A stretch of 47,393 bases of DNA from an uncultured Clostridia bacterium (GTDB lineage Bacteria; Bacillota; Clostridia; Oscillospirales; Ruminococcaceae), in the NCBI GenBank assembly GCA_947627005.1, contig CANQUJ010000015.1, forward strand, positions 1 to 47,393, written 5' to 3'. Made by a program: the position numbers and the translations under genes. Position 1 is the stretch's first letter, and each line of letters starts with the position of its first letter. Below are positions 1-47,393 of this stretch, in pieces. The notes beneath the pieces were generated by a model. The model saw only the letters and a list, made by a program, of their open reading frames with translations. It was not told the origin of the DNA and ran no database searches.

Positions 1-50
1 GACTTTCTCGCTTTAATTTAACTCAAAGCAATTTCAAAAGGGTTTTTATA

Positions 51-72
51 GTTCTATTGTTCAATTTTCAAG
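51..72 (-). promoter_or_regulatory. boxA-like rRNA leader segment
   Basis: Read on the minus strand this is CTTGAAAATTGAACAATAG, the kind of sequence that precedes 16S or 23S genes in Firmicutes and acts in rRNA antitermination. It lies downstream of two tandem minus-strand promoters and leads out of the window to the left. The rRNA gene itself is not visible, so rRNA is an inference. Confidence 0.5.
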
Positions 73-110
73 CTGCCAATTTTCGCTCCCCTCCGAAAGG
101 GTGCCCGACT

Positions 111-139
111 ATCTTACCACATTTAAAAGCCTTTGTCAA
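111..139 (-). promoter_or_regulatory. Sigma-A promoter, proximal of a tandem pair
   Basis: On the minus strand: -35 TTGACA (134-139), 17-base spacer, -10 TAAGAT (111-116), with an A/T-rich upstream region. It points left, out of the window. With the promoter at 217-245 it forms a tandem pair typical of rRNA operons. Confidence 0.75.
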
Positions 140-216
140 TACCTTTTTAAAAAATATTTTCAAAAATTTTTAAACGTCAAGCTTAGGGGCTTTACCTCTC
201 GCGAGGCAGCTTTTGT

Positions 217-245
217 ATCCTATCACTTTTAAAAGCGTTTGTCAA
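217..245 (-). promoter_or_regulatory. Sigma-A promoter, distal of a tandem pair
   Basis: On the minus strand: -35 TTGACA (240-245), 17-base spacer, -10 TAGGAT (217-222). The spacer closely resembles that of the proximal promoter (AACGCTTTTAAAAGTGA against AAGGCTTTTAAATGTGG), so the two may be a duplication. Confidence 0.7.
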
Positions 246-269
246 GCGGTTTTTTTCTTTTTGGCCGTA

Positions 270-308
270 TGCACAATTAGTTTGTCGCTTGTTTCGACAA
301 TTTGTGCA
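270..308. repeat. Imperfect inverted repeat upstream of sleB
   Basis: TGCACAA (270-276) pairs with TTGTGCA (302-308), and TTGTCG (282-287) with CGACAA (295-300). It lies between the leftward promoters and sleB. It could be a weak terminator or an operator. No gene is seen in 1-406; the remainder is A/T-rich spacer. Confidence 0.4.
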
Positions 309-406
309 TTTTCGTCCTCGGAAGAATATTCCTGCGCCCCGCGGGGGATTTTATGAAGACAACGAGGCAATAATATGAGCAAACACCGAAAAAAGGAGAG
401 ATAAAA

Positions 407-1099
407 ATGGCATCGGAAGTTAAGGCAAAAACCGGACGCCGCGCTTTTTATTATATACCGGCGGCGTTTATTATATGTATGTCATTGCTTCATCTTATCT
501 GTCAAAATATTGACCTGCGGGAAACTCTTTCAAAGGTCGGCTCATCGGGAAGCGAGGTCACGGCGATACAACAGGCGCTTAAAGACAGGGGCTTGTTTAC
601 CGCCGACGTTACCGGCTACTACGGGACCCAAACGCAGGCGGCTGTCCGCAAATTTCAGAAGCAGAAAGGGCTTACGGTCGACGGCATTGCCGGCCCGCAG
701 ACCCTTTCGGCTCTCGGCATAAGCGTCGGGACGGTTCCGAAGGCGACCGAGTCTAACATCAACCTTTTGGCCCGAATCATTTCGGCCGAGGCCCGGGGCG
801 AGCCCTATACCGGGCAGGTGGCGGTCGGCGCGGTCGTTTTAAACCGGGTCGAACACCCCTCCTTCCCCGACAGCATCGCCGGGGTCATATATCAAAACGG
901 CGCGTTCACGGCGATAAACGACGGCCAGTTCTGGCAGCCCATCTCGTCTTCGGCGTATAACGCCGCGCGAGACGCCCTTAACGGCTGGGACCCCACCGGC
1001 GGCGCGATCTATTATTACAACCCGAAAAAGACAAGCAACCAATGGATCCGCTCTCGGCCGGTCATAACCACCATCGGCGACCACGTTTTCTGCTCGTAA
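407..1099 (+). CDS. sleB: Spore cortex-lytic enzyme SleB-type
   Basis: A 230-residue cell-wall hydrolase for breaking spore cortex peptidoglycan in germination. A basic N-terminus is followed by one hydrophobic segment (about residues 12-32), which acts as signal or anchor. A peptidoglycan-binding domain follows (about 43-105, IQQALKDRGLF to GPQTLSALG), then the SleB/hydrolase_2 catalytic domain (about 120-230). Glu128 in ISAEARGEPY fits the catalytic acid of this family, and the GAFTAI and GDHVFC motifs are present. The start has a good ribosome site (AAAGGAGAG) a few bases upstream. It is monocistronic, closed by the hairpin at 1111-1137. No convincing sigma-G promoter could be read. ypeB, the usual partner, is not adjacent. 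Confidence 0.9.
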   Translation: MASEVKAKTGRRAFYYIPAAFIICMSLLHLICQNIDLRETLSKVGSSGSEVTAIQQALKDRGLFTADVTGYYGTQTQAAVRKFQKQKGLTVDGIAGPQTLSALGISVGTVPKATESNINLLARIISAEARGEPYTGQVAVGAVVLNRVEHPSFPDSIAGVIYQNGAFTAINDGQFWQPISSSAYNAARDALNGWDPTGGAIYYYNPKKTSNQWIRSRPVITTIGDHVFCS

Positions 1100-1110
1100 A
1101 TTAAAAATTA

Positions 1111-1137
1111 AAAGGGGGAGATTCGTTCTCCCCCTTT
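1111..1137 (+). terminator. Terminator of sleB
   Basis: A perfect 11-base stem, AAAGGGGGAGA (1111-1121) with TCTCCCCCTTT (1127-1137), loop TTCGT, followed by GACTTTTTG. Confidence 0.8.
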
Positions 1138-1154
1138 GACTTTTTGAAAGGTTT

Positions 1155-1181
1155 ACGGAAAACCCGCCCGGGGTTTTCCGT
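1155..1181 (-). terminator. Hairpin after the 40-aa ORF
   Basis: An 11-base stem, ACGGAAAACCC (1155-1165) with GGGTTTTCCGT (1171-1181), loop GCCCG. It begins at the stop codon of the minus-strand small ORF. The downstream U-tract is poor, so it may work together with the sleB hairpin. Confidence 0.55.
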
Positions 1182-1303
1182 CAGCCGTCTACCTCGATGT
1201 ATTTGTGCGAGCAGCTTCCCAAAACCTCGGCCGCAAGCTTTAAAAGCAGGGCGGCACAGGCGGCGGCCGCCGCGGCGGCAAGAATCTTCAAAAACTTTTT
1301 CAT
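1181..1303 (-). CDS. Small (40 aa) predicted membrane peptide
   Basis: An ATG at 1303-1301 is preceded by GGAAGGA at good spacing and opens 40 codons ending in TGA. The peptide begins MKKFLKILAAAAAAACAALL, with a basic N-terminus and one Ala/Leu-rich hydrophobic segment, and ends in a polar tail with SCSHKYIEVDG. A hairpin follows at the stop. There is no homology I recognise. The ribosome site, the flanking hairpin and the signal-like N-terminus argue for a real gene. Function unknown; it could be a small membrane or secreted peptide. Confidence 0.55.
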   Translation of the reverse strand: MKKFLKILAAAAAAACAALLLKLAAEVLGSCSHKYIEVDG

Positions 1304-1403
1304 ATATAATCCTTCCTTCCGTATAATGCGGTCTTAATTTTTATTTATTATACCACAAAAAGATTGCCTTTTGCAAGCCCCGGGGCGGATTTGCGGAAAA
1401 ATC

Positions 1404-1432
1404 TTGATTTTTTTGCGCGCTGCCGCTATAAT
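1404..1432 (+). promoter_or_regulatory. Sigma-A promoter of flippase gene
   Basis: TTGATT (1404-1409), 17-base spacer, TATAAT (1427-1432). The -35 and following T-run resemble the promoter at 26650-26678. Its position shows that an upstream start at 1364 cannot be used. Confidence 0.75.
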
Positions 1433-1465
1433 ACTATTTATAATATAGAAAGGCGGCGCGAAAAG

Positions 1466-2944
1466 GTGATCACAAAGCAGAGCTATAAAAAGCTTTTTTC
1501 AAATACGATTATTTTCGCGATCGGCACGTTCGGCTCAAAGCTTTTAGTTTTGTTCCTCGTCCCGCTATATACCGCCGCCCTCTCGCCCGACCAATACGGA
1601 ACGGTAGACCTCGTCGCGCAGACGGCTAACATTCTTCTTCCGATCTTCACCCTCTCGGTGGCCGACGCCGCGCTTCGCTTCGGGCTTGACGCCAAATCCC
1701 CCGAACAGCGGCAGACGGTATACACCACCTGCCTTTTCGTGGTCGCCGGCGGCCTCGGGATAATGGCCTGCGTCTTCCCCCTTCTTTCAAGATTAGACTT
1801 TTTGCGCGGCTTCGCGCCTATACTTTATATATATGTATGGACCGCCGCGCTTAAACAGCTCAACGCGACATACGTCCGCTCGCTCGAAAAGGTTCGCCTC
1901 TTCGCGCTGGACGGAATTTTGACCACCCTCGCGATGATTCTCTTTAACCTGCTCTTCCTTCTAAAATTCAAGTGGGGAATGAGGGGCTATCTCTTCGCGA
2001 TAATCCTCTCCGACCTCTGCTCAAGCGTGTTTCTGTTCTTTGCGGCGGGGCTTTATAAGCACATCAGCCCTAAAAGGTTCTCTCTTTCGGCATTGAAAGA
2101 TATGCTCCGCTACTGCGCGCCGCTGGTTCCGACCACTCTTTTATGGCTTATAACCTCTATCTCCGACCGCTTCATCATAACCTATTTCCACGGCGAGGCG
2201 ATGAACGGAATAAACACCGTCGCGTATAAAATTCCGACCATTATAACGACTGTTTTCACGATGTTTTCGCAGGCATGGAATATGTCCGCCATCCAAGAAA
2301 ACGATTCTTCGGGGCGCGAGGGCTTCTATACCACCGTCTTTTCGCTGAATCAGTCGTTTATGTACGTTATGGCCGCGGGGATACTTTTAATCAACCGCCC
2401 GCTGACCTATATCTGGGTAAACCCCGCCTATCACGAGGCTATGCTCTATTCCCCGATTTTGACTCTCGCGACCGTTTTTACCTGCTTCAACGTCTTTTTA
2501 GGCTCGGTCTATATCGCCGAAAAGCGGACGAAAAGGTCTTTTTTGACCTCTCTCGCCGCCGGGCTGATAAACATAGTCTTAAACTTCGCGCTGATTCCCA
2601 AATTCGGGATTTTCGGCGCCGCCGGGGCGACTTTCGCGGCATACTTCGCGGTCTTCTTCTTCCGCCTCTTCGATACCGACCGCATCATTCCCTTTAAATT
2701 TTCCCTTTTGAAGATTCTCTCAAACACCGCCGTTCTCTGCGCTATGGCGGCGATAAACCTGTTTTCCGGCGCTTGGGTATATATCTCGCTCGGGGCGCTG
2801 TTTGTCGCGGTCTTCGCGATGAACTTCACCGAGCTTTTAAAGGCCGCGGCTTTTTTGACCCCGGCAAAGATAAGAGAAAAGATTCCCCTGCTTAAAAAAT
2901 TCGGCCGCGCGGCAGGCGGCAATAATTCGGAAGGAGATGAATAA
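1466..2944 (+). CDS. Polysaccharide/oligosaccharide flippase (MOP superfamily)
   Basis: A 492-residue multi-pass membrane protein of the Wzx/MATE-like MOP exporter superfamily, which flips lipid-linked glycans or exports polysaccharide. About twelve to fourteen hydrophobic helices can be read. The N-terminal region (SNTIIFAIGTFGSKLLVLFL, then PLYTAALSPDQYGTVDL) is typical of polysaccharide biosynthesis flippases. The start chosen is GTG at 1466, with AAAGGCGG about ten bases upstream; the longer reading from 1364 would begin before the promoter. It is followed after 3 bases by a small PC4-type gene. No glycosyltransferases are nearby, so the glycan substrate is unknown. Confidence 0.8.
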   Translation: MITKQSYKKLFSNTIIFAIGTFGSKLLVLFLVPLYTAALSPDQYGTVDLVAQTANILLPIFTLSVADAALRFGLDAKSPEQRQTVYTTCLFVVAGGLGIMACVFPLLSRLDFLRGFAPILYIYVWTAALKQLNATYVRSLEKVRLFALDGILTTLAMILFNLLFLLKFKWGMRGYLFAIILSDLCSSVFLFFAAGLYKHISPKRFSLSALKDMLRYCAPLVPTTLLWLITSISDRFIITYFHGEAMNGINTVAYKIPTIITTVFTMFSQAWNMSAIQENDSSGREGFYTTVFSLNQSFMYVMAAGILLINRPLTYIWVNPAYHEAMLYSPILTLATVFTCFNVFLGSVYIAEKRTKRSFLTSLAAGLINIVLNFALIPKFGIFGAAGATFAAYFAVFFFRLFDTDRIIPFKFSLLKILSNTAVLCAMAAINLFSGAWVYISLGALFVAVFAMNFTELLKAAAFLTPAKIREKIPLLKKFGRAAGGNNSEGDE

Positions 2945-2947
2945 CAA

Positions 2948-3211
2948 ATGGCGGAGCTTAAGTATGAGATCACCGAGCATATCGCGGTTTTGGGCGAAAG
3001 CAGCCGCGGGTGGACAAAGGAGCTTAACAAGGTAAGCTGGAACGACTACCCCCCTAAGTTCGACATTCGCGAGTGGTCGCCCGATCACCAAAGAATGGGC
3101 AAGGGCGTGACCCTTTCGGAGGAGGAGTTTGAAAACCTCAAAAGGGTGATCAACGGCGAAGACCCTCTTCTTGAAGACGGCGACGACGTCGACGAAAGCG
3201 CGATTCTTTAA
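2948..3211 (+). CDS. YdbC/PC4-type ssDNA-binding protein
   Basis: An 87-residue protein matching the YdbC family, with a PC4 (p15 transcriptional coactivator) fold. The diagnostic stretches are VLGESSRGWTKELNKVSWND, FDIREWSPDH and MGKGVTLSEEE. Members bind single-stranded nucleic acid as dimers through the conserved Lys/Trp sheet. The acidic C-terminal tail (residues about 72-87) is typical. It starts 3 bases after the flippase stop, so the two are probably co-transcribed. The terminator at 3231-3256 closes the unit. Confidence 0.8.
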   Translation: MAELKYEITEHIAVLGESSRGWTKELNKVSWNDYPPKFDIREWSPDHQRMGKGVTLSEEEFENLKRVINGEDPLLEDGDDVDESAIL

Positions 3212-3230
3212 AATCGAACACACAAAAGAA

Positions 3231-3256
3231 CCCCCGCCTCAATCAAAAGGCGGGGG
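3231..3256. terminator. Bidirectional terminator
   Basis: CCCCCGCCT (3231-3239) pairs with AGGCGGGGG (3248-3256). An A-rich run lies on the left and ATTTTATTT on the right, so it can serve both the rightward ydbC-type gene and the leftward lipoprotein gene ending at 3270. Confidence 0.85.
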
Positions 3257-3269
3257 ATTTTATTTCGGC

Positions 3270-4970
3270 TTATTTCTTTATAAGTCTGAATACGAGCGAC
3301 CTTGTCTGCTTGATCTTTTGGGTGTCGGTCGCGGTGCGGTGGCAGTCCATTCTTCTGCCGTCAAGGACGTATTTAGAGGTGAGATCGTTAAGAATATCCT
3401 TGGCGAAGTTAGCCTTGCCGTAATAGTCTACCGCGTCGTAGTGAAGCTCCGTCGTCGCAAACTGAATGTTTACATAAACGTATTTCTTTCCGTTCGCATT
3501 GTCGAGCGCCTTTTTGGTCGCGGCTCTGATAATCGACTCGGCTTCGGACATATCCGAAACGTAGCAGTCGTTCATCTTATACCAGTTATAGTCGTCCGAA
3601 GTTGCCGAAGGCATGGTGTAGTATTTGCTGAGATCGTAGACCTTCGTTCTGGTGTTTTTGATGTATTCGTCGTTTACGAGCAGGAAGTCGTATACCAAGA
3701 AGTTGTCGTCTATGGCGTTGCCGTCTCTCGGGTCGGCCCAGCCTTCGTCAACGTTATACCACTTTCCGCCGAGCTTGACCTTTACCCACATATGGTCGTC
3801 GTTAAGGCCGTTGCCGCAGACGTATACCGTGTCGAATCCTGCCCTCGAAAGAAGATAGAAGGCCGCCTTGGCGTATCCTACGCAGGTTCCGTTGCCGTCG
3901 ACTATCGGTCCGTACGCCGAGGCGAAGTATTTGCTGTGCTCATAAACCGAGTTCTTCGCGATCCACTCGTAGATATACTTGATCTTGTTGTAGTCGGAAT
4001 ATCCGCTGATGGTCTTGATGATCTTATCCCCCGCCGATTCGAGGCGGCTAACCATCTTCTGCCCCTCTTCAAGGGTGTCGACGTAATACCCGAGAGTAAG
4101 GGTTATATTGTCGTTGACTCTCGTCACCTGGTCGAAGTAGCAATAGGTCGTTCCGACGATCTGCGCGATATACTGCGCAAAGGCCATAGCTTCGTCGTAG
4201 TTTAAGTATTCCTTAAGGTTTACGGTCGGAGCCATGATCTGTACCGCCCCGGCAAGCTTGTCGAGCGCCTTTTGATATCTCGACTCGGAGAAGAGGCCGT
4301 ACATATACTCCGCGCCGTTGTCTTTAACCCAGTCCCCGGCGGTATAGCTTACGTCCCCTCCGGTCGAAGAATTGTCCGGCGCGGTCTCGGTCGGCTCGTC
4401 GTCGGCGTATTCAACGTCGCCGTCGCTCTCTGCCGGCTTTTTCTCGGGCGCGGAGGCCGGCTTATCGTCCGAAAGATATATGTTGCTGACGTATCCCGTC
4501 TCGCCTTTATATTCGATCCTGTACCACCCGGTAGAGGCCCGGCCGGTGACTTTAACCTCGTCGCCCTCGTTAAGCGCGCCTATTCTTCCGAACTCGGTCG
4601 AAGGGCCGCTTCTTACGTTAAGTGATATGGTCGCGTATTTGGTCGCGGTAAGGTCTTCGACGGTAAAGTCGTTCTTGTCGGTCTTCTTGGCGGATTCCTT
4701 GGTGGCCTCGGTGGTCGGCTCGGTCGCCGGTTCCGTCGGCTCGGTCGCGGGCTCCGTCGGCTCGGTTGCCGGCTCTGTCGGCTCTGTCGGCGCGGGGGTG
4801 GCCTCGGTCGGGGCCGAGCTGCTGTCCGCCGGTATCTCCGCAGTCGCCGCAGGGTCTAAGGTGACTCCCGGCTGCTCGATCGGCTCTTCGGGTATCCGCC
4901 CGCAGGCCGCGAGCGCAGTCATCGCAAGAACCGCCGCGACGATAAACGCCGCGATTCTTCTGAAATTCAT
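3270..4970 (-). CDS. SH3b-transglutaminase-like lipoprotein
   Basis: A 566-residue surface lipoprotein. The signal peptide ends in lipobox LAAC, with Cys23 as lipidation site. A long Pro/Thr/Glu linker with repeated PATEPTE units follows (about 40-90), then a bacterial SH3 domain (about 105-170, ISLNVRSGPSTEFGRIG). The C-terminal half is a transglutaminase/protease-like domain with a readable triad: Cys363 (GNGTCVGYA), His393 (DDHMWV) and Asp408 (NVDEGW). Such domains act as cysteine peptidases or crosslinkers at the cell wall. GGAGGA supports the start. It lies 44 bases after a homologous gene and is probably in the same transcript. The substrate cannot be read from sequence. Confidence 0.8.
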   Translation of the reverse strand: MNFRRIAAFIVAAVLAMTALAACGRIPEEPIEQPGVTLDPAATAEIPADSSSAPTEATPAPTEPTEPATEPTEPATEPTEPATEPTTEATKESAKKTDKNDFTVEDLTATKYATISLNVRSGPSTEFGRIGALNEGDEVKVTGRASTGWYRIEYKGETGYVSNIYLSDDKPASAPEKKPAESDGDVEYADDEPTETAPDNSSTGGDVSYTAGDWVKDNGAEYMYGLFSESRYQKALDKLAGAVQIMAPTVNLKEYLNYDEAMAFAQYIAQIVGTTYCYFDQVTRVNDNITLTLGYYVDTLEEGQKMVSRLESAGDKIIKTISGYSDYNKIKYIYEWIAKNSVYEHSKYFASAYGPIVDGNGTCVGYAKAAFYLLSRAGFDTVYVCGNGLNDDHMWVKVKLGGKWYNVDEGWADPRDGNAIDDNFLVYDFLLVNDEYIKNTRTKVYDLSKYYTMPSATSDDYNWYKMNDCYVSDMSEAESIIRAATKKALDNANGKKYVYVNIQFATTELHYDAVDYYGKANFAKDILNDLTSKYVLDGRRMDCHRTATDTQKIKQTRSLVFRLIKK

Positions 4971-5014
4971 AACGATTCCTCCATGTCATCAAATTTTTTC
5001 GTCGTTATTGTAAT

Positions 5015-6325
5015 TTATTGCTCGTCTTTGGTAACAAGGGTTATGATGAAGGTAAAGGGGCCCTTGCCGTCCTTGTGCCCGCGATATTGCCTCCACGATC
5101 CGAAGTTAGACCCCGCCTGTTCGTTTACGTCGCGGATAATATCCTGGATCTCCGCCCCGTAGTCGGTCAAAAGAAGCCTGTGGTAAACGTCGGTGTAAAG
5201 GTCTTCGTCCGAGACTCTCAAATAAACGTATCTTCCGCCGTTCTGCGCGCACTCGAGCGCCTGCTTTTCGACTATCTCGTACGCCTGCTCGTATGTCTCG
5301 GCGTAGTAGCCCATAACCATATGATAGCTCAAATCCATCGACTCGGCCACCGGAATGTCGAAGTAATACTTCCCGCCGTAATAGTCGTTGTCAAACTTCT
5401 CGGCGTGGTCCTGCATCAGAACCTCGTCCGAGATCAAGAAGTAGTCGTAGTTTATAAAGTTCGGGTCGTCTCTTCCGGTCGGGTCGGCCCATGTCGGGTC
5501 GAGGATATACCACTTTCCGTCCGAAAGTCTGACGTAGTTCCACTTGTGGGTAAGCTCCAAGCTGTCCCCGTGGCCGACCGCAAACGCCGCCTCAAATCCC
5601 GCCCTCGTCAAAAGAAGGTGCATCGCGTCGGCGTAACCCTGGCAGGTCGCGGTCTGCTCAACAAGAGCGCCGTAGGCGGTAAACGGAAGCTTCGCCGTCT
5701 CGCCGTAGGTAGTGTTTAAAACAAGGTAGTCGTGAAGATACTTGACCCTTTCATATTCGGTGCCGTCCGGAATTCCGGCGATGATCTCGTCAAGCTTGGC
5801 GTTAAGCTGAGAGGTATAGTTCCAAGCGTCGGCCTCGGTGACCACCGCGTCGAAGTTATATGGCAGAACGAGGGATTCCTTTTTTCCGTCGCCGTCGGTG
5901 TCTTTAAAGTTAAAGCTGTTGCCCATATAGGTATAGTCGATGCACATCGTATAGATAAAGTGGCAGAACATATTGCTGTCCTCCGCCGGGATTCCGTTCG
6001 GAAGCTCGCACATAAGCTCTACGTTCTTGATGGCGTTCATAACAACCGCGACGTCTTCTTTGATGTCGTCCTCAAGCTGGTTCCAGATATATTCCAGCCC
6101 GTTGTCTTTAACAAACCCGATGTCGTAGCCGTTCCAGGTCTCGCCGGTCGGCGCGGTCTGCTCTCCGGGGGTCTCGTCCCCGCCGTCGGTCGGAACAGTC
6201 GACGAAGAGTCGCCGGTCACCGGCTCGCTCCCCTCCGGGACTTCGCCGCCTATCTTCTTTCCGCAAGAGGAGAAGCATAGAACAACAATGCAAAGAGCGG
6301 TCAATACCGCGAAAAATTTCTTCAT
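5015..6325 (-). CDS. Transglutaminase-like lipoprotein
   Basis: A 436-residue paralogue of the downstream gene, without the SH3 domain. The signal peptide ends in lipobox CFSSC; a short Ser/Thr/Glu-rich linker follows. The transglutaminase-like core has Cys228 (ATCQGYADA), His260 (LTHKWNYV) and Asp276 (LDPTWADP), at spacings of 32 and 16 residues against 30 and 15 in the neighbour. A DTDGDGKKE stretch looks like a calcium loop. The start is ATG 6325 because AAAGGAAA lies just upstream; an ATG seven codons earlier lacks this. A strong promoter lies at 6458-6486. The role is probably extracellular peptide or wall processing; the substrate is unknown. Confidence 0.8.
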   Translation of the reverse strand: MKKFFAVLTALCIVVLCFSSCGKKIGGEVPEGSEPVTGDSSSTVPTDGGDETPGEQTAPTGETWNGYDIGFVKDNGLEYIWNQLEDDIKEDVAVVMNAIKNVELMCELPNGIPAEDSNMFCHFIYTMCIDYTYMGNSFNFKDTDGDGKKESLVLPYNFDAVVTEADAWNYTSQLNAKLDEIIAGIPDGTEYERVKYLHDYLVLNTTYGETAKLPFTAYGALVEQTATCQGYADAMHLLLTRAGFEAAFAVGHGDSLELTHKWNYVRLSDGKWYILDPTWADPTGRDDPNFINYDYFLISDEVLMQDHAEKFDNDYYGGKYYFDIPVAESMDLSYHMVMGYYAETYEQAYEIVEKQALECAQNGGRYVYLRVSDEDLYTDVYHRLLLTDYGAEIQDIIRDVNEQAGSNFGSWRQYRGHKDGKGPFTFIITLVTKDEQ

Positions 6326-6457
6326 AGCGATAACATTTCCTTTCATTTTTGCAATAACCTTCTTCTTTTTGAATCATGCCGCTTATAAAACGCGCGAGGC
6401 GGGCAAAATATTGCGCCCGCGCAAAAAAATCCGCAAAATCCGCATGATACACCTTTT

Positions 6458-6486
6458 ATAATACCTTTAAAATTCCCCGCTGTCAA
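6458..6486 (-). promoter_or_regulatory. Sigma-A promoter of transglutaminase pair
   Basis: On the minus strand: TTGACA (6481-6486), 17-base spacer, TATTAT (6458-6463). It lies just after the stop of the binding-protein gene and separates the transglutaminase pair from the upstream operon. Confidence 0.75.
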
Positions 6487-6492
6487 TAGTTT

Positions 6493-7383
6493 TTATTTAA
6501 GCTTCTCGGCACATTCCGAAATAACCGCGCCAAGCCGCGCCGTCGGCCGCTCGAACCTTTCAAAGTCTATCTCTATAAGCTTTGAATGTGGAAAAACGTC
6601 TTCGACTTCGTCTTCGTCGACCCCTTCGGCGTAGAAGACTATATCCGGCGCAAGAACGAACAGCTCGTCCGAGTCGGCGAAATATTCGCCGATTTTCTGC
6701 CAAAGGTTCTGCCCGAAGACGGATAACATATCCGAACAAAGGGCGTCTGTCGGCGAAAGCATAAGCCCGCCCTCGGCCTCGGCCTCTACTACCACGAAGC
6801 TTTTGCCGATCTCAAGCGCCTGCGCGCTTTGAAGCGCAGAATCAAGCCCCGAAAGCGCGTTATAGGCGATGCTCACCGAATCCGTCTCGCCGAAAAATAT
6901 CGCCGAGAGGTTTATATAAAGCTCGCAGAGCTCGGCGTAGGTCTTCGGTACAGAGAAGGTCATGACCCTTACCCCGGCCTGTTTGATCAAAAGCTCGTCG
7001 GTCGAGGCTATCGGCGACTGGGTTATCAAAAGCTCGGGCGAAAGCTCTGCTATCGCGGCGGCGTTAGGGCTTGCGGGGCTTCCCGCTTTTATAAGCCCCT
7101 CGGCCTCTGCCGGGTAGTCGCAATAATCCCCGACCGCCGAAAGCTTTTCCCCCGCGCCGATATCGAAGAGAATTTCGGTCAGCGCCGGCGAGAGCGAAAC
7201 AACGCTCTGCGGGGCCTGCTCAAAGGTCTCGCCGTCAACGCTTATCGGATAGGGCCGCCTCTCTGGCGGGGCGTCGGTCTTCAAAGTCTCGCTGACTATC
7301 GGCCGGCGGTCTATCTCTCTTCCGCAAGCCGAAAAAACAAGCGCCGAACATATCAAAACCGCGATAATTCCGTATTTTTTCAT
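6493..7383 (-). CDS. Orphan class III ABC substrate-binding lipoprotein
   Basis: A 296-residue lipoprotein (lipobox FSAC, Cys20) of the helical-backbone binding protein family (BtuF/FhuD type), which delivers cobalamin, haem or ferric siderophore to ABC importers. Recognisable parts are PQSVVSLSPALTEILFDIGA, VGDYCDYPAEA, and the second lobe from about residue 190. No permease or ATPase lies nearby, so it is an orphan, and the ligand cannot be assigned. Its ATG overlaps the tsaD stop as ATGA, which suggests translational coupling to a tRNA-modification gene, an unusual pairing. Confidence 0.75.
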   Translation of the reverse strand: MKKYGIIAVLICSALVFSACGREIDRRPIVSETLKTDAPPERRPYPISVDGETFEQAPQSVVSLSPALTEILFDIGAGEKLSAVGDYCDYPAEAEGLIKAGSPASPNAAAIAELSPELLITQSPIASTDELLIKQAGVRVMTFSVPKTYAELCELYINLSAIFFGETDSVSIAYNALSGLDSALQSAQALEIGKSFVVVEAEAEGGLMLSPTDALCSDMLSVFGQNLWQKIGEYFADSDELFVLAPDIVFYAEGVDEDEVEDVFPHSKLIEIDFERFERPTARLGAVISECAEKLK

Positions 7384-8414
7384 ATCTGCCTCCCGAAATC
7401 GGTAGAAATATCTTCAAGAGAAAGGGTGGCGACCGCGTTGAGCGATTCGTCCGCCCGCCGCCCCGCAAGAAAGTCGTAATACGCCTGCGCGCCTATCATC
7501 GCGGCGTTGTCTCCGCAATATTTAAGCTCGGGCAGATAAAGCCCCGCGCCGACAGAGTCTGCGATTTTCTTCATCTTCGCCCTTATGGCGGAATTGGCCG
7601 AAACCCCTCCCGCGACTACGATTTTTTCGGCGTTAAGGGCTTTCGCGGCGGCGCAAAGCTTTTCGCCCAAAATGTCGGCGACGGTCTTTTGAAATGAGGC
7701 CGCGACGTCTTCGGTTAAAAGCGGTTCGCCGCGCTGCTCGGCGTTGTGAACAAGGTTTATGACGGCGGTCTTCAGCCCCGAAAAAGAAAAGTCGTATTCG
7801 CAGCCCGAGAGCTTTGGGTGAGGGAATTTATACGCCGTGCGATCCCCCTTTTTCGCCGCCTCGTCGATATATCTTCCGCCCGGATAGGGAAACCCGAGCA
7901 CCCTCGCGACCTTGTCGAAACATTCGCCGGCCGCGTCGTCTCTTGTCCTGCCGATAACCCGGTATTCGGTATAGTTTTTGACCTCGACGATGTGGCTGTG
8001 CCCGCCGCTGACGACAAGGCACAAAAACGGCGGCTCGAGCTCGGGGTGGGTGATATAGTTCGCGGCGATGTGCCCCGCGATATGGTGGACCGGCACAAGC
8101 GGCTTTTTAGAGACCATCGCGAGCCCCTTGGCATAGCTCACCCCGACCAGAAGCGCCCCGATAAGCCCGGGGGCATATGTCACAGCGACGGCGTCGATAT
8201 CGCCAAAGTCGAGGTTTGCCGCCGACAGCGCCTCGTCGACTACCCCGCTTATGCTCTCGATATGCCTTCGAGACGCGATCTCGGGCACTACCCCGCCGTA
8301 AAGCTTGTGCTCCTCGATCTGCGAGGCGACGATATTCGACAAAACCTTTCTTCCGTCCTCGACCACCGCGGCGGCGGTTTCGTCGCACGAAGACTCGATA
8401 GCTAAAATTTTCAT
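7380..8414 (-). CDS. tsaD: tRNA threonylcarbamoyladenosine synthesis protein TsaD
   Basis: A 344-residue ASKHA-fold protein (Kae1/YgjD family) that transfers the threonylcarbamoyl group to A37 of ANN-decoding tRNAs, working with TsaB and TsaE. It begins MKILAIESSCDETAAAVV, the hallmark of the family. Metal-binding HHIAGH, phosphate-binding SGGHSH and GGVSANSAIR are present. The start is ATG 8414; a longer reading to 8579 runs into a GC palindrome and gives Arg/Pro-rich junk. It sits downstream of rimI, a common neighbour. tsaB and tsaE are not in the window. The stop overlaps the next start by four bases. Confidence 0.95.
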   Translation of the reverse strand: MKILAIESSCDETAAAVVEDGRKVLSNIVASQIEEHKLYGGVVPEIASRRHIESISGVVDEALSAANLDFGDIDAVAVTYAPGLIGALLVGVSYAKGLAMVSKKPLVPVHHIAGHIAANYITHPELEPPFLCLVVSGGHSHIVEVKNYTEYRVIGRTRDDAAGECFDKVARVLGFPYPGGRYIDEAAKKGDRTAYKFPHPKLSGCEYDFSFSGLKTAVINLVHNAEQRGEPLLTEDVAASFQKTVADILGEKLCAAAKALNAEKIVVAGGVSANSAIRAKMKKIADSVGAGLYLPELKYCGDNAAMIGAQAYYDFLAGRRADESLNAVATLSLEDISTDFGRQI

Positions 8415-8510
8415 CGTTTCACTTCTTTTCTTCTGCTTTTTTGCGGTTTTCGCGCGCTTTTCGCTCCGCGAAAACAACTTTGCGGCTTTTAAAATTTTGC
8501 GCCTCGGCCG

Positions 8511-8577
8511 GGGCGAAGCCCCGCCTTTCGGGCGGGCCACCGGCCCGCCCGAAAGGGCCGCGGGCCGGGCTTCGCCC
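8511..8577. repeat. GC palindrome between rimI and tsaD
   Basis: Nested perfect stems: an inner stem at 8524-8538 with 8542-8556 (15 bp, 3-base loop) and an outer stem GGGCGAAGCCC (8511-8521) with GGGCTTCGCCC (8567-8577). There is no U-tract, so it is not a plain terminator. It may be a processing or pausing hairpin, or an inserted palindromic repeat. Similar palindromes lie at 10418-10511 and 12246-12319. Confidence 0.8.
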
Positions 8578-8597
8578 ACAGTTGCGCTGCCCGCGCG

Positions 8598-9035
8598 CTA
8601 ATAATCCTTTCTCATCAAAATCGCGTCTTCCTCCGGCGCGCTGTAATATCCCCGCCTGCGGCCGTATTCTTTAAACCCGAGCGAGGCGTAAAGGCTTCGC
8701 GCCGGGGCGTTCGATTCGCGAACCTCAAGATAGGCGGTCTCGGGCGATGATAGCCTCTCAAGCTCGCGGATGAGCGCCTTCGCGATACCCCTTCGCCTTA
8801 AAGCCGGCGCCACCGCGACCGAATAGATTTCAAGCTCGCCGCATATGCTGCTCCCCGAAATATATCCGCCGACTTTTCCGTCCGCGATATAAACCAGCGA
8901 AGCGATAACCTCGCCGTCTTCGCCGCAAAGGGCCTCAAAATCCTCGCGGGGCCAAGCCTCCGAGGTGAAACATTCCCGCTCGATGGCGCTCACGCCGTCG
9001 ACGTCCGCGGCGGTCATTTTTCTTATTATGTCCAT
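8598..9035 (-). CDS. rimI: Ribosomal protein/tRNA-system N-acetyltransferase RimI
   Basis: A 145-residue GNAT acetyltransferase of the RimI family. It has the acetyl-CoA motif VAVAPALRRRGIAKALI (about 68-84) and the RimI signature YLEVRESNAPARSLYASLGF near 97-116. RimI acetylates the N-terminal alanine of ribosomal protein S18 in E. coli; in Firmicutes it is regularly found with tsaD and tsaB. Four bases separate it from rsmI upstream. A GC palindrome separates it from tsaD downstream. Confidence 0.88.
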   Translation of the reverse strand: MDIIRKMTAADVDGVSAIERECFTSEAWPREDFEALCGEDGEVIASLVYIADGKVGGYISGSSICGELEIYSVAVAPALRRRGIAKALIRELERLSSPETAYLEVRESNAPARSLYASLGFKEYGRRRGYYSAPEEDAILMRKDY

Positions 9036-9038
9036 TTT

Positions 9039-9878
9039 CTATCCCTTTTTCGCGAGCAGCGCGGAATAGAGCTTGCTCTTTGAAAAACCGGATATCTTCG
9101 CAATCTCGCGGCAGGCCTCGGCCGCCCGCGCCCCGCCGTTTATAAGCTCTTCCGCCTTTAAAACCGCCTCGCTAAGGCTAAGCTCGGCCTTCGGCGGCTC
9201 TTTTCGCCCCTCTATGACGAGAACAAATTCGCCGCGCGGCTTGTTTGTTTCGTCGTCGTAAAGGTTTACCGCCGAAGAAAGAGTCGTTCTGATGACCTCT
9301 TCGTGGAGCTTTGTCATCTCTCGGCAGATCGAGATTTTTCTCTCGCCGAAGTATTTGTAAAGGTCGTTAAGGGTCGACACCAGCTTGTGCGGCGCCTCAT
9401 AGAAGATCACGGTGTGCTCCTCGTTCGCGACCCTTTCAAGAGTCTGCCTGCGCGAGCTCGGCGCAGTCGACAAAAACCCCTCGAACGCGAATTTTGAGGC
9501 GTCAAGCCCGCTTATCGCCAGCGCCGAGACCGCCGCGCTCGGCCCGGGAACAACCTCGATCGGTATCCCCCTTTCGGCGCAGAGTTTGACGAGGTCCTCC
9601 CCCGGGTCGGAAATGCATGGCATGCCCGCGTCGGTGACTACGGCGCAGCTCTCGCCGCCCAAAATTCTCTCGGCAATGCCGTCGCCGACGTATTTTCTGT
9701 TGTGCTCGTGATAGCTCACAAGCGGCTTTTTTATGTCGAAATGCAAAAGCAGCTTTTTCGTGACCCTCGTGTCCTCCGCCGCGATAAAATCTACCGCCTT
9801 AAGCGTCTCCACCGCTCTGAAGGTCATATCCGCAAGGTTGCCTATCGGCGTTCCGACTATATATAGTTTTCCCGACAT
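9039..9878 (-). CDS. rsmI: 16S rRNA 2'-O-methyltransferase RsmI
   Basis: A 279-residue tetrapyrrole-methylase-fold SAM enzyme that 2'-O-methylates C1402 of 16S rRNA. Signature stretches are LYIVGTPIGNLADMTFRAVE at the N-terminus, AAEDTRVTKKLL, YHEHN, TDAGMPCISDPG and VPGPSAAVSALA. A C-terminal helical domain (KISGFSKSKLYSALL) completes the usual length. It overlaps the upstream PPOX gene by 22 bases. Confidence 0.95.
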   Translation of the reverse strand: MSGKLYIVGTPIGNLADMTFRAVETLKAVDFIAAEDTRVTKKLLLHFDIKKPLVSYHEHNRKYVGDGIAERILGGESCAVVTDAGMPCISDPGEDLVKLCAERGIPIEVVPGPSAAVSALAISGLDASKFAFEGFLSTAPSSRRQTLERVANEEHTVIFYEAPHKLVSTLNDLYKYFGERKISICREMTKLHEEVIRTTLSSAVNLYDDETNKPRGEFVLVIEGRKEPPKAELSLSEAVLKAEELINGGARAAEACREIAKISGFSKSKLYSALLAKKG

Positions 9879-10375
9879 CGGCTCTCCTCCCGCTTTAAAA
9901 GCTCTTTGCCTATTTTCCCGCTTATCTTCTCCGGCGTTATTTCTATGATTGCGAAGCGGCCCTTCGCCCCCGCGATTTCTTCGTCAAGGCTCTTCCCGGC
10001 CGCCTTGGGGTTATATTTTTCGCCCAGCGGCCGGATAAGCCTTTCGGCCTCGTCCCCCAAAACTATTCTCGCCCTGCCGAAAACTATCGCGCTTTTATAC
10101 GCGGTCGTGTATTTTTCGGGGATCACCCTATCCTCGGCGACAACGCAGAACGAAACCTTTTCGGAGCGCTTTATCGCCTCGATCTTCCGCCCCTCGGTCG
10201 CCGAATGAAGATAGATTTTTCCGTCCGCGAAGACAAAGCTCATCGGCACGGCGTAGGGGTATCCCCCTTCGCCCGCAACCGCCAGAACCCCATGGGTCGC
10301 GGTTTTTAAAATTTCTTCGGCCTCTTTTTGCGAAAGCTCTTGGGCCGAGCGCCGCATTTTCCCGAACTTCTCCAT
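9857..10375 (-). CDS. PPOX/NimA-like FMN-binding split-barrel protein
   Basis: A 172-residue member of the pyridoxamine 5'-phosphate oxidase-like family. GVLAVAGEGGYPYAVPMSFV, KIYLHSATEGRKIEAI and SEKVSFCVV are the typical N-terminal strands of NimA-like FMN proteins. The substrate is unknown; relatives reduce nitro compounds or bind haem or flavin. Its last 22 bases overlap rsmI, so the two genes are co-expressed. AGGAGG-type bases (rc of CCTCCTT at 10385-10391) lie upstream of the ATG. Confidence 0.8.
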   Translation of the reverse strand: MEKFGKMRRSAQELSQKEAEEILKTATHGVLAVAGEGGYPYAVPMSFVFADGKIYLHSATEGRKIEAIKRSEKVSFCVVAEDRVIPEKYTTAYKSAIVFGRARIVLGDEAERLIRPLGEKYNPKAAGKSLDEEIAGAKGRFAIIEITPEKISGKIGKELLKREESRCRENYI

Positions 10376-10417
10376 GGCGCGTTCCTCCTTTTTTTGCGCG
10401 ATTTTCCGCTTTTGTCC

Positions 10418-10511
10418 GGCGCCCCGTGCCCGCCCGCAGGGCGGGCGGGCGGCTCGCTTCGGCCCCGCCGAAGCGAGCGGGGCCGCGGCTTCGCCGCGGC
10501 CGCGGGGCGCC
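10418..10511. repeat. Cloverleaf-like GC palindrome
   Basis: An outer stem GGCGCCCCG (10418-10426) with CGGGGCGCC (10503-10511) encloses three hairpins: GCCCGCCC (10428-10435)/(10439-10446); a 12-bp stem (10452-10463)/(10467-10478); and GCCGCGGC (10482-10489)/(10493-10500). All pair perfectly. It lies between the tRNA methyltransferase and PPOX genes of one operon. The function is unknown. Confidence 0.85.
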
Positions 10512-10520
10512 CCCCGCGCT

Positions 10521-11234
10521 CTACCCCAGCCGGTAGATCCTTCTCATCTCGCTCGAATATTCGCCGTTTTCAAGGACGAAAAGCGGCCTTTCTATCTTCA
10601 TAAACCCCGAGCCGCCGAGCCGCCCCTCGATAAGTATAAGCCAGGCCGGCGAATCGGCGTTTTTGTGAACCGATCTAAGCCTCTTCGGCTCGATTCCGTT
10701 TTTTCTCATCGTCTCGATACAGTCGGCGAGCCTTTCGGGCCGATTGCACAAGCAAAGCCGCCCGCCGAACCGCAGGTTTCGCTTCGCCGCCTCGCAGACG
10801 TCGTAGACCGTACATTCTATCTCGTGCCGCGCCAAGGCCGAAGCTTTGCTTAAAGATTCCGCGCCGGTGCCGCCCCGCTTATACGGCGGGTTGCAGGTTA
10901 TAACGTCGAACTGCCGCTCGCCCCGCCAAACTCTCAAATCCGCGTTTATCGGAAAGAAATTCCCGGCGCCCGAAAGCTCCTTCGACTTCACCGAAAGCTC
11001 GTAGGCCGGCTTCTGAAGCTCTATCGCGTAAACTTCCTCCGGCATAAAATCCCTTAGCGCCAAAAGCCCGACTATCCCGTTCCCGGCGCAAAGGTCGAGG
11101 CAGCGGTCTTTTCTCTTCGGCGAGGCGAAGTCCGCGAGCAAAAAGGCGTCGGTCCCGAATCGGTGCTCTTTCGATATCGCGACCTTAAACCCGCCGCCGA
11201 GGTCTTCTATTGAAATTTCATCGCAAAGAGGCAT
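10521..11234 (-). CDS. tRNA1(Val) A37 N6-methyltransferase (TrmN6/YfiC type)
   Basis: A 237-residue class I SAM methyltransferase. It has the SAM motif CLDLCAGNGIVGLLA (about 46-60) and the catalytic NPPY motif of N6-adenine methyltransferases (ITCNPPYKRGG). It begins DEISIEDLGGGFKVAISKEH, as in Firmicutes YfiC/TrmN6 proteins, which methylate A37 of tRNA-Val. The start is ATG 11234 because GGGGAGGTG lies upstream at ideal spacing; a longer reading to 11282 has no such support. It overlaps dusB by 17 bases, so the two are coupled. Confidence 0.85.
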   Translation of the reverse strand: MPLCDEISIEDLGGGFKVAISKEHRFGTDAFLLADFASPKRKDRCLDLCAGNGIVGLLALRDFMPEEVYAIELQKPAYELSVKSKELSGAGNFFPINADLRVWRGERQFDVITCNPPYKRGGTGAESLSKASALARHEIECTVYDVCEAAKRNLRFGGRLCLCNRPERLADCIETMRKNGIEPKRLRSVHKNADSPAWLILIEGRLGGSGFMKIERPLFVLENGEYSSEMRRIYRLG

Positions 11235-12198
11235 TTTCGAGCACCTCCCCGACAAGCCGCTTAACGTCCTCCATAGTCTCAAGCTCTCCGGCCATGTTCC
11301 TGAATTTCGCCGCCCCGCGGACCCCTTTAAGATACCATGCGACGTTCTTTCTTCCCTCGCGGATTCCCTGCCGCTCGCCCTTATATTCGATAAGCTTCAA
11401 AAGGTGCCTTTGCATAACCCCAAGCCGCTCTTCAAGGCTCGGCTCGGGAAGGCTCTCGCCGGTTTCAAGGAAGTGTTTTATCTCCCTAAAAACCCACGGC
11501 CTACCGTACGACCCCCTCGCAAGCGAGACGAGGTCGCAGCCGGTCTCTTCATACATTTTTTTGGCGGATTTTCCGTCGACGACGTCGCCGTTGCCGATGA
11601 CCGGAATTTTAACCGCGCTTTTGACCTCTTTGATGATCTTCCAATCCGCCCTGCCGGAATACATCTGCGCCCGCGTTCTCGGGTGAACCGCCAAGGCCGA
11701 AGCCCCCGCCTGTTCCATCAAAACCGCGAAAGATACCGCGTTTATATGCTCGTCGTCCCAGCCGGAGCGAAATTTCACCGTTACCGGACATTCCGCCGCC
11801 GAAACCGCCGCTCTGACAATTTCCGCCGCAAGCTCGGGCGTCTTCATAAGCGCGCTGCCGCCCCCGGGGTTGACCACCTTTGCGACCGGGCAGCCCATAT
11901 TTATGTCGATTATATCCGGCTTAAAACGGTTGACTATCTCTGCCGCCCGCCTTATAAACTCCGGCTCTTCGCCGAAAAGCTGGATCGCATAGGGCCTCTC
12001 GCTGTCAAAAACCTCGCAGAGTTCATAAGACCCCGCCCCGCCGTAGCAAAGCCCCTTTGCCGAGACCATCTCGCTGCAAAGAAAACTCGCGCCGTATTCG
12101 CGGCACATCTCGCGATAGGCCCTGTCCGCGACCGAAGCCATCGGCGAAAGCGCGCAGCTTTTTTCTATAACTACATTCCCTATCGCTGTCTTTTCCAT
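11218..12198 (-). CDS. dusB: tRNA-dihydrouridine synthase
   Basis: A 326-residue FMN-dependent TIM-barrel enzyme that reduces uridine to dihydrouridine in the tRNA D-loop using NADPH. Signatures: LSPMASVADRAYREMCREYG, DINMGCPVAKVV, the catalytic cysteine context NPGGGSALMKTPEL, VKFRSGWDD, HPRTRAQMYSG, and PVIGNGDV. Its length and order match DusB of Firmicutes. It is the first gene of the leftward operon. The start has GGGAGAGGGAAG just upstream. A GC palindrome and a weak promoter precede it. Confidence 0.93.
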   Translation of the reverse strand: MEKTAIGNVVIEKSCALSPMASVADRAYREMCREYGASFLCSEMVSAKGLCYGGAGSYELCEVFDSERPYAIQLFGEEPEFIRRAAEIVNRFKPDIIDINMGCPVAKVVNPGGGSALMKTPELAAEIVRAAVSAAECPVTVKFRSGWDDEHINAVSFAVLMEQAGASALAVHPRTRAQMYSGRADWKIIKEVKSAVKIPVIGNGDVVDGKSAKKMYEETGCDLVSLARGSYGRPWVFREIKHFLETGESLPEPSLEERLGVMQRHLLKLIEYKGERQGIREGRKNVAWYLKGVRGAAKFRNMAGELETMEDVKRLVGEVLENASLR

Positions 12199-12245
12199 TC
12201 TTCCCTCTCCCGCAGTAGCGCGCCGCGCCCGGCATTCTGCCGGCC

Positions 12246-12319
12246 GCCCCCGGCCCCCGGCCCCCGGCGGGGGCCGGGGGCCGGGGGCCTACGGCGCCCG
12301 CGCGGGGGCGGCCCCGCGC
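12246..12319. repeat. Extreme GC palindromes in dusB leader
   Basis: A perfect 20-bp stem (12246-12265 with 12269-12288, loop GGC) is built of alternating C5G2 and G5C2 blocks, followed by GCGCGGGG (12300-12307) with CCCCGCGC (12312-12319). It would lie in the 5' leader of the dusB transcript. The polA-dusB gap (12199-12540) holds this plus two divergent promoters and no gene. Confidence 0.85.
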
Positions 12320-12398
12320 AAACCCCGCCGCTTCAAAAAAGCTTCCTTTCGGGGCGAAATTTATCGCGGCGCGGCCCGCGCATACTCTCACAAATAGC

Positions 12399-12427
12399 AG
12401 TATACCACAAACCTTTCGATTTGTGTA
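12399..12427 (-). promoter_or_regulatory. Probable promoter of dusB operon
   Basis: On the minus strand: TACACA (12422-12427), 17-base spacer, TATACT (12399-12404). This is a moderate match, placed so that the GC palindromes would be transcribed in the leader. Confidence 0.6.
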
Positions 12428-12465
12428 CCCCTTTTTCCGAATTTTAAGGATTTTTGTTCGGGGGC

Positions 12466-12494
12466 TTCCAAAATCGAAAAAAACGTGCTATAAT
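12466..12494 (+). promoter_or_regulatory. Probable promoter of polA
   Basis: TATAAT at 12489-12494 is a perfect -10. The -35 at 12466-12471 (TTCCAA) is poor, so the promoter may be weak or need an activator. Confidence 0.5.
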
Positions 12495-12540
12495 AAAACC
12501 GTAATAAAAGAAAAAATCAAATCTGAAAGGTAATTCCGCA

Positions 12541-15072
12541 ATGCGTATTTTAGTCATCGACGGCAACTCGATTTTAAACCGCGCCTTCTACGGCATAAAA
12601 ACTCTGACCTCTTCCCGGGGGTTCCCGACAAACGCGATAACCGGCTTTATGAACATCTTTCTTCGCGAGCAGGAGCGGCTTAAGCCGGACGGCGTTTCGG
12701 TCGCGTTCGACCTCAAGGCCCCGACCTTCCGCCACAAGGCCTGCGACTACTACAAGGCCAACCGCAAGGGCATGCCCGACGACCTCGCGAAGCAGCTCCC
12801 GGTGGCAAAAGAGCTTCTCTCCGCCCTCGGGATAAACATCTTGGAGTGCGAGGGCTTCGAGGCCGACGACATTCTCGGCTCGGTCTCGGCGCTGTTCTCC
12901 TCCCCCGAAGACGAGGTCTTCATCCTCTCGGGCGACAGAGACAACCTTCAGCTTATAAACGAAAACACCGCCGTCCTTTTGGCGACCAACCGCGAGACCG
13001 CCAAATACGACCGCGACCGCTTTTTTGAAGAATACGGCGTCGAACCCTTGCAGCTCATCGAAATAAAGGGCCTTATGGGCGACAGCTCGGACAATATCCC
13101 CGGGGTCGCGGGGATAGGCGAAAAAACCGCCCTCGGGCTTATCCGCGAATACGGCTCGATCGAAGGGCTATACGAAAACCTCGATACCGCCAAGCTCACC
13201 CCGAGCATGCGTCAAAAGCTCGAGAACGGAAAGGCTTCCGCGCTTGAAAGCAAGTGGCTCGCGACGATAGTCAAAACCGCCCCTATCCCGCGGGATAAAA
13301 ACGAATACCTTCTCCGCAAGCCGGATTCCTCCGCCGCCGCGAAAATCCTCTCGGGGCTGGATATGTTCAAGATGCTCGACAAGCTCGGCCTCGAAAAGGT
13401 CGCAGTCCCGCAGCCCTCGCCCGAAAGCGAAGAACCCGAGCGCGACTGCGAGATCCTCCCGCTTGCCGCCTCTGCGATTTCCGAAATTTCGGCCGCCGAA
13501 AGCTTCTTCATCTACGAAAACAACTCTCTCGAGGTCTTCTCGCGGGATAAAGTCTACACCTGTGAAGACCCCGCGCTTATCCTCGAATATTTTACCTCTC
13601 CCGGAAAAAAAACCGCTTTTTCGGCGAAGTCCGCCCACAAACTCTGTTTTGAAAACAAAAAAGAGCTCTGCGGCCTCGAATTTATCTGCGACTTGGCGGG
13701 GTATCTTTTAAATTCGCAGGCGACAGACTATACAGTCAGTAATCTTTGCGCTTCAAATAACGTTTCGTATAGCCGCGCCCCCGCCCATGCCGACATCATC
13801 TCGCTGCCCGCCCTTGCAAAAAAGCTCAAGGCCGAGGTCGAAGAGAGCGGAATGTCCGGGCTTTTATACGACATCGAGCAGCCGCTCTGCGAAGTCCTCG
13901 CCTCGATGGAGGTCTTGGGCGTTCGGGTCGATTCGGACGGAATACGCTCCTTCGGCGAGGGCCTTAAGGCCGACATTCGCGAGCTTGAACAGCGAATCTA
14001 CCTTCTTGCCGGGCAGGAATTCAACATAAATTCCTCGAAGCAGCTCGGCGAGATCCTCTTTGAAAAGCTGGGCCTTCCGAGCGGAAAGAAAAACCACCGC
14101 GGACTCTCCACGAGCGCCGACGTCCTTGAAAACCTCGTCTCAAAACACCCCATCGCGCAGGACGTTTTGGACTATCGCACCCTGACCAAGCTTCGCTCGA
14201 CCTACGTCGACGGCCTTCTTGCCGAGGTCTGCCCCGACGGCAGGGTTCGCTCGGAATTTAAACAGACCGAGACGAGAACCGGAAGAATCTCATCCTCTAA
14301 CCCGAATATGCAGAACATTCCTGTAAGAAAAGAGCTCGGCCGGAATATGAGAAAATTCTTCATCGCGGCCGAAGGGAAGACCCTTCTTGACGCCGATTAC
14401 AGCCAGATCGAGCTTCGCGTCCTCGCCTCGATGAGCGGCGACGAAAATATGCGCGGCGCGTTTTTGTCCGGGACGGATATCCACACCCGCACCGCTTCGC
14501 AGGTCTTCGGCCTGCCGGAGGATTTCGTCGACCATGATATGCGGCGGGCGGCCAAGGCCGTAAACTTCGGGATAATCTACGGCATCGGCGCGTTCAGCCT
14601 TTCAAAAGACATCAACTGCACGGTCGCCGAGGCGGACAGATACATCAAAAACTACCTCGGGACCTACCCGATGATAGACAAATTTATGAGCGAGACGGTC
14701 GACTTCGCCGAAAAAAACGGCTATGTGACCACCCTTTTCGGCCGAAGAAGATATATCCCCGAGCTAAAGGCTTCAAACCGCAATTTAAAGGCTTTCGGCC
14801 GCCGCGCCGCGATGAACGCCCCGATTCAGGGCACCGCGGCGGACATCATCAAGATCGCGATGGTAAAGGTCTATAAGCGGCTTAAAGAAGAAAAGCTCGA
14901 CGCCCGCCTTATTTTGCAGGTCCACGACGAGCTGATCGTCGAATCCTCCGAAGACTGCCGCGAGGCCGCCGCGAGAGTACTCTCCGAAGAGATGCAAAAG
15001 GCGGTAAGCCTTTCCGTCCCGCTTACGGCAGAGGTAAAATCCGGCAAAAGCTGGTATGACGCCAAGGGCTAA
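12541..15072 (+). CDS. polA: DNA polymerase I
   Basis: An 843-residue family A polymerase for Okazaki fragment maturation and repair. The N-terminal 5' nuclease (about 1-285) carries VIDGNSILNRAF, EADDILGS, LSGDRDNLQL and GDSSDNIPGV. The middle region (about 300-450) aligns with a 3'-5' exonuclease fold, but I cannot find the acidic exo motifs, so proofreading is probably lost, as in Bacillus and many clostridia. The polymerase domain has motif A DADYSQIELRVLA, motif B KAVNFGIIYG and motif C QVHDELIVE. GAAAGG lies upstream of the start. It is monocistronic with a terminator at 15086-15117. Confidence 0.97.
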   Translation: MRILVIDGNSILNRAFYGIKTLTSSRGFPTNAITGFMNIFLREQERLKPDGVSVAFDLKAPTFRHKACDYYKANRKGMPDDLAKQLPVAKELLSALGINILECEGFEADDILGSVSALFSSPEDEVFILSGDRDNLQLINENTAVLLATNRETAKYDRDRFFEEYGVEPLQLIEIKGLMGDSSDNIPGVAGIGEKTALGLIREYGSIEGLYENLDTAKLTPSMRQKLENGKASALESKWLATIVKTAPIPRDKNEYLLRKPDSSAAAKILSGLDMFKMLDKLGLEKVAVPQPSPESEEPERDCEILPLAASAISEISAAESFFIYENNSLEVFSRDKVYTCEDPALILEYFTSPGKKTAFSAKSAHKLCFENKKELCGLEFICDLAGYLLNSQATDYTVSNLCASNNVSYSRAPAHADIISLPALAKKLKAEVEESGMSGLLYDIEQPLCEVLASMEVLGVRVDSDGIRSFGEGLKADIRELEQRIYLLAGQEFNINSSKQLGEILFEKLGLPSGKKNHRGLSTSADVLENLVSKHPIAQDVLDYRTLTKLRSTYVDGLLAEVCPDGRVRSEFKQTETRTGRISSSNPNMQNIPVRKELGRNMRKFFIAAEGKTLLDADYSQIELRVLASMSGDENMRGAFLSGTDIHTRTASQVFGLPEDFVDHDMRRAAKAVNFGIIYGIGAFSLSKDINCTVAEADRYIKNYLGTYPMIDKFMSETVDFAEKNGYVTTLFGRRRYIPELKASNRNLKAFGRRAAMNAPIQGTAADIIKIAMVKVYKRLKEEKLDARLILQVHDELIVESSEDCREAAARVLSEEMQKAVSLSVPLTAEVKSGKSWYDAKG

Positions 15073-15085
15073 AGCGCAAAATTTA

Positions 15086-15117
15086 AACCCGTACTTCGGT
15101 ACGGGTTCATTTTTTTG
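15086..15117 (+). terminator. Terminator of polA
   Basis: AACCCGTAC (15086-15094) pairs with GTACGGGTT (15099-15107) across loop TTCG, followed by CATTTTTTT. Confidence 0.9.
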
Positions 15118-15138
15118 ACGCAGCCGTCGGGCCGCGCC

Positions 15139-15177
15139 AAGAAGACAGAAGACAGAAGTCGGAAATCGGAATTTTAA
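15139..15177. repeat. Degenerate GAAGACAGA-type repeat
   Basis: The purine-rich tract AAGAAGACAGAAGACAGAAG continues with TCGGAAATCGGAATTTT. The reverse complement closely matches the tract at 30018-30056. It belongs to the family described at 23481, 26517 and 30846. Confidence 0.5.
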
Positions 15178-15245
15178 GACTCCGCCCTCTGCGACGTATT
15201 TAAATTTTGCGATAATTTACGCGGAACGGAAGCTCCGCTATATTT

Positions 15246-15899
15246 TTATATATTTTTTAAAATAAGCTCCGCGAGCTCCTCCGCCGAGCGGCAGACCGCC
15301 GAGACCCCGGCTTTTTTAAGCTCTTCTTCGCTTCCGTAGCCGTATAGGACCCCAATGCAGTCTATTCCGTTTTCTTTCGCGCCGGCGGCGTCATATCCCC
15401 GGTCGCCTATCATAACCGCCTCGGCCTTGTCGCCTACCCCCAAAAGCCCGAGCGCTCTTTTAATGACCTCGGCCTTGGTCATATGCTCGTCGTCGAGCGG
15501 GATGCCGACTATCGCCTCAAAATACCCCGAAAGGCCGAAGTGTTTAAGTATCCTCTCGCAAAAAACCTGCGGCTTAGAGGTCGCCACCCCAAGCCTAATC
15601 CCGGCGCTTTTAAGCCTTTTAAGGCAATCCTCGACCCCGCCGTAGACGGAATTTTCAAAAAGCCCCTTTTCGGAAAAATATTCGCGATAGACGTCCACCG
15701 CCTCTACCGCCTTTTCCTCGGAAAAGCCGTAGAATTTTTTAAAAGATTCTATAAGCGGCGGGCCGACGAATTCCGTCAAGGTCTTTTCATCGGCGTTCTC
15801 TATTCCGTAGCGCTTAAGCGCGTATCTGACCGAATTTATAATCCCCGGCGCGGACTCGGTCAAGGTTCCGTCAAGGTCGAACAAAACGTATTTTATCAT
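15246..15899 (-). CDS. HAD hydrolase, phosphoglycolate phosphatase-like
   Basis: A 217-residue HAD subfamily IA phosphatase. Motif I is FDLDGTLTES with nucleophile Asp8, motif II is VATSKP, and motif III/IV is MIGDRGYDAAGA. The cap domain (about 15-80) is the helical type of Gph and pyrophosphatase PpaX. The exact substrate (2-phosphoglycolate, nucleotide or sugar phosphate) cannot be told from sequence. It starts 2 bases after the stop of the papain-like gene, so the two are co-transcribed. Confidence 0.8.
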   Translation of the reverse strand: MIKYVLFDLDGTLTESAPGIINSVRYALKRYGIENADEKTLTEFVGPPLIESFKKFYGFSEEKAVEAVDVYREYFSEKGLFENSVYGGVEDCLKRLKSAGIRLGVATSKPQVFCERILKHFGLSGYFEAIVGIPLDDEHMTKAEVIKRALGLLGVGDKAEAVMIGDRGYDAAGAKENGIDCIGVLYGYGSEEELKKAGVSAVCRSAEELAELILKNI

Positions 15900-15901
15900 A
15901 T

Positions 15902-16516
15902 CTAAACCCTGCTCCCGACAAGAAGCCGCTTAAACCGCTTCGCCATCAAAACGCACTGCGCCGCCTTGCCGATTCTGTCGAGATATCTGTCCTCTCCCCA
16001 TATCGGCGAGAAAAAGCCGTCGACGGCTCTGCCCTCCCATGTCGGATATCCTTCAAGGGCGCGCTCCATTCGCTCTATATTCGCGCTTTCGGGCGCGTCG
16101 ACCCCGGCAAGGGACAGAACCTTGTTGGTAAATTCCGCGCAGGTAAAGGCGTTGTCGCTGTCGTATTTCCTACCGAAGATATACGCCGCCGCAGAAAAGT
16201 AGTTATAGACGTATTCCTCGGCGTTGTCGCTCATTCTGCGGATAAGCGCCTTTATCTCGCGAAAGTCCGCATCGAACACCGGCACCGCGACAACTTTTAC
16301 CTTAGTCCGCGAAGAAAGGGTATATCTCTTCGGCGATTCGGCGGTAAATCCGCCTATAAGCGGGTTGTTCATATATAATCTCGAAAAAGAATAGAAGACC
16401 GAAAGCCCGCTGTCGATGCAGACCGAACAGTGGTTATATTCGTTTCGGGTGACAAACCTTATCATTCTTCCGATTTTAAGGTCGGTCGAAGAAAAAATTA
16501 TGTAAAGATTCTTCAT
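15902..16516 (-). CDS. Permuted papain-like (YiiX/NlpC-type) hydrolase
   Basis: A 204-residue protein without a signal peptide. It shows a circularly permuted NlpC/P60 arrangement: His in NEYNHCSVCID near residue 29 precedes Cys in FTCAEFTNKVL near residue 125, the order seen in YiiX and LRAT-like enzymes. Such proteins act as amidases, thioesterases or peptidases on unknown substrates. The start has GGAGGG close upstream. It sits between the DUF1015 and HAD genes in a compact leftward run. Family assignment is by motif only. Confidence 0.55.
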   Translation of the reverse strand: MKNLYIIFSSTDLKIGRMIRFVTRNEYNHCSVCIDSGLSVFYSFSRLYMNNPLIGGFTAESPKRYTLSSRTKVKVVAVPVFDADFREIKALIRRMSDNAEEYVYNYFSAAAYIFGRKYDSDNAFTCAEFTNKVLSLAGVDAPESANIERMERALEGYPTWEGRAVDGFFSPIWGEDRYLDRIGKAAQCVLMAKRFKRLLVGSRV

Positions 16517-16536
16517 CTGCCCTCCGTTTTCAAGTC

Positions 16537-17763
16537 TTAAAGAACGATTTTCCTCGCCTCTAAATAAAATCTCTTGTCTTCGGCGGCGCCCATGGAAAAC
16601 GTCTTTCTCGGCAGAGCTCCGTCCGCCGCTATCGCCGGGAAGAGCTCGGATTTTTTCATCGGCTCAAGCTCGAAGCCGATGGCTCCCTCTTCGGTCGAAA
16701 GCCGCGCCAAAACGTCTCCTCCGTGAATATAGTCTATCTTCCCGCCGTTTTTGGCGATATAGTCGTCCAAGAAAGCCTGAACGCTTCCGACCGCGAGCTT
16801 AGAGGAGGGGTTGCGGATATAAAGCTCTCTGACCGTGTAGTTGCGGTGGATTTTAACCTTCTGGCTCGAGGGAACGCCGCTGAGCCCGAGGTTTAACGAC
16901 ATCTCCATAACAAACCTGTAAGGCTCCGATATCTTGACGATTCTGTGTATCGCCTCAAATTCAAGGGCCTCGCTGTGAAGGTTCACCAGCTCGCAAAGGG
17001 CGTATCTCGCCGGGTGGTTCGAGAGGTCCTTCCCCGGGTTGTCACGTTTAAGCTGCTCGTAGTGCTCTTTTGCCGCGGCAAGAGAGTGGTTTCCGTCGCC
17101 GATTGCGAAAAGCGGCTCGGCCTTTTCTTTGAGCTTCGCAAGCGCCGCGTCGACTTTTTCTATCCCCGCCTTGTCGATAAGATAGCCCTTGACGCTTCCT
17201 CCGCCGGCCATAAGCTTAAAGTCGTAAAGCTTTTCAAGCGGCTTGTCGGCAAACTGTTCTATGACCGTCATCTCCGGGTCGTCGATAAGGGTCATAATGT
17301 GCGGAAGCTCGATCTCCGCCCCGCTTCTTATTTTAAGCCTCGGGGGGATCCTTTCGGCGACGGTGGCCTCCGTCGCCCTGATCTGGGATTTGCTGCCCTT
17401 TTTGTAGTCGTATTCTTCAAGGTCGAGCGCGCCGACTATCCCCCGCCTTATTTTTCCGTTTGAAAGCGTTCTCTCGACGTATATCATCGCGTCTTTGTAT
17501 TCTTTGAATATCCCCGCCGCCAGATACTCGCGGATATTGCGGTTTACCGCGGCTATTCTCTCCGAAACGTCCGCGCTTTCAAGGTATATTTCCGGCAGGG
17601 TAAGCCTAAGCGACGAGGGCGCCCCGCCGACGAATTTTTCCGCTCCGTCCCAATATTCCGGCTCCGAGGTGTGCTGGTCGCAAGCGACTACCGACCACCT
17701 CGTCAAATCCTCCGTCTTCGGCAGAAGTATGTCCGCCGACGAAAAAGCTGTTGAAAATCTCAT
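16537..17763 (-). CDS. DUF1015 family protein
   Basis: A 408-residue cytosolic protein of the DUF1015 family, common in clostridia and actinobacteria. The family hallmark FAIGDGNHSLAAAKEHYE is present (about residue 218). It begins with RWSVVACDQHTSEPEYW and contains an SKSQIRATEATVAERIPPRL stretch. No biochemical role is firmly established; some members occur near serine metabolism or transcription-repair genes. GAGGGGAAC upstream supports the start. It follows secA after 50 bases. Confidence 0.85.
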   Translation of the reverse strand: MRFSTAFSSADILLPKTEDLTRWSVVACDQHTSEPEYWDGAEKFVGGAPSSLRLTLPEIYLESADVSERIAAVNRNIREYLAAGIFKEYKDAMIYVERTLSNGKIRRGIVGALDLEEYDYKKGSKSQIRATEATVAERIPPRLKIRSGAEIELPHIMTLIDDPEMTVIEQFADKPLEKLYDFKLMAGGGSVKGYLIDKAGIEKVDAALAKLKEKAEPLFAIGDGNHSLAAAKEHYEQLKRDNPGKDLSNHPARYALCELVNLHSEALEFEAIHRIVKISEPYRFVMEMSLNLGLSGVPSSQKVKIHRNYTVRELYIRNPSSKLAVGSVQAFLDDYIAKNGGKIDYIHGGDVLARLSTEEGAIGFELEPMKKSELFPAIAADGALPRKTFSMGAAEDKRFYLEARKIVL

Positions 17764-17813
17764 GCCGTTCCCCTCTTTTCAAAAAATAATCTGAATTTTA
17801 TATAAAATTAGCT

Positions 17814-20546
17814 CTATTCGTTTCTTCCGCAGCATTTTTTGTATTTAAGCCCGCTGCCGCAGGGGCAGGGGTCGTTTCTGCCCGGCTTTTTCTTCGATAC
17901 CGTCCTCGTCGCCGAAACCGTCCCGTCCGAGCCGGTGTCCGCCGCGTTAAGAACCTGTTTGCGCTCGATCTTCGCCTCTTTGCGAAGGTGCATATTGTAA
18001 AGCATCCTCAAAGTGTCTTCACAGATCGAGGCGACCATCGCGTCGAACATATCAAAGCCCTCCATCCGGTATGCTACCACCGGGTCGTGGCTGCCGTAAG
18101 ACCTTAGCCCTATGCCCTTTTTAAGTTCGTCCATATCGTCGATGTGCTGCATCCATTTCGTATCGACGACCTGCAAAAGAACCACTCTTTCGGCCTCTCG
18201 CATAATCTCCGGGGTAAGCTCGCGCTCTTTTTCGTCGTATTTTTTAAGCGCGGCCTCGGTAACGGTCTCGATAAGCTCGGCCTTAGAGAGGGTGTCGAGC
18301 TCTTTTTCGGAATATTCAAGGTTCCCCTCGACGGTAAACATTCCCGAAAGGTGCTCTCTAAGTCCCGCGATATTCCAGTGCTCCGGCTCGTCGCCGGCAA
18401 GATAAGTCTCTACGCTGTCGCGGCAGAAGTCGCGGATCATCTTCAAGATATGGTCGCGGATATCCTCGCCCTCCAGTACCTTCGACCTTTGGCCGTAGAT
18501 GATCTCGCGCTGGGCGTTCATAACGTCGTCGTAGTTCAAAACGTTCTTTCTTATGTTGAAGTTCCGCCCCTCGACCTTTCTCTGCGATGATTCTATAACG
18601 CTCGTAAGCATCTTGGATTCTATCGGCATATCCTCCGGAATCGACATCGTGTTCATCATCGCGGTGATTCTCTCTCCGCCGAAAAGCCTCATCAAATCGT
18701 CTTCGAGCGAAAGATAGAACCTCGATTCGCCTTCGTCGCCCTGTCTTCCCGAACGGCCCCTTAGCTGGTTGTCGATACGGCGGGATTCATGCCTTTCGGT
18801 GCCGATTATAAACAGCCCGCCCGCCTTTTTGACGAGCTCCGCCTTCTCTTTTATCTCGGCAGAGAATTTATCCATAAAGTCGCGGTATTGCTTTCTTCCG
18901 GCCAAAATCGCCTCGTCGTCCGTCTCCGAAAATCCGGTGATGTCGTATATCTGCTCCTCGTCGTATCCGAGCTTTACAAGCTCGCCTTTCGCAAGAAATT
19001 CCGCGTTTCCTCCGAGCATGATATCGGTTCCGCGGCCGGCCATATTGGTCGCGATCGTTACCGCGCCGAGCTGACCCGCCTGGGCGACTATCGCGGCCTC
19101 TCTTTCGTGGTGCTTCGCGTTCAAAACTTCGTGTTTTATCCCCTTTTTCGCGAGCATTTTTGAAAGAATTTCGGATTTTTCTATCGAAATCGTGCCGACC
19201 AAAACCGGCTGCCCTTTTTCGTGACATTCGACGATCTGCTCGATGACCGCGTTAAACTTCGCCTTTTCGGTTTTATAAACCACGTCGGGGTGGTCGATTC
19301 TTATCATCGGGCGGTTGGTCGGGACGACGACGACGTCGAGCTTATAGATCTCGCGGAACTCGTTTTCCTCGGTCGCGGCGGTGCCGGTCATACCCGAAAG
19401 CTTTTTGTAAAGTCTGAAATAATTCTGGAAGGTTATGGTCGCGATGGTCTTCGATTCGTTCGCGACGGTGACGTTTTCTTTCGCCTCGATTGCTTGGTGA
19501 AGCCCGTCGTTAAAGCGGCGGCCGTACATAAGTCTTCCGGTAAATTCGTCGACTATGATTACCTCGCCGTCTTTTACGACGTAATCAATATCCCGCCTCA
19601 TAACGCCGTTGGCCTTGATCGCCTGGTTGATGTGGTGCAAAAGAGTGACGTTTTCGGAATCAGAAAGGTTTTCGACCCCGAAATGCGCCTCGGCCTTCTC
19701 TACTCCGGAGCGGGTAAGGGTCGCCGTCCTCGCCTTTTCGTCGACGATATAGTCGCCGTCATAGATCGTATCGGCGTCCTGCTTGTTCTCAAGCTCTACC
19801 GTGACAACCTTTTTAAGCGTTTTCGCGAATCTGTCCGCCTTTTGGTAAAGGTCCGAAGATTTGCTGCCGCGGTCCGAGATTATAAGCGGGGTCCTCGCCT
19901 CGTCGATCAAGATAGAGTCGACCTCGTCGACTATCGCAAAAGAGTGCCCCCTTTGTACCTTGTCTTTTTTGTAGATGACCATATTGTCGCGGAGGTAGTC
20001 GAACCCGAACTCGTTGTTGGTGCCGTAGGTTATGTCGCAATTATAAGCTTCGCGGCGCTCTGAATTGTTTTTAGAGTGCAGAATAACGCCGATCGAAAGC
20101 CCCAAAAAGCGGTAGACTCTTCCCATTTCCTCCGACTGGAATTTTGCGAGATAGTCGTTTACGGTTACGACATGGACCCCCTCGCCGGTAAGCGCGTTAA
20201 GATACGAGGCGAGGCAGGCGGTAAGGGTCTTTCCTTCGCCGGTCTTCATCTCGGCGATGCGGCCCTGATGCAAAACTATCGCGCCGACGATCTGTACCGG
20301 GAAGGCGCGCTTTCCCAAAACTCTGTCCCCGGCCTCGCGGCAGACCGCAAGCGCCTCGGGCATGATGTCGTCCAAAGTCTCGCCGTTTTTAAGGCGGTCC
20401 TTAAAAAGGTCGGTCTGAGCCCTGAGCTCGCCGTCGGTCATATTTTTGTATTTTTCCTCAAGCTCTAAAACCTTATTTTTTATCGGCTCGATTCGCTTAA
20501 GCTCGCGCTCGCTGTATGTGCCGAAGATTTTATCCAAAAGTCCCAT
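17814..20546 (-). CDS. secA: Preprotein translocase ATPase SecA
   Basis: A 910-residue motor ATPase that drives Sec-dependent export through SecYEG. The helicase core shows [20 protein letters not shown] with Walker [22 protein letters not shown] (Walker B), [19 protein letters not shown] and [20 protein letters not shown]. The C-terminus ends in the zinc-binding SEC-C motif [18 protein letters not shown], which binds SecB or ribosomes in other bacteria. Its length is typical. A near-consensus promoter lies at 20587-20615, and GAAAGGA precedes the ATG. Confidence 0.98.
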
Positions 20547-20586
20547 TTTATGCGTCCTTTCGCTGCGATATATTTTATCATTTTAT

Positions 20587-20615
20587 ATTATAACCCATTT
20601 TCGCCGAGTTGTCAA
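20587..20615 (-). promoter_or_regulatory. Sigma-A promoter of secA
   Basis: On the minus strand: TTGACA (20610-20615), 17-base spacer, TATAAT (20587-20592); a full consensus match. Confidence 0.9.
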
Positions 20616-20645
20616 ATTAAGGTTTGGTTACAAAACCGTAAAAAA

Positions 20646-20671
20646 GCCGTTCTGTTTATAAACAAAACGGC
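20646..20671. terminator. Terminator of isomerase/exporter/tmk unit
   Basis: GCCGTTCTGTTT (20646-20657) pairs with AAACAAAACGGC (20660-20671), one mismatch. U-tracts flank it on both strands; it closes the leftward tmk unit ahead of the secA promoter. Confidence 0.8.
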
Positions 20672-20678
20672 GAATTTT

Positions 20679-21524
20679 TTAATTTTCGGTCGGATTTTCG
20701 CTCAAATATCGCGAAATAAATTTTTTTAGGGTTTTTAAGCTCTCGTTTAGTCCGGCCAAATCGAGCGAGCCGTCGGGAAGAAAAGCGCTCGCCTCGACGG
20801 TGAAATCCCCGCGATAGCCGACCTCTTTCAGGCCCCTAAAAACAAGGTCGAAGTCGACGTCCCCCTCGCCGAGATTAAGCGCGCGATAGCTCGACCAGTC
20901 GCGATAGCCGCCGATCCGGTCGTTTATGTGCATATGTTTTACCCTCTCCCAAAGTCGGATATTTTCGGGCAAAAACGCCTTTTCGTTGTCAAGATCGAAC
21001 TGCGCCATCTTGGTGTCATAGGTGAAAAACGCCCCGGGAGAGGTCTTTAAAAGCCGGCGCCAAAGCCCGATCGGGCTTCCGCCCCGGGCGATTACGTTTT
21101 CGACGGTCGGGGTTATTCCGTATCTTTCGGCGATATTTTCAAGCTTAGGGTAGGCCGAAAAATTCGCCCCGATGTTTCGGTCCGAAGTCGGGCCGTTCCA
21201 GAGGTGGATAACCATCAGCTTAGACCCGACCTTCTTCGCGGTCTCGCAGTTTATCTCGAACTTTTCGTAAGCTTCCGGAAATCTCTCCTCCGCCAAAAGC
21301 TCACCGATACCCTTTTCGCAGTGAAAAGTCGGGAATTTTACGCCGATATTCGACAAAAATTCGGCGATATTTTTCTCTTTGCCGTACCAGTCGGCGTAAA
21401 ACATAAGCTCGAATCCGTCGCAGTCGATATTCTTAGAAAGGCTTTCGATAAGTCTGAAATCCCTTCCGTTCGGGCGGCCGATGAACGCGCCGGTCGAGGC
21501 GAAAACGCCCTGCAATTCTTTCAA
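20679..21524 (-). CDS. Sugar phosphate isomerase/epimerase (AP_endonuc_2 TIM barrel)
   Basis: A 281-residue TIM-barrel protein of the xylose-isomerase-like/AP endonuclease 2 superfamily. Metal-binding positions are suggested by HLWNG (about 108), the Glu in TPTVENVIARGG, the Asp in FFTYDTKMAQFD, HMHINDR and FTVEAS. The family covers inosose, xylulose and tagatose isomerases and epimerases; the substrate is not readable here. It lies 6 bases downstream of the small exporter gene and is probably co-transcribed with tmk. Confidence 0.7.
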   Translation of the reverse strand: MKELQGVFASTGAFIGRPNGRDFRLIESLSKNIDCDGFELMFYADWYGKEKNIAEFLSNIGVKFPTFHCEKGIGELLAEERFPEAYEKFEINCETAKKVGSKLMVIHLWNGPTSDRNIGANFSAYPKLENIAERYGITPTVENVIARGGSPIGLWRRLLKTSPGAFFTYDTKMAQFDLDNEKAFLPENIRLWERVKHMHINDRIGGYRDWSSYRALNLGEGDVDFDLVFRGLKEVGYRGDFTVEASAFLPDGSLDLAGLNESLKTLKKFISRYLSENPTEN

Positions 21525-21530
21525 CTCCTT

Positions 21531-22010
21531 TTAAAACAGCGAAACGAAGCCGTAGGATATCGCCAAAACGACAAACCCGGCTATCGCCACCCCCGCGACT
21601 ATGCAGGGAAGCGCCTTTTTGGGCTCCATTCCCAAAACCGTCGCGACCAAAGCGCCGGTCCAGGCCCCCGTTCCGGGAAGAGGGATCGCGACCAAAATTA
21701 TCAGCCCGAGCGCCTTGTATTTTTCAACGGTTTCTTTGTTTTTATAAGCCTTATTTTCCAAAAGCCGGGCGGCCTTGCCCAAAACCCCCTCGCGTTTTTT
21801 CATAAATTCGAGGATTCGCCCCAAAAGCAGAAGGATAAAGGGTATCGGGATAAGGTTGCCTATCGCGGCGGCGGCGAAAGCCGCCCAAGGGTTAAGCCCG
21901 AATCCCACGCCGTAAGGGATCCCGCCCCTAAGCTCTATCACCGGGAGCATAGATATCGCGACGGTGGCCAAAACGCGGCCTATCGTCGTTGAAGTAAGCC
22001 ATTCAAGCAT
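21531..22010 (-). CDS. Small multidrug export protein family membrane protein
   Basis: A 159-residue membrane protein of the COG2426 small multidrug export family. The characteristic stretches are MLPVIELRGGIPYGVGFGL (about 20-38), AAAIGNLIPIPFILLLLGR and LVAIPLPGTGAWTGALVA. Four hydrophobic segments can be read. The family is related to the SNARE-associated/DedA type by its re-entrant glycine-rich motifs. No direct function is proven. It lies between tmk and the TIM-barrel gene with short gaps. Confidence 0.8.
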   Translation of the reverse strand: MLEWLTSTTIGRVLATVAISMLPVIELRGGIPYGVGFGLNPWAAFAAAAIGNLIPIPFILLLLGRILEFMKKREGVLGKAARLLENKAYKNKETVEKYKALGLIILVAIPLPGTGAWTGALVATVLGMEPKKALPCIVAGVAIAGFVVLAISYGFVSLF

Positions 22011-22023
22011 TTTATCTCTCCGT

Positions 22024-22650
22024 TCAAGACTCGCCGTAAAGCGGCAGAACCGCCGCCAAAACGTCTTCGGCGACCTCTTCCGGCCGGCGCGCGGCGTTTA
22101 TTAGGGCGATATTGTGGGTCTTTTCAAGAAGCCCGAGGGCTTCGAGGTATTTTTTTCTGACCTTTTCGATAGTCTCGGCGTTCTCGAAAATCTCTCTCGA
22201 ACTTCGTCCGAGGGCTATCCTGCGGTCGGCCTCGGAAGTCGGGACGTCCAAAAAAATACAGATATCCGGCTTTAAAATCGCGGGACATGAGAGGTTTGCC
22301 GCCATAAGCCAGTCATAGCCTATCTCGGCGCCCTGATAGGCGAGGGTGGAAAAATAATAGCGGTCGCAGATCACGGTTATCCCCCGCGAAAGAAGGGCTT
22401 TGATTCCGTCCTTCGGGTTTTCGCAGTGGGCGATTCTGTCCGCCAAAAAAAGCCCGGCCATTTCATGAGGGGTCCGCGAAGAAAGCCCCGCCAAAGCGTC
22501 GCGAATAAGGCCGCCGGTGGCGTATTGGGTGGGCTCGCAGGTGAGGTGGGTCTTGATTCCCCGCTCTTTTAGAGATTGTTCGAGCATGGCGGTTTGGGTG
22601 CCCTTTCCCGAGCCGTCGAGCCCTTCTATGACGATGAATTTTCCGCCCAT
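22024..22650 (-). CDS. tmk: Thymidylate kinase
   Basis: A 208-residue dTMP kinase for dTTP synthesis. P-loop FIVIEGLDGSGKGTQ (about 5-19), DRx motif ICDRYYFSTLAYQGAE, and LDVPTSEADRRI with lid GRSSREIFE. The start is ATG 22650, with GGAAGGAAG upstream; an earlier in-frame ATG at 22689 overlaps the -10 element at 22688-22693 and cannot be used. It is the first gene of a three-gene leftward unit with the exporter and isomerase genes. Confidence 0.9.
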   Translation of the reverse strand: MGGKFIVIEGLDGSGKGTQTAMLEQSLKERGIKTHLTCEPTQYATGGLIRDALAGLSSRTPHEMAGLFLADRIAHCENPKDGIKALLSRGITVICDRYYFSTLAYQGAEIGYDWLMAANLSCPAILKPDICIFLDVPTSEADRRIALGRSSREIFENAETIEKVRKKYLEALGLLEKTHNIALINAARRPEEVAEDVLAAVLPLYGES

Positions 22651-22687
22651 AATAAAAACTTCCTTCCGCCGCTGAAATATCTTTAAC

Positions 22688-22716
22688 ATTATAACCCCGC
22701 GGCGGAATTAAGTCAA
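22688..22716 (-). promoter_or_regulatory. Sigma-A promoter of tmk unit
   Basis: On the minus strand: TTGACT (22711-22716), 17-base spacer, TATAAT (22688-22693). It lies in the 113-base gap shared with the divergent sigK gene. Confidence 0.85.
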
Positions 22717-22763
22717 GCCGAAAGCGAATACACTTTAAGGTATATGAAAACCGAGGTGGCAGT

Positions 22764-23471
22764 ATGCTTTTTAAACTCATCGACCTTTTTATCGGCGGAA
22801 TTTTGAGGTTTGCGCTTCACATCGAAGAAAAAAACGCCTTTCCGAAGCCGCTCGGCGCAAAAGAAGAGCTCGAGCTTTTTTCCCGCCTTCGCGAGACCGG
22901 CGACAAGGAAGCGAAGGATAGGCTTATTCTGCACAATCTGCGGCTTGTGGCGCACATCGTAAAAAAATACTACGCCACGCCGGAGGAGCAGGAGGAGCTT
23001 ATCTCAATCGGCACGGTGGGGCTTATAAAGGCGGTCTCGACCTTTGACCCCGAAAAGGGCAACCGCTTCGCGGCTTATGGGTCGAGGTGTATTGAAAACG
23101 AGATCCTTATGCACTTCAGATCGCTTAAAAAGACGGCGGGGGATATCCACTTCAGCGAGCAGATAGACGTCGACAAAGACGGCAACCGGCTTACGCTTAT
23201 GGACATTTTGGCGGCGGACGGAGACCTTTCGGAGGAGGTCGACCTCAGAATAAACAGCGAGATACTGCGCAAAAAGATCGACGAGCTTTTAGACCCGAGG
23301 GAGCGGAAGATCGTCGCCCTAAGATACGGGCTTTTCGGCGGCGCGGCGCTTACCCAGCGCGAGGTCGCGGACCTTATGAATATATCGAGAAGCTATGTTT
23401 CGAGGATCGAGAAAAAGGCGATAGATAAGCTCGCGGAGGGAATGAACGGAGGGGGAAAAGGCCGCCTTTAG
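22764..23471 (+). CDS. sigK: RNA polymerase sporulation sigma factor SigK
   Basis: A 235-residue sigma-70 family factor of the SigK type, which directs late mother-cell transcription in sporulation. A hydrophobic pro-region (about 1-20) precedes FPKPLGAKEELELF. Region 2 has RLILHNLRLVAHIVKKYY, ELISIGTVGLIKAVSTFDPEKG and RCIENEILMHFRSLKK. Region 4 has LDPRERKIVALRYGLFGG and the HTH TQREVADLMNISRSYVSRIE. The gene is continuous, with no skin-type insertion. The pro-sequence suggests activation by a SpoIVFB-type protease. GAGGTGG precedes the ATG. No clear sigma-E promoter was read. Confidence 0.92.
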   Translation: MLFKLIDLFIGGILRFALHIEEKNAFPKPLGAKEELELFSRLRETGDKEAKDRLILHNLRLVAHIVKKYYATPEEQEELISIGTVGLIKAVSTFDPEKGNRFAAYGSRCIENEILMHFRSLKKTAGDIHFSEQIDVDKDGNRLTLMDILAADGDLSEEVDLRINSEILRKKIDELLDPRERKIVALRYGLFGGAALTQREVADLMNISRSYVSRIEKKAIDKLAEGMNGGGKGRL

Positions 23472-23480
23472 GCAGCCTTT

Positions 23481-23597
23481 CAGATGTCAGATATCAGATT
23501 GTCAGAGAACAGAAGTTGTTTTTGTGACTAACTGCTGTTTCGGCATTTTTATCCTTTTAACTTCTGATTTCTGACTATCTGTTTTCTGTTTTCTGAA
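23481..23597. repeat. Degenerate CAGAT/TCTGA tandem repeat with hairpin potential
   Basis: A left half of CAGATGTCAGATATCAGATT-type units and a right half of TTCTGATTTCTGACTATCTG-type units flank a 60-base centre. CAGAAGTT and AACTTCTG pair exactly. It lies between sigK and its terminator. It shares ATCCTTTTAACTTCT with the reverse complement of the tract at 30846-30960. Related tracts: 15139, 26517 and 30018. Confidence 0.6.
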
Positions 23598-23600
23598 AAA

Positions 23601-23624
23601 AGCAGACCTAAAGGTCTGCTTTTT
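23601..23624. terminator. Bidirectional terminator sigK/tspO
   Basis: AGCAGACCT (23601-23609) pairs with AGGTCTGCT (23612-23620), flanked by A5 on the left and T4 on the right. It serves the convergent sigK and tspO genes. Confidence 0.9.
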
Positions 23625-24106
23625 CAGCGGTTCAGCACCGCGACTCCGATGTTGAGATAGAGCGCGAAGGCGAGCCAGATTATATACGGGATCATCAGTC
23701 GGCCGGCGGTTTTGTTTATTTTAAAGAACTGCGCCGCAGTCCCGAGAGTTAGAAGCAGCAGCGCGATAAGAACGACCACCGCCGCGGTATACATCTTGAA
23801 TCGGAAAAAGACTATCGACCAGGTGAAATTGACGAAAAGCTGGTAGAAAAAGCATTTCATCGCGTCGTTTAAAAGATAGTCGCAGTCGCGGTATACAAGA
23901 TATGACGCGAAGCCCATCATAAGATAGAGGACCGTCCAGACGACCGGGAAGACCCACGCGGGCGGCGAAAGCGGCGGCTGCGCGTAGCTTTGTTTAGACA
24001 TATCGCCGGCTATCGCGGCGGAAAGCGCCCCCACGACCACCGGCAGGGCCGTGAACACCGCGGCCTTTACCTTGTTTTCATATTTGATTTTCATGGCTAT
24101 ATCCAT
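23624..24106 (-). CDS. TspO/MBR family membrane protein
   Basis: A 160-residue TspO/peripheral benzodiazepine receptor homologue with five hydrophobic helices. Signatures: PPLSPPAWVFPVVWTVLYLM (about 43-62), a conserved QLFVNFTWSIVFF, and a C-terminal PYIIWLAFALYLNIGVAVLNR. Family members bind porphyrins and affect tetrapyrrole or stress responses. The start is ATG 24106, preceded by GAGGT at good spacing; a TTG five codons earlier is less likely. The stop touches the shared terminator. Confidence 0.88.
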   Translation of the reverse strand: MDIAMKIKYENKVKAAVFTALPVVVGALSAAIAGDMSKQSYAQPPLSPPAWVFPVVWTVLYLMMGFASYLVYRDCDYLLNDAMKCFFYQLFVNFTWSIVFFRFKMYTAAVVVLIALLLLTLGTAAQFFKINKTAGRLMIPYIIWLAFALYLNIGVAVLNR

Positions 24107-24483
24107 AGTTTGACCTCGCAAAACGTTTAGTGAGAATAGTTTATGCGGGAAAAGGGGGAAAAATACGCGGGGACGAGAATAAAACGCGGAAGCGAGAAGA
24201 AGAAAGATGAGAGCGATGAAAATTTGAAAATTGAAAAGAGGGCGCGACTAAAAGGTGATCGGCAAAGCAAATGAGGCTTAAACGACCAAACGGAATAAAA
24301 GTCCCGGCAGCGGCCGGCCGCTGTTAAAAGGAATCGCGCGGGGCGCGATGTTTTTTGCGGTCAACCACTTTGCTGCGTTTAGAAGCGGGATGCCCCCGAA
24401 AGCCCCGCTACCCGCTGTAAAAAGGTACTCGGCTGCGCCGAGTGCTATTTTTAGTCACCCCTCCCCCGCAAAGCTTTGCGCGA

Positions 24484-24545
24484 AAGTATAAAAAGTGCCG
24501 CCCCCGCCCCTCGAGGGGCGGGGGCGGCACAAAGCTTATACTTTG
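24484..24545. repeat. Large cruciform-forming palindrome
   Basis: AAAGTATAA (24484-24492) pairs with TTATACTTT (24537-24545) around a perfect 36-base palindrome (24495-24530) centred on CTCGAG. Total potential stem is about 27 bp. Confidence 0.85.
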
Positions 24546-24566
24546 AGCGAAATTTTGCCGGGGGTG

Positions 24567-24662
24567 GGGTGCAAGCGACGCCCGCGACAAGGAAATAAAT
24601 GTCTTTGTTTGTCAGCGTCGCTGCGAGCCCACCTTCGGCGGGCTCCCAACTCGGGCGGAGCG
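24567..24662 (-). repeat. About 95-bp module, copy A
   Basis: In reverse orientation this carries the same ordered blocks as 45429-45523 and 46840-46935: CGCTCCGCCCGA, GCCGAAGGCGGGC (here imperfect), CGCAGCGACGCTGACAAA, an A/T-rich centre, and GGCGTCGCTTGCACCCC. The AGCGACGC and GCGTCGCT blocks can pair. Confidence 0.75.
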
Positions 24663-25027
24663 ATTAGAAATAGCATACCCCCGAACGAGCGGTTAGCGAG
24701 TTCGCGGGTATACCTTTTACGCGTGGGACGGCGGGAGGGAATTTTCTTTTATTTTCTCTGCTTATGCCCCCTCCCCGCGGGAGGGGGCAGGGGGTGGGCG
24801 TTTTAAATAGTACGAGGCGAAGCCGAGTACCTTTTGACATCGGGATGCGGGGGTGGGACAAAATTATCTGTGTTCTGCTGCAATTTAGTGCGCCCAAAAA
24901 ATCATCGCGCCCCGCACGATTCCTTTTATCAAATGCCTGCGGTCGGGATTTTTTATTCCGCTCCCCCAAAAAACCGCCCGCCCCGAAAAGCTTGACCTTT
25001 CGAGGCGGGTGTGGTAAAATCTTTCTG

Positions 25028-25726
25028 TCAATCGTCGAGGCTCTTGATCCTCGATTCGCTGTTTTTTATAAGGTTCACCATCGAAGAATAGTATTTCGGA
25101 TACTCCTCCGCAAGGCTTTGCGTGTCTATCCTCAATTCCTCGGGGTCGGCGATAAAATCCTCCCCGCCTGCCGCCGCGCCCGAGACCGCCGCGCTTATTT
25201 TCGATTCGCATAGATTCATCGCGGCGTTAGAGCCGAGCGGCGCCAAAGACTTGTCTATCATAAAGAAATTCTGGTCGTTCTTCGGGTTCGCCGAATAGAT
25301 ATATCTGAACATCTTGTAGACCGCGAGCATCAGATAGCCCGAAGCCTCTTTTATAACCGTCGACGATCCGCATTTAGAGAGCAGCGAGAAGAAAACGCCG
25401 AGCGAGTTGTTTATAAGCTTTTTGTTGAAGGCGATCATAACCGAGCCGGGCGTGACCTTGTCTCTGCGGTCCGGGTCGTCCTCCGGGATCTCCCCTACCG
25501 ATATAGTCTTCCCCTGCGGCTCGGGCGAACGGCCGAGAAGATAGTCGCAGCTTACGTTATAATAATCCGCCGCGCGGACTAAAAAATCAAGCCCGCACTC
25601 GCGCTTCCCCTTTTCGTAATGCGACAAAAGCCCCTGCGATACCCCAAGGTCTTCCGCCGCCTTTTTCTGCGAAAGCTTGCGCTCCTTCCGCAAAAGGGTC
25701 ATGATTCTTGCAAAATCGGTGCTCAC
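25028..25726 (-). CDS. XRE-family transcriptional regulator
   Basis: A 232-residue regulator. The N-terminal HTH_3 domain (about 5-62) reads MTLLRKERKLSQKKAAEDLG, then VSQGLLSHYEKGKRECGLDF and YYNVSCDYLLGRS. The remaining 165 residues have no domain I recognise and are mostly helical. The start is taken as GTG 25726, with GAGGAG eight bases upstream; GTG 25735 is only two bases from the same site. A good promoter lies at 25776-25804. The repeat cluster lies downstream. Targets are unknown. Confidence 0.75.
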   Translation of the reverse strand: MSTDFARIMTLLRKERKLSQKKAAEDLGVSQGLLSHYEKGKRECGLDFLVRAADYYNVSCDYLLGRSPEPQGKTISVGEIPEDDPDRRDKVTPGSVMIAFNKKLINNSLGVFFSLLSKCGSSTVIKEASGYLMLAVYKMFRYIYSANPKNDQNFFMIDKSLAPLGSNAAMNLCESKISAAVSGAAAGGEDFIADPEELRIDTQSLAEEYPKYYSSMVNLIKNSESRIKSLDD

Positions 25727-25775
25727 CGTCTTCACTCCTCGCCGAAAACTCCGCCCATATAATGACGTATTGAAT

Positions 25776-25804
25776 ATTATACACCCGATTTTACTCTTTG
25801 TAAA
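25776..25804 (-). promoter_or_regulatory. Sigma-A promoter of XRE gene
   Basis: On the minus strand: TTTACA (25799-25804), 17-base spacer, TATAAT (25776-25781). Confidence 0.75.
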
Positions 25805-25899
25805 ACAGTATTTTAAATGAAATTTTCCCCCGTTTTTTGTAGAAATATGCCAACATAAAACCCCTGCCCGACAGGTTTTCGGGCCGATAGGAGGCCGAA

Positions 25900-26517
25900 A
25901 TGAAAGGTTACAGAATACATTTTATCAGACACGCGCTCTGCGAGGCCAACGAAGAGGGCCGCTACGCCGGGATCACCGAGTCGCCGGTTTCGCCGAAGGG
26001 GCGGCGCGAGCTTATGGCCAAGGCGTCGAAGTTCGTCTATCCGCCGGTCGACAAGGTTTATGTAAGTCCGCTTCGGCGGTGTATAGACACCGCGGCGTTT
26101 TTATACCCCGAGGGGTACGCGCGGGTTTTGCCCGAGCTTAGAGAGATGAATTTCGGCGACTTTGAGGGCAAGCGCCTGCTCGATATAAAAGACCTGCCCG
26201 AATACAAAGAGTTTATGAAAGGCGGACTTGACAACCCGCCGCCCAACGGCGAAAGCCTTCGCAAGGTGGTTCAGCGCTGCTACGAGGGGCTTGATTTCAT
26301 CGTCAACGATATGATGAAAAACGGCTACGAAAGCGCCGCTGCGGTCACCCACGGCGGGATAATCATGAATATGATGTCCTGCTTCGGGCTGCCTAAATAT
26401 TCGCCGAACGACTTCGCCTGCGACTTCGGCGAGGGCTTCACCGTCCTCGTGACCGCGCAGATGTGGCAGCAATCCGGCGCGTTTGAAATCCTCGGCATGC
26501 TGCCCTATGAAAGGTAG
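25900..26517 (+). CDS. Histidine phosphatase family protein
   Basis: A 205-residue member of the phosphoglycerate-mutase-like histidine phosphatase superfamily. The RHG motif appears as FIRHALCEANEEGRY, with Ala in place of the usual Gly. Other catalytic parts are SPLRRCIDTA, the acid in LREMNFGDFEGKRL, and the second histidine in VTHGGIIMNMM. The substrate is unknown; relatives dephosphorylate cobalamin precursors, fructose phosphates or phosphoglycerate. The start has ATAGGAGG seven bases upstream. A terminator lies at 26614-26640. Confidence 0.82.
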   Translation: MKGYRIHFIRHALCEANEEGRYAGITESPVSPKGRRELMAKASKFVYPPVDKVYVSPLRRCIDTAAFLYPEGYARVLPELREMNFGDFEGKRLLDIKDLPEYKEFMKGGLDNPPPNGESLRKVVQRCYEGLDFIVNDMMKNGYESAAAVTHGGIIMNMMSCFGLPKYSPNDFACDFGEGFTVLVTAQMWQQSGAFEILGMLPYER

Positions 26518-26613
26518 AAGATAGAGGATAGAGGATAGAGGTTTGATTTTGCAGCTTTCTGACTATCTGTTTTCTGACTATCTGATTTCTGACAATCTGA
26601 TATCTGACATCTG
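26517..26613. repeat. Degenerate TATCTGATTTCTGAC tandem repeat
   Basis: A purine tract (AAGATAGAGGATAGAGGATA) is followed by seven to eight degenerate units of the type TTTCTGAC/TATCTGAT, ending directly at the terminator. It has the same organisation as 23481-23597. Confidence 0.6.
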
Positions 26614-26640
26614 AAAAAGCAGCCTTTCGGGCTGCTTTTT
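26614..26640 (+). terminator. Terminator of histidine phosphatase gene
   Basis: AAAAAGCAGCC (26614-26624) pairs with GGCTGCTTTTT (26630-26640). The right arm ends in five T residues. Confidence 0.9.
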
Positions 26641-26649
26641 CCGCGGGGG

Positions 26650-26678
26650 TTGATTTTTTTGCGCGGGGGTGGTATAAT
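26650..26678 (+). promoter_or_regulatory. Sigma-A promoter of M23 peptidase gene
   Basis: TTGATT (26650-26655), 17-base spacer, TATAAT (26673-26678). It is nearly the same -35/T-run/GC layout as 1404-1432. Confidence 0.8.
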
Positions 26679-26709
26679 GTCTTCGATTGTTACCGTTTTG
26701 TAATTTTTT

Positions 26710-26718
26710 GAAAGGGGG
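26710..26718 (+). promoter_or_regulatory. Ribosome site pointing to a non-ATG start
   Basis: GAAAGGGGG lies 8 bases before an in-frame ACG at 26727. The frame stays open from the TGA at 26709 into the peptidase gene, encoding DKVELIEKLPEEGAS. No ATG, GTG or TTG lies in that interval in frame. Confidence 0.5.
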
Positions 26719-26792
26719 CGACGGATACGGACAAAGTCGAGCTCATCGAAAAGCTGCCCGAAGAGGGCGCTTCGGCGCAGGCCGAAGAAAAT

Positions 26793-29006
26793 ATGCCGGT
26801 CGGCGAAGAGGCCGCTTTAAGCGAACCGAGGCCGGAGTCCGCCCCCGAAAAAGAGACGGCCGAGGCTGTCGAAACGGCCGAACCCGCAGTCGAGGCTGTC
26901 GAGGCCGTCGAAGCGGTCGGCGAAAAGGCGGAGGCGGAAGCCGAACCGGCCGGAGAGACTTTGACGGAAGCCGAACCCTCGGCCGAAGGGGGCGAAAGCT
27001 CTTCAAAAAAGAATAAATTCGATTTTTCAAAGGCGATGGCGGCGGTCTTCGCGGCGCTCGTCTGCGCGATAAAATTCCTCTCCCGCTCGGCGGTATCGGG
27101 CGCAAAATGCTTCGCGGCGGGCTCTAAAACCGTATTTAAAGGTACCTGCTCGTTCTTGGGGCGGCTCGGCGGAATTGCGGCGAGGGCGGCGAAAAGCCTC
27201 TGCCGAACCGGCGCGAAAGCCGTTAAAACCGCCGCTTCGGGCTCTATAAAGGCGCTTAAAGAGCAGCTTTCAAAGATTCTGCCGGCGCTCTGCGGCTTTT
27301 TGGGATATATCGGAAAAAGCGCGTTCGGGGTCCTTTCGGCGGTCGCGAAAGCCGTTTTCGGGGCGATATGGCGGGCGCTCTCAACGGTGTTCGGGGCGGT
27401 CGGCGGCTGGATATTCAAAAAGCTTAAGCAGCCGCTCTACGACGTTTGGTGCTTTGTTTTAACGCCTTTCGCCCACGCCTACGGAAGCTTGGCGCACGCG
27501 CATTTACACTTTAAAAAAGCGAGCAAAAAGGGGTTTATCCACGCGGTGAAGTCCGCCCTCGCCTCGATATGGAAGTTCTTCGGCGGGGTCTGCGAGGTTT
27601 TGAAGTTCTCCTTCAACTACGCCGCGCCGATAATTTCCATCGTATTTTTGATCTCGCTGATAAGATACGCGTCGACCATACAGTACGCGATAACCGTAGA
27701 ATACAACGGAAGCGAGCTTGGGACCATCGACAACGAGGTCACATACAACGAGGCGCAAAGCCTTGTCCAGGATAAGATAACCTTTACCGAAAACAACGCG
27801 CCGATAATCGAAACGCCGAAGTTTTCGGTCGCGGTAATGAACCTTGACGACAATTCGGAGCAGCCTCTTGACGACATCGACGCGCTTTCGGAGCTTATTA
27901 TCGAGGGCGGCGACGTTTCGATAGTATACGCCTACGGACTTTATATCAACAACGAGCTCTACGGAGTTTATTCCGAGAGCGATATGGAGATAATCCGGGC
28001 TGCCCTTAACGACAAGCTTAACAGCTTCAGCTCGCCCGATTCGGTAGAGGTCAGATTTGAAGACGACATCGTCATATCGGAGGGGCGGTTTATAGAAGAC
28101 GTTCTGGTTCCGGCCGAAAGCGCCCTCGAGCTTATAAACGGGTCGACCGAGGTCGAGGCGTATTACAGCGTAAACCGGGGCGACACCATCTCGGGGGTCT
28201 GCGAATCGCTCGGGATCACCCGCGCGGAATTTGACGCCGACAACCCCTCGCTTTCCGGAGGAATACGGCAGGGCGACATTGTTACATACCACTATTTAGA
28301 GCCGCACCTTAACGTCATCACCACCCACTACGAAGTCTACGACCAAGTCATCGAGAGGACGACGGAATACGTCGAATCTTCGAGATACGAGCAATATTGC
28401 GAAATTCTCTTGCAGCACGGCTCGGACGGCCTTGAAAACGTTACCGCGCTGGTAACCGAAGTCAACGGCAAGGAGAGCGACAGGACGGTTGTTTCGAGGA
28501 CTATCCTCGAAGAGATGGTTCCGAGAAAATTCAGAGTCGGAACAAAGGAAAACACCTATCTTGAGGGCGACACCGAGATTATCGACACGCTGGGGACATT
28601 CTGCTGGCCGCTCGGAGACGAGGACTGCTATATAAGCTCGAACTTCGGATACCGAAGCTGGGATCACTCGAACCACAAAGCGATAGACATCGCGGGGATA
28701 CCGAGAGGCACGCCGATTTACGCCGCCTGCGACGGAAAGGTAACCTTCTCGGGTTGGTATGCCGATTACGGCAAGCTTGTTATAGTCGACTGCGGGCACG
28801 GATATCAATGCTACTACGGCCACTGTTCCGAACTTTTGGTGAGCGTGGGCGACAGGGTCGAAAAGGGCGACACCATCGCGAAGGTTGGAATGACCGGCAG
28901 CGCCTCGGGCAACCACCTGCACTTTGAGATGAGGCTTGACAAAGACAGGATCAACCCGTTTTTGGCGCTCGGCGGCCCGGGAGGGCACAGGTATAATCCG
29001 GCATAA
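26793..29006 (+). CDS. LysM-G5-M23 metallopeptidase, membrane-anchored
   Basis: From ATG 26793 the product has 737 residues. An acidic Glu/Ala/Val-rich cytosolic region (1-70) is followed by Ala/Lys-rich helices, a membrane helix near 280-300 (APIISIVFLISLI), a LysM domain (VNRGDTISGVCESLGITRAEF), a G5-type domain (about 510-590) and a C-terminal M23 endopeptidase with zinc ligands in HKAIDIAG and GNHLHFEM. Such proteins cut peptidoglycan cross-bridges. The ATG lacks a ribosome site. The strong site GAAAGGGGG at 26710-26718 points to a start near 26721-26727, where the in-frame codons are ACG, so a non-ATG start is likely and would add about 22-24 residues. Confidence 0.85.
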   Translation: MPVGEEAALSEPRPESAPEKETAEAVETAEPAVEAVEAVEAVGEKAEAEAEPAGETLTEAEPSAEGGESSSKKNKFDFSKAMAAVFAALVCAIKFLSRSAVSGAKCFAAGSKTVFKGTCSFLGRLGGIAARAAKSLCRTGAKAVKTAASGSIKALKEQLSKILPALCGFLGYIGKSAFGVLSAVAKAVFGAIWRALSTVFGAVGGWIFKKLKQPLYDVWCFVLTPFAHAYGSLAHAHLHFKKASKKGFIHAVKSALASIWKFFGGVCEVLKFSFNYAAPIISIVFLISLIRYASTIQYAITVEYNGSELGTIDNEVTYNEAQSLVQDKITFTENNAPIIETPKFSVAVMNLDDNSEQPLDDIDALSELIIEGGDVSIVYAYGLYINNELYGVYSESDMEIIRAALNDKLNSFSSPDSVEVRFEDDIVISEGRFIEDVLVPAESALELINGSTEVEAYYSVNRGDTISGVCESLGITRAEFDADNPSLSGGIRQGDIVTYHYLEPHLNVITTHYEVYDQVIERTTEYVESSRYEQYCEILLQHGSDGLENVTALVTEVNGKESDRTVVSRTILEEMVPRKFRVGTKENTYLEGDTEIIDTLGTFCWPLGDEDCYISSNFGYRSWDHSNHKAIDIAGIPRGTPIYAACDGKVTFSGWYADYGKLVIVDCGHGYQCYYGHCSELLVSVGDRVEKGDTIAKVGMTGSASGNHLHFEMRLDKDRINPFLALGGPGGHRYNPA

Positions 29007-29009
29007 CTA

Positions 29010-29036
29010 TTCGGGGAGCGCAAAAAGCTCCCCGAA
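29010..29036 (+). terminator. Terminator of M23 peptidase gene
   Basis: TTCGGGGAGC (29010-29019) pairs with GCTCCCCGAA (29027-29036), followed by AAAATTTTT. Confidence 0.8.
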
Positions 29037-29053
29037 AAAATTTTTAAAAACAC

Positions 29054-29082
29054 TTGACAAGAGCGAAAAGGGGTGATATAAT
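29054..29082 (+). promoter_or_regulatory. Sigma-A promoter of tRNA-Leu
   Basis: TTGACA (29054-29059), 17-base spacer, TATAAT (29077-29082); a full consensus 32 bases before the tRNA. Confidence 0.9.
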
Positions 29083-29113
29083 AGTGAAGCTTTCCCGAGG
29101 GGTAATTGAATAT

Positions 29114-29198
29114 GCGGCAGTGCTGGAATAGGCAGACAGGCACGTTTGAGGGGCGTGTGTCGAACGACGTATGGGTTCAAGTCCCATTTGCCGCACCA
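29114..29198 (+). tRNA. tRNA-Leu (anticodon GAG)
   Basis: A class II tRNA with encoded CCA. The acceptor stem GCGGCAG pairs with TTGCCGC, the discriminator is A29195, and CCA is 29196-29198. The anticodon stem CACGT/GCGTG encloses loop TTGAGGG with anticodon GAG at 29148-29150. A long variable arm (GTCG-AA-CGAC) and T-arm ATGGG/CCCAT with TTCAAGT are present. It has its own promoter and terminator. Confidence 0.97.
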
Positions 29199-29199
29199 A

Positions 29200-29237
29200 A
29201 AATAAGGAAGATGTCATCGACATCTTCCTTATTTTTT
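29200..29237 (+). terminator. Terminator of tRNA-Leu
   Basis: A perfect 16-bp stem, 29200-29215 with 29219-29234, loop ATC, running into T6. Confidence 0.92.
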
Positions 29238-29404
29238 GATGAGGTATTTGAGCGAGAGACATACTCAAAGCGCAGGACAAGTTGTTAGAACGATGAAAAG
29301 TTCTGTTGCGACAAATTATCAGATGGCGCGAAAGTGCGTGCGCTTTGGATTGCATGGACGCGTTACGGAAATTAAACAATGGATAGTCCCCGCCCACAGC
29401 CGCC
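29238..29404. other. Unassigned spacer, possible gene remnant
   Basis: No start codon with ribosome site. A plus-strand frame gives a short peptide, TNYQMARKCVRFGLHGRV, ending at the repeat cluster. It could be a fragment of a decayed gene; I recognise no family. Confidence 0.25.
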
Positions 29405-29935
29405 CCGATTAAAAGGAACTCGGCTTCGCCGAGTGCTATCTTTAGTCACCCCACCCCTTCACCCCGCCCCTCAAGGGGCGGGACTCCTTCACTTTTCTGC
29501 TTGTGCAGAAAAGTGAAGCGAAAAGAGCCCGCCAGAGAGGTGGATTGCGATTTCCCCCTCTCTGGACTCTCCCCTTCAAACGCTGACGGCAGCCGCGCCT
29601 TCGCAGAAGGACTTTTGTTTCTGACCGAAACAGAGGGAAACGGCGCGGCCATGCGCCATTCGGCGCAAATACCAAGTCCGTCGCTGTGTTAAGATAAATT
29701 TTGCGCCTTGAGCACCCCACTCCTCTCGCTTCGCTCGCCCCCGCCCCTCGAGGGGCGGGGGCTGCGCCTTTTCAAACTTTCGCGCAAAACCCGGCGGGGG
29801 TGGGGTGACTGAAAATAGCACGAGGCGAAGCCGAGTTCCTTTAGACAAGGGGCCGGCGGGCGGGAATTTTCCGGTTTTAACTCTGTCCGGCCGCTTAAAA
29901 CGCCATTCGCGCAACGAATACCTTTTTCTGCGGAT
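29405..29935. repeat. Palindromic repeat cluster II
   Basis: The gap 29235-30136 holds three copies of the constant-flank stem-loop: 29409-29444 (+), 29810-29844 (-) and 29895-29929 (-). Between them are C/G-rich palindromes at 29463-29482 and near 29751, a perfect 14-bp hairpin (29487-29500 with 29505-29518) and CCAGAGAGG/CCTCTCTGG. The segment 29880-29930, reversed, closely matches 44990-45050. Apparent reading frames are Arg/Gly-rich and repeat-derived. Confidence 0.75.
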
Positions 29936-30017
29936 CGTCAGGCAGGGCCCCCTTTTTCAGCTTAATTTCCCCGAGGTTGAGCGTTGAAAAGACATTTCCC
30001 GCAGGCGACGCCTTGAA

Positions 30018-30056
30018 ATTCTGTCTTCCGATTTCTGACCTCTGTCTTCTTGCTTC
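30018..30056. repeat. Degenerate TCTGTCTTC-type repeat
   Basis: The pyrimidine-rich tract TCTGTCTTCCGATTTCTGAC, then CTCTGTCTTCTTGCTTCT, is the near reverse complement of 15139-15177. Confidence 0.5.
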
Positions 30057-30063
30057 TCCCCCC

Positions 30064-30092
30064 TTGCATTTCCCCTCTCCCCATGCTATAAT
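30064..30092 (+). promoter_or_regulatory. Sigma-A promoter of nth
   Basis: TTGCAT (30064-30069), 17-base spacer, TATAAT (30087-30092). Confidence 0.75.
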
Positions 30093-30136
30093 AATCCCAA
30101 TCTCCCCAAAATCCACCCCAAAAGCGAGGAACTCCT

Positions 30137-30784
30137 ATGCCCGCAGAAACCGAAGTTTTGTCCCGCGCCGAAGAGATAGTCGGCCGGCTTGAAAAAGTTT
30201 ACCCCGAGGCGCAGTGCTCTTTAGTCTGCGAAAAGCCCTACGAGCTTCTGATCGCCGTCAGGCTTTCGGCGCAATGCACCGACGCGCGCGTAAATATCGT
30301 CACAAAAGAGCTTTTTAAGCGCTTCCCCACCCTTGAAAGCTTCGCCGAGGCCGACCTTTCGGAGGTCGAAGAGATCGTCAAGCCCTGCGGACTTTTTCAC
30401 ACCAAGGCAAAAAGCGTCATCGAGCTCTCGAAGAAGCTATTAAACGACTTCGGCGGCGTCGTGCCGGACAATATGGAAGACCTTCTCTCGCTGCCGGGTG
30501 TCGGGCGGAAGACCGCAAACCTTATTTTGGGGGACGTTTACAAGCAGCCCGCCGTGGTCACCGACACCCACTGTATCCGAATCTGCGAGCGGCTCGGGCT
30601 TTCTTCGGGGAGCGACCCGCTTAAGGTCGAAATGCGCCTGCGCGAGGTTTTGCCGATGGACCGCGCTTCGGACTTCTGCCACCGGCTTGTGAACTTCGGG
30701 CGGGATACCTGCTCTGCGCGAAAGCCCAAATGCGGCGGCTGCCCCCTTGCCGACTTGTGCGAATACAATAAATCCCGCGGGTGA
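30137..30784 (+). CDS. nth: Endonuclease III
   Basis: A 215-residue DNA glycosylase/AP lyase that removes oxidised pyrimidines in base excision repair. The helix-hairpin-helix reads LPGVGRKTANLILGD, with the catalytic Lys inside it, followed by the catalytic Asp in VVTDTHCIRICERLG. The C-terminal [4Fe-4S] cluster has CSARKPKCGGCPLADLC with the C-x6-C-x2-C-x5-C spacing. The length is standard. It is monocistronic, between its own promoter and the terminator at 30818-30845. Confidence 0.96.
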   Translation: MPAETEVLSRAEEIVGRLEKVYPEAQCSLVCEKPYELLIAVRLSAQCTDARVNIVTKELFKRFPTLESFAEADLSEVEEIVKPCGLFHTKAKSVIELSKKLLNDFGGVVPDNMEDLLSLPGVGRKTANLILGDVYKQPAVVTDTHCIRICERLGLSSGSDPLKVEMRLREVLPMDRASDFCHRLVNFGRDTCSARKPKCGGCPLADLCEYNKSRG

Positions 30785-30817
30785 CTGCGGGATCTGCGGA
30801 ATGATAAGACGACATTT

Positions 30818-30845
30818 AAAAAGCAGACGGTTTCGTCTGCTTTTT
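30818..30845 (+). terminator. Terminator of nth
   Basis: AAAAAGCAGACG (30818-30829) pairs with CGTCTGCTTTTT (30834-30845). Confidence 0.92.
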
Positions 30846-30960
30846 AGATATCGGAAATTAGAAGTTGGAAGATAGAAGTTAAAAGGATAGAAAGTTTGAA
30901 ATCGCAGAAAGCGCAAAAACCCGCCCTCTATCCTCTAACCTCTAACTCTCTATCCTCTAA
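30846..30960. repeat. Degenerate AGAAGTT/CTCTAACC tandem repeat
   Basis: The purine half AAATTAGAAGTTGGAAGATA is followed by AGTTAAAAGGATAG. The pyrimidine half is TCTATCCTCTAACCTCTAAC with CTATCCTCT. The halves are imperfect reverse complements with a 40-base centre. It directly follows the nth terminator. The rest of 30785-31154 holds a second terminator and the hyd promoter. Confidence 0.6.
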
Positions 30961-31016
30961 AATGCGTTTTTTGTTCGCAAGAGGAAAAATTGTCCCCTCA
31001 TGCCGAAAATTTCAAG

Positions 31017-31053
31017 AAAAATCCGGCGACTTTCGCGGGATTTTTTCTTTTTT
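31017..31053 (+). terminator. Second terminator insulating the hyd operon
   Basis: AAAAATCC (31017-31024) pairs with GGATTTTT (31038-31045), with inner GCGA/TCGC, followed by a T-rich run to 31053. It lies just before the hyd promoter. Confidence 0.75.
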
Positions 31054-31057
31054 AGTC

Positions 31058-31086
31058 TTGATATTCTTTCGCCGATATGTTATACT
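31058..31086 (+). promoter_or_regulatory. Sigma-A promoter of hydrogenase operon
   Basis: TTGATA (31058-31063), 17-base spacer, TATACT (31081-31086). A 68-base leader follows. No clear Rex palindrome was found in it. Confidence 0.75.
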
Positions 31087-31154
31087 TCTGTTGTATGTAT
31101 ACGTCAAAGTATGGCATTTAACAATAATTCGACAATATTGAAAGGAAGGATACC

Positions 31155-31649
31155 ATGAAAAAACGTATCAGCACAGTCCCGTTCCGCGGAACTCCCGAGC
31201 AGGAGGCGAAGCTTAGGGCGGTAATCGAAGAAAAGAAGCATGTCGAGGGTTCGCTTATGCAGGTTATGCAGGAAGCGCAGGAGATCTACGGATACCTTCC
31301 CCTCGAAGTTCAGCAGATAATCGCCGAGGGTATGGGAGTATCGGTAGAGCAGGTATACGGCATCGCGACCTTCTATGCGCAGTTTGCCCTTTCGCCCAAG
31401 GGCGAGCACCAGATCTCGGTCTGCCTCGGAACCGCCTGCTATGTTAAGGGCTCGCAGGATATCATCGACCGCCTTACCGAAGTTTTGGGCATCGAAGCCG
31501 GCGAATGTACCCCGGACGGCAAATTCTCGCTCGAGGCCTGCCGCTGCATAGGCGCTTGCGGTCTCGCGCCGGTTATGACAGTCGGCGAAGACGTTTACGG
31601 AAGGCTTACCAAGGCGGACGTAGACACCATTTTGGCAAAATACAACTAA
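31155..31649 (+). CDS. hydC: NuoE-like [2Fe-2S] subunit HydC of NAD-linked hydrogenase
   Basis: A 164-residue thioredoxin-fold [2Fe-2S] protein of the NuoE/HydC family. The helical N-terminus has EEKKHVEGSLMQVMQEAQEI and YGYLPLEVQQII. The cluster cysteines lie in VCLGTACYVKGSQ and CRCIGACGLAPV. With HydB and HydA it forms the NAD(P)-dependent, usually electron-bifurcating [FeFe]-hydrogenase, which couples ferredoxin and NADH to H2. It is the first gene of a ten-gene operon; unusually, seven genes separate it from hydB. AAAGGAAGG precedes the ATG. Confidence 0.9.
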   Translation: MKKRISTVPFRGTPEQEAKLRAVIEEKKHVEGSLMQVMQEAQEIYGYLPLEVQQIIAEGMGVSVEQVYGIATFYAQFALSPKGEHQISVCLGTACYVKGSQDIIDRLTEVLGIEAGECTPDGKFSLEACRCIGACGLAPVMTVGEDVYGRLTKADVDTILAKYN

Positions 31650-31681
31650 TCGGAGCCGGTATCTGACAGGGGTTATATAAG

Positions 31682-32038
31682 ATGAAAATTTCCGATATTA
31701 AAACTCTGCTCGGAGCGGAAGTGGTCTGCGGCGAAGAAAACCTCGATCACGACGTATATTCGGCCTGCGGAAGCGATATGATGAGCGACGTTTTGGCATA
31801 CGTCAAGGACCAGGCGGTTCTTTTGACCGGGCTTGTTAATTCACAGGTGATCCGCACCGCAGAGATGATGGACATGGTTTGTATAGTCTTTGTCCGCTCA
31901 AAGAAGCCGACCGAAGACATGATTGAGCTTGCGCGCGAAAGCGGGATAGTTCTTATGACCACCGAAAAGCGCATGTATGAAGCTTGCGGCCTTCTTTATA
32001 AAAGCGGACTCGTCGGAAACGGGGTAAAACATGAGTGA
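31682..32038 (+). CDS. DRTGG-domain protein (first copy)
   Basis: A 118-residue protein resembling DRTGG-type domains found in clostridial hydrogenase operons. It begins MKISDIKTLLGAEVVCGEEN and contains VYSACGSDMMSDVLAYVKDQ, then LLTGLVNSQVIRTAEMMDMVCIVFV. DRTGG domains occur in regulatory contexts (for example in HPr kinase and phosphotransacetylase relatives) and are thought to bind small ligands. Its last codons overlap the start of the ATPase gene by 8 bases, indicating coupled translation. The precise role is unknown; I infer signal relay together with the neighbours. Confidence 0.75.
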   Translation: MKISDIKTLLGAEVVCGEENLDHDVYSACGSDMMSDVLAYVKDQAVLLTGLVNSQVIRTAEMMDMVCIVFVRSKKPTEDMIELARESGIVLMTTEKRMYEACGLLYKSGLVGNGVKHE

Positions 32039-32453
32039 ATCCGTAAGATTCCGCTTTAACGTAGACGGTTCTAACTTTACCACCGCGGGCCAAGCCTCGG
32101 TTCAGGTAAAAAAGAACCTGCGCGAGCTCGGGATCCCGGCGGAAGCGATCCGGCGGGTGTCCATCGCGATGTACGAGGGCGAGATCAATATGGTCATACA
32201 CGCCCACGGGGGCGAAGCCGAGGTAATCGTTTTTGAAGACAGGATAGAGATAATTCTTTCCGACCATGGCCCGGGGATCCCGAACATCGAGCTTGCGATG
32301 AAAGAGGGCTATTCCACCGCGCCGGACAATATTCGGTCTTTGGGCTTCGGCGCCGGAATGGGGCTTCCGAATATGAAGCGCTATACCGACGACATGAAGA
32401 TAGACACCGAGCTCGGAAAGGGCACCACTATAACCATGACGGTTAAGTTTTAA
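32031..32453 (+). CDS. GHKL ATPase, anti-sigma/RsbW-like
   Basis: A 140-residue stand-alone HATPase_c domain. The N box is AMYEGEINMVIHAHG (Glu and Asn of the Bergerat fold), the G1 box is LSDHGPGIPNIELAM, and the G2 region is LGFGAGMGLPNMKRYTD. There is no kinase dimerisation domain or sensor, so it is closest to the SpoIIAB/RsbW serine-kinase anti-sigma type. It overlaps the DRTGG gene upstream and precedes the HydS-like gene. It probably phosphorylates or sequesters a partner; none can be named. Confidence 0.85.
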   Translation: MSESVRFRFNVDGSNFTTAGQASVQVKKNLRELGIPAEAIRRVSIAMYEGEINMVIHAHGGEAEVIVFEDRIEIILSDHGPGIPNIELAMKEGYSTAPDNIRSLGFGAGMGLPNMKRYTDDMKIDTELGKGTTITMTVKF

Positions 32454-32486
32454 TACCTTATTATAAGCTTTTAAAACGGTGAGATT

Positions 32487-33794
32487 ATGAATACATACGA
32501 ACATTCCGTATCGCTCGACCCGTCGCGCTGCACCGGCTGCACCACCTGCATTAAAAGATGCCCGACCGAAGCGATAAGAGTCGACAACGGCAGGGCGGCC
32601 ATAAACCCCGACCGCTGCATCGACTGCGGCGAGTGCATAAGGATCTGCCCGCACCACGCGAAGGTCGCGACATGCAACAAGCTCGACCACCTTTACGACT
32701 ATAAATGGCGGATCGCCCTTCCGGCGCCGACCCTTTACGGCCAGTTCGAAGGGCTTGAAGACGTCGACTACGTTTTGCAGGGGCTTTTGGATATGGGCTT
32801 TAACGACGTCTACGAGGTTTCGCAGGCGGCCGAGATAGTTTCGGAATATACGAGGCTGTATCTTAAAACCGAGGGGATAAAAAAGCCGGTCATAAGCTCG
32901 GCCTGCCCGGTCATCGCAAGGCTTATAGCGCTTAGATTCCCCTATTTAAAAGACAATTTGCTGCCGATCCTCCCGCCGATGGAAATAGCGGCGATAGAGG
33001 CGCGAAAAAAGGCCAAGCGCGAGCACCCCGAACTTAAAGACGAAGACATCGGCGTTTGCTTTATCTCGCCCTGCCCCGCGAAGACGAGCTATGTTAAAAA
33101 CGGCTTCGGCTCGTATAAGTCGAATATCGACCTCGTCGTTTCGATGAGCGACATATACTTCTCTCTCCTCAATTTAATGAGCAGAGACAAGGCCCCGCAG
33201 CCGGTCTCAAACTCGGGAATGATCGGCATAAGCTGGGCGACCAGCGGGGGCGAGGCGACCGCGATCTTTAACGACAAATACCTTGCCGCCGATTCGATAG
33301 AAAACGTGGTCGAGATGCTCGACCAGATCGAGAACGGAACCATTCCCCCGCTCGAATTTATCGAGCTCAACGCCTGCACCGGCGGGTGCGTCGGCGGGGT
33401 TATGACCGTTGAAAACCCCTTTATCGCAAAGGCGAGACTTCAGACTTTAAGGCGGTATATGCCGGTTTCACAGAACTTTTTGGGCGAAAACGAGCGCTAT
33501 ATCCCCTCCGAATACTTCTTTGAAGACGTCCCCGACTATAAGCCGATGAACCGACTCGGAAGCTCTATAGGCGAATCTATGAAGATGATGTCGGATATAC
33601 AAAAGCTTCGGGACGAGCTTCCGGGGATAGACTGCGGCTCCTGCGGGGCGCCGAACTGCCGCGCCTTCGCCGAAGACGTAGTCAAAGGCGAGAGAAAGCT
33701 TGAAAGCTGTATAATTCGGGCGCACCGGCTTTCATGCGGAGAGCCGATTAGGCAGATAAACGATTCTCACGAAAGAAAGGCGGAGCCGATATGA
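32487..33794 (+). CDS. Divergent [FeFe]-hydrogenase-like protein (HydS/group D type)
   Basis: A 435-residue protein. The N-terminal 2[4Fe-4S] ferredoxin domain reads CTGCTTCIKRCP and CIDCGECIRICP. The H-cluster domain has ligand candidates Cys140 (SSACPV), Cys196 (SPCPAK), Cys297 and Cys301 (NACTGGCVGG). The residue before Cys140 is Ala139, where catalytic enzymes have the proton-transfer cysteine, and the L2-L3 interval is 101 residues against about 144 in HydA. The C-terminal FeS motif CGSCGAPNC (383-391) ends at Cys408. This set matches putative sensory hydrogenases such as HydS of Thermoanaerobacter. It is linked to ATPase, DRTGG and PHP genes. A role as H2 or redox sensor is inference. 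Confidence 0.85.
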   Translation: MNTYEHSVSLDPSRCTGCTTCIKRCPTEAIRVDNGRAAINPDRCIDCGECIRICPHHAKVATCNKLDHLYDYKWRIALPAPTLYGQFEGLEDVDYVLQGLLDMGFNDVYEVSQAAEIVSEYTRLYLKTEGIKKPVISSACPVIARLIALRFPYLKDNLLPILPPMEIAAIEARKKAKREHPELKDEDIGVCFISPCPAKTSYVKNGFGSYKSNIDLVVSMSDIYFSLLNLMSRDKAPQPVSNSGMIGISWATSGGEATAIFNDKYLAADSIENVVEMLDQIENGTIPPLEFIELNACTGGCVGGVMTVENPFIAKARLQTLRRYMPVSQNFLGENERYIPSEYFFEDVPDYKPMNRLGSSIGESMKMMSDIQKLRDELPGIDCGSCGAPNCRAFAEDVVKGERKLESCIIRAHRLSCGEPIRQINDSHERKAEPI

Positions 33795-34117
33795 CGGTCA
33801 AAGAGCTTGCGGAGCGCGAGGGCTTTACGCCCGTATGTCTGCCCGACCCGGAGAGGGTCATCGAGGGCGGCTACTGCGGGGACCTTTTAAGCTGGGTCAT
33901 GGGCAGGGCTAAATCGTCGCAGGCTTGGATCACCATTATGTCGAATATGAACATCGCCGCGGTGGCGACCCTTTGCGACGTAGCGGTCATCGTTCTTTCC
34001 GAAAACGTCTCGCCGGACGACGGCGTTAAAGAGACCGCCGAGGCGAGGGGGATAAACATCATAAAGACCCCGATGGCGACCTTTGAAGCCGCCGCGCTTA
34101 TCTCTTCGCTTATATGA
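33791..34117 (+). CDS. DRTGG-like protein (second copy)
   Basis: A 108-residue protein related in layout to the product at 31682: a Gly-Asp turn GGYCGDLLSWVMGRAKSSQA, then WITIMSNMNIAAVATLCDVA and VIVLSENVSPDDG. It overlaps the stop of the HydS-like gene and the start of the PHP gene, each by four bases (ATGA). The tight packing implies fixed stoichiometry or a complex. The ligand is unknown. Confidence 0.7.
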   Translation: MTVKELAEREGFTPVCLPDPERVIEGGYCGDLLSWVMGRAKSSQAWITIMSNMNIAAVATLCDVAVIVLSENVSPDDGVKETAEARGINIIKTPMATFEAAALISSLI

Positions 34118-34854
34118 GCAGATATTTCTACGACCTTCACATTCATTCCTGCCTCTCGCCCTGCGCCGACAACGATATGACCCCGGCCAACATCGCGGGG
34201 ACTGCGACCCTTGCGGGAATACAGATTATGGCGCTTACCGACCACAATTCGGTCAAAAACTGCCCGAGCTTCTTTAAAGCATGTAAAAAATACGGCGTTA
34301 TCCCGGTCGCGGGGATGGAGCTTACCACCGCCGAGGATATCCATGTCGTCTGCCTTTTTGAAGAGCTTGGCGACGCGATGGCCTTCGGCGAAGAGGTTGA
34401 TTCAAAAAGGGTGCTTATCCCGAACAAGACCGAGATATTCGGCGACCAGTTCATTATGGACGACGGCGACCGAATCATCGGGACGGAGGAAAATCTTCTT
34501 CCGAACGCGACCGAGATTTCTATCGACGAAGCGCCGAAAATTGTCGAAAAATACCGCGGGGTGTGCTACCCGGCGCATATCGACCGGCAGGCGAACGGAA
34601 TTATCGCTACCCTCGGAACCTTCCCGGACTACCCGCCGTTTAGGTGCGCAGAGCTTCACGATAAAGAAAAAATCCCGCCGCACATTGAAAAATACCCGAT
34701 TTTAAAAGACAAGCAGATAGTCATAAGCTCGGACGCGCACTATCTTTGGGATATCCGCGACGCCGACGCTTGGTTCGAGCTTGACGACGAGCCGTATTCC
34801 TCCGCTTTGGTAAGAAAAAGGCTCATAGAAAAGCTTAGGGGTGGAATAATATGA
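34114..34854 (+). CDS. PHP-domain phosphoesterase
   Basis: A 246-residue PHP (polymerase and histidinol phosphatase) domain protein. Metal motifs: YDLHIHSCLSPCADNDMTPA (HxH), ALTDHNSVKNCPSF, Glu in VAGMELTTAED, CYPAHIDRQANG, and SSDAHYLWDIRDAD. This is the trinuclear metal phosphoesterase fold; relatives cleave cyclic or oligonucleotides, AMP or sugar phosphates. Placed between a DRTGG-type protein and an ATPase in the hydrogenase operon, it may turn over a nucleotide signal; that is inference. Confidence 0.85.
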   Translation: MSRYFYDLHIHSCLSPCADNDMTPANIAGTATLAGIQIMALTDHNSVKNCPSFFKACKKYGVIPVAGMELTTAEDIHVVCLFEELGDAMAFGEEVDSKRVLIPNKTEIFGDQFIMDDGDRIIGTEENLLPNATEISIDEAPKIVEKYRGVCYPAHIDRQANGIIATLGTFPDYPPFRCAELHDKEKIPPHIEKYPILKDKQIVISSDAHYLWDIRDADAWFELDDEPYSSALVRKRLIEKLRGGII

Positions 34855-35405
34855 AAGAGCTATCTCTCAACGTTTTGGACGTTGCGAAAAATTCGGTCAA
34901 GGCGGGCGCGAAAAACGTCGGTATTAAGATAACCGAAACGGAAGAAACGCTTACCCTTTCGATTTCGGACGACGGCTGCGGAATGACCCCGGAATTTTTA
35001 AAAAACGTGACCGACCCCTTTTGCACCACAAGGACGACGAGGGCGGTCGGCCTCGGGATACCTTTATTAAAGCTTCAGGCCGAACAGACCGGCGGCTCGC
35101 TTTCAATCGAATCGAGGCATGAAAGCCTCTTCCCCGAAGACCACGGGACCACGACTACTGCCGTGTTTTATAAAAACCACATTGATATGACCCCTCTCGG
35201 GGATATCTGCGGGTCGGTGGTGACGCTTATTCAAGGCAGCCCGGATATAGACTTTTTGTTTATACACCGCTCGCCGGATTTCGACGTCAAGCTTGACACC
35301 AAAGAGCTCAGAGAGGTCTTGGGAGAGGACGTTCCTCTTGACAACGCCGAGGTTCTTATGTGGATAACCGAGAACCTTAAGGAACAATATAACCAAAGTT
35401 TGTAA
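34851..35405 (+). CDS. GHKL ATPase with C-terminal extension
   Basis: A 184-residue protein. The HATPase_c fold begins at once: LNVLDVAKNSVKAGAKNVGI (N box), ISDDGCGMTPEFLKNVTDPF (G1 box) and TTRAVGLGIPLLKLQAEQTG (G2 box). About 70 residues follow with no known domain (DMTPLGDICGSVVTLIQGSP). It lacks sensor and dimerisation domains. It overlaps the PHP gene by four bases. It is a second, distinct ATPase in the operon. Confidence 0.85.
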   Translation: MKELSLNVLDVAKNSVKAGAKNVGIKITETEETLTLSISDDGCGMTPEFLKNVTDPFCTTRTTRAVGLGIPLLKLQAEQTGGSLSIESRHESLFPEDHGTTTTAVFYKNHIDMTPLGDICGSVVTLIQGSPDIDFLFIHRSPDFDVKLDTKELREVLGEDVPLDNAEVLMWITENLKEQYNQSL

Positions 35406-35445
35406 TTTTAATTTGCATAAAACCCAATAGAAAGGAAGATATTTT

Positions 35446-35814
35446 ATGAAATCTTTAGCAGAACTCGCAGCAATCAGAGAAAAGATGAAAAACCGCGTCG
35501 TTCTTCGCGAGGGGCAGGGCGATATCCGCGTTGTAGTCGGAATGGCCACCTGCGGCATCGCAGCGGGCGCAAGGCCGGTGCTTTCGGCGTTCGTCGAGGG
35601 CGTTGCCAACGAGGGCCTTTCGGACAAGGTCACCGTCACCCAAACCGGCTGCATCGGCATCTGCCAGTACGAGCCGGTAGTCGAAGTATTTGAGAGCGGG
35701 AAAGAAAAGGTCACCTACGTTAAGATGACCGCCGACAAGGCGAAAGAGGTCATCGAGAAGCACCTTAAGGGCGGCTCCCCCGTTGTCGAATACACCATCG
35801 GCAACAATCAGTAA
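35446..35814 (+). CDS. Thioredoxin-fold (2Fe-2S) ferredoxin domain protein
   Basis: A 122-residue protein of the family often found before hydB. It contains RVVVGMATCGIAAGARPVL and VTVTQTGCIGICQYEPVVEV. Only three cysteines are visible (36, 69, 73). The fourth ligand seen in the otherwise similar N-terminus of HydB (CGGTGCTSSGS) is missing; the aligned region is CGIAAGA. It may bind an incomplete or differently ligated cluster, or none. GAAAGGAAG precedes the ATG. It is probably an electron-transfer or structural subunit of the hydrogenase. Confidence 0.8.
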   Translation: MKSLAELAAIREKMKNRVVLREGQGDIRVVVGMATCGIAAGARPVLSAFVEGVANEGLSDKVTVTQTGCIGICQYEPVVEVFESGKEKVTYVKMTADKAKEVIEKHLKGGSPVVEYTIGNNQ

Positions 35815-35845
35815 GCGAGAAAAATTTTAGGAGGTATATAAAACT

Positions 35846-37672
35846 ATGATTCGTGCACAAGTGCTGATTTGCGGAGGTACGGGCTGTACTTCTTCGGGCA
35901 GCAAAGCGATCCAGAACGCTTTTAACGAGCAGATCGAGATCGCGGGGCTTTCGGAGGAAGTAAAACTTGTCCAGACGGGCTGCTTCGGTCTATGCGCCCT
36001 CGGCCCCGTAGTAATCATCTATCCCGACGGAACATTTTATTCGAGAGTCACCCCGGACGACGTTCCCGAGATCGTTTCGGAACACCTTTTAAAGGGTAGA
36101 GTGGTCGAGCGCCTCGTATACGCCGACACCGGCGACGAAAAGGTCGAAAATGTCGCCGACGTCTCCCTTTCGGATACCGCTTTCTATAAGGCGCAGCACC
36201 GCGTAGCCCTTAGAAACTGCGGCGTTATCAACCCCGAAAACATCGACGAATACATAGCGATGGACGGCTATCAGGCCCTCGGCAAGGTTCTTACCGAGAT
36301 GACCCCGGAAGAAGTCATCGACGTCGTTCTCAAATCCGGTCTTCGCGGCCGCGGCGGCGCGGGATTCCCGACCGGCAGAAAGTGGTCGATGGCGAGGACG
36401 TTGGTCCCCGACGCAGACCAGAAATATGTCTGCTGCAACGCCGACGAGGGCGACCCGGGCGCTTTTATGGACCGCTCGGTTCTTGAAGGCGACCCCCACG
36501 CCGTTTTAGAGGCTATGGCGATAGCGGGCTATGCTATCGGCGCAAACCAGGGCTTTATCTACGTCAGAGCCGAATACCCGATCGCGGTATCGAGGCTTAA
36601 GATCGCTATTCAGCAGGCACATGAATACGGCCTTTTGGGCAAGAATATCTTCGGCACCGGCTTTGACTTCGACATCGAGCTTAGGCTCGGCGCGGGCGCT
36701 TTCGTCTGCGGAGAAGAGACCGCTTTGATGACCTCTATCGAGGGCAAGCGCGGCGAACCGAGACCGAGGCCGCCCTTCCCGGCCGTCAAGGGCCTCTTCG
36801 GCAAGCCGACTATACTCAACAACGTTGAAACCTATGCGAATATCCCCCAGATTATCCTTAAGGGCGCCGATTGGTTCGCCTCGATGGGCACCGAGAAATC
36901 TAAGGGAACCAAGGTCTTCGCCCTCGGCGGAAAGATCAAGCACACCGGCCTCGTAGAGGTACCGATGGGCACCACCCTTCGCCAGATCGTCGAAGAGATC
37001 GGCGGCGGCATCCCGAACGGAAAGAAATTCAAGGCCGCGCAGACCGGCGGCCCTTCGGGCGGATGCATCCCCGCGGAACACCTTGACGTCCCGATAGACT
37101 ATGACAACCTTATCGCGATCGGCTCGATGATGGGCTCGGGCGGACTTATCGTCATGGACGAGGACAACTGTATGGTAGATATCGCCAAGTTCTTCCTCGA
37201 ATTCACCGTCGACGAGTCCTGCGGAAAGTGCACCCCCTGCCGCGTCGGAACAAAGAGGCTTCTTGAAATGCTCACCAAGATCACCGAGGGCAAGGGCACG
37301 ATGGAAGACCTTGACGAGATGGAGCAGCTTTGCTACTACATTAAAAACAACGCCCTTTGCGGACTTGGGCAGACCGCGCCGAACCCCGTTCTTTCGACCT
37401 TAAGATACTTTAGGGACGAATACGTTGCCCATATTGTAGATAAAAAGTGCCCCGCCGGCGTTTGCAAGAAGCTTTTGACCTATAAGATCGACAAAGAAAA
37501 GTGCATCGGCTGCGGAATGTGCGCAAGACAGTGCCCTGCCTCGGCGATCGCCAAGACCGACTATACCGCCCCCGGCAAGAAGCTTCCCGCAATGGCCATA
37601 GACCCGCAGAAATGCGTAAAATGCGGCGCTTGCATGAGCACCTGCAAGTTTAAGGCAATTTCCAAGGAATAA
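35846..37672 (+). CDS. hydB: NuoF-like flavoprotein subunit HydB
   Basis: A 608-residue NADH-binding hydrogenase subunit. The N-terminal [2Fe-2S] thioredoxin-like domain (1-110) has CGGTGCTSSG and TGCFGLCALGP. The NuoF core has GLRGRGGAGFPTGRKWSMA (NADH/FMN), CNADEGDPGAFMDRSVLEGD, and CGKCTPCRVGTKRLLEM for the [4Fe-4S] cluster. Two C-terminal 4Fe-4S clusters are CIGCGMCARQCP and CVKCGACMSTCK. In bifurcating HydABC it holds the FMN where electrons split between NAD and ferredoxin. It starts 31 bases after the ferredoxin gene with AGGAGG. Confidence 0.95.
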   Translation: MIRAQVLICGGTGCTSSGSKAIQNAFNEQIEIAGLSEEVKLVQTGCFGLCALGPVVIIYPDGTFYSRVTPDDVPEIVSEHLLKGRVVERLVYADTGDEKVENVADVSLSDTAFYKAQHRVALRNCGVINPENIDEYIAMDGYQALGKVLTEMTPEEVIDVVLKSGLRGRGGAGFPTGRKWSMARTLVPDADQKYVCCNADEGDPGAFMDRSVLEGDPHAVLEAMAIAGYAIGANQGFIYVRAEYPIAVSRLKIAIQQAHEYGLLGKNIFGTGFDFDIELRLGAGAFVCGEETALMTSIEGKRGEPRPRPPFPAVKGLFGKPTILNNVETYANIPQIILKGADWFASMGTEKSKGTKVFALGGKIKHTGLVEVPMGTTLRQIVEEIGGGIPNGKKFKAAQTGGPSGGCIPAEHLDVPIDYDNLIAIGSMMGSGGLIVMDEDNCMVDIAKFFLEFTVDESCGKCTPCRVGTKRLLEMLTKITEGKGTMEDLDEMEQLCYYIKNNALCGLGQTAPNPVLSTLRYFRDEYVAHIVDKKCPAGVCKKLLTYKIDKEKCIGCGMCARQCPASAIAKTDYTAPGKKLPAMAIDPQKCVKCGACMSTCKFKAISKE

Positions 37673-37690
37673 GGAGGAAGTCGCGAAGAT

Positions 37691-39448
37691 ATGGATAAAA
37701 TGATAAATCTTAAAATAGACGGCGTGGCCGTCTCCGTGCCGGACGGCACAACGATCCTTGAAGCCGCAAGGCAGGCGGGGGTCAATATTCCCACCCTTTG
37801 CTATATGAAAGACCTCAACCAGATCGGCGCCTGCCGTATCTGCGTAGTCGAGGCCAACGAGGGCAGAGGATTTAGAACCGTAGCCTCCTGCGTATACCCC
37901 GTTACCGAGGGAATGGAGGTTAAAACCAATTCGGTAAACGTTCAGAAATCGAGAAAGACCACCCTCGAGCTTCTGCTCTCTACCCACGACAGAAAGTGCC
38001 TCTCTTGCGTTCGCTCTGACAACTGCGAATTCCAGAAGCTTTGCCGCGACTACGGAGTGGACAAAGAAGACAAGTTCGACGGTGACAAGCCGGTCTATAA
38101 GATCGACGATTCCGCCCCGCATATGATACGCGACAATAACAAGTGCGTTCTTTGCCGCAGATGCGTAGCCGCCTGCAAGGCGCAGCACGTTGCGGTCATC
38201 GGCACCAACGACAGAGGTATCGACACCAACGTTTCCTGCGGGTTCGGCCTTAATCTTGCGGATACCGGCTGCGTAAGCTGCGGACAGTGCATTATCGCCT
38301 GCCCGACCGGCGCCCTTCGCGAGAAGGACGACACCGACAAGGTGTTCGCCGCCATCAACGACCCGAACAAGGTCGTCATCGTTCAGACCGCTCCGGCAGT
38401 CCGCGCCGCCTTGGGCGAAGATTTCGGCCTTGAGATCGGCACCGGGGTCGAGGGCAAGATGGTCGCCGCGCTTCGCCGCCTCGGATTCGACAAGGTGTTC
38501 GACACCGACGTTGGCGCAGACTTCACCATCATGGAAGAAGGGACCGAGTTTATCCACCGCCTTAAAAACGGCGGGGTCCTTCCGATGATAACCTCCTGCT
38601 CGCCGGGATGGGTCAAGTTCTGCGAGACTTATCACCCCAATATGATCCCGAACCTTTCTTCCTGCAAATCCCCGCAGCAGATGTTCGGCGCTATCATCAA
38701 GACTTGGTATGCCGAAAAGAACGGAATCGACCCGAAGAACATCGTTTCGGTCTCGGTTATGCCCTGCACCGCCAAGAAGTTCGAGATCAACCGCGCCGAC
38801 CAGTCGGCCGCCGGTATCCCCGACCTTGACATTTCTATCACCACCCGCGAGCTCGCAAGAATGATCAAGAGAGCGGGCATAGACTTTGTAAACCTTCCCG
38901 ACGAGAAGTTTGACAGCCCTCTCGGCGACGGAACGGGCGCAGGCGTCATCTTCGGCACGACCGGCGGCGTTATGGAAGCCGCACTCCGTACGGTTGCCGA
39001 GGTTATGGAGGGCAAGGTCATCGAAAACGTCGACTACCACGCAGTCCGCGGAACCGACGCCATCAAGGAAGCCACCCTTAACATCGCGGGAACGGACGTA
39101 AACATCTGCGTTTGCTCCGGCCTCGAGGCTGCGCATGAGGTTCTCTGCTCTGTCGAAAACGGCGAGAAGAACTATCACTTCATCGAAATTATGTGCTGCC
39201 CCGGCGGCTGCGTAAACGGCGGCGGCCAGCCGATCCAGTCTGCGACCACAAGGGCGACCGTAGACATCAAGGCGAAGCGCGCCAAGGCGCTTTACAGCTA
39301 TGACGCCGCGAACGTCAAGCGTAAGAGCCACGAGAGCGAAGCAGTCAAGACCATTTACGGCGAGTTCTTCGGCGAGCCCGGAAGCCACAAGGCCCACGAG
39401 GTTCTTCACACCAGCTACGTCGACAGATCGAAGAGCGTTGTAAAGTAA
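37691..39448 (+). CDS. hydA: Catalytic [FeFe]-hydrogenase subunit HydA
   Basis: A 585-residue catalytic subunit. The N-terminal [2Fe-2S] domain has PTLCYMKDLNQIGACRIC. The His-ligated [4Fe-4S] is HDRKCLSCVRSDNCEFQKLC. Two 4Fe-4S sites are CVLCRRCVAACK and CVSCGQCIIACP. The H-cluster region has TSCSPGW (Cys303, Ser304), MPCTAKKF (Cys359) and MCCPGGC (Cys503, Cys507). By spacing, Ser304 sits where other enzymes have the ligand cysteine, and Cys325 (SSCKSPQQ) lies nearby. It reduces protons to H2 during fermentation. AGGAGG precedes the ATG. It is the last gene of the operon. Confidence 0.96.
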   Translation: MDKMINLKIDGVAVSVPDGTTILEAARQAGVNIPTLCYMKDLNQIGACRICVVEANEGRGFRTVASCVYPVTEGMEVKTNSVNVQKSRKTTLELLLSTHDRKCLSCVRSDNCEFQKLCRDYGVDKEDKFDGDKPVYKIDDSAPHMIRDNNKCVLCRRCVAACKAQHVAVIGTNDRGIDTNVSCGFGLNLADTGCVSCGQCIIACPTGALREKDDTDKVFAAINDPNKVVIVQTAPAVRAALGEDFGLEIGTGVEGKMVAALRRLGFDKVFDTDVGADFTIMEEGTEFIHRLKNGGVLPMITSCSPGWVKFCETYHPNMIPNLSSCKSPQQMFGAIIKTWYAEKNGIDPKNIVSVSVMPCTAKKFEINRADQSAAGIPDLDISITTRELARMIKRAGIDFVNLPDEKFDSPLGDGTGAGVIFGTTGGVMEAALRTVAEVMEGKVIENVDYHAVRGTDAIKEATLNIAGTDVNICVCSGLEAAHEVLCSVENGEKNYHFIEIMCCPGGCVNGGGQPIQSATTRATVDIKAKRAKALYSYDAANVKRKSHESEAVKTIYGEFFGEPGSHKAHEVLHTSYVDRSKSVVK

Positions 39449-39501
39449 TTCCCATACAAAAAGGCCCCTCGGATTAGCCCCTCTGACATAAGAAAACAAA
39501 A

Positions 39502-39516
39502 GTGCCCGGTGGGCAC
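39502..39516. repeat. Short hairpin after hydA
   Basis: GTGCCC (39502-39507) pairs with GGGCAC (39511-39516). No U-tract follows, so it is not clearly a terminator. Confidence 0.4.
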
Positions 39517-39525
39517 CGCAAAGCG

Positions 39526-39646
39526 CCGCATAATCGCGCAGAGCCGCCAAATTCAAGGCGGCGGCTCGCACGCACTACTGTATGTAATGCAAGAGCCGCC
39601 AACACAGAAGTTGGCGGCTTTGAGTTAGATTATGCGGTTTTGTTTT
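39526..39646. ncRNA. Three-way-junction structured element
   Basis: A closing stem CCGCATAATC (39526-39535) with GATTATGCGG (39628-39637) encloses hairpin GAGCCGCC (39541-39548)/GGCGGCTC (39560-39567), a 26-base linker, and hairpin AGCCGCCAA (39594-39602)/TTGGCGGCT (39611-39619). TTTTGTTTT follows directly on the plus strand. It may be the 3' terminator structure of the hyd operon, a small RNA, or a miniature mobile palindrome. No known family is recognised. Confidence 0.6.
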
Positions 39647-39700
39647 CTTGTGGAAGAGGGGCTTGGCGGGGTCTTCTTTTTTAATGCCGGTATCGGCTTT

Positions 39701-39928
39701 TTAGCTGTTAAAGGGGCTTTTTATCTTGCTCGACACATAAAAAATAAATTCCTCCGGCTCGGGCGGGCCGTCCGGGAAGTCCTTCCAGGCGGGGCTGCCC
39801 TTTTCGGCGGCATAGGCGGCCTCTATCGCGGACTTCATCTCGCGGCGAACCTCTTCGGCGGTCTTTCCCCTTGACTTTGCTACCCGCCGGATTATCTCCT
39901 GCCCGGCTTTATATTCGCTGTCGGTCAT
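39701..39928 (-). CDS. Small Spo0A-C-like protein
   Basis: A 75-residue protein beginning MTDSEYKAGQEIIRRVAKSR, then GKTAEEVRREMKSAIEAAY and SPAWKDFPDGPPEPEEFIFYVSSKI. It fits a family of small clostridial proteins annotated as Spo0A C-terminal-like, in which KTAEEVRREMKSAI forms the putative DNA-contact helix region. No direct function is known. GAGGGAATAAAA precedes ATG 39928; the longer reading to 40090 crosses the promoter. It is divergent from the XRE gene at 40166. Confidence 0.65.
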   Translation of the reverse strand: MTDSEYKAGQEIIRRVAKSRGKTAEEVRREMKSAIEAAYAAEKGSPAWKDFPDGPPEPEEFIFYVSSKIKSPFNS

Positions 39929-40078
39929 TTTTATTCCCTCCTGTTTATACAGCTTTTCCGCGATTATTATAGCACAAAGCCGAAGGCTTTTGCTATAATT
40001 CGCCAACTTTTGCGGTTCTCGGCGAAGCCGAGGAGCAAAAGGGCGATAAAAATAAAAAATAATAATCGCGCAGCGATT

Positions 40079-40107
40079 ATTATAGCACAAATCGAGATAA
40101 AAGTCAA
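40079..40107 (-). promoter_or_regulatory. Promoter of the Spo0A-C-like gene
   Basis: On the minus strand: TTGACT (40102-40107), 17-base spacer, TATAAT (40079-40084). The -10 lies inside an 11-bp inverted repeat (40059-40069/40073-40083). GCGATTATTATAGCACAAA is repeated at 39960-39978 and 40073-40091, so a second, weaker -10 exists closer to the gene. Confidence 0.7.
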
Positions 40108-40126
40108 TATCACATAACGTGATATT
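40106..40126. promoter_or_regulatory. Operator-like palindrome between divergent genes
   Basis: AATATCAC (40106-40113) and GTGATATT (40119-40126) form a perfect 8-bp dyad with a 5-base centre. It overlaps the -35 of the leftward promoter and the spacer of the rightward -10 TATAAT (40128-40133). It is the likely binding site of the XRE protein encoded at 40166, repressing both directions. Confidence 0.65.
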
Positions 40127-40165
40127 TTATAATATGCGCATACTAATCAAAAGCAGGTGACGCGT

Positions 40166-40387
40166 ATGCGTTTAAAAGATCTCCGCGAAGACCGCGACAT
40201 TCCCCAAAGGGTTATAGCAGCGTATCTTCATGTTCAGCAAAACACCTATTCGCAATATGAAAACGAAAATCACCAGATACCGATCCAGCTTCTTATCGAG
40301 CTTGCGAAATTTTACGGCGTTTCGGTGGATTATATTCTCGGCCTTACCGACGTCAAACAGCCCTATCCCCGCGCAAAAAACAGATAA
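40166..40387 (+). CDS. Small XRE-family repressor
   Basis: A 73-residue single-domain HTH protein beginning MRLKDLREDRDIPQRVIAAY, then LHVQQNTYSQYENENHQIPI and FYGVSVDYILGLTD, the layout of Cro/CI-type repressors. The start is ATG 40166, with AGGTGA at good spacing; a GTG three codons earlier is inside that site. It probably represses itself and the divergent small gene through the dyad at 40106-40126. The C-terminus carries only a short tail, so no ligand domain is present. Confidence 0.85.
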   Translation: MRLKDLREDRDIPQRVIAAYLHVQQNTYSQYENENHQIPIQLLIELAKFYGVSVDYILGLTDVKQPYPRAKNR

Positions 40388-40392
40388 AAACT

Positions 40393-40416
40393 GCCCCGCC
40401 TTTAATAAAGCGGGGC
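40393..40416. terminator. Bidirectional terminator
   Basis: GCCCCGC (40393-40399) pairs with GCGGGGC (40410-40416); A-rich on the left and GGTTTTCTTT on the right. It lies between the convergent XRE and flavodiiron genes. Confidence 0.85.
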
Positions 40417-40430
40417 GGTTTTCTTTAGGT

Positions 40431-42221
40431 TTACTCTATCGGCTCGAAGTCGGCGGCGCCGTGTTTGCAAAGCGGACAGACAAAGTCTTCGGGAAGCTCG
40501 TCGCCCTCGTATACATAGCCGCAGATCTTGCAGACCCAGCCCTTTTTGCCCTCGGTCTTGGGCTTGGGCTTGACGTTTTCGTGGTAATAAGAATAGGTCA
40601 TCGTCTCGGCGTCGGAGATCACCCTCGCCTCGGTGACCGAGCAGATGAACATTCCGTGAGTGCCGAGGTCGACATAATCCTCGACCTTCAGCGACATAAA
40701 CGCGTTGATATATCTCGGAAGGAATACGAGGCCGTTGTCGGAACGCAGAACCTCGCAGCCCGCGAATTTGTCGACCGCGCGGCCGCTTTGGAAGCCGAAA
40801 GTCTCGAACACCTTATAGGGCGCGTCGACCGAAAGGCAGCAGACGTTCATCTTTCCGGTCTGCTTGATTATGTGGTGCGAATAGTTGGCTTTGTTGATGC
40901 TCACGGCGACCCGCAGCGGGTTGTCGGTAAGCTGGCTTACGGTGTTGACGATAAGGCCGTTGTCCTTGGTGCCGTCGTTCGAGGTCACGACATAAAGCCC
41001 GTAGCCGATTTTATTCAGCGCGGTCATATCCTGCTTGTTGGCGGTCTCGCCACTCTGGGCGATGTAGTCCATGCAAAGCTCGTCCGAGAGCTCTTCGATC
41101 TGGGCGCGGCTTTCGTCGCTTAGGGCCGAGAGAATCTTTACGGTGGTCTTTGCATAGTTTATATTCTTGCAGGGCTCGAGCATAGAAAGCATAGTCTTTG
41201 CGGCGAGGGGCGCCCACGAGCCGTTCTCCATCAGCGCGACGGTGCGGTCGCGGTAGCCGCGCTCGGTCAGGTGGTTGATAAACTCGCGCATAAACGGAAA
41301 GATCTCGGCGTTGTAGGTCGTCGTCGCCAAAACGAGCTTGTTATATCTGAACGCGTCCTCGACAGCCTCGGCCATATCCTCTCTCGCGAGGTCGGCGACT
41401 ACCACCTTCGGGCAGCCCTTGGCGGTAAGCTTATCCGCCAAAAGCCGGACAGCCTCTTTGGTGTGGCCGTAGACCGAGGTGTAGGCGATCATAACCCCCT
41501 CGGATTCGGGGCGATAGGAAGACCAGATGTCGTAGAGGTTGATGTAGTGAGAAAGATTTTCGCTCAAAACCGGGCCGTGGGTCGGGCAGATGACGCTTAT
41601 GTCCAAAGTCGCGGCCTTTTGAAGAAGCTTCTGAACCTGCGCGCCGTATTTTCCGACTATGCCGATGTAGTATCTGCGCGCCTCGCAGTCCCATTCCTCT
41701 TCGACGTCGTTCGCGCCGAACTTTCCGAAGCCGTCGGCCGAGAAGAGGACCTTATCCTTTGAATCGTAGGTGACTATGACCTCGGGCCAGTGAACCATCG
41801 GGGCGGTGACGAAGGTTAGGGTGTGCTCGCCGAGGGTGAGGGTGTCCCCCTCGCCGACTGCGATTTTGCGGTCGGGGTAGTCCGTCCCGAAGAACTGCTT
41901 CATCATCGCGAAAGCCTTTGCCGAAGCGACTATCTTCGCCTCGGGGTATACGTTCATAAAGGTCGAAACGCTTCCGGCGTGATCGGGCTCCATATGCTGG
42001 ACTATGAGATAGTCGGGCTTGCGGCCGCCGAGAGCGGCGGAAACATTGTCGAGCCACTCGTGAGAAAAGCGGACGTCGACCGAGTCCATGATCGCGGTCT
42101 TAGAGTCTATGATCGCGTAGGAATTATAGGCCATGCCGTTCGGGACAACATACTGCCCCTCGAAAAGGTCGATTTCATGGTCGTTTACGCCGATATAGCG
42201 AATGTCTTCCGAAATTTTCAT
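40431..42221 (-). CDS. Flavodiiron protein with flavin-reductase and rubredoxin domains
   Basis: A 596-residue four-domain O2/NO reductase. The metallo-beta-lactamase domain (1-250) has the diiron ligands HMEPDHAG, MVHWPE and the Asp in FSADGFGKFG, plus CPTHGPV. The flavodoxin domain (about 255-395) has AYTSVYGHTKEAV. A flavin-reductase-like split barrel (about 400-545) follows. The C-terminal rubredoxin has VCKICGYVYEGDELPEDFVC and PLCKHG. Carrying its own electron chain from NAD(P)H to the diiron site is a known multi-domain variant in Clostridia. It protects oxygen-sensitive enzymes such as the hydrogenase nearby. GGAGGC precedes the ATG. Confidence 0.93.
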   Translation of the reverse strand: MKISEDIRYIGVNDHEIDLFEGQYVVPNGMAYNSYAIIDSKTAIMDSVDVRFSHEWLDNVSAALGGRKPDYLIVQHMEPDHAGSVSTFMNVYPEAKIVASAKAFAMMKQFFGTDYPDRKIAVGEGDTLTLGEHTLTFVTAPMVHWPEVIVTYDSKDKVLFSADGFGKFGANDVEEEWDCEARRYYIGIVGKYGAQVQKLLQKAATLDISVICPTHGPVLSENLSHYINLYDIWSSYRPESEGVMIAYTSVYGHTKEAVRLLADKLTAKGCPKVVVADLAREDMAEAVEDAFRYNKLVLATTTYNAEIFPFMREFINHLTERGYRDRTVALMENGSWAPLAAKTMLSMLEPCKNINYAKTTVKILSALSDESRAQIEELSDELCMDYIAQSGETANKQDMTALNKIGYGLYVVTSNDGTKDNGLIVNTVSQLTDNPLRVAVSINKANYSHHIIKQTGKMNVCCLSVDAPYKVFETFGFQSGRAVDKFAGCEVLRSDNGLVFLPRYINAFMSLKVEDYVDLGTHGMFICSVTEARVISDAETMTYSYYHENVKPKPKTEGKKGWVCKICGYVYEGDELPEDFVCPLCKHGAADFEPIE

Positions 42222-42252
42222 ATCTTAAACGCCTCCAAATTATTTTTCATAC

Positions 42253-42281
42253 AGTATACCACCTTTTCGCCGGTTTGTAAA
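42253..42281 (-). promoter_or_regulatory. Sigma-A promoter of flavodiiron gene
   Basis: On the minus strand: TTTACA (42276-42281), 17-base spacer, TATACT (42253-42258). Confidence 0.75.
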
Positions 42282-42338
42282 GCGGTTGGGGCTTTGTTTT
42301 ATTGACCTTTATTTTCTTTACACATTCGCTCATGCTAC

Positions 42339-42367
42339 TTGACTTTAACTATTAAGGAAACTATAAT
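42339..42367 (+). promoter_or_regulatory. Sigma-A promoter of epimerase-phosphorylase operon
   Basis: TTGACT (42339-42344), 17-base spacer, TATAAT (42362-42367). It rules out a protein start before about 42374 and supports ATG 42402. Confidence 0.8.
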
Positions 42368-42401
42368 GAAAATGAAATTTTTAAGACGCGGGAGGATCAA
42401 A

Positions 42402-43574
42402 ATGGCAACTTGGGTTGATGAAGTAAAGCGCGAGCTCTTGGGGCGGATTATCCCCTTCTGGAAGGGGCTTCGCGACGAAAACGGATATATCGGATACGTC
42501 GGGTTCGACCTTAAGCGGGACCCTTCGGCCGAGCGCGGGTGTATTCTTAACAGCAGGATACTGTGGTTCTTCTCCGAGGCGTATATGCTCCTTAAAGACG
42601 AAAGCCTTATCGACGAGGCGGACCACGCCTATCGCGAGCTTATAAGAATGACCGACCCGAAAAACGGCGGGGTCTATTGGTCTTTAAACCCAGACGGAAC
42701 GGTCTTTGACGGCACGAAGCACACCTATAACCAGGCGTTCGCGATCTATGCGCTTTCGGCCTATTACCGCGCGAGCGGCAAAAAAGAGGCGCTTTCGCGG
42801 GCGTACGAGCTTTTTAAAACCGTCGAGGAAAAATGCTTCGACGGCGAGGGGTATCTTGAAGCCTTTACCGCCGACTGGAAGCCCGAAAGCAACGAAAAAT
42901 TGAGCGAAAACGGTGTCGAAGCGGGAAGAACGATGAACACGCTTTTGCATGTTTTAGAGGGCTATACCGGCCTTTACGAAGCCGACCGAAGCGATGAGGT
43001 CCTTAAAAAGCTCTACTTTATCGCCGACGTCTTTGAAAACAAGATCTATAACCGTGAAAAACGCCGGCAGGAGGTCTTCTTCGACCTTGACTACAACACG
43101 CTTATCGACCTTCACAGCTTCGGGCACGACATCGAGACCTCTTGGCTTATGGACCATACGCTCGACGTCATCGGCGACGAAAATCTCACGAAAAGAATAC
43201 GCCCGCTTCTTTTGGAGATGGCGGAAAAGACCTATGAGGCCGCCTTTACCGACCACGGATTTTGCAACGAGAGCGAGAACGGCGTAGTCAACACGACGAG
43301 GATATGGTGGGTTCAGGCCGAGGCGCTGCTCGGGTTTATGAACGCCTATCAACACACCCGCGACGAAAAATTCCGCGAGGCGTATTTGAGTCAGTGGAGG
43401 TTTATCCGCGACGTTCTTGCCGACAGGCGCGAGGGCTCGGAGTGGTTCTGGTGCGTCGACGAAAACGGAGTTCCCGCCGAAAAGCCGATAGTCGAGCCCT
43501 GGAAATGCCCCTATCACAACGGAAGAATGTGTATGGAAATTATAAAAAGGACGGCGAAAGAAAATGACCTATAA
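42402..43574 (+). CDS. Cellobiose 2-epimerase (AGE family)
   Basis: A 390-residue (alpha/alpha)6-barrel epimerase. [20 protein letters not shown] is the usual N-terminus of cellobiose 2-epimerases; [20 protein letters not shown], the His in [20 protein letters not shown], and [20 protein letters not shown] carry active-site positions. It interconverts beta-1,4-linked disaccharides with Glc or Man at the reducing end, such as mannobiose to mannosylglucose. The start ATG 42402 has GGGAGGATC upstream. It overlaps the GH130 gene by 11 bases; together they make the known mannobiose pathway. Confidence 0.92.
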
Positions 43575-44730
43575 AGAGATCAACGACCGCTACGAGGCGC
43601 TTATCGCGAAGAAAAACACGGTCGACGAAAGCAGATACAACGGAATCTACGAGCGCTGGACGAACCCTGTTTTGACGAGGGGGCATATCCCGCCCTTCTG
43701 GATATACGACCCCAACCCGAAGACCAACCCGCATATGATGCAGAGACTCGGGGTCAACGCGGTTTTTAACAGCGGGGCGATACTATTTGAGGGGAAATAC
43801 ACCTTGGTCGCGAGGGTCGAGGGGAACGACAGAAAGAGCTTCTTTGCGGTCGCGCAATCCGAAAGTCCGGTCGACGGCTTCAGATTTTGGAACGAGCCGG
43901 TGATCCTTCCCGACCTATACCCCGACGAGACGAACGTTTACGACATGCGGCTTACGAAGCACGAAGACGGCTGGATATACGGAATTTTCTGCTCGGAATC
44001 GAAGGACGAAAGCGCAAACGATCTCTCGGCCGCGACCGCGGCAGCGGGGATAGTCCGCACAAAAGACCTTAAGAACTGGGAGAGGCTGCCGAATCTTAAG
44101 ACTTTGCGCTCTCCGCAGCAGAGAAACGTCGTCCTCCTCCCCGAATTTGTAGGCGGAAAATACGCCTTTTACACCCGCCCGATGGACGACTTTATCGAGA
44201 CCGGAAGCGGCGGAGGGATAGGCTTCGGTCTTTGCGAAGACATCACGAACGCGGTCATCGACGAAGAAAAAATGACCTCGATACGAAAATACCACACCAT
44301 CACCGAGTCGAAGAATGGCGCGGGCGCGGTTCCGATCAAGACCGACAGGGGGTGGATTCACATCGCGCACGGGGTCAGAAACACCGCCGCGGGGCTTAGA
44401 TACGTCATTTACGCCTTTGCGACCGCCCTTGACGACCCGGCGAAAGTCATCGCCGAACCGAGCGGGTATCTTATCGCGCCCTTCGGCGGCGAGAGGGTCG
44501 GCGACGTTTCTAACGTAGTTTTCACGAACGGTGCGATCGCAACCCCGGACGGAAAAGTTTACATCTACTACGCCTCGAGCGACACGCGGCTGCACGTCGC
44601 CTCGACCAACATCGAGCGGCTTAAAGACTACGTTTTCAACACCCCCGAAGACCCCCGCCGCAGCGCGGACTGCGTTAGGCAGCGCGCGGAGTTTATTAGG
44701 AAGAATTTGGAGTGGTTGGGGGAGGAATAG
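43564..44730 (+). CDS. GH130 4-O-beta-D-mannosyl-D-glucose phosphorylase
   Basis: A 388-residue five-bladed beta-propeller phosphorylase. [20 protein letters not shown] and [20 protein letters not shown] with [11 protein letters not shown] are typical of GH130 subfamily 1, which cleaves mannosylglucose with phosphate to mannose 1-phosphate and glucose. The C-terminal part has [17 protein letters not shown] and [20 protein letters not shown]. The upstream epimerase gene supplies its substrate from mannobiose. No signal peptide, so it is cytosolic. An importer and endo-mannanase are expected elsewhere; none is in the window. Confidence 0.92.
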
Positions 44731-44789
44731 GGGGAGCATAGCGGACGACCCAAGTAAAATGGCTAAGTGTGCGTTCCCGCCCGCCAACC

Positions 44790-45890
44790 CATTGCTTAAA
44801 GGTATCCCCTCGCTTTGCGAGGGGATACTATTATTAGCCGCCCTCCCCCTGCCCCCCTCCCGCAGGGAGGGGGTTCGCGCGACTGCGCCACGATTAAATG
44901 GTGCCCGGCGGAGACGAGTGCTATTTTGGGCGCACACGCAATGTTTTGGATAGAAGTCAAGGGTAGCTTCCCGCCCAAAAAAGCCGCTGTACTCTGTAAA
45001 AAGGTATTCGCTGCGCGAATGGCGTTTTGAGCGGCCGGACGGAGTTAAATCCAAAGAAATCCCGCCCACAGCCGCCCCGATTAAAAGGAACTCGGCTTCG
45101 CCTCGTACTATTTAAAACGCCCACCCCCTGCCCCCTCCCGCGGGGAGGGGGATAAAAGGGAACAGAGCGCCCAAAGAAGGCAAGGCGCTCGCAGCGACGG
45201 TAAAAGGGCGCGTTCCCGCCCGCCACTGCCCCGATTAAAAGGTATCCCCTCGCCTTGCGAGGGGATGCTATTATTAGACGCCCACCCCCCGCCCCCTCCC
45301 GTGGGGAGGGGCATTATGTCAAACATAGCGTTAAATCAAAAGCAAGGCATATCCCCGCTCGCCGTCCCCGCTAAAAGGTATACCCGCGAACTCGCTCCCG
45401 CTCATTCGGGGGTATGCTATTTCTAATCGCTCCGCCCGAGTTGGGAGGCCGCCGAAGGCGGGCTCGCAGCGACGCTGACAAAAAAGGCCTTTATTACAAA
45501 GCTTTGGGCGTCGCTTGCACCCCTCCCCCAACCCCTCCCCTCGAGGGGAGGGGTTAATAGGAAAAAGAGAGCCGAAAGAAAACGAGGCGCGAGGGACAAG
45601 GAGAAAGGGATTCGCAGCGCGAATGTTATTTTAGGTGCCGCTTGTTCTACCGACCTAACTTAAAAGGAGATCAACCCATCCCAAGCCGCCAAGCCCTCTA
45701 TAAAAAGGAACTCGGCGAAGCCGAGGGTAATTTTAAGTGCTTGACAGAACAGAGTCGAAAATAGATGCTTCCCGCCCGCCGACCCGCGCATAAAAGGAAT
45801 ACCCGCGAACTCGCTAACCGCTCGTTCGGGGGTATGCTATTTTTAGACGCCCTCCCCCTGCCCCCTCCCGCGGGGAGGGGGCGAGCTGCA
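44790..45890. repeat. Palindromic repeat cluster III
   Basis: The gap 44731-45893 has no credible gene. It contains eight plus-oriented stem-loop copies: 44795-44837, 44892-44927 (decayed), 44995-45029, 45080-45117, 45233-45278, 45370-45428, 45699-45737 and 45789-45847. Most are preceded by a CCCGCCCGCC-type block and followed by CGCCC plus a C/G palindrome such as CCCCCTCCCGCGGGGAGGGG. Stem sequences differ (CTCGGC, CCCCTCG, ACCCGCGAA) but stay paired. Confidence 0.8.
45429..45523 (+). repeat. About 95-bp module, copy B
   Basis: Blocks CGCTCCGCCCGA, GCCGCCGAAGGCGGGC, CGCAGCGACGCTGACAAA and GGCGTCGCTTGCACCCC in the same order as copies A and C. It directly follows the stem-loop copy at 45370-45428, as copy C does with its own. 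Confidence 0.8.
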
Positions 45891-45893
45891 AAG

Positions 45894-46562
45894 CTATACG
45901 CATGCAATATACACGTCCATGGTATCGCCGTCGGTTTCAAAGCAAGGGATCACATCTTTGTCCGTGCGCTCTAAACCGTTGACCCGCATATATTCAGTCA
46001 GCGTTTTATATGCGTTGGGAATGATCACAAAAGGATTTTTGAAAGGCTCGGGAATGTGAATCGCGGCATACTTGTGAGCTTTCTGCTCCAAAATCTCAAC
46101 TCCTTTCGGCGTTAAGCCTTCGGGCAGAATCCATGCGGCCACATAACCGTGCATATGGTAAACATTTATCTGCTCCAAAGAAACATACGGGAAGTCCCAC
46201 CCGATCACCCGGGGGTGGTCCACGCCGTTTTCGTGGGCGATGTTAATCACCCGGCCGATGGCGTCGCCCTCGGGATCTTTGCTGATCACCGCGTGCGCTA
46301 CATAGCGAAAACTCGGAACAGTCTCAACTCGAAGATTCGTGTACGCGTCGTCATAGCTGCCCATCTCCTCGCGAAACAGATTGTCAAGAGAACAGTTGAA
46401 CAGCCCGCAAAGCTCAATGGCTTTATCTATTTCGGGAGTTGATTCGTCAAGCTCCCACTTTGAAACGGTCTGTCGGCTGACTTTGAGCTTTTCCGCAAGA
46501 GCCTCCTGCGTGATTTCTCCGCATATGCGCCTAAGATGCTGCAAATTTTTGCCAAAACTCAT
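45894..46562 (-). CDS. XRE regulator with GyrI-like effector domain
   Basis: A 222-residue regulator. The HTH_3 domain (about 4-62) reads NLQHLRRICGEITQEALAEK, then KVSRQTVSKWELDESTPEID. The C-terminal part (about 75-222) resembles a GyrI-like/AraC effector-binding domain (LRVETVPSFRYVAHAVISKD, HMHGYVAAWILPEG, DVYIACV), which binds small molecules or drugs. The start is ATG 46562, with AGGAGGAAG upstream; a longer reading to 46637 crosses the promoter. Repeat clusters flank it on both sides. Its base composition is lower in GC than its neighbours, which suggests transfer. Confidence 0.8.
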   Translation of the reverse strand: MSFGKNLQHLRRICGEITQEALAEKLKVSRQTVSKWELDESTPEIDKAIELCGLFNCSLDNLFREEMGSYDDAYTNLRVETVPSFRYVAHAVISKDPEGDAIGRVINIAHENGVDHPRVIGWDFPYVSLEQINVYHMHGYVAAWILPEGLTPKGVEILEQKAHKYAAIHIPEPFKNPFVIIPNAYKTLTEYMRVNGLERTDKDVIPCFETDGDTMDVYIACV

Positions 46563-46604
46563 AAAACTTCCTCCTATAATTTTGCACGGCCATGCATTGA
46601 TAAT

Positions 46605-46633
46605 ATTATAGCTCCGCCTGGCCGAAAGGTCTA
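46605..46633 (-). promoter_or_regulatory. Probable promoter of XRE-GyrI gene
   Basis: On the minus strand: TAGACC (46628-46633), 17-base spacer, TATAAT (46605-46610). The -10 is perfect, the -35 moderate. Confidence 0.6.
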
Positions 46634-46718
46634 CCACTTGACGTGCGCTTTTTTATTCGTTTGTGCAACTGCAGGTTGCGCTCCTGTCGTAAAATCGCAG
46701 CCGCCAGCCGTTCCATTG

Positions 46719-46940
46719 TCTAAAGGAACTCGGCTGCGCCGAGGGCAATTTTGCCACTCTTAAATTATATCAGAGCCTATAATTTTCCCTCCCGCCGTCC
46801 CCTATAAAAAGGAATTCGCTTCGCTCATACTATTTGAACCGCTCCGCCCGAATAGGGAGACCGCCGAAGGCGGGCACGCAGCGATGCTGACAAACAAGAC
46901 CTTTATTTCTTTGTCGCGGCGTCGCTTGCACCCCGCCCCC
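46719..46940. repeat. Palindromic repeat cluster IV
   Basis: Two stem-loop copies, 46719-46752 and 46802-46838, with the 95-bp module copy C attached to the second. The rest of the 46563-46979 gap is A/T-rich spacer with no gene. It ends 40 bases before the recombinase remnant. Confidence 0.75.
46840..46935 (+). repeat. About 95-bp module, copy C
   Basis: CGCTCCGCCCGA, ACCGCCGAAGGCGGGC, CGCAGCGATGCTGACAAA, a TTTATTTCTTTGTCG centre and GGCGTCGCTTGCACCCC. The ACAAAC...TTTATTT centre is closest to copy A, although the two clusters are 22 kb apart. Confidence 0.8.
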
Positions 46941-46979
46941 TAACTCCGTTTTACAAACTTAAAGACGTGCGTATGTGTT

Positions 46980-47393
46980 TTAATCAATTTTATCTACGAA
47001 TCGGTAAAATATTTCAATTTCTTGCGTTCTGGTGCCGTCGGAATCTTTGACTGCCTCATGAATAACAATCTTTTCAATCAGCGTGTTGAGCATTTCGGCA
47101 GTCAGCTCCGTGGGTTCGGAGTATTGCTTGATTAAAGCAATCCACTTTTCAGCGTTGGCAGTAGCTGCTTTTCGGCTGCAAGGTCAGATTTGAGTTTATC
47201 AATCCTCTCAATCAATTCTTGTTGCTCTGCCTAATACTTCTGTGATAATATTTTAAAGTTGTACTCCGTAATATGCCCGCTCGACCAGTCCTCATACATT
47301 TTCGTGAACAGTCTGTCTACCGTAATTGTGACGTCGCCAACGGTTTCAACGCGTTCGATCTCACCATTCCATTTGCCGGGATATTCACAATTT
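46980..47393 (-). pseudogene. Decayed serine recombinase C-terminus (DUF4368 type)
   Basis: Minus-strand translation gives YPGKWNGEIERVETVGDV and YEDWSSGHITEYNFKILSQK, then an in-frame TAG (about 47230). AEQQELIERIDKLKSDLAAE follows, then a frame change near 47165, and NAEKWIALIKQYSEPTELTA through IEIFYRFVDKID to TAA at 46980-46982. This is the C-terminal part of large serine recombinases of clostridial transposons and conjugative elements. The gene runs off the window, so the catalytic N-terminus is not seen. The stop and frameshift indicate inactivation, barring sequence error. Confidence 0.8.

Follow-up and report, generated by a model that had tools for sequence, protein, structure and literature searches.

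The described protein closest in design to the putative sensor analysed here is TamHydS of Thermoanaerobacter mathranii, a group D putative sensory hydrogenase with two N-terminal [4Fe-4S] motifs and an H-domain that lacks the Cys at position C299 (PMC8163306, PMC10407848, PMC13104023). These features, together with a C-terminal Cx2Cx4Cx16C motif, the proton-path Glu residues and the absence of a PAS domain, are shared by the HydS of our locus, and in both organisms the gene lies close to those of a bifurcating hydrogenase, and a histidine-kinase-like ATPase is encoded next to it. TamHydS is reported to change its secondary structure with H2, its interaction partners being left to identify (PMC13104023), and for the group D enzymes in general both the partners and the signal transduction were left open in papers of 2020 (PMC8163306) and 2026 (PMC13104023). 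The accessible parts of the TamHydS literature mention neither DRTGG nor PHP proteins, whereas here we describe all genes of the set and how they co-occur. Our search of the mainly open-access literature found no description of DRTGG or PHP proteins with these hydrogenase genes; one paper (PMC10102598) contains both DRTGG and hydrogenase, with one mention each.

The group C sensors, i.e. Thermotoga maritima HydS, Ruminococcus albus HydS and Thermoanaerobacterium hfsB, are also described, in the parts of the papers available, as tied to another hydrogenase (PMC10055695, PMC11837493). The Thermoanaerobacterium hfs genes resemble the cassette described below in that a gene of the serine-phosphorylation type, the serine-phosphatase-like hfsC, is near the sensor. 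However, the group C sensors as described carry a PAS domain, accompanied in hfs by a serine phosphatase, while the group D cassette has neither. For the regulatory idea, Calusinska 2010 is reportedly the work cited by Carere 2012.

Another relevant arrangement is the Acetobacterium woodii operon, with the order hydC-hydE-hydD-hydB-hydA1 (PMC3315566). Its likeness to loci of our type (hydC-ATPase-small protein-hydB-hydA) is one of order and domain types (PMC3315566, PMC6288185). In that comparison our ATP2 matches HydE in position and domain type, our Trx matches HydD in position, and the reported prediction that HydD binds no cofactor fits a Trx with three Cys residues. Our locus differs from the published operon in having a sensor cassette between hydC and the ATPase.

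Organization of the locus

The window is the whole stretch of DNA analysed, 47,393 nucleotides of contig CANQUJ010000015.1 from an uncultured Clostridia bacterium. Seven plus-strand genes lie between hydC and hydB-hydA (Table 1), and a check of the open reading frames found all ten where stated. A sequence-only reading of this DNA had placed the seven genes inside the hyd operon, and its coordinates and overlaps of 8, 4, 4 and 4 bases agree with ours; the widest gap in the hydC-hydA stretch is 40 bases. That reading had also noted an operon without a DNA-binding protein, and indeed no DNA-binding domain, sigma factor or STAS domain is among the Pfam hits of the ten window genes. HydC matches the NCBIfam HoxE/NuoE models, in every case under the cut-off of the model. 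By Pfam, HydS consists of two [4Fe-4S] domains, the H-domain (Fe_hyd_lg_C) and a C-terminal FeS domain. Consensus scanning of the region gave 8 promoter-type sites, where shuffled sequence had 5.3 (sd 1.9), and 12 terminators against 11.9 expected. A search of the window for a Rex-type operator consensus gave 1 match with 3 mismatches against a chance expectation of 1.31.

Table 1. Features of the hydC-hydA region (positions in the window)
Feature	Coordinates	Strand	Assignment	Profile or motif evidence
Possible promoter ahead of hydC	31058..31086	+	Consensus match only	10/12, TG before second hexamer
hydC	31155..31649	+	Thioredoxin-like [2Fe-2S] subunit (NuoE/HoxE type) of NADH-linked [FeFe] hydrogenase	Pfam 2Fe-2S_thioredx, 171.5 bits
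DRTGG1	31682..32038	+	Stand-alone DRTGG-domain protein, cassette gene 1	Pfam DRTGG, 28.8 bits (cut-off 25.2)
ATP1	32031..32453	+	SpoIIAB/RsbW-like GHKL ATPase, cassette gene 2	HATPase_c_2, 44.5 bits
HydS	32487..33794	+	Group D (M2e) putative sensory [FeFe] hydrogenase, cassette gene 3	Pfam
DRTGG2	33791..34117	+	Second DRTGG-domain protein, cassette gene 4	Pfam DRTGG, 27.8 bits (cut-off 25.2)
PHP	34114..34854	+	PHP-domain phosphoesterase, cassette gene 5	Pfam PHP, 43.1 bits (cut-off 26.4)
ATP2	34851..35405	+	Histidine-kinase-like ATPase without phospho-acceptor domain	HATPase_c, 52.1 bits
Trx	35446..35814	+	Thioredoxin-fold protein with 3 conserved Cys	2Fe-2S_thioredx, 26.6 bits (cut-off 24.8)
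hydB	35846..37672	+	NADH/flavin subunit (Nuo51 domain)	Complex1_51K, 152.6 bits
hydA	37691..39448	+	Group A catalytic [FeFe] hydrogenase subunit	NF040763, 871.9 bits (cut-off 765)

A five-gene cassette and an ATPase-Trx pair

Comparison across genomes divides the seven genes into two units, a five-gene cassette and an ATP2-Trx pair. The cassette, DRTGG1-ATP1-HydS-DRTGG2-PHP, keeps a fixed order across 202 HydS loci, the first 60 of which were picked for spread and cover 46 family codes. DRTGG1 was present in 198/202 loci, the remaining four lying at contig ends, and ATP1 in 201/202, the one gap again at a contig end. PHP was present in 191/202, and 7 loci with room for it were still without it. 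No fusion between cassette members was reported among 60 loci. Some loci have the cassette but no visible hyd genes, and in others it is divergent from hyd; in the window it sits between hydC and ATP2. The second unit has its own fixed setting: all 20 ATP2-anchored loci have the order hydC-ATP2-Trx-hydB, and in genomes without HydS and ATP2 the operon is hydC-hydB-hydA, without Trx, in 18/18 readable cases.

In six loci the full set, or its ATP2 part, runs into rnf genes and not into hydA. ATP2 follows PHP directly, as the sixth gene, in L053, L054 and L080, which are rnf loci, and likewise in L069, L075 and L077. Three of the six loci that run into rnf were checked by profile, which identified rnfC in all three (568.8 to 582.7 bits) and rnfD in one (351 bits). 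Since rnf genes are fronted too, the set is not bound to the hydrogenase alone. HydB and RnfC, both with a Nuo51 flavin domain, are the common denominator of the operons. The sequence-only reading had noted that parts of this neighbourhood recur in Clostridia and had made lack of conservation as a block its refuting condition; the block does recur. Its picture of one module in the hydrogenase operon stood as regards conservation, and otherwise gave way to a cassette plus a pair that can also stand before rnf.

The seventh gene had been read as a thioredoxin-fold ferredoxin. Thioredoxin-like [2Fe-2S] ferredoxins have a four-Cys ligand pattern. Although Trx passes the Pfam cut-off, it has only three of these four Cys, the expected second being Gly in 139/139 aligned sequences, and it is therefore probably not a ferredoxin.

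HydS as a putative group D sensor

By its sequence HydS belongs to group D (M2e) as a putative sensor with complete ligands; the sequence-only reading had called it a HydS-like hydrogenase and a putative gas sensor. The H-cluster residues C140, C196, C297 and C301 are present in 203/203 sequences (the window and 202 others). The C299 position is occupied by Ala139 in the window and by Ala in 195/203 sequences, the remaining 8 having Ser, Leu, Phe or His there. The four Cys of the C-terminal motif (C383, C386, C391 and C408 in the window) are each found in at least 199 of the 202 others, and no PAS domain was hit by Pfam in the window HydS. Of the proton-path residues, E256 is present in the window and in 194/202 others and E293 in 203/203; their match to E252 and E289 of TamHydS was made by motif position.

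The presence of the H-cluster itself is uncertain in the lineage of the window, because neither HydG nor HydF was found over cut-off in any of the 25 genomes of the genus, a result that speaks against simple H2 sensing. HydG is absent over cut-off from 46/184 HydS-bearing genomes. It can thus be argued that in lineages without HydEFG the protein has FeS clusters only and reads the ferredoxin pool, that is, redox state and not H2, to which the link to rnf genes would be congenial. Still, in the 22 HydS proteins examined from such HydG-minus genomes besides that of the window, the four H-cluster Cys and Glu293 are intact in 22/22 and Lys199 in 21/22, and the genus also retains HydA, an enzyme dependent on the same cofactor, near full length in 20/25 genomes. 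We consider a purely redox sensor improbable.

ATP1, the DRTGG proteins and PHP

Among solved structures, ATP1 is nearest by sequence comparison to the anti-sigma F factor SpoIIAB. SpoIIAA-SpoIIAB-sigma F and RsbW modules work by partner switching. In 61 aligned rows E49, N53, D78, G80, G82 and the GFGAGMG motif of ATP1 are invariant, and we take the Glu and Asn to be the catalytic residues of SpoIIAB. Furthermore, ATP1 adjoins the small alpha/beta protein DRTGG1 just as SpoIIAB adjoins SpoIIAA. Both DRTGG proteins are over the Pfam cut-off, and the fold is supported by the model of DRTGG1 alone (AlphaFold pLDDT 91; fit to the DRTGG structure 2IOJ with TM 0.82). Invariant residues include Ser35 and Thr49 in DRTGG1 and Ser34 and Thr48 in DRTGG2. 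The differences from the classical modules are that the neighbour is a DRTGG and not a STAS protein, that there is no sigma factor, that the phosphoesterase is PHP and not PP2C, and that ATP1 is under the family cut-off.

One reading of such an ATPase would be a transcriptional switch, with ATP1 an anti-sigma-type kinase or a relay to an unlinked regulator, so that HydS sets hyd expression. The likeness to SpoIIAB fits, the available text on T. maritima HydS (group C) assumes that it regulates the hydrogenase gene of its operon (PMC10055695), and an AraC-type regulator is reported next to TamHydS in the accessible part of Land 2020 (PMC8163306). However, that AraC gene may be a mis-annotated DRTGG gene, because DRTGG2 is downstream of HydS in 197/202 loci. 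ATP1 scores 61.6 bits against spIIAB (cut-off 135) and 33.6 against RsbW (cut-off 145), whereas the genome's own SpoIIAB scores 180.9. No STAS or sigma partner is in cis to ATP1 among the ten genes, and the only STAS gene of the genome over cut-off is beside its own spoIIAB and a sigma-like ORF. The earlier suggestion that the ATPases act on anti-sigma partners is weakened by these scores and by the position of the STAS gene. A recurrent regulator was also sought in the flanks of 120 loci, where one to three members of each of the clusters of 20, 15, 14, 14, 10 and 5 were annotated. These were a SPOR-domain protein (two of three members), a DHODB-type electron transfer protein, DUF6062, a PRK-type kinase, release factor RF3 and tyrosyl-tRNA synthetase; a further cluster, with 13 members, probably corresponds to the dihydroorotate dehydrogenase found alongside in L039. 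No DNA-binding family was found among these annotated clusters. We consider transcriptional output unlikely, although an unlinked regulator may be involved.

In PHP the residues H9, H11, D43, H44, E69, H77, H155, D207 and H209 are invariant in 57 aligned rows and are presumably the metal-binding set of the family; an LSPC motif is also present. The model of PHP (pLDDT 95) has EndoQ, BAD_1165, PolC and RNase AM as its nearest folds. Going by the model, the fold is nearest to nucleases and related phosphoesterases, and a nucleotide substrate is possible.

Co-occurrence and covariation

HydS was found in 184/392 sampled Clostridia genomes, of which 180 also have ATP2; 4 have HydS alone, 14 ATP2 alone and 194 neither. 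Among the 310 hydA-bearing genomes the respective counts are 168, 3, 14 and 125, and for those in the 22 mixed families 84, 3, 13 and 54. In a hydA tree built from a selection of 75 genomes, about 6 of 10 independent pairs agree, none disagrees and 4 are uninformative (median p 0.03). ATP2 accompanies HydS genome-wide even where the two genes lie apart. The 14 genomes that retain ATP2 without HydS, like the 7 loci that have space for PHP but lack it, count against the explanation we favour below.

These distributions bear on two other explanations. The genes could be co-inherited neighbours with unrelated functions, as might be thought from the cassette and the hyd genes being sometimes apart, but the order is kept over 46 family codes and HydS and ATP2 co-occur even when unlinked, which leaves this highly implausible. 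Alternatively, the ATPases, DRTGG proteins and PHP could build or repair an FeS/flavin enzyme (HydABC or Rnf), with HydS as a checkpoint. The set follows enzyme operons, and a quarter of HydS-bearing genomes are without HydG, as an assembly role might lead one to expect. However, the 125 of 310 hydA-bearing genomes with neither HydS nor ATP2 imply that the set is unnecessary for assembly in general, and a sensor-type hydrogenase at its core is hard to account for, so that we give assembly little credence.

Inter-protein covariation was computed by mean-field DCA with APC for the 15 pairs of the six small proteins, HydS being left out, with 136 to 199 rows for each pair. In 14/15 protein pairs the best score lay between 6.1 and 8.2, none being favoured; the exception was a score of 15.4 between PHP model column 33 and Trx column 11. 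Of 12 independent changes on a tree, 9.3 agree with this pairing and 0 contradict it, with a residue grouping chosen post hoc, and among 209 other columns PHP column 33 goes best with Trx column 11, the next reaching 5.8 against 0.4. However, when 130 other top-scoring pairs were traced similarly, several from many protein pairs agreed well too, the best reaching 14.6 against 3.0 and 12.0 against 0.8, which leaves the PHP-Trx pairing as a tentative lead. It is the strongest single pair and is not predicted by our favoured explanation, while the pairs that the model needs were not singled out.

Discussion

Directly observed are the conserved order, the co-occurrence, the intact HydS ligands and the intact ATPase and PHP motifs. 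The explanation we favour, to which we give as much belief as doubt, is that the seven genes are regulatory accessories centred on a group D sensory hydrogenase and added to an NADH-ferredoxin hydrogenase or to Rnf, with a switch and with ATP2 as the output. HydS would read H2, or the redox state of ferredoxin in equilibrium with H2, and then change shape, and this change would alter which partner is held or phosphorylated by the SpoIIAB-like ATP1. The likeliest partners would be DRTGG1 and HydS, both fixed neighbours, and DRTGG2 and PHP may set or reset the switch. The HydE-like ATP2 would then receive the signal and act at the protein level on the NADH-flavin enzyme. Thus we infer the sensing, the partner switching, the direction of flow and the protein-level output alike. 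The complete signal path that the sequence-only reading saw in these genes is likewise a hypothesis. More tentative still, and rather doubtful at present, is the idea of partner switching of a new make, with a hydrogenase-type input, DRTGG in place of STAS, PHP in place of PP2C and a HydE-type ATPase gating the NADH-flavin module of HydB or RnfC.

In many Clostridia the set accompanies enzymes that keep hydrogen, ferredoxin and NADH in balance, and the conserved cassette offers DRTGG1, ATP1, DRTGG2, PHP and ATP2 as candidate partners of the group D sensor. If the proposed mechanism is true, one shared switch would tune H2 and NADH/ferredoxin traffic in many anaerobes, which would have a bearing on H2 turnover in the gut and on engineered fermentation.

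Gene order

Coordinates and domain names of the operon and the gene adjoining it
Feature	Position	Strand	Content
Ten-gene row (gaps of at most 40 bases; overlaps of 8, 4, 4 and 4 bases)	31155 to 39448	+	In order, by Pfam and NCBIfam: hydC, DRTGG (DRTGG1), GHKL ATPase (ATP1), [FeFe] hydrogenase with C-terminal FeS domain (HydS), DRTGG (DRTGG2), PHP, GHKL ATPase (ATP2), thioredoxin-like protein (Trx), hydB, hydA
Adjoining gene	40431-42221	-	Multi-domain protein with ODP beta-lactamase fold, flavodoxin, flavin reductase and rubredoxin-like domains; possibly a reductase of O2 or NO of the flavodiiron type

The sequence-only reading had taken the seven genes between hydC and hydB for one possible H2 or redox signalling module, and its list of them agrees with the domain matches except for the last gene, Trx, which is probably not the ferredoxin proposed there, since three of the four expected cysteines are present and all 139 aligned sequences have Gly where the second is expected. 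Among the Pfam and NCBIfam matches of the ten genes there was no DNA-binding domain.

HydS, a putative sensory hydrogenase of group D, had matches at E <= 1e-40 in 184 of the 392 Clostridia genomes searched. From these 184 genomes we chose 60 loci that cover 46 family codes, so as to spread the sample, and read their gene order with iterated profiles. Later additions were 80 loci whose records have public titles (the top matches in a single scan), 20 loci anchored on ATP2 and another 60 HydS loci out of the original hits, giving 220 loci in all, 202 with HydS and the remaining 18 ATP2-anchored. Across the 60 spread loci, the order DRTGG1-ATP1-HydS-DRTGG2-PHP recurs within hyd operons, in divergent orientation to them, or in stretches where no hyd gene is visible, while hydC-ATP2-Trx-hydB-hydA recurs either adjoining this cassette or separate from it. 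The seven genes are thus two units and not one, the five-gene cassette and the ATP2-Trx pair set within the hydrogenase genes.

The cassette itself is nearly constant, with DRTGG1 in 198, ATP1 in 201, DRTGG2 in 197 and PHP in 191 of the 202 HydS loci. Contig ends account for all four absences of DRTGG1 and the single absence of ATP1. DRTGG2 is absent from loci L140 (a contig end), L223, L226, L044 and L071, with 1.7 kb left in L071, and the genome of L044 has a DRTGG2-PHP pair elsewhere, ahead of hydC (L183). PHP is absent at four contig ends and from seven loci with room for it (L040, L044, L050, L071, L223, L226 and L261). Of the 80 titled loci, which were chosen for similarity to the window and carry little independent weight, 74 share the window's arrangement with hydC directly before DRTGG1, 4 have the cassette in front of hydC, and 2 are cut.

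Records titled Coriobacteriales, Atopobiaceae or actinobacterium (L114, L118, L129, L133, L135, L140) also carry the cassette, with HydS 62-67% identical, by horizontal transfer or through mis-binned contigs. In 15 loci of family code f10, L039 and L092 among them, the first or second gene after the cassette groups by sequence clustering with DHODB-type electron-transfer genes (two members scanned); these are perhaps chance neighbours of that family.

Coupling of ATP2 and Trx to HydS

ATP2, a histidine-kinase-like ATPase in the position of HydE of A. woodii, was found in 194 of the 392 genomes (profile A2, E <= 1e-25). With kinship ignored, 180 genomes have both HydS and ATP2, 4 HydS only, 14 ATP2 only and 194 neither; among the 310 genomes with hydA (E <= 1e-150) the corresponding numbers are 168, 3, 14 and 125. 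The association of HydS with hydA itself is much looser (both 171, HydS only 13, hydA only 139, neither 69 in the 392 genomes, kinship again ignored). Because such tables ignore kinship, we also performed a family-stratified test and a test on a hydA tree. In the 22 mixed families of the 28 family codes tabulated for hydA-positive genomes, the HydS/ATP2 counts were 84, 3, 13 and 54 (stratified z 7.6). The tree of 75 genomes, which were chosen and not random, required 14 changes in HydS presence, 10 of them forced by starred branches, and in 10 independent pairs ATP2 differed the same way as HydS in about 6, the opposite way in 0 and not at all in about 4 (median p 0.031).

Gene order agrees with this co-occurrence. 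The 20 ATP2-anchored loci came from genomes with ATP2 away from the known place of HydS, without HydS (8 of 14 such genomes), or with the place of HydS unlisted; all 20 have the order hydC-ATP2-Trx-hydB, and the cassette adjoins the unit in L187 and L194. Conversely, of 20 loci drawn from the 125 hydA-positive genomes without HydS and ATP2, two were cut, and all 18 with hydC in view read hydC-hydB-hydA with no ATP2 or Trx. ATP2 and Trx, then, go with the sensor. In genomes without HydS, a lone DRTGG gene adjoins hyd operons at L186, L188, L195, L207 and L211, which suggests that DRTGG proteins may act for the hydrogenase independently of the sensor.

A row of rnf genes follows the cassette and ATP2 in L053, L054 and L080, and follows hydC-ATP2-Trx-hydB, in place of hydA, in L187, L190 and L193. 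Profiles identify rnfC in L053 (575.8 bits, with rnfD at 351 bits, an FMN-binding protein and an Rnf-Nqr membrane protein), L187 (582.7 bits, with an RnfD domain) and L190 (568.8 bits); in L054, L080 and L193 the identity comes from gene order and length. In L187, L190 and L193 a hydrogenase-type NADH-flavin module is thus joined to Rnf, with no catalytic hydA in the row. L190 keeps ATP1, DRTGG2 and PHP ahead of hydC-ATP2-Trx-hydB-rnf with no HydS seen in the row; a different sensor may operate its switch proteins. HydB and RnfC have the Nuo51 flavin domain in common, and this domain would be the likely common target.

Protein features and maturation genes

HydS retains its four H-cluster and eight N-terminal cluster cysteines in 203 of 203 sequences and each of the four C-terminal cysteines in 200 or more. 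The proton-transfer Cys is Ala in 195, and E293 and E256 are kept in 203 and 195, respectively. Among solved structures, ATP1 is nearest to anti-sigma F factors (E about 8e-8). It scores under the SpoIIAB cut-off and shares 32% identity over 100 residues with the SpoIIAB encoded elsewhere in the genome, which scores 180.9 bits and is grouped with STAS, ATPase and putative sigma-like ORFs in one gene row. The predicted model of DRTGG1 (pLDDT 91) is nearest to the DRTGG protein 2IOJ (TM 0.82), then to a CBS/DRTGG pyrophosphatase region and HPr kinases; Asp32, Ser35, Thr49 and Gly50 are invariant in 61 rows, and Lys74 is found in 98%. That of PHP (pLDDT 95) is nearest to Endonuclease Q and BAD_1165, followed by PolC, Pol III alpha, RNase AM and a C. 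violaceum amidohydrolase, mostly enzymes of nucleic acids or nucleotides, and no tyrosine-phosphatase-type PHP is named among the 50 structure matches listed. ATP2 keeps its ATP-binding residues, and the Pfam scan gave no phospho-acceptor domain.

Sensing of H2 in the window's organism has to be read cautiously, chiefly because profile searches of its genome (G000) and 24 genomes of the same genus (G392-G415) gave no match to HydG and none to HydF over the cut-off. Of 16 further genomes from the order, 9 have both over the cut-off, and HydG is present in 4 of 8 genomes of the family in the class set. Near-full-length [FeFe] HydA matches occur in 20 of the 25 genus genomes, with identities of 48 to 100% to the HydA of the window. 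Class-wide, HydG over the cut-off is missing from 106 of the 310 hydA-positive and 46 of the 184 HydS-positive genomes, many of them drafts, yet single-contig genomes are included (G057, G290). Either the maturation genes are too divergent for the models, or the cofactor is supplied by another route, or HydS and HydA are without the diiron site.

Proposed working and relation to published systems

The DRTGG1-ATP1-HydS trio resembles a switch ATPase flanked by a small partner protein on one side and a sensor on the other. HydS would change shape with H2 or with the state of ferredoxin, whereupon ATP1 would change partner or phosphorylate DRTGG1; DRTGG2 and PHP could set or reset the switch, and ATP2 might carry the output to the NADH-flavin enzyme. 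Inter-protein covariation did not single out the pairs needed by this proposed switch. The strongest pair joins PHP model column 33 (Ala34 in the window) to Trx model column 11 (Arg11), with K or A accompanying R, and N or C accompanying K. Two comparisons set this pair apart, but they were made once it had been selected, and further pairs selected from the scores likewise fit a tree well. A possible PHP-Trx contact is a lead which, if true, would tie the cassette to the hydrogenase side.

The sensor and its neighbourhood are already known in outline. Such sensory hydrogenases are reported to lie usually upstream of trimeric bifurcating ones, often with a kinase between (Carere 2012, PMC3561251), and by tag count alone Csac_1857 with 1862-1864, Athe_1292 with 1297-1299 and Teth39_1463 with 1456-1458 from that source fit the spacing HydS-DRTGG2-PHP-hydC-ATP2-Trx-hydB-hydA. 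In the A. woodii operon, HydE is outside the active enzyme, and 'assembly or signalling' was given as its role (Poehlein 2012, PMC3315566); in the hfs system of Thermoanaerobacterium, a serine-phosphatase-like gene accompanies a sensor of the PAS type (PMC11837493). Our literature search did not find in print the complete set of genes, its division into two units, the Rnf link or the coupling of the HydE-like ATP2 to HydS. The C-terminal cluster of TamHydS was found not to be reduced by H2, and a search for partners was called for (TamHydS 2026, PMC13104023). The gene set is real, widespread and coherent, and belongs with the sensory-hydrogenase systems; its mechanism is a proposal, for which the set offers strong candidates as the partners still missing.
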